Source: a virus
Strand: one strand, 5' to 3'
DNA length: 24,560 nt
Virus record (IMG/VR): IMGVR_UViG_3300022931_000021
Span: 1 to 24,560 of that record
Shown here: positions 1 to 24,560 of the stretch, in pieces
Layout of the letters: each line of letters opens with the position of its first letter
How positions within the stretch are numbered: the first letter of the stretch is position 1
Notes under the pieces: generated by a model
Database searches by the model: none
What the model was told of the DNA's origin: nothing
Seen by the model: the letters and a program-made list of their open reading frames with translations, nothing else
Program-made: the position numbers and the translations under genes

Positions 1-15
1 TTAAAGGAGTAAAAT

Positions 16-204
16 ATGAAAAAAGATATAAGGGAAATTGAAGATTTTATGGGTGCTAAGGAAATTGTTGATGATTTCTTTGATTACCTTGATGTGATTA
101 CCGACGAGTACAAAAATGAGGTGATTGTTGATGATGAAAAGGAAAAAGTTACTGACCATGGGAAAGCATTCTTTGCTGCTAAGGGTTGGGAAGTTGTTGA
201 ATAA
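16..204 (+). CDS. Small acidic protein of unknown function (62 aa)
   Basis: A 62-residue acidic protein with no motif I recognise. It is rich in Asp and Glu (for example DDFFDYLDVITDEY near residues 20-33) and has no signal peptide or membrane segment. The start is well supported by an AAAGGAG Shine-Dalgarno sequence (positions 3-9) seven bases before the ATG. Its own promoter, if any, lies upstream of the window. It ends directly before the promoter of the VWA protein gene; the last base of its stop codon is the first base of an inverted repeat (ACCCTAA/TTAGGGT) that brackets that promoter. Codons mostly end in T or A, like the two following genes. It could be a small early regulatory protein, but nothing in the sequence shows this. 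Confidence 0.75.
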   Translation: MKKDIREIEDFMGAKEIVDDFFDYLDVITDEYKNEVIVDDEKEKVTDHGKAFFAAKGWEVVE

Positions 205-241
205 CCCTAAAATAAACGTGGGAATAAAAGTGATAAAACGC

Positions 242-269
242 TTGACTTTTACCAAAATTAGGGTATAAT
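242..269 (+). promoter_or_regulatory. Strong sigma70-like promoter (CTTGAC class) for the VWA gene
   Basis: The -35 is TTGACT (242-247) and the -10 is TATAAT (264-269), with a 16 bp spacer. GGG directly precedes the -10. The predicted start is near 276, giving a leader of about 29 nt with an AAAAGGAG ribosome site before the ATG at 305. The same CTTGAC...TAGGGTATAAT layout recurs at 17368-17396 and, with a poor -35, at 2562-2590. ACCCTAA (204-210) and TTAGGGT (258-264) form an inverted repeat around it. Confidence 0.8.
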
Positions 270-304
270 TGATGGTGTTGATTGATTGAAAAGGAGTTTA
301 TATT

Positions 305-2533
305 ATGTTTAACCAAAAAGATTTACTTGCTAAATTACTTGCTACGGAAGATGTTACCGTTATGCATGCTAATGCCAAGACTGCGTCGTTTGACGTGAAA
401 AATCGTGTCCTGACTTTACCAGTCTGGAACGATATGACCAATGAAACTTATGACCACTTGACTGGTCACGAGGTTGGTCATGCCCTTTACACCCCATTTG
501 AGGGTTGGGAAAAAGAACTAAAGAAAAAAGATATGGGTCCAGGTTTCAAATCGTTCTTGAACGTTGTTGAAGATGCTCGTATTGAAAAACTAATTCAAAG
601 ACGTTATCCTGGACTGAGACGTTCATTTGTTATGTCTTATAAGAAAATGATTGCTGACGGTTTCTTCGGTGGTGACATTGATAAAATTAATACTTATCCG
701 ATAATTGACCGTATCAATACTTTCTTTAAAGCAGGTCCTACTGCTGGTGTTCTTATTGAAACTGATGAGCAAGTTTGGGTTGATGAGATTGAAAAACTTG
801 AAACTTGGGATGAGGTTGTTGATGTTGCTACTCGTCTTTATGAATATGCTAAACTGAAAAAAGAAGAGGAAAATGAACTTGCCCAAGAAATGGAGCATGA
901 GTTTGGTGATGAAGATGAAGATGGTGAATTTGGTGATGAAGATGAAGATGGTGAATTTGATAATGATGAATTTGGTGACGAAAGTATTGACGGTGAGTCT
1001 GAATCGATTGAAGGTTTAGAGTCTGACCAAACTTCTGATGATGAAACTGATGACGAAGATGCTACTGGTGAGAGTAATATTAAAGGTGCTGGCGATGATG
1101 ACGTTAAATCTAAAACTGATGAAGCATTAAGTCAAAATATTAATGCCAACTATAACAACGACTCTGGAATTGAAGTTAAAAATATTATGCTGAATACTGC
1201 TGATGTTTCTCCACTGATTGTTGATTACAAAACTATTATTTCTGATTTTGAAGAATTTGATATAAAACGTAAAGCAATCGGTGAGTCTATCGATTATATG
1301 GGCAATTCTTTATTGCTTGGTAAACGTGGTGAGAAATTGTTTACTAAGTTTATGGCAAACAATAAGAAATCAATTGCTTATCTTGTGAAAGAATTTGAGA
1401 TGAAGAAGTCAGCTAAGGAATATGTCCGTGCTACTACTGCTAAGACTGGTGTTATTGACCCAGTTAAAATGAACTCTTACTTATATAATGACGATATCTT
1501 TAAGAAAGTTACTACCATCCCTGAAGGAAAATCTCACGGAATGATTATGTATCTTGACTGGTCAGGTTCTATGCATTATGATATGAAAGCAACTATGGAC
1601 CAACTTTTAAACTTGGTGAACTTCTCGCGAATTGTGAACATCCCTTTCCGTGTGTATGCCTTCACTACTGGTTATCAATTAGAGGGTTCAACTGAGAAAC
1701 TTAAAGGCAATAACCTATTTTATGATGAAGTTAATGCTGATACTGTTTACTATGAGGATAAATTTAGATATCTTGAGTTGTTTAACAGTAAAATGAATAA
1801 AAAGGATTTTATTCAAATGCAAAAATATATGCTTGCGTTTGGTTCAGATCCTAGAACTATGCCATATCAATATCAGTTACACGGAACTCCTCTTGATGTT
1901 TCTCTTATGGGTGCGTCTAGTTTACACGGAATGTTTTTGAAGCAACACCGTGTTGATATTGTGAATACAATTGTCTTGACTGATGGTGATAGTCATAATG
2001 CCCCTGTTAAAACCGTAGAAACAAGCACCGATTATGATGGTGAGGTGAGAACTTTCGAAAGGTCTAGTGGTTTGAATGATTTATTCGGGTGGAGGTTTAA
2101 GGGGCAAGTTAATGTGATTGACCCTGTGACTAAGAAAAGATATCCTCTTACTATGGAAACAAATCGTATTGAAGTTACTGATATGTTCTTGAAGATCTAT
2201 CGTGAGAGAACTGGTTCTACTACTATTGGTTTCCGTATCTTACCTACCCAAATCAATAGAATTCGTAGAGAGTTGGTTTATTTACCATATGATACTGACT
2301 ATTCTGAGTTGTCAAAAGCAATGAGAAACGATAAGTATTGTGTAATTCCTTCAAATGGTTATGACAAGTATTTTGGAATTGGTGGTGGTAATGATCTGAA
2401 GACTGCGAATGGTGCATTTGAGGTTTCTGATGACGCAACTACTGCTCAGTTGAGAAATGCCTTTAAGAAGGCAAGTAAAAATAAAGTGAACTCTCGTGCG
2501 TTGTTGAATGAGTTTATACGTGAGGTTGCCTAA
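305..2533 (+). CDS. CobT-like protein: HExxH metallopeptidase domain plus VWA domain
   Basis: A 742-residue protein with three visible parts. The N-terminal part has a zinc-peptidase signature, HEVGH at residues 55-59, followed by NVVEDARIE at 86-94, where a Glu would be the third zinc ligand. A very acidic low-complexity linker covers about residues 196-265 and contains a nine-residue tandem repeat. The C-terminal part is a von Willebrand A domain with a complete MIDAS motif, DWSGS from Asp418, and VLTDGD near Asp560. This layout (metal site, acidic linker, VWA) is that of CobT of cobaltochelatase and related VWA/metallopeptidase proteins. The next gene is a CobS/MoxR-like AAA+ ATPase, the usual partner. 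The CobN magnet subunit is not in the window, so cobalamin synthesis is doubtful; a AAA+/VWA remodelling or maturation machine is more likely (inference). Confidence 0.85.
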   Translation: MFNQKDLLAKLLATEDVTVMHANAKTASFDVKNRVLTLPVWNDMTNETYDHLTGHEVGHALYTPFEGWEKELKKKDMGPGFKSFLNVVEDARIEKLIQRRYPGLRRSFVMSYKKMIADGFFGGDIDKINTYPIIDRINTFFKAGPTAGVLIETDEQVWVDEIEKLETWDEVVDVATRLYEYAKLKKEEENELAQEMEHEFGDEDEDGEFGDEDEDGEFDNDEFGDESIDGESESIEGLESDQTSDDETDDEDATGESNIKGAGDDDVKSKTDEALSQNINANYNNDSGIEVKNIMLNTADVSPLIVDYKTIISDFEEFDIKRKAIGESIDYMGNSLLLGKRGEKLFTKFMANNKKSIAYLVKEFEMKKSAKEYVRATTAKTGVIDPVKMNSYLYNDDIFKKVTTIPEGKSHGMIMYLDWSGSMHYDMKATMDQLLNLVNFSRIVNIPFRVYAFTTGYQLEGSTEKLKGNNLFYDEVNADTVYYEDKFRYLELFNSKMNKKDFIQMQKYMLAFGSDPRTMPYQYQLHGTPLDVSLMGASSLHGMFLKQHRVDIVNTIVLTDGDSHNAPVKTVETSTDYDGEVRTFERSSGLNDLFGWRFKGQVNVIDPVTKKRYPLTMETNRIEVTDMFLKIYRERTGSTTIGFRILPTQINRIRRELVYLPYDTDYSELSKAMRNDKYCVIPSNGYDKYFGIGGGNDLKTANGAFEVSDDATTAQLRNAFKKASKNKVNSRALLNEFIREVA
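902..955 (+). repeat. Two perfect 27-bp tandem repeats in the VWA gene
   Basis: Positions 902-928 and 929-955 are identical 27-bp units that stay in frame and encode FGDEDEDGE twice. A degenerate third start (FDNDEFGDE) follows. This makes up the acidic linker between the metallopeptidase and VWA domains. The unit number may vary between related phages by slippage. Confidence 0.9.
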
Positions 2534-2547
2534 TACCCTTAAAATAA

Positions 2548-2568
2548 AGGTGGTTATTCTTTCACCTT
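2548..2568 (+). promoter_or_regulatory. Small hairpin between the VWA and AAA+ genes
   Basis: An AAAGGTG / CACCTTT stem (7 bp, loop of about 10 nt) follows the VWA stop codon. No T-run follows, so it is at best a weak terminator. Its right arm overlaps the poor -35 region of the next promoter, so it could influence either termination or promoter access. Confidence 0.3.
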
Positions 2569-2590
2569 TCTGTCGCAATTAGGGTATAAT
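2562..2590 (+). promoter_or_regulatory. Promoter for the CobS-like gene (perfect -10, weak -35)
   Basis: The -10 is TATAAT (2585-2590) preceded by AGGG, as in the other promoters of this class. The -35 candidate at 17 bp is TCACCT, which is poor. ATACCCT (2533-2539) and AGGGTAT (2581-2587) form a 7-bp inverted repeat spanning the intergenic region. The predicted start is near 2597; AAAGGAG precedes the ATG at 2638. The weak -35 suggests activator dependence or a secondary promoter. Confidence 0.6.
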
Positions 2591-2637
2591 AGGTATTGTA
2601 GGTTGAGTGAATATGTTAAATAAAAGGAGTATATATT

Positions 2638-3801
2638 ATGAATAAAATTGAAATGCAAAATAAATTGGCGAAAGTCGTGTTCGAGAAATTCGGTTCGACT
2701 ATGACCAATACTGAAATAACAGAAACTGCTGAGGAAATGGGTATGCCTTTCCCGCACTTTCTGTTAAAAACTGAATTACGTGTTGGTCGTGGTCAATACC
2801 GTTCTCCTCTTGCTGAGAGAGTTGTTACTAAACAACCTGATACGGTTGCTGCGATGACGGTAAATGTAAGTGACTTTAATGTAGAGAGTGACTCGTTTGC
2901 GGAAAACCTTGTTCCTGAGAAGGATCCATTGTTTGTTCCGTTCGGTAACTTTGCTACTGTTAAGAAAGTTTTACAGAGCAAAATGTTCTACCCAATCTTT
3001 GTTACTGGTATGTCTGGTAATGGTAAGACGTTCGGTATTGAACAAGCGTGTGCCCAAACTGGTCGGGAAGTTATCCGTGTGAACTTTACGGTTGAAACTG
3101 ATGAAGATGACTTGATTGGTGGTTTCCGTTTAGTGAACGGTGAAACTAAGTTCTTTAAAGGTCCAGTGATTAAAGCAATGGAAATGGGTGCGGTATTGTT
3201 ACTTGACGAAATTGACCTTGGTAATCCTTCTAAGATTATGGCTCTTCAGTCAATTCTTGAGGGTGGTGGTTACTTCATTAAGAAGACTGGCGAGTATGTG
3301 ACTCCGGCAAAAGGTTTTACTGCTATCGCAACTGCTAATACTAAAGGTAAAGGTTCTGATGATGGTCGTTTTATTGGTACTAACATTCTGAATGAAGCAT
3401 TCCTTGAACGTTTCCCAGTTACGGTTGAGCAGGAATATCCTTCTCCAGCAATTGAGAAGAAAATCCTGGGTCGTGTGTTTGACTCGTTAGATATTAAAGA
3501 CTCTGACTTTGTTGAGAAACTTGTAGACTGGGCTGATATTATCCGTAAGACTTTTTATGACGGTGGTGTTGACGAAATTATTTCTACTCGTCGTCTGGTT
3601 CACGTTGCTAAAGCGTTCTCTATCTTCGGTGATAGAATGAAAGCAATTAACCTATGTATTAACCGTTTTGATGAGGATACTAAGTTGTCGTTTGCTGACT
3701 TATATACTAAGGTTGATGCTGGTGTTGAGCAGTATGATGATGCTGCTGGTGCGACTAAGGTTGAAGATGAGGATGTTATTGATACTTCTAACCCTTTCTA
3801 A
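2638..3801 (+). CDS. cobS: CobS/MoxR-like AAA+ ATPase
   Basis: A 387-residue AAA+ ATPase. Walker A is GMSGNGKT (124-131), Walker B is VLLLDEID with Asp190-Glu191, and the sensor-1 stretch is ATANT with Asn234. NEAFLERFP supplies a likely arginine finger. This is the CobS type of the MoxR AAA+ group, commonly carried by T4-like marine phages, where it is usually named cobS. The partner VWA/CobT-like gene lies directly upstream, 104 bp away, with its own promoter in between. MoxR-type ATPases typically work with VWA proteins to remodel or insert metal into a target. The acidic C-terminus (AGATKVEDEDVIDTSNPF) may contact the partner. The target is unknown. The symbol follows phage annotation practice and does not imply a proven role in cobalamin synthesis. 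Confidence 0.88.
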   Translation: MNKIEMQNKLAKVVFEKFGSTMTNTEITETAEEMGMPFPHFLLKTELRVGRGQYRSPLAERVVTKQPDTVAAMTVNVSDFNVESDSFAENLVPEKDPLFVPFGNFATVKKVLQSKMFYPIFVTGMSGNGKTFGIEQACAQTGREVIRVNFTVETDEDDLIGGFRLVNGETKFFKGPVIKAMEMGAVLLLDEIDLGNPSKIMALQSILEGGGYFIKKTGEYVTPAKGFTAIATANTKGKGSDDGRFIGTNILNEAFLERFPVTVEQEYPSPAIEKKILGRVFDSLDIKDSDFVEKLVDWADIIRKTFYDGGVDEIISTRRLVHVAKAFSIFGDRMKAINLCINRFDEDTKLSFADLYTKVDAGVEQYDDAAGATKVEDEDVIDTSNPF

Positions 3802-3826
3802 AGTCTAACTAACAAAAATTAAAATC

Positions 3827-3854
3827 GGCAGGAACTTTACTTCCTGCCTTTTTT
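3827..3854 (+). terminator. Rho-independent terminator with the next promoter's -35 in its loop
   Basis: A perfect 8-bp stem GGCAGGAA (3827-3834) / TTCCTGCC (3841-3848), a 6-nt loop CTTTAC and then six T. It ends the CobS-like transcript. The loop plus the first base of the right arm is TTTACT, the -35 box of the next promoter. This is the only textbook intrinsic terminator I see in the window. Confidence 0.9.
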
Positions 3855-3864
3855 ATAGTATAAT
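3836..3864 (+). promoter_or_regulatory. Promoter (CTTTACT class) giving a leaderless mRNA for the 2OG oxygenase
   Basis: The -35 is TTTACT (3836-3841), the spacer is 17 bp and the -10 is TATAAT (3859-3864). The predicted +1 is 3871, exactly the A of the ATG. The -35 and spacer overlap the terminator stem-loop. No ribosome binding site exists between promoter and start codon. Confidence 0.8.
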
Positions 3865-3870
3865 ATATCT

Positions 3871-4392
3871 ATGGACATAAAAGAAATTAAAGCACCGATA
3901 TTTGTTTTTAATATTAAAGAACATTTCAATATTAAAGAACATTTATTAAAATCAATCGCAGAAATTGGGAAATATTCGATATTAGACGATGAACAACAAA
4001 TAAGTAACACGGATTGGCACCTTTTAGAACAACTTCGTATTAGGGAATACCAAGGAATAATAGAACGACCAATTATTGAATGTTTGGATGAGATTTCTGC
4101 AACAACAAATTGTGGACCATTGCGTGTCGGTGAAGTTTGGTTTCAACAATACGAAAATGGCGATTACCACAATTGGCATGTCCATGGTGGGTGCACATAT
4201 TCTAGTGTATATTATGCTGAACTGCCAGAAAAAACTTCTACAATGTTTGAATATATGGGTGAGGAATTTCAAATTGACGTGAAAGAGGGGGATTATGTGG
4301 TTTTCCCAAGTATGTTAAAGCATTGTTCGAAACCAAACGAAACACAAGAAAGAAAAACAATTATAGCATTAAACATTAATGTTCTTTATTAA
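3871..4392 (+). CDS. 2OG-Fe(II) oxygenase-like protein (HxH type)
   Basis: A 173-residue protein with the core of a double-stranded beta-helix oxygenase. NWHVHGG (His103, His105) is followed by SSVYYAELP, then GDYVVFPSMLKH (His151) and Arg161. The proximal motif is HxH instead of the usual HxD. I recall this in the phage family of putative 2OG-Fe(II) oxygenases with the sequence HNHPG..SGVYY, but I could not check it. The substrate is unknown; phage members are thought to hydroxylate proteins or nucleobases. Residues 14-25 contain a tandem repeat (NIKEHF NIKEHL), encoded by a duplicated 17-bp block (3910-3926 and 3928-3944). The transcript is predicted to be leaderless. The gene ends 14 bp before the glycosyltransferase. 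Confidence 0.75.
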   Translation: MDIKEIKAPIFVFNIKEHFNIKEHLLKSIAEIGKYSILDDEQQISNTDWHLLEQLRIREYQGIIERPIIECLDEISATTNCGPLRVGEVWFQQYENGDYHNWHVHGGCTYSSVYYAELPEKTSTMFEYMGEEFQIDVKEGDYVVFPSMLKHCSKPNETQERKTIIALNINVLY

Positions 4393-4406
4393 TAAATGGA
4401 GTCTAA

Positions 4407-5270
4407 ATGGAATTAGAAATAGAACTGAGTGAATTAAAAAAACGTAAGATATTTGTCGCAACCCCTATGTATGGTGGTGTTTGCCACGGAATGTATTGTA
4501 AATCAACTGCCGACCTTGCTAAACTTGGTCAAGCATATGATGTCGATATCAAGTTTTTCTACCTATTCAACGAGTCATTAATCACTCGTGCTAGAAACTA
4601 TTGTGTTGATGAGTTTATGCGTGGTGATTATACTCACCTGATGTTCATTGACTCAGACATTGGTTTTGAGCCGAATGATGTATTATCCCTTGCTGCAATG
4701 ATGGATCCTGATGAGAAGGATCCTAAGAAACGTAAAGAGATTATGTGTGGTCCATATCCTAAGAAAACTATTGCTTGGGAAAAGATTAAACAAGCAGTTG
4801 ATAAAGGTTTTGCTGATGATAATCCAGGAGACTTAGAAAACTTTGTTGGTGATTATGTATTCAACCCAGCAGGTGGTCAATCTGAAATCCGTTTAGACAA
4901 ACCAGTGTCAGTACTTGAAGGTGGTACAGGTTTTATGATGATCCAACGTAGTGCGTTTGAGAAGTTTGGTGAAGCATATCCTGACTATTCATATATCCCT
5001 GACCACGTAAGAACTAAACACTTTGATGGTAGTCGTGAGATCCATATGTACTTCCAGGCACTAATTGATGAGAAATCTAAACGTTACTTGTCTGAAGACT
5101 ATATGTTCTGTCAGTGGATGCGTGAGATTGGAGTTGACACATACTTAGCACCTTGGATGAAACTTCTACACACGGGTTCATATACGTTCGGTGGTTCATT
5201 AGTAGACTTGGCAGCACTAGGTGCATCTGCTACTGCTGATGCTGACCAGATTAAGAATATGAAGAAATGA
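4407..5270 (+). CDS. GT-A type glycosyltransferase
   Basis: A 287-residue protein with a Rossmann-like start (RKIFVATPMYGG, 13-24) and a DxD metal/sugar-nucleotide motif, MFIDSDIGF, with Asp82 and Asp84. Further on lies EGGTGFMMIQRSAF, typical of the acceptor-side segment of phage GT-A proteins, and SEDYMFCQW, which may hold the catalytic acid. Such proteins are common in marine T4-like phages and may modify DNA, capsid proteins or host surface sugars; the acceptor cannot be told from sequence. The start is supported by TGGAG seven bases upstream. Its stop overlaps the next ATG (ATGA), indicating translational coupling. Confidence 0.8.
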   Translation: MELEIELSELKKRKIFVATPMYGGVCHGMYCKSTADLAKLGQAYDVDIKFFYLFNESLITRARNYCVDEFMRGDYTHLMFIDSDIGFEPNDVLSLAAMMDPDEKDPKKRKEIMCGPYPKKTIAWEKIKQAVDKGFADDNPGDLENFVGDYVFNPAGGQSEIRLDKPVSVLEGGTGFMMIQRSAFEKFGEAYPDYSYIPDHVRTKHFDGSREIHMYFQALIDEKSKRYLSEDYMFCQWMREIGVDTYLAPWMKLLHTGSYTFGGSLVDLAALGASATADADQIKNMKK

Positions 5271-5569
5271 GTAAGTTTAAGTACAGCGAGGATAAGATCC
5301 TAAAAGAAATGTACGAATATATTAATGCTACTTATGGCGAGCATTACTCTATGAATAATATTCAGTCTACTGAATTTATAATGGATGCTGGTCATGGGAT
5401 AGGATTTACTGTTGGGAATATTATTAAGTATGCCCAACGATATGGAAAGAAAGGAACACCTGAAGACCATAGAAAGGATTTGATTAAGGTAATCCACTAT
5501 GCTATTATGGCGTTACACGTACACGATATAAAATTTAATAATGATAAGGAAATAGATAATGAAGATTAG
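5267..5569 (+). CDS. DUF3310-like protein
   Basis: A 100-residue protein. The core GFTVGNIIKYAQRYGKKG followed by RKDLIKVIHYAIMAL matches the DUF3310 pattern as I remember it (F..GN.IKY..R...K....DL.K...Y). The family is widespread in phages near replication or nucleotide genes and its function is not known to me. It overlaps the glycosyltransferase by 4 bp and the sliding clamp gene by 11 bp, so it belongs to the replication operon. No membrane segment is seen. Confidence 0.7.
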   Translation: MSKFKYSEDKILKEMYEYINATYGEHYSMNNIQSTEFIMDAGHGIGFTVGNIIKYAQRYGKKGTPEDHRKDLIKVIHYAIMALHVHDIKFNNDKEIDNED

Positions 5570-6218
5570 TAATCAAACAATGGAAATTTTAAAGAATTTC
5601 GCAACAGTAAACCCATCAATCGCTTTCAAAGCAGGCAATAAAATTAGAACAGTATCTGAGCAGAAGAATATTCTTGCTGAAGCAACTGTTGTTGAGGATT
5701 TCCCTAAAGACTTTGCTATCTATGAGTTGAATCAATTCTTAGGTCTAGTAAGTTTATTTGAGAATGGTGATATGGATTTCGGTGACAAGAGTGTGACATT
5801 AACCGAAGGCAGTACTAAATCTCGATACACCTATACTGACTCAAGTATGGTGACAACTCCACCTGAAAAGAATATCGATTTGCCATCTGAAGAAGTTTCA
5901 TTCAGTATGAGTAAGGATGTATTTGCTCGTGTTCAAAATGCAGCAAATCAATTACAACTTCCAGAGATCGTTGTTCGTGGTGATGGTGAGACAGTTAAGT
6001 TGGTAGCAACTGATGTTAAGAACCCAACATCTAATGAATTTGCTGTGAACGTAGGTGAAGATACTCATACATTTAACTTTGTATTCAAGACTGAGAACTT
6101 CAAAATGATTGCTGGCGATTATACCGTCACTATTTCGGCGAAGGGAATTTCGCATTTCAAAGGTGATGTAGCACAATATTGGATTGCTACTGAAGCAGGT
6201 TCTAAGTACACAGCATAA
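5559..6218 (+). CDS. 45: Sliding clamp (T4 gp45 homologue)
   Basis: A 219-residue protein similar in length to T4 gp45 (228 aa). It starts with MKISNQTMEILKNFATVNPS, as T4-type clamps do, and continues with alternating beta strands expected of the trimeric ring. It would encircle DNA, hold gp43 polymerase on the template and, in T4, also activate late transcription through gp55 and gp33. The neighbours are the loader subunits gp44 and gp62, which supports the call. The ribosome site is AAGGA upstream of the ATG, inside the preceding gene. Confidence 0.9.
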   Translation: MKISNQTMEILKNFATVNPSIAFKAGNKIRTVSEQKNILAEATVVEDFPKDFAIYELNQFLGLVSLFENGDMDFGDKSVTLTEGSTKSRYTYTDSSMVTTPPEKNIDLPSEEVSFSMSKDVFARVQNAANQLQLPEIVVRGDGETVKLVATDVKNPTSNEFAVNVGEDTHTFNFVFKTENFKMIAGDYTVTISAKGISHFKGDVAQYWIATEAGSKYTA

Positions 6219-6228
6219 GGGGAATAAT

Positions 6229-6474
6229 ATGACATTGAATGAACAAGATAAGAAAGATATTTTACACGTAATCAAAGATTGCTCTGACTCACTAACTCGT
6301 ATGGAGGGTGAACGTGAATTTATTAAGGAAGCAATCATTGGTTTGAATGATAAGCATGGACTTGACAAAGCACATCTCCGTAAGGTTGTGAACATTTACT
6401 ATAAGCAAAACCTAGCAGAAGTCCAAGCACAAAACACCGAAGTTGAAGATCTATATGAATCCTTAACTGGATAA
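6229..6474 (+). CDS. dsbA: DsbA-like dsDNA-binding protein
   Basis: An 81-residue charged protein. The C-terminal part (VVNIYYKQNLAEVQAQNTEVEDLYESL) parallels T4 DsbA, which I remember as ALYHKDNRDVFEAETEEVVELYDAVF. The middle stretch, FIKEAI, also fits. T4 DsbA binds double-stranded DNA and is linked to late transcription. I chose the ATG at 6229 because AAGGGG lies just upstream; an upstream in-frame extension would run into the clamp gene. It sits 10 bp after gp45, and a tRNA begins 4 bp after its stop. The protein is short, so the homology should be confirmed by profile search. Confidence 0.7.
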   Translation: MTLNEQDKKDILHVIKDCSDSLTRMEGEREFIKEAIIGLNDKHGLDKAHLRKVVNIYYKQNLAEVQAQNTEVEDLYESLTG

Positions 6475-6477
6475 TAT

Positions 6478-6552
6478 GTTCGGTTCGTCTATCGGTTAGG
6501 ACTCTAGGTTTTCATCCTAGTAAGAGGGGTTCGATTCCCCTACCGAATACCA
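6478..6552 (+). tRNA. tRNA-Glu (anticodon TTC)
   Basis: A complete cloverleaf can be drawn. The acceptor GTTCGGT (6478-6484) pairs with ACCGAAT (6542-6548), with a G-T first pair. The D arm is short. The anticodon stem is CTAGG/CCTAG with loop TTTTCAT, giving TTC. The T arm is AGGGG TTCGATT CCCCT. CCA is encoded at 6550-6552. It lies between the DsbA-like gene and the gp44 promoter, so it is probably cut from the clamp operon transcript. It reads GAA/GAG, which suits the Glu-rich phage proteins. Confidence 0.95.
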
Positions 6553-6565
6553 AATTTGATAGAAC

Positions 6566-6594
6566 TTTACTTTTATGTGAATGTAGGGTATAAT
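6566..6594 (+). promoter_or_regulatory. Promoter (CTTTACT class) for the gp44-dexA-62 operon
   Basis: The -35 is TTTACT (6566-6571), the spacer is 17 bp and the -10 is TATAAT (6589-6594), preceded by TAGGG. The predicted start is near 6601, giving an 18-nt leader that holds GGAG before the ATG at 6619. Confidence 0.85.
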
Positions 6595-6618
6595 ATAAGT
6601 ATATGATGGAGAATGTGA

Positions 6619-7560
6619 ATGGAAGACTTTTTATGGGTTGAAAAATACCGCCCAAAGACGGTTGCTGATACCGTATTACCAGCAGATCTAAAAGCAACGT
6701 TTCAACAGTTCGTTGACAATAAAAATGTACCAAACCTATTATTGACTGGATCGGCAGGTGTCGGCAAGACAACTATCGCAAAGGCAATGCTTGAAGAGAT
6801 TGGTTCTGACTATATTGTTATCAACGGTTCTGATGAAGGCAGACTAATTGACACACTGAGAACTAAGATTAAAAACTTTGCTTCAAGTATGTCATTAGCA
6901 GGTGGACGTAAGTATGTCATCCTAGATGAAGCAGACTACCTTAATGCTGAGACAGTACAACCTGCTCTTAGAAACTTTATGGAGGAATACTCATCTAATT
7001 GTGGATTCATCCTAACGTGTAACTTCGTTAATAAGATTATCGCACCTCTACACTCACGTTGTTCTGTGGTTGAGTTTAAGATTGGTAATAAAGATAAACC
7101 TAAAATGGCAAGTGAATTCTTCCATCGTGTTTGTATGATTCTTGACTTTGAGAACATTGAGTATGAGGAAAAGGTTATTGCTGAGATTATCACTAAGCAC
7201 TTCCCTGACAACAGACGTGTACTAAACGAACTACAACGTTACAGTGCTACTGGCAAGATTGATGCGGGGATCTTAGTCAATACTTCAGATGCTAACTTCA
7301 AGACGTTAATGGATGCCTTGAAGAATAAGGAATTCTCAACTGCTCGTAAATGGGTGGGTCAAAATATTGATGGGGATATCGCACCGTTCTTCCGTAAGTT
7401 ATATGATACGATGTATGAGCATGCTGAACCTGCTAGCATTCCTCAAATCGTAGTAACGTTAGCAGACTATCAACATAAAAGTGCATTTGCTGCCGACCAA
7501 GAGATTAACACGATGGCATTATTGACTGAAATTATGGTGGACACGGATTGGAAGAAATGA
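6619..7560 (+). CDS. 44: Clamp loader ATPase subunit (T4 gp44 homologue)
   Basis: A 313-residue AAA+ ATPase of the clamp-loader type. It opens with FLWVEKYRPKTV, the classic start of RFC/gp44 proteins. Walker A is GSAGVGKT (44-51), Walker B is VILDEAD (Asp103-Glu104-Ala105-Asp106), sensor 1 is FILTCN and the SRC motif (HSRCSVVEF) gives the trans-acting arginine. T4 gp44 is 319 aa. Four copies with one gp62 load gp45 onto primer-template ends. It has its own promoter, and its stop overlaps the DexA start (ATGA), so the whole set gp44-DexA-gp62 is translationally linked. Confidence 0.95.
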   Translation: MEDFLWVEKYRPKTVADTVLPADLKATFQQFVDNKNVPNLLLTGSAGVGKTTIAKAMLEEIGSDYIVINGSDEGRLIDTLRTKIKNFASSMSLAGGRKYVILDEADYLNAETVQPALRNFMEEYSSNCGFILTCNFVNKIIAPLHSRCSVVEFKIGNKDKPKMASEFFHRVCMILDFENIEYEEKVIAEIITKHFPDNRRVLNELQRYSATGKIDAGILVNTSDANFKTLMDALKNKEFSTARKWVGQNIDGDIAPFFRKLYDTMYEHAEPASIPQIVVTLADYQHKSAFAADQEINTMALLTEIMVDTDWKK

Positions 7561-8147
7561 AATGTGTAATATACGATTATGAAACTTTAAGCCAAAACGC
7601 ATTCAATGGTGTTGTATTATCTGTTGCTGGAATTGCATATGATGAAGATCGTTTCTTAACCAACCCATACACCTACGAAGAACTACTCGATAGTTGTGAG
7701 TATGTTAAGTTTGATGTTAAAGACCAAGTTAAGTATGGTCGTAAGGTTGAGAAAGGTTCATTAGATTGGTGGAAGTCGCAGTCTAAAGATGCTCAAAAGC
7801 AATTGATGCCATCTGATAATGATGTGTCAATCTCAGAATTACTTCTGTTCCTAGAAAGACTAAACATAGCAACTGCTAAAAAGGTATTCACACGAGGTAA
7901 CTCATTCGATCCAGTATTCACACGATCTATATGTGATAGTCTAGGAATAGCAGATCCGACTCCATGGTGGGTCATCAGGGACGTACGATCTTATATAGAC
8001 GGTTTCACTTATGGAACGGACATTAACCACGACTTCATTCCAAAAGACTTAGTTGATAAGTTTGTTCAACACGATCCAGAACACGATGTAGCAATGGATG
8101 TGATGAGAATGCAATTCTTAATCAGGACAATATATGGCAAAGACTAA
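7557..8147 (+). CDS. dexA: DexA-like 3'-5' exonuclease
   Basis: A 196-residue DEDD-type exonuclease close to T4 DexA. Exo I is IYDYET (Asp7, Glu9). The signature SLDWWKSQSKDAQK matches the T4 stretch TIEWWKNQSPEARK. RGNSFDPV and IRDVRS follow, and the C-terminal HDPEHDVAMDVMRMQF matches T4 HDSIHDCAKDILMMKY (T4 sequences from memory). It would degrade DNA from 3' ends. The start chosen is ATG 7557, overlapping the gp44 stop as ATGA and matching the T4 N-terminus; a TTG nine bases upstream is unlikely. In T4, dexA is not between genes 44 and 62, so its place here is unusual. The end overlaps gp62 by 14 bp. Confidence 0.9.
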   Translation: MKCVIYDYETLSQNAFNGVVLSVAGIAYDEDRFLTNPYTYEELLDSCEYVKFDVKDQVKYGRKVEKGSLDWWKSQSKDAQKQLMPSDNDVSISELLLFLERLNIATAKKVFTRGNSFDPVFTRSICDSLGIADPTPWWVIRDVRSYIDGFTYGTDINHDFIPKDLVDKFVQHDPEHDVAMDVMRMQFLIRTIYGKD

Positions 8148-8532
8148 TCCGTTTGACTTCACCAATTCAATCAACAGTTCTAAAAAGAATTTGATGAGGA
8201 AAACTGACAACGATGTGCTTGCTGAGAAATCATACAGTCCATTCCTAACTAACCGTGCATTGTCATATCATAATGATACAGTTGCTATTGCTAATGAGAT
8301 GAACACCAGACACTCACTTGATAAACGTTTACAGTATGAATTCTTATTGAATATTGTACGTCCGAAGAAAAGATATGCTAAGTGGTCTAAGAAAGAGAAG
8401 GGTGGAGATGTTGATATTGTCAAGGAATATTTCAAGTACAATGATATCAAAGCAAGGCAAGCATTAACAATATTGACTAAGGAACAGATTGTAGAGATTA
8501 GACAGAAGTTGGAGAAGGGTGGTAAAGGTTAA
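8134..8532 (+). CDS. 62: Clamp loader small subunit (gp62 homologue, short form)
   Basis: A 132-residue protein, shorter than T4 gp62 (187 aa). The segment RPKKRYAKWSKKEKG parallels the T4 stretch RGKRYGKWAK. The C-terminus (KARQALTILTKEQIVEIRQKL) has the helical pattern of the collar domain. Marine T4-like phages carry short gp62 forms like this as far as I recall. It is the single non-ATPase subunit of the gp44/gp62 loader. It overlaps DexA by 14 bp, and RegA follows after 43 bp, as in T4 (44-62-regA). Confidence 0.82.
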   Translation: MAKTNPFDFTNSINSSKKNLMRKTDNDVLAEKSYSPFLTNRALSYHNDTVAIANEMNTRHSLDKRLQYEFLLNIVRPKKRYAKWSKKEKGGDVDIVKEYFKYNDIKARQALTILTKEQIVEIRQKLEKGGKG

Positions 8533-8536
8533 TTAT

Positions 8537-8544
8537 TATAAATA
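8537..8544 (+). promoter_or_regulatory. T4-type late promoter box upstream of regA
   Basis: TATAAATA (8537-8544) is an exact match to the T4 late promoter core recognised by gp55-bearing polymerase. It lies in the 43-bp gap between gp62 and regA; transcription would start near 8550, about 26 nt before the first regA ATG. An AT-rich gap can produce this by chance, but all four copies I found sit between genes. Confidence 0.55.
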
Positions 8545-8575
8545 TTCTAAATAATCAATTAATTATGAGATCCAA

Positions 8576-8965
8576 ATGATAGATACAATGATAGAAGTCA
8601 CAATTGCGAAAGAAGATGACTTCTTAAAGATTAGAGAAACACTTACTCGCATAGGTGTGTCATCTCAAAAGAATAAAACCATATACCAATCCTGCCATAT
8701 TCTACATAAGAAAGGTAAGTATTACATCACACACTTCAAAGAGTTGTTTGCCTTAGATGGCAAACCAAGCAACTTCGGTGATGAAGATAAAGGTCGTAGA
8801 AATACAATTTCCAATCTTCTAGCAGAATGGGGTTTGGTAACTCTTGTTGATAATGAGAAGAGCAAAGATCCAGTTGCTCCTCTGAGTCAAATCAAAATCC
8901 TTCCGTATAAAGAAAAACGTGAATGGAACCTAGAACCTAAATACAATTTAGGAAAAAACTTCTAA
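8576..8965 (+). CDS. regA: RegA translational repressor
   Basis: A 129-residue protein clearly homologous to T4 RegA (122 aa). The run DFLKIRETLTRIGVSSQKNK and YQSCHILHKKGKYYITHFKE lines up with T4 DFLKVKETLTRMGIANNKDK and YQSCHILQKKGLYYIVHFKE (from memory). RRNTISNLLAEWGL and REWNLEPKYNLGKNF match the T4 C-terminus. RegA binds the start regions of many early phage mRNAs and blocks ribosome loading. The second ATG at 8588 (MIEVTIAKEDD) matches the T4 N-terminus better (MIEITLKKPED), so the true start may be there. Neither ATG has a good ribosome site; I keep 8576 because GAG lies 8 bases upstream. Confidence 0.95.
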   Translation: MIDTMIEVTIAKEDDFLKIRETLTRIGVSSQKNKTIYQSCHILHKKGKYYITHFKELFALDGKPSNFGDEDKGRRNTISNLLAEWGLVTLVDNEKSKDPVAPLSQIKILPYKEKREWNLEPKYNLGKNF

Positions 8966-8969
8966 AAAC

Positions 8970-8998
8970 TTTACTTTCATACCGTTTCAAGGTATAAT
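8970..8998 (+). promoter_or_regulatory. Early-type promoter upstream of the small membrane protein
   Basis: The -35 is TTTACT (8970-8975), the spacer is 17 bp and the -10 is TATAAT (8993-8998) preceded by AAGG. It starts 5 bp after the regA stop codon; the predicted +1 is near 9005. Confidence 0.8.
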
Positions 8999-9014
8999 AA
9001 AGGTAACGAACAAG

Positions 9015-9022
9015 TATAAATA
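9015..9022 (+). promoter_or_regulatory. T4-type late promoter box upstream of the small membrane protein
   Basis: TATAAATA (9015-9022) lies 17 bp after the early-type -10. Transcription would begin near 9028. The leader that follows can form a stem-loop from ACATTCC and GGAAATGT (about 9029-9048, one bulged A) before the coding region. Confidence 0.65.
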
Positions 9023-9096
9023 AACTGAACATTCCTGATAAGGAAATGTCCGTGACGACATTAAACTATTTTTTAAACAAAAAAGAGGTAAGAAAT

Positions 9097-9315
9097 ATGT
9101 TAGATAAAATTAACAGTTGGATTAAAGCAGGTACTGAAACAGGTGTAGCATTAATCGCATTCGCGATTGTATTACAGGTAATTTTTGGTGGAACTGTCCC
9201 TTTCGTAGGTGGTGATATTATTGCTACTATTACTGGTATCGTTGCACAACTTGGTGCTCAAGGACTTGTTGGTCTTGTTGCTGCTGCAGTGCTATATAAA
9301 CTTTTCAATAAGTAA
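9097..9315 (+). CDS. Small two-helix membrane protein, possible holin-like
   Basis: A 72-residue hydrophobic protein. The amphipathic start MLDKINSWIKAG is followed by a first membrane segment at about residues 15-31 (TGVALIAFAIVLQVIF) and a Gly-rich turn, FVGGD. A second membrane segment covers about 42-68 (ATITGIVAQLGAQGLVGLVA), and the end is basic (YKLFNK). The start at 9097 is supported by AGAGG eight bases upstream; an in-frame ATG at 9046 would add 17 residues and has a weaker site. It has both early-type and late-type promoters upstream. Size and layout resemble class II holins or other small phage membrane proteins. No homologue is certain, and no endolysin is next to it. Confidence 0.75.
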   Translation: MLDKINSWIKAGTETGVALIAFAIVLQVIFGGTVPFVGGDIIATITGIVAQLGAQGLVGLVAAAVLYKLFNK

Positions 9316-9380
9316 AGTTATATGAAGTTTAGTAGAACTTAAAACTACGAACCACTTTCAGTCAGCGAAGACGTCGGCGT

Positions 9381-9386
9381 TATAAT
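9381..9386 (+). promoter_or_regulatory. Possible promoter of the tmRNA locus (-10 box)
   Basis: TATAAT at 9381-9386 lies in the gap before the tmRNA. The -35 is poor: TTCAGT (9357-9362) is 18 bp upstream. Just after it comes a GATTGGC/GTCGATC hairpin (9397-9414, loop TAAA) and a 12-bp palindrome ACCAAATTTGGT (9425-9436). Readthrough from the promoters near 8998 and 9022 is another possible source of tmRNA precursor. Confidence 0.4.
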
Positions 9387-9524
9387 GGGAGATAAGGATT
9401 GGCTAAAGTCGATCGAGTGTTCCCACCAAATTTGGTAATTCCGTGAGTTATAATCATAGGCATTACCATTTACTCTTTATTGGAGTTATGATGGACACGA
9501 GTTCAATTCTCGTCGACTCCACCA

Positions 9525-9562
9525 ATGAAGGTATTGTTTCCCCCGACAGTATCTTCTTTGAT
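9525..9562 (+). other. tmRNA intervening segment (excised hairpin)
   Basis: This 38-nt stretch separates the CCA end of the acceptor piece from the 5' end of the coding piece. It can fold into an 11-bp stem (GAAGGTATTGT with ACAGTATCTTC, two wobble pairs) with a C-rich loop. In permuted tmRNAs such a segment is removed by tRNA-type processing enzymes, leaving two pieces. Confidence 0.8.
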
Positions 9563-9622
9563 GGGGTTGCTAGGTTTCGACATGGTAACAGAAGGTTTAG
9601 AGTTGTAAGACCCAAAGTAAAC

Positions 9623-9655
9623 GCAAACGCAGATACTTACGCAATCGCAGCCTGA
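9623..9655 (+). other. tmRNA tag reading frame: ANADTYAIAA
   Basis: Codons GCA AAC GCA GAT ACT TAC GCA ATC GCA GCC then TGA, followed at once by TAG. The peptide ANADTYAIAA parallels the E. coli tag ANDENYALAA and ends in the Ala-Ala needed for ClpXP recognition. The preceding bases AAAGTAAAC resemble the region upstream of the resume codon in bacterial tmRNAs. Confidence 0.9.
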
Positions 9656-9720
9656 TAGGCATAGTGTGATTTGAGGATTTAGGCAGGATGAACCTTATAA
9701 CCAAATCATCCTCCAACTTT

Positions 9721-9767
9721 ATTAAGGAACGCATTACATCCTCCCCCACTGTAGTGTGTTCCTTAAT
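9721..9767 (+). other. 18-bp hairpin with CCUCCCCC loop at the end of the tmRNA locus
   Basis: Arms 9721-9738 and 9750-9767 pair over 18 positions, with two wobbles and no mismatch. The 11-nt loop is TCCTCCCCCAC. No T-run follows, so it is not a classic terminator. It may be the 3' part of the tmRNA coding piece, a pseudoknot partner, or a processing end. A smaller hairpin GGATGA/TCATCC (9686-9711) precedes it and is followed by CTCC. Confidence 0.75.
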
Positions 9768-9788
9768 GAGGTTAATACTTCATTATGA

Positions 9789-9823
9789 CGAGTTGCTCAA
9801 TAGAGGACTCATTTTATAACTCG
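9789..9823 (+). promoter_or_regulatory. Leader hairpin(s) upstream of the Hsp20 gene
   Basis: CGAGTT (9789-9794) can pair with AACTCG (9818-9823). The same left arm can instead pair GAGT with ACTC (9807-9810). The two folds exclude each other. AGGAG (9830-9834) and the Hsp20 ATG follow and are outside both stems. A regulatory role is possible but unproven. Confidence 0.3.
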
Positions 9824-9842
9824 CTTAACAGGAGAAAATAAT

Positions 9843-10301
9843 ATGACTACAAGTGCATATAACTTCCCGAGAGATCTATTCTTGGGATTCGATAGTTTGT
9901 TTGATAATCTATATCAATACGAAGGCAATCAACAATCAAAACAACAAACCTACCCACCATATAACGTGGTAAAGAAAGATGATAATCATTATCTAATTGA
10001 GATCGCTGTCGCAGGATTCAAATCAGATGATATTGATTTAACTTTGGAGAAGGGTGTTTTGACAGTGGAAGGAAACAAGAAACTTAAAGAAGAGGCAACT
10101 GAATATATCCGTAAGGGTATTTCTGCTCGTAATTTTAAACGTTCTTTCACTCTTGCTGATACTATCAAAGTGGTTGGTGCTGACGTTGTAGATGGACTAT
10201 TACTAATTGGTCTTGAAAACGTTGTACCAGAAGAAGAAAAACCTAAAACAATTAATCTTGGAGAGTTTACAAAATCTGCTAAGAAGATCTTGTTAGGTTA
10301 A
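9843..10301 (+). CDS. Small heat-shock protein, Hsp20/IbpA type
   Basis: A 152-residue protein with an N-terminal arm (FPRDLFLGFDSLFDNLYQY). The alpha-crystallin domain spans about residues 38-130: YPPYNVVKKDDNHYLIEIAVAGF..DDIDLTLEKGVLTVEG, then RNFKRSFTLADTIKV and DGLLLIGLENVVPEEEKP. Chaperones of this kind hold unfolding proteins in an ATP-independent manner and are common in T4-like marine phages, perhaps for virion assembly. A strong AGGAG lies eight bases before the ATG. It directly follows the tmRNA locus, so two proteostasis functions are side by side; co-transcription is plausible. Confidence 0.93.
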   Translation: MTTSAYNFPRDLFLGFDSLFDNLYQYEGNQQSKQQTYPPYNVVKKDDNHYLIEIAVAGFKSDDIDLTLEKGVLTVEGNKKLKEEATEYIRKGISARNFKRSFTLADTIKVVGADVVDGLLLIGLENVVPEEEKPKTINLGEFTKSAKKILLG

Positions 10302-10313
10302 TTATAATGAATA

Positions 10314-10331
10314 GGGGATTTTCGGATCCCC
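10314..10331 (+). other. GGGGAT/ATCCCC hairpin after the Hsp20 gene
   Basis: A perfect 6-bp stem with loop TTTCGG, 12 bp after the Hsp20 stop. There is no T-run after it, so an RNA stabiliser or processing site is more likely than an intrinsic terminator. The next gene's ATG is 18 bp further on, with GGAG between. Confidence 0.5.
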
Positions 10332-10349
10332 GACTATGGAGAAATAAGA

Positions 10350-10619
10350 ATGGCAAACGTGTCAAAAATGAACAAGAAACAATTAATGGACCACGGCAAA
10401 AAGTTAGGTATTAAACTTGACGATGGCATGGTCAAAAAGACTATGGTCGGTTTAATCAAAGATGCTAAGGCCACATCTACACCAGCACCTAAAGCAAAGG
10501 CAAAACCTAAAGCAAAGATCGTAGGCAAACCACCAACACCTCAACCAATTCAAATGCCCAAAAAGGTCGTTGAAGATAAATCTATCTGGCAAAAAGTCAA
10601 AGACTTTTTCGGAGTATAG
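10350..10619 (+). CDS. Lysine/alanine/proline-rich small protein, possibly DNA-binding
   Basis: An 89-residue basic protein. The N-terminal 40 residues (MNKKQLMDHGKKLGIKLDDGMVKKTMVGLI) have the two-helix look of SAP or Rho-N type nucleic-acid modules, where MNKKQL..HGKKLGI is the typical first helix and turn. Residues 45-70 are a flexible KAKPKAK/Pro-rich linker like that of histone H1 tails, and the end is a short amphipathic helix (SIWQKVKDFFGV). The fold is inferred from pattern only. TGGAG supports the start. It is followed two bases later by the Sm-like gene and shares its transcript. Confidence 0.65.
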   Translation: MANVSKMNKKQLMDHGKKLGIKLDDGMVKKTMVGLIKDAKATSTPAPKAKAKPKAKIVGKPPTPQPIQMPKKVVEDKSIWQKVKDFFGV

Positions 10620-10620
10620 T

Positions 10621-10914
10621 ATGGATGAAGTTAAGATTGTAAGACTCACAACAGGTGAGGAATTGCTATGTAAGATGGATCCCGCATCAACAATGATTGG
10701 ACCGATTGTAGTTGACACACCAGTACTAATTCTACCAACTGCTGATGGAAAACTAACATTTATGCCATACATGCCGTATGCTGATATTAAGAAATTGAAA
10801 ATCAAAGAACGTAGTATTATGTTCATTGTAGACCCAACTGAAGAACTCGCAGCACAATATAGAAATATGATTGGCGATGTAGTTGTACCACCAAAACCTA
10901 AAATCGTGGTCTAA
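10621..10914 (+). CDS. Conserved-type small protein, possibly Sm-like beta-barrel
   Basis: A 97-residue protein. I use the ATG at 10621 because CGGAG lies eight bases before it; an upstream in-frame start would overlap the previous gene. The stretch VKIVRLTTGEELLCKMD followed by a set of short strands (GPIVVDTPVLILP, KLTFMPYMPYA, ERSIMFIVDPTEELAAQYRNM) looks like an Sm/LSm-type barrel as seen in many marine T4-like phages. The function is unknown; RNA binding is a guess from the fold. It ends just before the DNA polymerase promoter. Confidence 0.6.
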   Translation: MDEVKIVRLTTGEELLCKMDPASTMIGPIVVDTPVLILPTADGKLTFMPYMPYADIKKLKIKERSIMFIVDPTEELAAQYRNMIGDVVVPPKPKIVV

Positions 10915-10916
10915 AC

Positions 10917-10945
10917 TTTACTTTTGGGGAGTTATATTATATAAT
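10917..10945 (+). promoter_or_regulatory. Promoter (CTTTACT class) of the DNA polymerase gene, leaderless
   Basis: The -35 is TTTACT (10917-10922), the spacer is 17 bp and the -10 is TATAAT (10940-10945). The predicted +1 is 10952, one base before the ATG at 10953. There is no room for a ribosome binding site. Confidence 0.82.
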
Positions 10946-10952
10946 ATAAGTA

Positions 10953-13427
10953 ATGAATAAATTTTACACGAACTTTTACCAACGAGGTAATAACGTCTAT
11001 ATTCGTGGATATAAAGATGGTAAACGTTTCAGAGATAAGATCTGGTACAAACCGTCACTGTTTATTTCCACTAACAAAGACACCGAATTCAAAAATATCA
11101 AAGGTGAACCAGTTGATGCTGTTGTTCAAGAATCTATGGGTGATGCCAGAAAATTCTTTCAGAAGTATGATGGTGTTTCAAACTTTGAAGTCTGCGGAAC
11201 TACTCAGTATGCATACTCTTGCATCAATGAGGAATTCGATAACTCATTCAACCAAGAAGATATTGTTGTTGTAAACTTCGATATCGAGGTTGCATCTGGT
11301 GATGGGTTCCCTAGTCCAGATGAAGCATCTCAAGAAGTGACAGCAATCACTGCTAGTTACAAGGGTGTCTACTACACTTTCGGTTGTCAAGACTATACGG
11401 TTAAACGTAAGGACAACAAGTATATCAAGTGTCACGATGAGAAACACTTGCTACATCGTTTCCTTCAGTTTTGGCAGTCTGCCGATCCAGATATTATTAC
11501 TGGTTGGAACATCCGTTTCTTCGATATCCCATACTTAGTGAATAGGATGCGTAAGTTACTCGGTGATAAGCAAACTAAAAACTTCTCACCTGCTGGGTTA
11601 ATCAAAGAACACATTCAAACAGTGTTTAATCGTGAACAGACTGAGTATGAGTTGTGTGGTATTACAACTCTGGACTATCTAGAAGTGTATAAGAAGTTTA
11701 CTTATTCTCAGCAAGAGAGTTATAGACTTGACCATATTGCTCACGTAGAATTGGGTGAACGGAAGTTGGACTACTCTGAAGTGGATAGTTTGTATCAATT
11801 ATATGAAACTGACTATGAAAAGTTTATTGACTATAATATCAAAGACGTTGAGTTAGTTAATCAGATTGAAGAGAAGATGAAACTTCTTGACATGGTAATC
11901 GCACTTGCATACGACGCTAAAGTGAACTATATTGATACGTTCAAGCAAGTACGAATGTGGGATGTATTAATCAATAACTACCTGCTTGAGAAAGGTGTCA
12001 TCGTTCCACCTAAGAAGGATGTTGAAAAGAAAACTCAATTTGCTGGTGGTTATGTTAAAGCACCCCAAGTCGGAATGCACGATTGGGTAATGAGTTTTGA
12101 CTTGGCATCCCTATATCCACATCTTATTATGCAGTATAATATTTCACCTGAAACCTTTTTGGTTGGTGAGTATCAAGATTTAACTGTAGATGGAATCATC
12201 AATGGTAAGTTTGAGAAAAGTTCCGACTGCTTATCCGCAAGTGGATATTCGTATCGAAAAGATAAGCAAGGGTTTCTTCCTGAAATGATGCAACGATTAT
12301 ATGACGATCGTGTTATTTACAAGAAGAAAATGTTAGAGTCTTTAACTAAACTTGAAGAACTGACTAAGTCTGGTGGTGACATAACTCAAGTGACTAAGGA
12401 TATCTCTAAGTACAAGAACCTACAACTAGCAAAGAAAGTACAGTTGAACTCTGCCTATGGTTTCCTAGGTAATCAGTATGCTAGGTTCTTTGACGTTAGG
12501 ATTGCTGAAAGTATTACGTTGTCTGGTCAGTTGTCAATCAAATTCATTGCTAAGAAACTTAATGCATATCTGAATAAGTTGTTGAAGACTGATGAAGACT
12601 ATGTAATTGCTGTTGACACCGACTCAGTATATTTGAAGATGGGTGGGTTAATTGATAAGGTCAAACCTAAGAACCCAGTCGACTTTCTTGATAAGGTTGG
12701 TAAGCAACAAATCGAACCATACATTAATAAGTGCTATGATGAACTTGCCGAGATGATGAATGCATATGAACAGAAAATGTTTATGGATCGTGAGGTTATT
12801 GCCGACAAAGGTATTTGGACTGCTAAGAAACGTTATGTATTAAACGTACACGATAATGAGGGTGTTCGATATGCTACACCTAAGTTGAAAGTGATGGGTT
12901 TGGAAACAGTTAAGTCTTCAACTCCATCAATTTGCAGGGAAGCATTGAAGGAATCCCTTAACATTATCCTTAACAGTGATGAAGAAACAGTACAGAAATA
13001 CATTGCTGACTTCAAGAAAGTGTTTGATGAGCATCCGTTTGAGGACATTGCATTCCCTAGATCCATTTCTGACTTGAATAAATATACTGTTCCAGGTGAC
13101 GATTTGATTATTCCTAAGGGAACATCTATTCATGCCAGAGGTGCGCTAGCATATAACTACCTCGTCAAGAAACATAATCTGACTAAACGTGTTGAGTTAA
13201 TCAAAGACGGTGAGAAGATTAAGTTTTGCTATATGACTGTACCAAATCCAATCAGGCAAAACGTTTTGAGTGTTGCAAATGGTTTACCTAAAGAATTTGA
13301 GATGGAACAATTCATCGATCGTGATTTACAATTCAGTAAGGCATTCGTAGAACCACTAAGAGCAATACTAACTGCTGTTGGGTGGGAAGTTGAGAAGACA
13401 AATAATTTAATGGAGTTTTTCGGATGA
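10953..13427 (+). CDS. 43: DNA polymerase, family B (T4 gp43 homologue)
   Basis: An 824-residue family B polymerase (T4 gp43 is 898 aa). Exo I is NFDIEV (Asp110, Glu112), exo II is IITGWNIRFFDIPYL (about 181-195) and exo III is YNIKDVELV. Polymerase motif A is SFDLASLYP (Asp383), motif B is KKVQLNSAYGFLGNQ and motif C is VDTDSVY (Asp555, Asp557). All catalytic residues are in place, so it should both polymerise and proofread. The promoter is only a few bases upstream, giving an apparently leaderless mRNA. In T4, gp43 represses its own translation through a leader hairpin, which cannot exist here. Its end overlaps the next gene by 4 bp. Confidence 0.97.
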   Translation: MNKFYTNFYQRGNNVYIRGYKDGKRFRDKIWYKPSLFISTNKDTEFKNIKGEPVDAVVQESMGDARKFFQKYDGVSNFEVCGTTQYAYSCINEEFDNSFNQEDIVVVNFDIEVASGDGFPSPDEASQEVTAITASYKGVYYTFGCQDYTVKRKDNKYIKCHDEKHLLHRFLQFWQSADPDIITGWNIRFFDIPYLVNRMRKLLGDKQTKNFSPAGLIKEHIQTVFNREQTEYELCGITTLDYLEVYKKFTYSQQESYRLDHIAHVELGERKLDYSEVDSLYQLYETDYEKFIDYNIKDVELVNQIEEKMKLLDMVIALAYDAKVNYIDTFKQVRMWDVLINNYLLEKGVIVPPKKDVEKKTQFAGGYVKAPQVGMHDWVMSFDLASLYPHLIMQYNISPETFLVGEYQDLTVDGIINGKFEKSSDCLSASGYSYRKDKQGFLPEMMQRLYDDRVIYKKKMLESLTKLEELTKSGGDITQVTKDISKYKNLQLAKKVQLNSAYGFLGNQYARFFDVRIAESITLSGQLSIKFIAKKLNAYLNKLLKTDEDYVIAVDTDSVYLKMGGLIDKVKPKNPVDFLDKVGKQQIEPYINKCYDELAEMMNAYEQKMFMDREVIADKGIWTAKKRYVLNVHDNEGVRYATPKLKVMGLETVKSSTPSICREALKESLNIILNSDEETVQKYIADFKKVFDEHPFEDIAFPRSISDLNKYTVPGDDLIIPKGTSIHARGALAYNYLVKKHNLTKRVELIKDGEKIKFCYMTVPNPIRQNVLSVANGLPKEFEMEQFIDRDLQFSKAFVEPLRAILTAVGWEVEKTNNLMEFFG

Positions 13428-13939
13428 TAGAAGTTTATGAAGATGTATTGAGCCAAGAAGTTTGTAATGAATTAATTTCATTATTTGATTCTACAGATGA
13501 TAAGAGAATGCATCTGATTGATGGTGACACTGAGGTGTTTGATATGTATGAGATCCCTTGGGATAATCCACTAGCAGGATATCTTAAAGAAATCACAAAA
13601 GAACTCAGAAAGCATTATCTAGAAAAGTATGACACACATCATATGATTCCTAAAGAATATAAACTTGAAGGATTCAGAATTAAAAGGTATGAACCTAATA
13701 AGCATTTCTATCCATGGCATTCTGATGTTTCTGGCCTTGGTACTTGTTCGAGGTATATTTCATTCCTATTCTATTTGAATGACAGCGAAGCAGTAACTGA
13801 ATTTGCTGACTTCTCGATAGAACCAAAGAGGGGAAGTATAGTTATGTTCCCTCCATTATGGATGTTTCCGCATAAAGCACATATGCCAACAAAAGCACCA
13901 AAATATATTATGAGTACATATTACCATTATGATAAGTGA
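13424..13939 (+). CDS. 2OG-Fe(II) oxygenase (prolyl-hydroxylase type)
   Basis: A 171-residue oxygenase with the normal HxD site. YPWHSD carries His99 and Asp101, RGSIVMFPPLWMFPHKAHMP carries the distal His150, and KYIMSTYYHY places Lys160 where 2-oxoglutarate is usually held (Lys is used in prolyl 4-hydroxylases). The N-terminal half, VLSQEVCNELISLFDS, is typical of the P4H-like family. Substrates of phage members are unknown. It overlaps the polymerase gene by 4 bp (ATGA) and the MazG-like gene by 11 bp. It is a second oxygenase, unrelated in detail to the HxH protein at 3871. Confidence 0.85.
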   Translation: MIEVYEDVLSQEVCNELISLFDSTDDKRMHLIDGDTEVFDMYEIPWDNPLAGYLKEITKELRKHYLEKYDTHHMIPKEYKLEGFRIKRYEPNKHFYPWHSDVSGLGTCSRYISFLFYLNDSEAVTEFADFSIEPKRGSIVMFPPLWMFPHKAHMPTKAPKYIMSTYYHYDK

Positions 13940-14189
13940 TAAGAAGCAGGAACTCTTAACCATTATAATGGAAGAGTGTGCTGAAATACAAGTTGAGTGT
14001 TCAAAGATGATGAGGTTTGATGCTGATAGCAAAAAACTTGAGATGGAGGTTGGCGATCTACTATGTATGCTTGATATAATGTATAAATGGAATATGTTAG
14101 ATTGGGATGAGATAGAAAAACAAATACCACGTAAGAGAAAGAAACTCGAAAAGTGGAGTAATTTATTTAAAGGAGAAATATATGAGTGA
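13929..14189 (+). CDS. MazG-like nucleotide pyrophosphohydrolase
   Basis: An 86-residue all-helical protein with the MazG/dUTPase-like metal motif: EECAEI (Glu15, Glu16, Glu19) and, about 20 residues later, EMEVGDLLCMLDIM (Glu40, Asp43). The family hydrolyses (d)NTPs to monophosphate and pyrophosphate, and marine T4-like phages often carry MazG. It is shorter than full MazG (one domain only). No ribosome site is obvious because the start is inside the oxygenase gene, which suggests translational coupling. The KKRKKLEKW-like basic C-terminus may bind nucleic acid or the partner subunit. Confidence 0.75.
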   Translation: MISDKKQELLTIIMEECAEIQVECSKMMRFDADSKKLEMEVGDLLCMLDIMYKWNMLDWDEIEKQIPRKRKKLEKWSNLFKGEIYE

Positions 14190-14445
14190 TTTTGATTTTG
14201 ATTTTGGTTTTACAGCAGTAGATGAAGACGAACTAGAAGTAGTACAACAAGCATCTAAAACTGCTGCGAAATCGTCAGAAAACTACGACCACGTACAAGA
14301 AAAGATTGATGCGTTGTATAATGCAATCATACCACTACTTAACAACTTAAAGAAAAATCCAGAGAAGGAATATATCCTCTGGCCAAATAGAGTTGAAAAG
14401 GTTGATGAGTTTGAAGACCACTTGACTAAAATATACAAATCGTAA
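14182..14445 (+). CDS. Small acidic protein of unknown function upstream of uvsX
   Basis: An 87-residue protein with an unusual Asp/Phe-rich start (MSDFDFDFGFTAVDEDELE), then a helical charged region (SENYDHVQEKIDALYNAI..LLNNLKKN) and YILWPNRVEKVDEFEDHL near the end. The helices could form a coiled coil. TTAAAGGAG supports the start. I recall proteins with the FDFDFGF start next to uvsX in marine T4-like phages, but I do not know their role. It overlaps MazG by 8 bp, and the promoter of the next gene starts right after its stop. Confidence 0.75.
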   Translation: MSDFDFDFGFTAVDEDELEVVQQASKTAAKSSENYDHVQEKIDALYNAIIPLLNNLKKNPEKEYILWPNRVEKVDEFEDHLTKIYKS

Positions 14446-14446
14446 C

Positions 14447-14475
14447 TTTACTTTTGAGTGGGTTTATAGTATAAT
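14447..14475 (+). promoter_or_regulatory. Promoter (CTTTACT class) of the 14482-uvsX-41 operon, leaderless
   Basis: The -35 is TTTACT (14447-14452), the spacer is 17 bp and the -10 is TATAAT (14470-14475). The predicted +1 is 14482, the A of the next ATG. It probably drives uvsX and gp41 as well. Confidence 0.82.
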
Positions 14476-14481
14476 ATAGTT

Positions 14482-14652
14482 ATGTTTAAAATATTTAAAA
14501 AGAAAAAACAAGATCCAGTTGAAGAACTTGATTGGGATAAAATTACAACTCTAGATGACGTGAGGTTATTGATAAAACTTGCTTTCCCAGTCTTAAAGGT
14601 GAGTAATAGTAGAATTGAAGAAGTGAGACATTTATTAAAGGAGAAAGAATGA
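14482..14652 (+). CDS. Small basic protein (56 aa), leaderless, upstream of uvsX
   Basis: An uninterrupted 57-codon frame. It starts at the predicted transcription start and ends by overlapping the uvsX ATG (ATGA, 14649-14652), an arrangement typical of real phage genes. The product begins MFKIFKKKKQDPVEELDWDK and continues with a Leu/Ile-rich helical region (VRLLIKLAFPVLKV) and a charged end (IEEVRHLLKEKE). I recognise no family. A strong ribosome site for uvsX (AAAGGAG) lies inside its last codons. The main evidence is context; no homology is claimed. Confidence 0.7.
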   Translation: MFKIFKKKKQDPVEELDWDKITTLDDVRLLIKLAFPVLKVSNSRIEEVRHLLKEKE

Positions 14653-15692
14653 GTTTTTTGAGTGATATGACTAAGGGCATTGACACTGCCAATTTATTGT
14701 CGGACGGTGGTAATAGTTCTGAGTTTTCAGGTACTATTGATACTGGTTCGTATATTTTAAATGCATTAGTGTCGGGTAGTATTTACGGTGGTGTTCCAAA
14801 TAATAAGATTGTAGCATTTGCAGGTGAGTCTGCGACTGGTAAGACTTTCTTCGTACTAGGTGTAATCAAACAGTTTATGGAAGATAATGCTACTGGTGGT
14901 GTGATTTATTTTGACACTGAGGCAGCAGTTACTAAGAAGATGATGGAAGACCGTGGCATTGACTCAAGTCGAGTTGTTATCGTAGAACCTTCATCTATTG
15001 AAGAATTCAGAACAGATGCTACTCGTATCCTAACAAGTTATATTGACACTCCCGAAAAGGAAAAAGAACCTATGATGATGGTGCTTGACTCATTAGGTAT
15101 GTTGTCATCTAAGAAAGAATTAGAAGATACTGAAGCAGGCACAGATAAACGTGATATGACCAAAGCACAATTGCTACGTGGTACGTTCAGAGTATTATCA
15201 TTGAAACTTGCCAAGGCAAATGTACCATTAATGCTAACTAACCACGTGTATGATGTGATTGGTTCTTACTTCCCGCAGAAAGAAATCTCTGGTGGTAAAG
15301 GTTTGAAATATGCAGCAAGTTCTATTATTATGCTTGGTAAGAAGAAGGATAAAGATGGTACTGAGATTGTTGGTAACATTATTGGTTGCACAACTCATAA
15401 GTCACGATTCACTAAAGAGAATAAGAAAGTAGAAGTCAAACTATCATTCGACAAAGGTCTTGATAGATACTATGGACTCCTAGAACTCGCTGAGAAGTAC
15501 GACATCATTAAGAAGGTATCAACTCGTTATGAACTTCCAGATGGCAGTAAAGTATTCGGTAAAGCGATAAATGCTAATCCTGAGAAGGTATTTACGAAGG
15601 ATATCCTCGACCAACTCGACGTGGTAGCAAGAAAAGAGTTTATGTATGGTGAGTTCGTAGAGGAAACGGAGGTAGAAAATGACGAAGTATAA
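14649..15692 (+). CDS. uvsX: UvsX recombinase (RecA-like)
   Basis: A 347-residue RecA-family strand-exchange protein (T4 UvsX is 391 aa). Walker A is GESATGKT (59-66), IYFDTEAAVTKKMM holds the catalytic Glu, and MMMVLDSLGML is Walker B. LMLTNHVYDVIGSYFP and GGKGLKYAASSIIMLGKKK follow, the latter corresponding to the L2/DNA-binding side. It coats ssDNA with the help of UvsY and gp32 for recombination-dependent replication and repair. An AAAGGAG site lies seven bases before the ATG. The last 14 bp overlap the next gene. The acidic C-terminus (EFVEETEVENDEV) is as in RecA proteins. Confidence 0.95.
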   Translation: MSFLSDMTKGIDTANLLSDGGNSSEFSGTIDTGSYILNALVSGSIYGGVPNNKIVAFAGESATGKTFFVLGVIKQFMEDNATGGVIYFDTEAAVTKKMMEDRGIDSSRVVIVEPSSIEEFRTDATRILTSYIDTPEKEKEPMMMVLDSLGMLSSKKELEDTEAGTDKRDMTKAQLLRGTFRVLSLKLAKANVPLMLTNHVYDVIGSYFPQKEISGGKGLKYAASSIIMLGKKKDKDGTEIVGNIIGCTTHKSRFTKENKKVEVKLSFDKGLDRYYGLLELAEKYDIIKKVSTRYELPDGSKVFGKAINANPEKVFTKDILDQLDVVARKEFMYGEFVEETEVENDEV

Positions 15693-15978
15693 ATTAGTTG
15701 ACCATGCTAATGGATTCCACGATGAGCATTGGTGTGTTGAAATTGAAGAAGGGTTGTTTAAGGGTGTTGTTTATCAGTATGACACAATTAATATTGAAGA
15801 GAATGTAGACGGTGGTGATGCAGTGTTGAGGTTTAACACTATTACGGTTGACAACCCAAACGAAGAAGACTTGGCAGAAGATGAGTTCGTAGATACAATA
15901 GGTGATATATTAGTTAAAATTATTTCTGATAGAATGGAAGAGGAAAACTTGAGTGAACGTAACCCATCTGATACTTAA
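15679..15978 (+). CDS. Unknown acidic protein between uvsX and gene 41
   Basis: A 99-residue acidic protein. The first half contains beta-type segments (EGLFKGVVYQYDTINIEEN, AVLRFNTITV), and the second half is helical (EFVDTIGDILVKIISDRMEEE). It occupies the position of T4 gene 40, between uvsX and 41, but I see no similarity to T4 gp40. GGAGG lies six bases before the ATG. The gene overlaps uvsX by 14 bp and gp41 by 26 bp, so all three are one translational unit. A role alongside helicase or recombinase is inference from place only. Confidence 0.75.
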   Translation: MTKYKLVDHANGFHDEHWCVEIEEGLFKGVVYQYDTINIEENVDGGDAVLRFNTITVDNPNEEDLAEDEFVDTIGDILVKIISDRMEEENLSERNPSDT

Positions 15979-17338
15979 AAATTTAATACACGATGAAGAA
16001 TATGCAAGGACTACACTACCTTATCTAGAATCAAAATACTTTGATGAACACATTGAGAAGATTGTCTATGAACAAGTCAATGAGTTTATATCAAAGTATA
16101 ATTCTTTACCAACACGTGAAGCATTAGTAATTGAATTGGACAACCGTAAAGGTATGTCCGATAAAGAATTTACTGAATGTGGTGCATATATTGGAACTCT
16201 CATTGATGATGAGAAGGAAGATCCCGAGTGGTTAGTAAACACAACTGAAAAGTTTTGTCAAGAAAAGGCATTGTATAATGCTATTATGGATTCTATTGCC
16301 ATCATCGATGGTGAGAGTGATGAAGACAAAGGGGCAATTCCAGAACTATTAACTGATGCATTGAGTGTGTCATTCGATCCAAACGTTGGTCACGACTTCC
16401 TTGACGATGCTGATGATAGATACGATTTTTATCACAGAGTTGAGGAACGTATTCCATTTGATATTGATTATCTAAACAAAATCACTAAGGGTGGTTTGCC
16501 TAAGAAATCCTTAACAGTATTAATGGCAGGTACAGGTGTTGGTAAGTCGTTAGCAATGTGTCACTTCGCTTCTGCTAATATGCTTGATGGTAAAAACGTT
16601 TTATACATTACTATGGAGATGGCAGAGGAAAGGATTGCTGAACGTATTGACGCAAACTTATTGAATGTGAAACTTGATGACTTGCCTAATATGGCAAAGG
16701 AAACCTATAAGAAAAAGATTGCTAAGGTTAAAGGCAAGACATCTGGTAAGATGGTTGTTAAGGAATATCCAACCTCATCGGCAGGTGTTGGTCACTTCAG
16801 ACACTTATTAAATGAGTTGAAGTTGAAGAAAGGGTTTAAACCAGACATCATCTATATTGACTATCTGAACATCTGTATGTCGAGTAGAATGAAGATGGGC
16901 GCTAGTGTGAACAGTTATACTTATGTCAAGGCAATTGCTGAAGAGATTAGAGGATTAGCAGTTGAGCATAATGTACCAATCGTAACTGCAACACAGGTTA
17001 ATAGAACTGGTTATGGTGACAGTGACTTTGGTCTTGAAGATACATCTGAATCATTTGGTTTACCTGCTACGACTGACTTAATGTTAGCACTCATTTCTAC
17101 TGAAGAGATGGAAGCGATTGACCAAATACTTATTAAGCAGTTGAAGAATAGATATGGCGATCCTGGAACTAACAAACGTTTCGTGGTTGGTATTGATAGA
17201 CCTAAGATGAGATTGTATGATGTTGAATCAAATGCTCAGTTAGATTTGGTCGGAACTCATACTGCCACTGAACATAAGTTTAACAAACCAATCCACGTTG
17301 GTGATGAAAAGAAATCATTTGGACAATTAAAGGTATAA
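15953..17338 (+). CDS. 41: Replicative DNA helicase (T4 gp41 homologue, DnaB family)
   Basis: A 461-residue DnaB-type hexameric helicase. The N-terminal domain (LILKNLIHDEEYARTTLPYL) is like T4 gp41. Walker A is AGTGVGKS (192-199), followed by NVLYITMEMAEERIAERIDANLL, IIYIDYLNICMSS (Walker B) and AIAEEIRGLAVEHNVPIVTATQVNR. LKNRYGDPGTNKRFVVGID near the end supplies the arginine-finger strand. It unwinds the fork 5'-3' with primase gp61, which is not in this window. The start is GTG at 15953, preceded by AGAGGA; no in-frame ATG fits the T4 N-terminus. The end lies directly before the CTTGAC-class promoter at 17368. Confidence 0.96.
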   Translation: MNVTHLILKNLIHDEEYARTTLPYLESKYFDEHIEKIVYEQVNEFISKYNSLPTREALVIELDNRKGMSDKEFTECGAYIGTLIDDEKEDPEWLVNTTEKFCQEKALYNAIMDSIAIIDGESDEDKGAIPELLTDALSVSFDPNVGHDFLDDADDRYDFYHRVEERIPFDIDYLNKITKGGLPKKSLTVLMAGTGVGKSLAMCHFASANMLDGKNVLYITMEMAEERIAERIDANLLNVKLDDLPNMAKETYKKKIAKVKGKTSGKMVVKEYPTSSAGVGHFRHLLNELKLKKGFKPDIIYIDYLNICMSSRMKMGASVNSYTYVKAIAEEIRGLAVEHNVPIVTATQVNRTGYGDSDFGLEDTSESFGLPATTDLMLALISTEEMEAIDQILIKQLKNRYGDPGTNKRFVVGIDRPKMRLYDVESNAQLDLVGTHTATEHKFNKPIHVGDEKKSFGQLKV

Positions 17339-17367
17339 TTCCCCTATTATAAACACGGTTAATACGC

Positions 17368-17396
17368 TTGACATTTGCTCAAAACTAGGGTATAAT
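17368..17396 (+). promoter_or_regulatory. Promoter (CTTGAC class) of the SprT-like gene
   Basis: The -35 is TTGACA (17368-17373), a perfect consensus box. The spacer is 17 bp and the -10 is TATAAT (17391-17396), preceded by CTAGGG. The predicted +1 is near 17403; AAAGGGG precedes the ATG at 17430. It is the best sigma70 match in the window. CCCTA (17342-17346) and TAGGG (17386-17390) form a short inverted repeat like those at 204-264 and 2533-2587. Confidence 0.88.
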
Positions 17397-17429
17397 ATAA
17401 GTATAGATTGAGTGAAAAGGGGTTGAGTT

Positions 17430-17756
17430 ATGATTGATACTAAAAAAATTGTTGAGTTTGCTAGAGATGAGTTGATGATTTCAAAGAATGTTATTGTTAA
17501 TGTTTATTTAGAAGATCTAACTGAAGACAATGCCCATGGTTGGTGTGTTGCTTCTTCTGACAAACCAGGATTCAATAAGAATGAATATGATATTGAACTT
17601 GAAGAAACTTTAAATGATGATGAGTTGTTAGTTACTTTGTGTCACGAAATGGTTCACGTTAGACAATACTCACAAGGTGAGAGATCTAATGAACGTGAAG
17701 CAATTTCTTTAGAAAACGAATTAGCAGAGAAATATAAAAAGTTTATTGCAGGGTAA
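17430..17756 (+). CDS. Small SprT/M78-like zinc metallopeptidase
   Basis: A 108-residue protein with a clear zinc-peptidase helix, TLCHEMVHVRQY (His72, Glu73, His76). A downstream Glu-rich helix, NEREAISLENELAEKY, could carry the third ligand. It is a minimal, single-domain protease of the gluzincin type; the substrate is unknown. Together with the HExxH/VWA protein it is one of two predicted zinc peptidases, and both use the same promoter class. The last 10 bp of the gene are also the 5' end of a tRNA, so the stop codon lies within the tRNA acceptor region. Confidence 0.8.
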   Translation: MIDTKKIVEFARDELMISKNVIVNVYLEDLTEDNAHGWCVASSDKPGFNKNEYDIELEETLNDDELLVTLCHEMVHVRQYSQGERSNEREAISLENELAEKYKKFIAG

Positions 17757-17823
17757 TTCAGTTCGGTAGAAATCCAGGCTCATAACCTGGAAGTCCTTGG
17801 TTCAAATCCAAGTCCTGCTACCA
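17747..17823 (+). tRNA. tRNA with CAT anticodon (Met, or Ile2 if modified)
   Basis: The acceptor TGCAGGG (17747-17753) faces TCCTGCT (17813-17819), with a T-T mismatch at position 1:72 and a G-T pair at 7:66. The D arm pairs over 3 bp. The anticodon stem CCAGG/CCTGG has loop CTCATAA, giving CAT. The T arm is CTTGG TTCAAAT CCAAG. CCA is encoded at 17821-17823. A 1:72 mismatch is a mark of initiator tRNA, but the three G-C pairs expected in its anticodon stem are not all present (one is A-T). Its first 10 bases overlap the SprT-like gene. It could be elongator Met, initiator Met or lysidine-Ile. Confidence 0.85.
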
Positions 17824-17829
17824 TTTATA

Positions 17830-18002
17830 GAAGTCTTTTGGCAGTTTAGACTTCCTCCCAAACTAAAACTGTCAGGTGGTGTGTACTCCGAACTCAATCA
17901 ACGACCACACCACCAATTTATTATAAGTAGGATGCGGACTCCTTTGTTATGTTTTTTGACGCATCCCCCAGACCCGAGCATGTCTTCCACCAAAAACTGC
18001 TC
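17830..18002 (+). ncRNA. Non-coding array of hairpins with CUCC-type loops
   Basis: Between the tRNA and the late promoter there is no convincing gene. Instead four stem-loops stand in a row. (A) TGGCAGTTT (17839-17847) pairs with AAACTGTCA (17866-17874), loop with CTTCCTCCC; part of it can alternatively form GAAGTC/GACTTC (17830-17854). (B) GGTGGTGTG (17875-17883) pairs with CACACCACC (17906-17914), loop with ACTCC. (C) GGATGCG (17930-17936) pairs with CGCATCC (17960-17966), loop with ACTCCTTT. (D) GAGCA (17976-17980) pairs with TGCTC (17998-18002), loop with TCTTCC. The loops resemble the anti-Shine-Dalgarno end of 16S rRNA. On the minus strand the same loops would show GGAGT/GGAGG. A small regulatory RNA is my inference. 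Confidence 0.55.
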
Positions 18003-18024
18003 ACCTATTCCTCATATGAAATAT

Positions 18025-18032
18025 TATAAATA
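18025..18032 (+). promoter_or_regulatory. T4-type late promoter of the predicted internal-protein operon
   Basis: TATAAATA (18025-18032), an exact T4 late core. The predicted start (about 18038) is one base before the ATG at 18039, and no ribosome site is present, so the first gene's mRNA would be leaderless. It probably drives the following operon of overlapping genes. Confidence 0.75.
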
Positions 18033-18038
18033 TCTATT

Positions 18039-19262
18039 ATGAAAAGATTTAAGACCATACTTTCTGAAGCAAAACTCACACATCTCGAACACATTGAAGA
18101 TGCTATCTTTGATGATGGTATTGCAGGTGGCAAAGAAGCATTAAGAATTCTAAAAGATGTTGCTGATGTGCTACATGGTCATGCCAATAAACCTTTAAAC
18201 ATTCAAGCAAAGGTAGATGGTGCACCTGCTGTTGTCGCTGGGATTAATCCTGAGAATGGTAAATTCTTTGTCGGTACTAAAGCAGTGTTTAATAGAAACC
18301 CTAAAGTTAATTATACAAATGCTGACGTAGATAAGAATCATGGCGGTGGACTTGCACTGAAATTGAAGTCTGCTCTTAAACATTTCCCTAAGATGGGAAT
18401 TAAAGGAATCCTTCAAGGTGACTTTATGTTCACTCCAGAAGATTTAAAGAAAGCAACAATTGATGACGAAGATTACATCACATTCACTCCTAATACTATT
18501 ACATATGCTATTCCTGCCAAGTCTGAGTTAGCAGATACTATTAAGAAAGCAAAGGTTGGTGTTATCTGGCATACAACCTATACTGGTGATACTATTGCTG
18601 ACTTGTCTGCTCAATTCAAAATCAATATTAATGCATTGAAGAAATCGAAAGACTGTTGGTTTACTGATACGACATTCAGAAATGTATCAGGTGCTGCAAC
18701 TTTGACACTCGGTGAGATGGCAATAATTAATAAACGATTAGTATCTGCCGAAAAAGAATTGTCAGCATTGGATAAAAAATCAGTAGATCTATTATTCGGT
18801 AAGACTGAGATTGCATTCAACTTGAAAATCTATATCAACGATTTAGTTAAGCAAGGCAAAAGGTTTAAAGGTAAACAACAAGCAATTACAGGATTCATCG
18901 ACTTCCTAAGAAAACGTTATAGTCCGATGATTGCCAAGTTGAAATCTGATAAAGGTAAGGCAAAGAAGCAATCATCGTTAGATGATTTAATAAATACTTT
19001 ACATAAGAATAAGAAAGCAGGTGGAACACTTGCTTATGCTCTACAATGGCATGACGATATTGCTGACATTAAACGGATCTTAGTTAAGAAGATGGAAACA
19101 GTTAATAGTATCCCTGCATTTATTAAGACCCCGACTGGTTATAAAGTAACTGGTCCAGAAGGTTTTGTCGCCATTGATACGTTATCTAACAAGGCAGTTA
19201 AACTTGTAGATAGACTTGAGTTTAGTAGAAATAATTTTAATGCGGTAAAATCATGGTCTTAA
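18039..19262 (+). CDS. Ligase/capping-type nucleotidyltransferase-like protein with capsid-targeting-like N-terminus (DUF6267-like)
   Basis: A 407-residue protein. The first eleven residues, MKRFKTILSEA, look like the T4 capsid-targeting sequence with a gp21-type site after LSE. Then THLEHIEDAIF leads to NIQAKVDGAPAVVAGI, a KxDG nucleotidyltransferase motif I with Lys58, Asp60 and Gly61. GKFFVGTKAVFN, GILQGDFMF (125-131), YITFTPNTITYAIP and KVGVIWHTTY follow in the order expected of the later ligase/capping motifs. I recall this as a phage family named DUF6267. It would form a covalent Lys-nucleotide intermediate; whether the target is DNA, RNA or protein is unknown. It overlaps the next gene by 10 bp. 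Confidence 0.75.
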   Translation: MKRFKTILSEAKLTHLEHIEDAIFDDGIAGGKEALRILKDVADVLHGHANKPLNIQAKVDGAPAVVAGINPENGKFFVGTKAVFNRNPKVNYTNADVDKNHGGGLALKLKSALKHFPKMGIKGILQGDFMFTPEDLKKATIDDEDYITFTPNTITYAIPAKSELADTIKKAKVGVIWHTTYTGDTIADLSAQFKININALKKSKDCWFTDTTFRNVSGAATLTLGEMAIINKRLVSAEKELSALDKKSVDLLFGKTEIAFNLKIYINDLVKQGKRFKGKQQAITGFIDFLRKRYSPMIAKLKSDKGKAKKQSSLDDLINTLHKNKKAGGTLAYALQWHDDIADIKRILVKKMETVNSIPAFIKTPTGYKVTGPEGFVAIDTLSNKAVKLVDRLEFSRNNFNAVKSWS

Positions 19263-20509
19263 ATTTTAAAGAATATTTAACTGAAGGTGCTGCAACTAAT
19301 GCATCAACATTGTTTGAAGAAGTTATTGTAGAATTAATCAACACTAATAAGGTTGATAAATCAATAATGAAGAGTGCGAGTGTGCAAGCATGGTTGAAGA
19401 AAACTAATAAGAAGTGGAATACTGTCAGTGGTAAGACTGATGATGAGGTTGTTCAGGTGTTAGTGAAGTTTAAGAAACTTATTAATAGTCAGTTGAAAGG
19501 TAAAGCAAAAGCAGGTGGTAGTAATAAATTAGCAGTATCTGGTTTCTGGAACAAATCGACTGGTAAAGATAAAGACACGTCAAAGGCAGACATTATTGTA
19601 AGTGGTGTTGGTGTTTCAATTAAAGGTCCGGAAGCAAGATTGATGTCAGGTGTTAAGGCAGAATCTAAGGCAACACTTGTTGCAGCACTAGAGCAATCAG
19701 ACGTTAAAGGCAAACTTGGTGAAGAATTAATTTCCGTATTGGACAATTTCGTTGAACGTGTAAAGACTTATGGTGCTGATATGGACACTACTACAATGCG
19801 TAAAATGGATCCATCTAAATTATCTGCCGAAAATAAAAAAGCACTTGACCAATTAAATACTCAAAGAGAAGTTAAGGAAAGGGCAGAGAGTGCATTTAGA
19901 TCTGCATTTAATAATGCTGAATTTAGAAAGGCATTTGCATGGGAAGCAATGTCTGGATCTGAAAAATTTAATGGTAATGCATTTGGAAGTGCTGGTGATA
20001 CTACTGGGTTTGCCGATTCTATGTTTGTGTGGAACTATACCCTAAGTGGTATTAAATATAAGTCTGGGTTATCACAATCAGATGCCTATGTTGCAAGTGT
20101 TGCTAAACAAATGAAAATTAAAACTGACGTTAAGAGTCATTCATATTCTAAGACAGTTGATGGTGTTAAAACTAAACTTGGATATACTATATCACAAACT
20201 ATTGATTTAGCAATGACTACTGCTGCAGACCAATTCAAAACATTAAATGATGATTATGAAATGGAATACACTAACAACAACCTATTACTAAGTGAAGGTA
20301 TTATTGATGAGGGTAAGTTTACTGATGCTATGAAAGGTGTTTGGGATAAAGTGAAGAATGCTATAACAAAGTTGTGGATGGCATTGGTTAAAAAGGTTAA
20401 AGAACTAAAGGAAATTATCAAAGAAGTTACACAAGGTAGTGTGTCTTATATGATGAATGCCTTTGGGTTAGACGTTGATGTCAAATATAATAACAATATA
20501 AAATTCTAA
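19253..20509 (+). CDS. Unknown protein with capsid-targeting-like N-terminus and possible PD-(D/E)XK-like core
   Basis: A 418-residue protein. It begins MVLNFKEYLTEGAA, resembling a capsid-targeting peptide with cleavage after LTE. Residues 21-27 contain acidic helix residues (FEEVIVE), and KADIIVSGVGVSIKGPEARL (Asp113, Ser122-Lys124) has the spacing of a nuclease D...(S)xK core. This is a pattern, not a proof. KAFAWEAMSGSEKFNG (227-241) and FADSMFVWN look like a motif of phage head-associated proteins. A second gp21-like site, LLSEGIIDEG, lies near residues 345-354; the part after it is a basic/amphipathic helix pair. It overlaps its neighbours by 10 and 1 bp. Confidence 0.7.
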   Translation: MVLNFKEYLTEGAATNASTLFEEVIVELINTNKVDKSIMKSASVQAWLKKTNKKWNTVSGKTDDEVVQVLVKFKKLINSQLKGKAKAGGSNKLAVSGFWNKSTGKDKDTSKADIIVSGVGVSIKGPEARLMSGVKAESKATLVAALEQSDVKGKLGEELISVLDNFVERVKTYGADMDTTTMRKMDPSKLSAENKKALDQLNTQREVKERAESAFRSAFNNAEFRKAFAWEAMSGSEKFNGNAFGSAGDTTGFADSMFVWNYTLSGIKYKSGLSQSDAYVASVAKQMKIKTDVKSHSYSKTVDGVKTKLGYTISQTIDLAMTTAADQFKTLNDDYEMEYTNNNLLLSEGIIDEGKFTDAMKGVWDKVKNAITKLWMALVKKVKELKEIIKEVTQGSVSYMMNAFGLDVDVKYNNNIKF

Positions 20510-20835
20510 TGAAAACATTAACATTTAAAGACTTCTGTGAGATAGTTGAAGACAAAGCACTTAAACCAGTTCCTGGATGTAAGTGGTGTCATCTACGTGA
20601 TTACAGAAAAGAGTATGATAAGTTTCAATCATCTGATGAAAAGAAAGCATATCGTGCCGAGTTAAATAGGTATAATAGAAAGAATAGAAAACCTGAACAC
20701 GAAGGGATGGATGCATCTCACGTTAAAGGTAAGATTGTTGGATATGAAGATGCCTCAGTAAATAGAGGTAAGGCAGAAAAGAGCAGACTTAAAGGGTCTA
20801 AACGTAAACCTAGAGAGATAGAGGAAAACAAATGA
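20509..20835 (+). CDS. Small basic protein of unknown function
   Basis: A 108-residue, strongly basic protein. It starts MKTLTFKDFCEIVEDKA, a weaker variant of the capsid-targeting peptide (IVE|D). Next is a CKWCHLRDY segment with two close cysteines that could bind a metal. Then comes YRAELNRYNRKNRKP and, at the end, GMDASHVKGKIVGYEDASVNR followed by KSRLKGSKRKPREI. I remember small proteins ending in DASH..GKIVG....NRG in marine T4-like phages but not their role. Basic character and position suggest a DNA-associated virion protein (inference). It overlaps its neighbours by 1 and 4 bp. Confidence 0.7.
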   Translation: MKTLTFKDFCEIVEDKALKPVPGCKWCHLRDYRKEYDKFQSSDEKKAYRAELNRYNRKNRKPEHEGMDASHVKGKIVGYEDASVNRGKAEKSRLKGSKRKPREIEENK

Positions 20836-21074
20836 AACAAATGAATTTAAATGAAGTAATACAAAATGTTGTATTGAATGAGGCAATTAACTCAAAAAAG
20901 ACGGTTTCTAGTGCTGTTAAGGTTTTAAAACCCTTAATTAGGAATTTGACAAAGGTCGTAGATGATATGAAAAAAAATAACGATGATGACAACCCAGTAG
21001 ACTCATTAGATTCTGCTATCAATAGTCTTGAAGATGCATATGAAGAACTTGGATACACTTTATCTGACCTATAA
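20832..21074 (+). CDS. Small helical protein with capsid-targeting-like N-terminus
   Basis: An 80-residue protein starting MKQMNLNEVIQNVVLNEAI. The peptide ends in VLNE|A, which would fit gp21-type cleavage but is longer than the others. The rest (SSAVKVLKPLIRNLTKVVDDMKKN and SLDSAINSLEDAYEELGY) is helical, with heptad-like spacing that suggests a helical hairpin or coiled coil. The function is unknown. It is placed between a basic protein and the HIGH-type transferase with 4-bp and 0-bp junctions, so it is part of the same late operon. Confidence 0.72.
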   Translation: MKQMNLNEVIQNVVLNEAINSKKTVSSAVKVLKPLIRNLTKVVDDMKKNNDDDNPVDSLDSAINSLEDAYEELGYTLSDL

Positions 21075-21656
21075 ATGAAATCATTTAAAGAACATTTAAC
21101 TGAAGCAAAGCAGAAACCTGTCGCATTCACAATGGGTAGATTTAATCCAATGACGAAAGGACATGGTGAGTTGATTGACTTCGTAGTTAAATCTTCACGT
21201 GGTGGAACTGGTATGATATTCACTACTCAGTCCCAAGATGCTAAAAAGAATCCACTACCATACAAGGATAAGTTAAAGTTTTTAAAGACATTCTTTCCAA
21301 AAGCAACTATAATGGACCAACCTAAGTTGAAGAATCCATTTCAAGTGTTGTATTGGTTAGATGAGCAAGGATATAAAGATGTCACTCTGGTAGTTGGTAG
21401 TGATAGAGTAAAGGAATTTGAAAAGCAAATTAGACCATATGTTAATCATGAGGACAAATCAAAGTCATTAGAATTTGATAGTTTTAAAGTAGTAAACAGT
21501 GGTGAAAGAAAGGCAGGTGTTTCTGGTACTGATATGAGAAAGCATGCAAAGAACAATGACTTTGAAGCATTTAAAGCAGGAACACCTAAAAGTGTATCTG
21601 AAAGAGGTGCTGAAGAATTATTTAAAGCAACAAGAAAAGGAATGAAACTAAAATGA
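21075..21656 (+). CDS. HIGH-motif nucleotidyltransferase with capsid-targeting-like N-terminus
   Basis: A 193-residue protein. It starts MKSFKEHLTEAKQK, the closest match in the window to the T4 internal-protein leader (MKTYQEFIAEA). Directly after the predicted cleavage site comes a cytidylyltransferase-like Rossmann fold: VAFTMGRFNPMTKGH (Gly21 to His30, the GxFxPxxxGH signature), LVVGSDRVKEF (105-115) and VSGTDMRKHA (149-158, the ISGT.(L/M)R motif). The superfamily includes NMN and pantetheine-phosphate adenylyltransferases, so NAD or another nucleotide cofactor may be the substrate; this is not decided by sequence. Overlaps of 0 and 4 bp tie it to the operon. Confidence 0.85.
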   Translation: MKSFKEHLTEAKQKPVAFTMGRFNPMTKGHGELIDFVVKSSRGGTGMIFTTQSQDAKKNPLPYKDKLKFLKTFFPKATIMDQPKLKNPFQVLYWLDEQGYKDVTLVVGSDRVKEFEKQIRPYVNHEDKSKSLEFDSFKVVNSGERKAGVSGTDMRKHAKNNDFEAFKAGTPKSVSERGAEELFKATRKGMKLK

Positions 21657-21880
21657 TAAACTATAAAGATTTAAAAGAACAGAACTTAACTGAGAAGTTT
21701 GACGAGAAGAAAGCAGAAAAAACATTAAACGATTTCGCAGCAGTGTATGCCCAAATGAAATTTGTTGGTGTGAATAATACAATTCAAAAAGAAGCAAAAC
21801 AAGTCTATGATAGAATGGCATCACAGTGGTTTGGTTCATTAGGTATGAAAGACGTTAAGGCACCAAAAGAATTAAAATAA
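21653..21880 (+). CDS. Small protein with capsid-targeting-like N-terminus, unknown
   Basis: A 75-residue protein starting MINYKDLKEQNLTEKFDEK, which has a possible gp21 site after LTE. The rest (AEKTLNDFAAVYAQMKFVGVNNTIQ and KQVYDRMASQWFGSLGM) is helical and amphipathic, with a basic end. I recognise no family. Overlaps of 4 bp before and 1 bp after place it in the late operon. It could be a small internal capsid protein like T4 IPI-III, or a partner of the kinase that follows. Confidence 0.7.
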   Translation: MINYKDLKEQNLTEKFDEKKAEKTLNDFAAVYAQMKFVGVNNTIQKEAKQVYDRMASQWFGSLGMKDVKAPKELK

Positions 21881-22926
21881 TGAAAAAGTTTAACGAGTTT
21901 ATTACTGAACAGAAACTCTTTGAGGAATACCTTGAAGAGAAACTCATTATGCTATCTAATGGTAAGAAGTACGGTCAGATCGTATTCTTAGCAGGTGGTG
22001 CTGGTTCAGGTAAAGGATTCGCTGCTTCAAACTTCATGGAGAAGGAAAAGTTTAAGGTACGTGATGTAGATGAGTGGAAGAAAACCTTTATGGCACTTGC
22101 TGACATCATCGACAAACCCGAGAAGCATGCCAAAATGATGCGTGCTGGTTCGAAGATACCTAAAGGTGAGTATTCTGAAATTAAAGGATTAGATTTAAAG
22201 AAACCTGCCGACGTTGGTAAGTTACATATGTTCGTTAAGAAACTTAACCTCAAAGATAAAACAGTTGATGTTATGTTGAGTCAGATGAAGAATAAGGCAG
22301 TGTTGCCTAATATTATGTTTGACATTACTGCTAAGGGTGTTAAGGATATTAAACAATTCTTACCTAGACTATTAAGTGCGGGTTATAACCCTGCTAACAT
22401 TCATTTGGTATGGGTATTGACCAACTATAAGATTGCTATTAAGCAGAACAAAGAACGTGAACGTGTTGTGCCTGATGATATTATGCTACAAACTCACGAA
22501 GGTGCTGCAGATACAGTATTCAAATATATTAATGGTCAAACCAAACGTATTCAAATCAACGGTGCTATCCACGTTATTCTAAACAATCAAGACCAGACCG
22601 TGTCATGGCATAGTACAGGTGCTGATAAGACTTCTAATATGAAGAAAAATGGTAAGTTGAAGATTAGTGGTGATGTAGTTAAAGACTTCACTTATCTGAC
22701 GTTGAAAGAACGTGGAAAACCTATGACCAAAGAAGCAACTGTGATGAAGCAATTTAATCAATGGGTTGTTGATAATATCCCTAGAGGTGATTTACAACGT
22801 GGTGTTGAGCAATCTAAAGATGTTGAACCTCGTGTTGGTGCAACAAAAAGAAACGAAAGGGATTTCGGCAAAGGTAAAGACACTAGGAAGTTTGGTGTGG
22901 GTAGGAGAGCAAATGCAAGAAAATAG
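21880..22926 (+). CDS. P-loop kinase, zeta-toxin-like, with capsid-targeting-like N-terminus
   Basis: A 348-residue protein. It starts MKKFNEFITEQK (ITE|Q), with a second possible site at YLEE|K. Then comes a P-loop: VFLAGGAGSGKGFAASNF (Walker A 39-46, Lys45), with VRDVDEWKK (Asp62, Asp64) where zeta toxins have the substrate-binding aspartate. LVWVLTNYKIAIKQNKERERVVPDD followed by IMLQTHEGAA (about 201-210) resembles the zeta-type R..R.VP....H segment. Zeta kinases phosphorylate nucleotide sugars and poison cells; T4-like relatives are usually called only kinases. The basic C-terminal tail (GATKRNERDFGKGKD) is unstructured. It overlaps the next gene by 14 bp. Confidence 0.78.
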   Translation: MKKFNEFITEQKLFEEYLEEKLIMLSNGKKYGQIVFLAGGAGSGKGFAASNFMEKEKFKVRDVDEWKKTFMALADIIDKPEKHAKMMRAGSKIPKGEYSEIKGLDLKKPADVGKLHMFVKKLNLKDKTVDVMLSQMKNKAVLPNIMFDITAKGVKDIKQFLPRLLSAGYNPANIHLVWVLTNYKIAIKQNKERERVVPDDIMLQTHEGAADTVFKYINGQTKRIQINGAIHVILNNQDQTVSWHSTGADKTSNMKKNGKLKISGDVVKDFTYLTLKERGKPMTKEATVMKQFNQWVVDNIPRGDLQRGVEQSKDVEPRVGATKRNERDFGKGKDTRKFGVGRRANARK

Positions 22927-23422
22927 AAAACCAATGACAATACAACAGAGGATGGCAAGAGGTCGTATGATGAAACGTCTTGCTCCAAAGATGGCAAAGT
23001 CAAGAGCAAGAATGGCAAAACGTATGCCTAATCCTCAGAAGTTAATGATGAAGGCAATGAAAGCAGCCAAGGTTAAGATTCGTAAGAAGGTTGCTGGTAA
23101 GAAAGGTTTAAACTACGCACAGTTGAGTCCATCTGAGAAGATGTCAGTTGATAAAATGGTTATGAAGAAAGCAACACCTGCTAAGATTAAAGCACTTGCT
23201 AAGAAACTAATGCCTAAAGTAAGAAAGGCGGCAACTGCTAGAGTTAAGTTAGCACGAAGTGGACCAGTAAAAGAAACAGTTGACTTGGATTCATTGTTTG
23301 AAGAAGAGTTAGCACCTAATACGTTTGATAAGGTGTTTAAGGAAACTGGCGGTGCTGGTGAGTATGGTACTACTAAGGCAAAAAAGAAGTATAAAAAGGA
23401 CACTCCAGGTGAAGAAGACTAA
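22913..23422 (+). CDS. Highly basic protein with DLDSLFEEEL motif
   Basis: A 169-residue protein, very rich in Lys, Arg, Met and Ala (TIQQRMARGRMMKRLAPKM, KVKIRKKVAGKKG, KIKALAKKLMPKVRKAA). LSPSEKMSVDKMV stands in the middle. I chose the ATG at 22913 because TAGGAG lies eight bases upstream; the longer upstream frame has no ribosome site. The C-terminal third changes character: ETVDLDSLFEEELAPNTF (motif at 23282-23311), then a Gly/Lys-rich end. It probably binds DNA or the capsid interior. I recall basic proteins of this pattern in T4-like marine phages but not a function. Confidence 0.78.
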   Translation: MQENRKPMTIQQRMARGRMMKRLAPKMAKSRARMAKRMPNPQKLMMKAMKAAKVKIRKKVAGKKGLNYAQLSPSEKMSVDKMVMKKATPAKIKALAKKLMPKVRKAATARVKLARSGPVKETVDLDSLFEEELAPNTFDKVFKETGGAGEYGTTKAKKKYKKDTPGEED

Positions 23423-23549
23423 CTTCATATTCCCTTGGATGCAACCATTAAGTAAAGACGATAGTTGGTGGTTGATGTTTAAAGTACGAATGACTGTGCT
23501 ATGGTTAATGATACCGAGCACAATAAAGTATATAAAGAATAAATTATAA
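23409..23549 (+). CDS. Very small membrane-associated protein (46 aa)
   Basis: A 47-codon frame from GTG (23409) to TAA, with AAGGA eight bases upstream and a 14-bp overlap with the basic protein, which is the usual arrangement here. The product starts VKKTNFIFPWMQPLSKDD (Val read as Met), then an aromatic and hydrophobic stretch, SWWLMFKVRMTVLWLMIPS, that can span or lie in a membrane, and a basic end, KYIKNKL. No family is known to me. Small size and a GTG start make this uncertain. Confidence 0.45.
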   Translation: MKKTNFIFPWMQPLSKDDSWWLMFKVRMTVLWLMIPSTIKYIKNKL

Positions 23550-23552
23550 ATA
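23545..23552 (+). promoter_or_regulatory. T4-type late promoter box upstream of the last gene
   Basis: TATAAATA (23545-23552), the fourth exact late core in the window. It overlaps the last bases of the small membrane ORF. The predicted start is near 23558, giving a 30-nt leader with AGGA before the ATG at 23588. Confidence 0.7.
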
Positions 23553-23587
23553 TAGCATAATAACAAATTAAATATCAGGATTCCAGA

Positions 23588-24560
23588 ATGAACTTAATTA
23601 ACACAATTAAAAACTTACATAATATTAATGAAGGTAATGCCATTCAAAAAGAAATTGATGAAGCAACTAGGTATAATGCGGGTTTAATTAAGAAGGCAAT
23701 TGCAATTGCTAACAGTAAGAAATATGCTCACGGTGACTACGACCATGCATATGCTGCGATCGAAAAGTTGAAGAAAGGTTTGGCAGACGATCCAATTGTT
23801 GCTAAAGCATTAAAGAGAGCAAACGAAGGTGTTGAGCAAAACAGTGATTTAGACTCATTGTTTGAAGAAGCACTTGTTGAAAAGAATACTCCAATAGCAA
23901 ATGCATGGCAGAAAGGTGCTAAGTCTGTTAAGTCTGGTGATATAGAACTTGTAAGGGGTAAGCACGGTGTACATACTATTAAGAAGAAAGGTAAAGCAAT
24001 TGGCGACTTCTCATTAGAAGATGATTCTGATTTATGGGTTGTTAATATTAAAGGACAACGTGGTCAATTGACTCTCGATTATCTTGATGAGTTAATCCCA
24101 CAACTAAAAGAATCAGTTGAAGAAGGTTCAAATGGACTTGAAGAAGCAGCAAGAGTTTCTATTCTGAAAAAGAATGGATACGAAATCTATGCTTCTGGAA
24201 AGACTTCTGTTGGACTTTCTTTATTCTTGATGTATAAAAGAGAAATCATCGCTGCTGGAACTAAGATGGATTCTAAGATAATCTTTGGATTTAGTAAGAA
24301 ACATAAGGTTAGTATGTTTAGTAATATATACAAAAAGACTAAAGACTTTAATTACCTAATATTTCCAAAATATGAAGATGTTATTGCTCATGTTATGAAG
24401 CATAAAATTGTTACTGAATCAGTTGAAACAGACTTAGATTCTCTATTTGAAGAAGAGTTGAGAGAAGCAAAATGGAAATTAACTTCAATGTCTGCTAAAG
24501 ATGCGATTAAGAAGTATGGTAAGGATAAAGTAAGAGTTGGGCATCTTAAAATGCGTGACA
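23588..24560 (+). CDS. Modular protein with two DLDSLFEE motifs (3' end outside window)
   Basis: An open frame of 324 codons with no stop before the window ends. It starts MNLINTIKNLHNINEGNA, with INE|G as a possible gp21 site. The first section is helical (ATRYNAGLIKKAIAIANSKK) and ends in NSDLDSLFEEALVE (motif 23846-23875). The second section has beta-type segments (IELVRGKHGVHTIKKKG, LWVVNIKGQRGQLTLDYLDEL). The third section (YEIYASGKTSVGLSLFLMY, FNYLIFPKYEDVIAHVM) ends in ETDLDSLFEEELREA (24431-24460), followed by new sequence. LEEAARVSIL may be a further boundary. It looks like beads joined by DLDSLFEE linkers. The fold of each module is unknown. Late promoter and N-terminus suggest a virion protein. 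Confidence 0.75.
   Translation, partial: MNLINTIKNLHNINEGNAIQKEIDEATRYNAGLIKKAIAIANSKKYAHGDYDHAYAAIEKLKKGLADDPIVAKALKRANEGVEQNSDLDSLFEEALVEKNTPIANAWQKGAKSVKSGDIELVRGKHGVHTIKKKGKAIGDFSLEDDSDLWVVNIKGQRGQLTLDYLDELIPQLKESVEEGSNGLEEAARVSILKKNGYEIYASGKTSVGLSLFLMYKREIIAAGTKMDSKIIFGFSKKHKVSMFSNIYKKTKDFNYLIFPKYEDVIAHVMKHKIVTESVETDLDSLFEEELREAKWKLTSMSAKDAIKKYGKDKVRVGHLKMRD

Follow-up and report, generated by a model that had tools for sequence, protein, structure and literature searches.

A mosaic permuted tmRNA gene between orf89 and hsp20 in the replication cluster of a T4-like phage

The window analysed here, a linear IMG/VR virus record of 24,560 bases (IMGVR_UViG_3300022931_000021), carries a complete circularly permuted tmRNA gene at about 9432-9714 on the plus strand. 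The gene lies between orf89 and hsp20, beside gp43, and is surrounded by homologues of gp45, gp44, gp62, RegA, gp43, UvsX and gp41 as well as by Hsp20, which bears out the location in a T4-like replication cluster claimed in an earlier note on this DNA. The features of the region are the following:

9046..9315, + strand: orf89, encoding a predicted small membrane protein; adjoins the tmRNA on the upstream side in the phage group
9353..9424, + strand: pseudoknot-type RNA element between orf89 and the tmRNA (CACTT/GAGTG crossing GGGAG/TTCCC)
9433..9468, + strand: acceptor piece, 5' hairpin GGTAAT...ATTACC (z -3.8 for the fold of 9432-9524)
9472..9524, + strand: acceptor piece (RF04321, ARAGORN, covariation)
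9472-9476 (3' strand) with 9599-9603 (5' strand), + strand: P2
9486-9493 with 9581-9588, + strand: D-like stem
9497-9513, + strand: T arm, in the acceptor piece
9514-9520 (CGACTCC) with 9563-9569 (GGGGTTG), + strand: acceptor stem
9525..9562, + strand: spacer between the pieces (fold; covariation)
9563..9603, + strand: 5' part of the coding piece (RF04321, ARAGORN, covariation)
9600..9604, + strand: recombination point (side of the tRNA-like domain, TLD, as in L128/L129; tag side as in L211/L228)
9604..9622, + strand: 19 nt joining P2 to the resume codon (PK1 model positions deleted)
9623..9658, + strand: tag frame ANADTYAIAA with the stops TGA TAG (ARAGORN)
9673..9714, + strand: post-tag region with the PK2 hairpin (covariation, beta_tmRNA alignment)
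9721..9767, + strand: long hairpin, apparently a relic spacer (ATCCTCCCCCACTG core match)
9787..9848, + strand: ROSE-like RNA thermometer before hsp20 (RF02523, 29.8 bits, E 0.00059, below the gathering threshold of 43)
9843..10301, + strand: phage Hsp20 gene, downstream neighbour (PF00011, 5.6e-18; phrog_432)

The earlier note had proposed a covariance-model search as a check, and the Rfam model tmRNA_permuted (RF04321) matches 9472-9655 over its full length (1-213 of 213) with 77.3 bits, above its gathering threshold of 47, and a window-wide E value of 1.6e-13. ARAGORN predicts a permuted tmRNA at 9432-9746 with the tag ANADTYAIAA followed by two stops. Its 'Permuted' call and the coordinates 9524 and 9563 confirm that the acceptor piece comes first, then the spacer and then the coding piece; the same two positions, which the earlier note had given as the ends of the pieces, are the predicted mature ends. 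A nucleotide search for the tmRNA in named phages gave no match at 1e-5, and a loose limit returned chance or tRNA-arm pieces only. With RF04321, ARAGORN and the covariation in 19 relatives described below, the gene is confirmed as a real, phage-borne permuted two-piece tmRNA, far beyond chance.

Every structural part that had been read from the letters (the ACCA end, the pairing of GGGGTTG with CGACTCC, the spacer hairpin, the resume codon and the tag frame) is present. ACCA (9521-9524) forms the 3' end of the acceptor piece, at 9524, and the acceptor stem carries the alanine-identity wobble G3.U70 (9565.9518). In the alignment, the 5' hairpin (9433-9468) corresponds to UAUAAUC..GCAU, the conserved 5' part of the betaproteobacterial model beta_tmRNA. 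The spacer, which RNase P and 3' tRNA processing presumably excise, folds into a hairpin of 11 pairs (9527-9556; -13.1 kcal/mol, z -5.0), and the 5' part of the coding piece contains the GGGGTTG acceptor strand, the GGTTTCGAC D-loop motif, the D-like stem and the 5' strand of P2. The tag frame opens with the resume codon GCA at 9623 and closes with a hydrophobic-Ala-Ala end and a stop. PK2 follows the tag, recognised by its hairpin of seven pairs (9685-9691 with 9706-9712) and by its conserved loop CCTTATAACC, the counterpart of which in beta_tmRNA is CCUUGUUACC. As to the extent of 9434-9767 claimed at the outset, the tmRNA itself stands, but 9721-9767 is a separate hairpin outside the mature RNA.

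This architecture is maintained across 19 aligned, distinct relatives, for which 500 shuffles and slid pairing partners served as controls. Paired cells make up 94.7%, against 78.0% in the shuffles and 37-55% with slid partners, and both-sided changes occur at 24 of the 42 pairs, a result equalled by none of the 500 shuffles. Compensatory changes uphold all six main helices (acceptor, T, D-like, P2, spacer and PK2): the T stem and P2 retain their pairing through wide sequence change, and both-sided changes affect 6 of the 11 pairs of the spacer hairpin and 4 of the 7 pairs of the PK2 hairpin. G3.U70 is invariant (19/19), which for the pattern-found loci is partly built into the search pattern. 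In the tmRNAs of L231, L280, L285 and L321 (Melnitz), the T-loop GGCAGTA replaces TTCRANT on a fully covarying T stem; this non-canonical loop may have a bearing on SmpB binding.

Two-piece tmRNAs typically retain both PK1 and PK2 (PMC3985003). In the window, PK1 is absent between P2 and the tag, since no more than 19 nt separate P2 from the resume codon, and the PK1 hairpin positions are deleted in the alignments to RF04321 and beta_tmRNA. Measured from the ARAGORN 5' domain, the tag lies 34 nt away in the window and 32-34 nt away in most of its group, compared with 48-61 nt for the majority of viral permuted tmRNAs; the relatives L023, L231 and L285 retain a longer link between P2 and the tag. 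Gaps of 32-37 nt also occur in other viral permuted tmRNAs (L121, L017, L032, L100 and others), which seem to be without PK1 too (in L121, the PK1 model positions are deleted), and suggest repeated PK1 losses. Tests in E. coli found PK1 not to be essential, and a hairpin can substitute for it with tagging unimpaired (PMC3968760, PMC4236655). Natural loss of PK1 thus appears possible in phage two-piece tmRNAs that retain every other helix.

The position of the gene is conserved among the nearest phages. Of 80 RegA loci, the 14 closest to that of the window are at least 89% identical, and in all 13 of these that are long enough to show the region, the tmRNA lies downstream of orf89. The gene after it is hsp20, except in L132-L134, which lack hsp20 and have orf89b there instead. 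One step further out (L138-L140, 84-87% identical), orf89 and hsp20 are both present, and no tmRNA was found. A tmRNA stands just downstream at 42 of 80 orf89 loci, some of them in different gene neighbourhoods; because some phages with orf89 are without it, the tmRNA is dispensable at this wider level. The orf89 product itself had no PHROG, Pfam or named-phage match, and over its 80 loci the gene adjoins the tmRNA in two different gene neighbourhoods.

More broadly, at least 120 viral stretches match the permuted-tmRNA pattern, and the T4-like marine phages Melnitz, Mosig, HTVC008M and AG-345-P14 each carry a two-piece tmRNA. Since phage two-piece tmRNAs were described in the Melnitz paper, which counts 53 among 133 unique phage tmRNAs, mostly marine or aquatic (PMC9004378), the kind is already known, and the view of the earlier note that such a phage copy is unusual holds for its exact place, not for its kind. 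As far as seen, only this clade has the gene between orf89 and hsp20, next to gp43; what is new is this conserved place in the replication cluster, together with the beta-like subtype, the lack of PK1 and the mosaic gene.

Melnitz (MZ577097, a Methylophilales phage) and the pelagimyophages Mosig and HTVC008M are likewise marine T4-like phages (Kyanoviridae) that carry a permuted tmRNA and in which no SmpB was found. Unlike the tmRNA of the window, that of Melnitz, at 46 kb, is far from the phage's own hsp20/clamp region (138-140 kb), and it is directly followed by a glutamine riboswitch (RF01739; L321, 1886-1934, 52.8 bits), in agreement with a published observation, whereas the window has none. 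The tmRNA of mycobacteriophage Bxz1 is of the one-piece form. Mycobacteriophage tmRNAs, such as those of Bxz1 and the TLD-only DS6A (PMC4131195), are also phage-borne, but they belong to actinobacterial phages and have the standard or TLD-only form, whereas the gene of the window is permuted.

Among the subtype models, the betaproteobacterial one fits best, with 63.5 bits against 29.9 for the cyanobacterial and 26.7 for the alphaproteobacterial model. The alignment to beta_tmRNA (RF01850) is full-length, at 9419-9721 (E 1e-18), and includes the 5' part and the PK2 loop, with a score under the gathering threshold of 84, which the relative L023 passes with 100.1 bits; the score for alpha_tmRNA (RF01849) likewise lies below its threshold of 50. 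The alpha model is the best fit for HTVC008M (83.8) and Melnitz (106.7). By fit to the models, the tmRNA of the clade thus appears beta-like, in contrast to the alpha-like tmRNA of pelagimyophages, so that a beta-like type would exist beside the alpha-like one among the two-piece tmRNAs of marine T4-like phages. The earlier note had taken the tmRNA as a pointer to the host group, and the beta-type fit sharpens it into a hint of a betaproteobacterial-lineage host with permuted ssrA. A hint it stays, as Melnitz shows that the types of phage and host tmRNA can disagree; pattern scans of genome contigs for a host ssrA gave no match.

Comparison with the closest sequences reveals that the gene of the window is a mosaic of the genes of two relatives, joined exactly between the tRNA half and the tag half. 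Over the acceptor piece and the 5' part of the TLD, the window matches L128 and L129 at 100% identity, and over the tag at only 58%, whereas with L211 and L228 identity is 100% over 9604-9714 and 68-76% over the TLD. The 60 informative sites among the window, L128 and L211 split 29/6 versus 0/25 at 9600-9604; all six exceptions fall in the spacer, and none of 2000 permutations reaches this split. Nor is the combination in the window the only one: one TLD type is found with the tag ANADTYAIAA in the window and with ANDDYALLAA in L128, the other with ANADTYAIAA in L136 and with ANDDYALLAA in L130, so that each of the two TLD types occurs with each of the two tag types. The functional halves of a phage two-piece tmRNA have thus been swapped as modules. 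Since the permutation sets both TLD halves and P2 together, a single crossover after P2 exchanges the whole TLD with its helices intact, and the permuted order would in this way favour module exchange. It is possible, if not quite an even bet, that these phages freely recombine TLD cassettes and tag/mRNA modules at the P2 junction, the chimeric tmRNAs without PK1 being functional and open to matching with the SmpB, AlaRS or proteases of new hosts. Which parts of a tmRNA must match one another is a question so far tackled with engineered chimeras, and natural ones now bear on it.

The hairpin at 9721-9767 carries a ATCCTCCCCCACTG core, as do the tmRNA spacers of L128, L136 and L208, and looks like the remnant of the spacer of a displaced or second tmRNA copy. 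It was also considered as a terminator of the tmRNA and rejected: it is without a T run and matches the spacer hairpins of relatives.

Collectively, these results make it quite probable that the gene encodes a working, phage-owned two-piece tmRNA that is helped by the SmpB of the host. In the course of events that we infer, a single precursor would be transcribed, host RNase P would cut it at 9562/9563, and 3' tRNA processing would trim it to the CCA at 9524, with loss of the spacer. The acceptor and coding pieces, held together by the acceptor stem, the D-like stem and P2, would be charged at the CCA end by host AlaRS, given the G3.U70 pair, and with host SmpB and EF-Tu the tmRNA would enter ribosomes stalled on broken mRNAs. 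ANADTYAIAA would be added, the ribosome would be released at TGA TAG, and the hydrophobic-Ala-Ala end would mark the product for host proteases. The phage would probably benefit by keeping ribosomes free during degradation of host mRNA, and the tmRNA may replace or compete with host ribosome rescue during shut-off. The gene itself evolves through module exchange.

SmpB was found in none of 17 phage records, in a search that was positive in 10 of 14 control genomes. This lack, together with the missing PK1, would also fit a phage RNA that acted as a decoy or inhibitor, capturing the SmpB of the host and so preventing its trans-translation. Such an action is reported for the TLD-only tmRNA of mycobacteriophage DS6A, which inhibits host tmRNA (PMC11915505, PMC4131195). 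We regard this reading as unlikely, as the resume signal, the tag, the stops and PK2 are all under constraint and a decoy would need none of them. Less likely still is a tag-switching tool, in which an altered tag changes the degradation of stalled products or marks regulatory phage proteins and recombination serves to vary it. Tags do recombine against the TLD and differ among close relatives; nevertheless, L/M/I/V-Ala-Ala ends 60 of the 64 distinct tags of viral permuted tmRNAs, and this conservation of the tag end favours ordinary proteolysis. A functionless passenger recently captured from host ssrA, or host DNA misplaced in a viral contig, is the most improbable of all: decay of copies does occur, as the relic spacer hairpin shows, and the gene is missing from some relatives, but phage core genes flank it on both sides, and this reading is already contradicted by the position shared among many contigs (13/13 close relatives) and by the compensatory changes across diverged relatives. 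The gene also offers testable material for the question of why ribosome rescue should be encoded by lytic phages that have no SmpB of their own.

Two further RNA elements adjoin the gene. The element at 9353-9424 has the general form of an H-type pseudoknot, in which CACTT/GAGTG crosses GG(A/G)AG/CTTCC, accompanied by a covarying hairpin and, in some cases, a variable one. It follows orf89 in 15 distinct sequences (L119, L128, L129, L132, L208-L236 and L246), and three of its four helices show compensatory changes, the fourth being invariant. No Rfam model matched it, and it is also present after orf89 where no tmRNA follows (L246, L217/L261); the readings as a glutamine riboswitch and as part of the tmRNA were therefore rejected. 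TATAAT at 9381 was rejected as a good sigma-70 promoter, being without an acceptable first hexamer.

The leader of hsp20 has the layout of a putative ROSE-like thermometer, with two hairpins, a bulged G and, around the Shine-Dalgarno sequence, ACTYGCTT facing AAGGAG. The same layout recurs in nearly all marine T4-like relatives inspected (L124-L202 and L316-L320), HTVC008M, Mosig and Melnitz included. As no phage thermometer in 18 sources reaches Rfam gathering, the assignment is one of architecture and conservation only; among the papers surveyed, a thermometer is mentioned for prophage SPbeta and none for these marine T4-like phages.

Lastly, a tRNA-Met (CAT) is encoded at 17747-17823 of the window, 8 kb from the tmRNA, and a near-identical tRNA-Met stands directly after the tmRNA in L128 (2256), L129 (3690) and L136 (6149), marking it as a moved gene.
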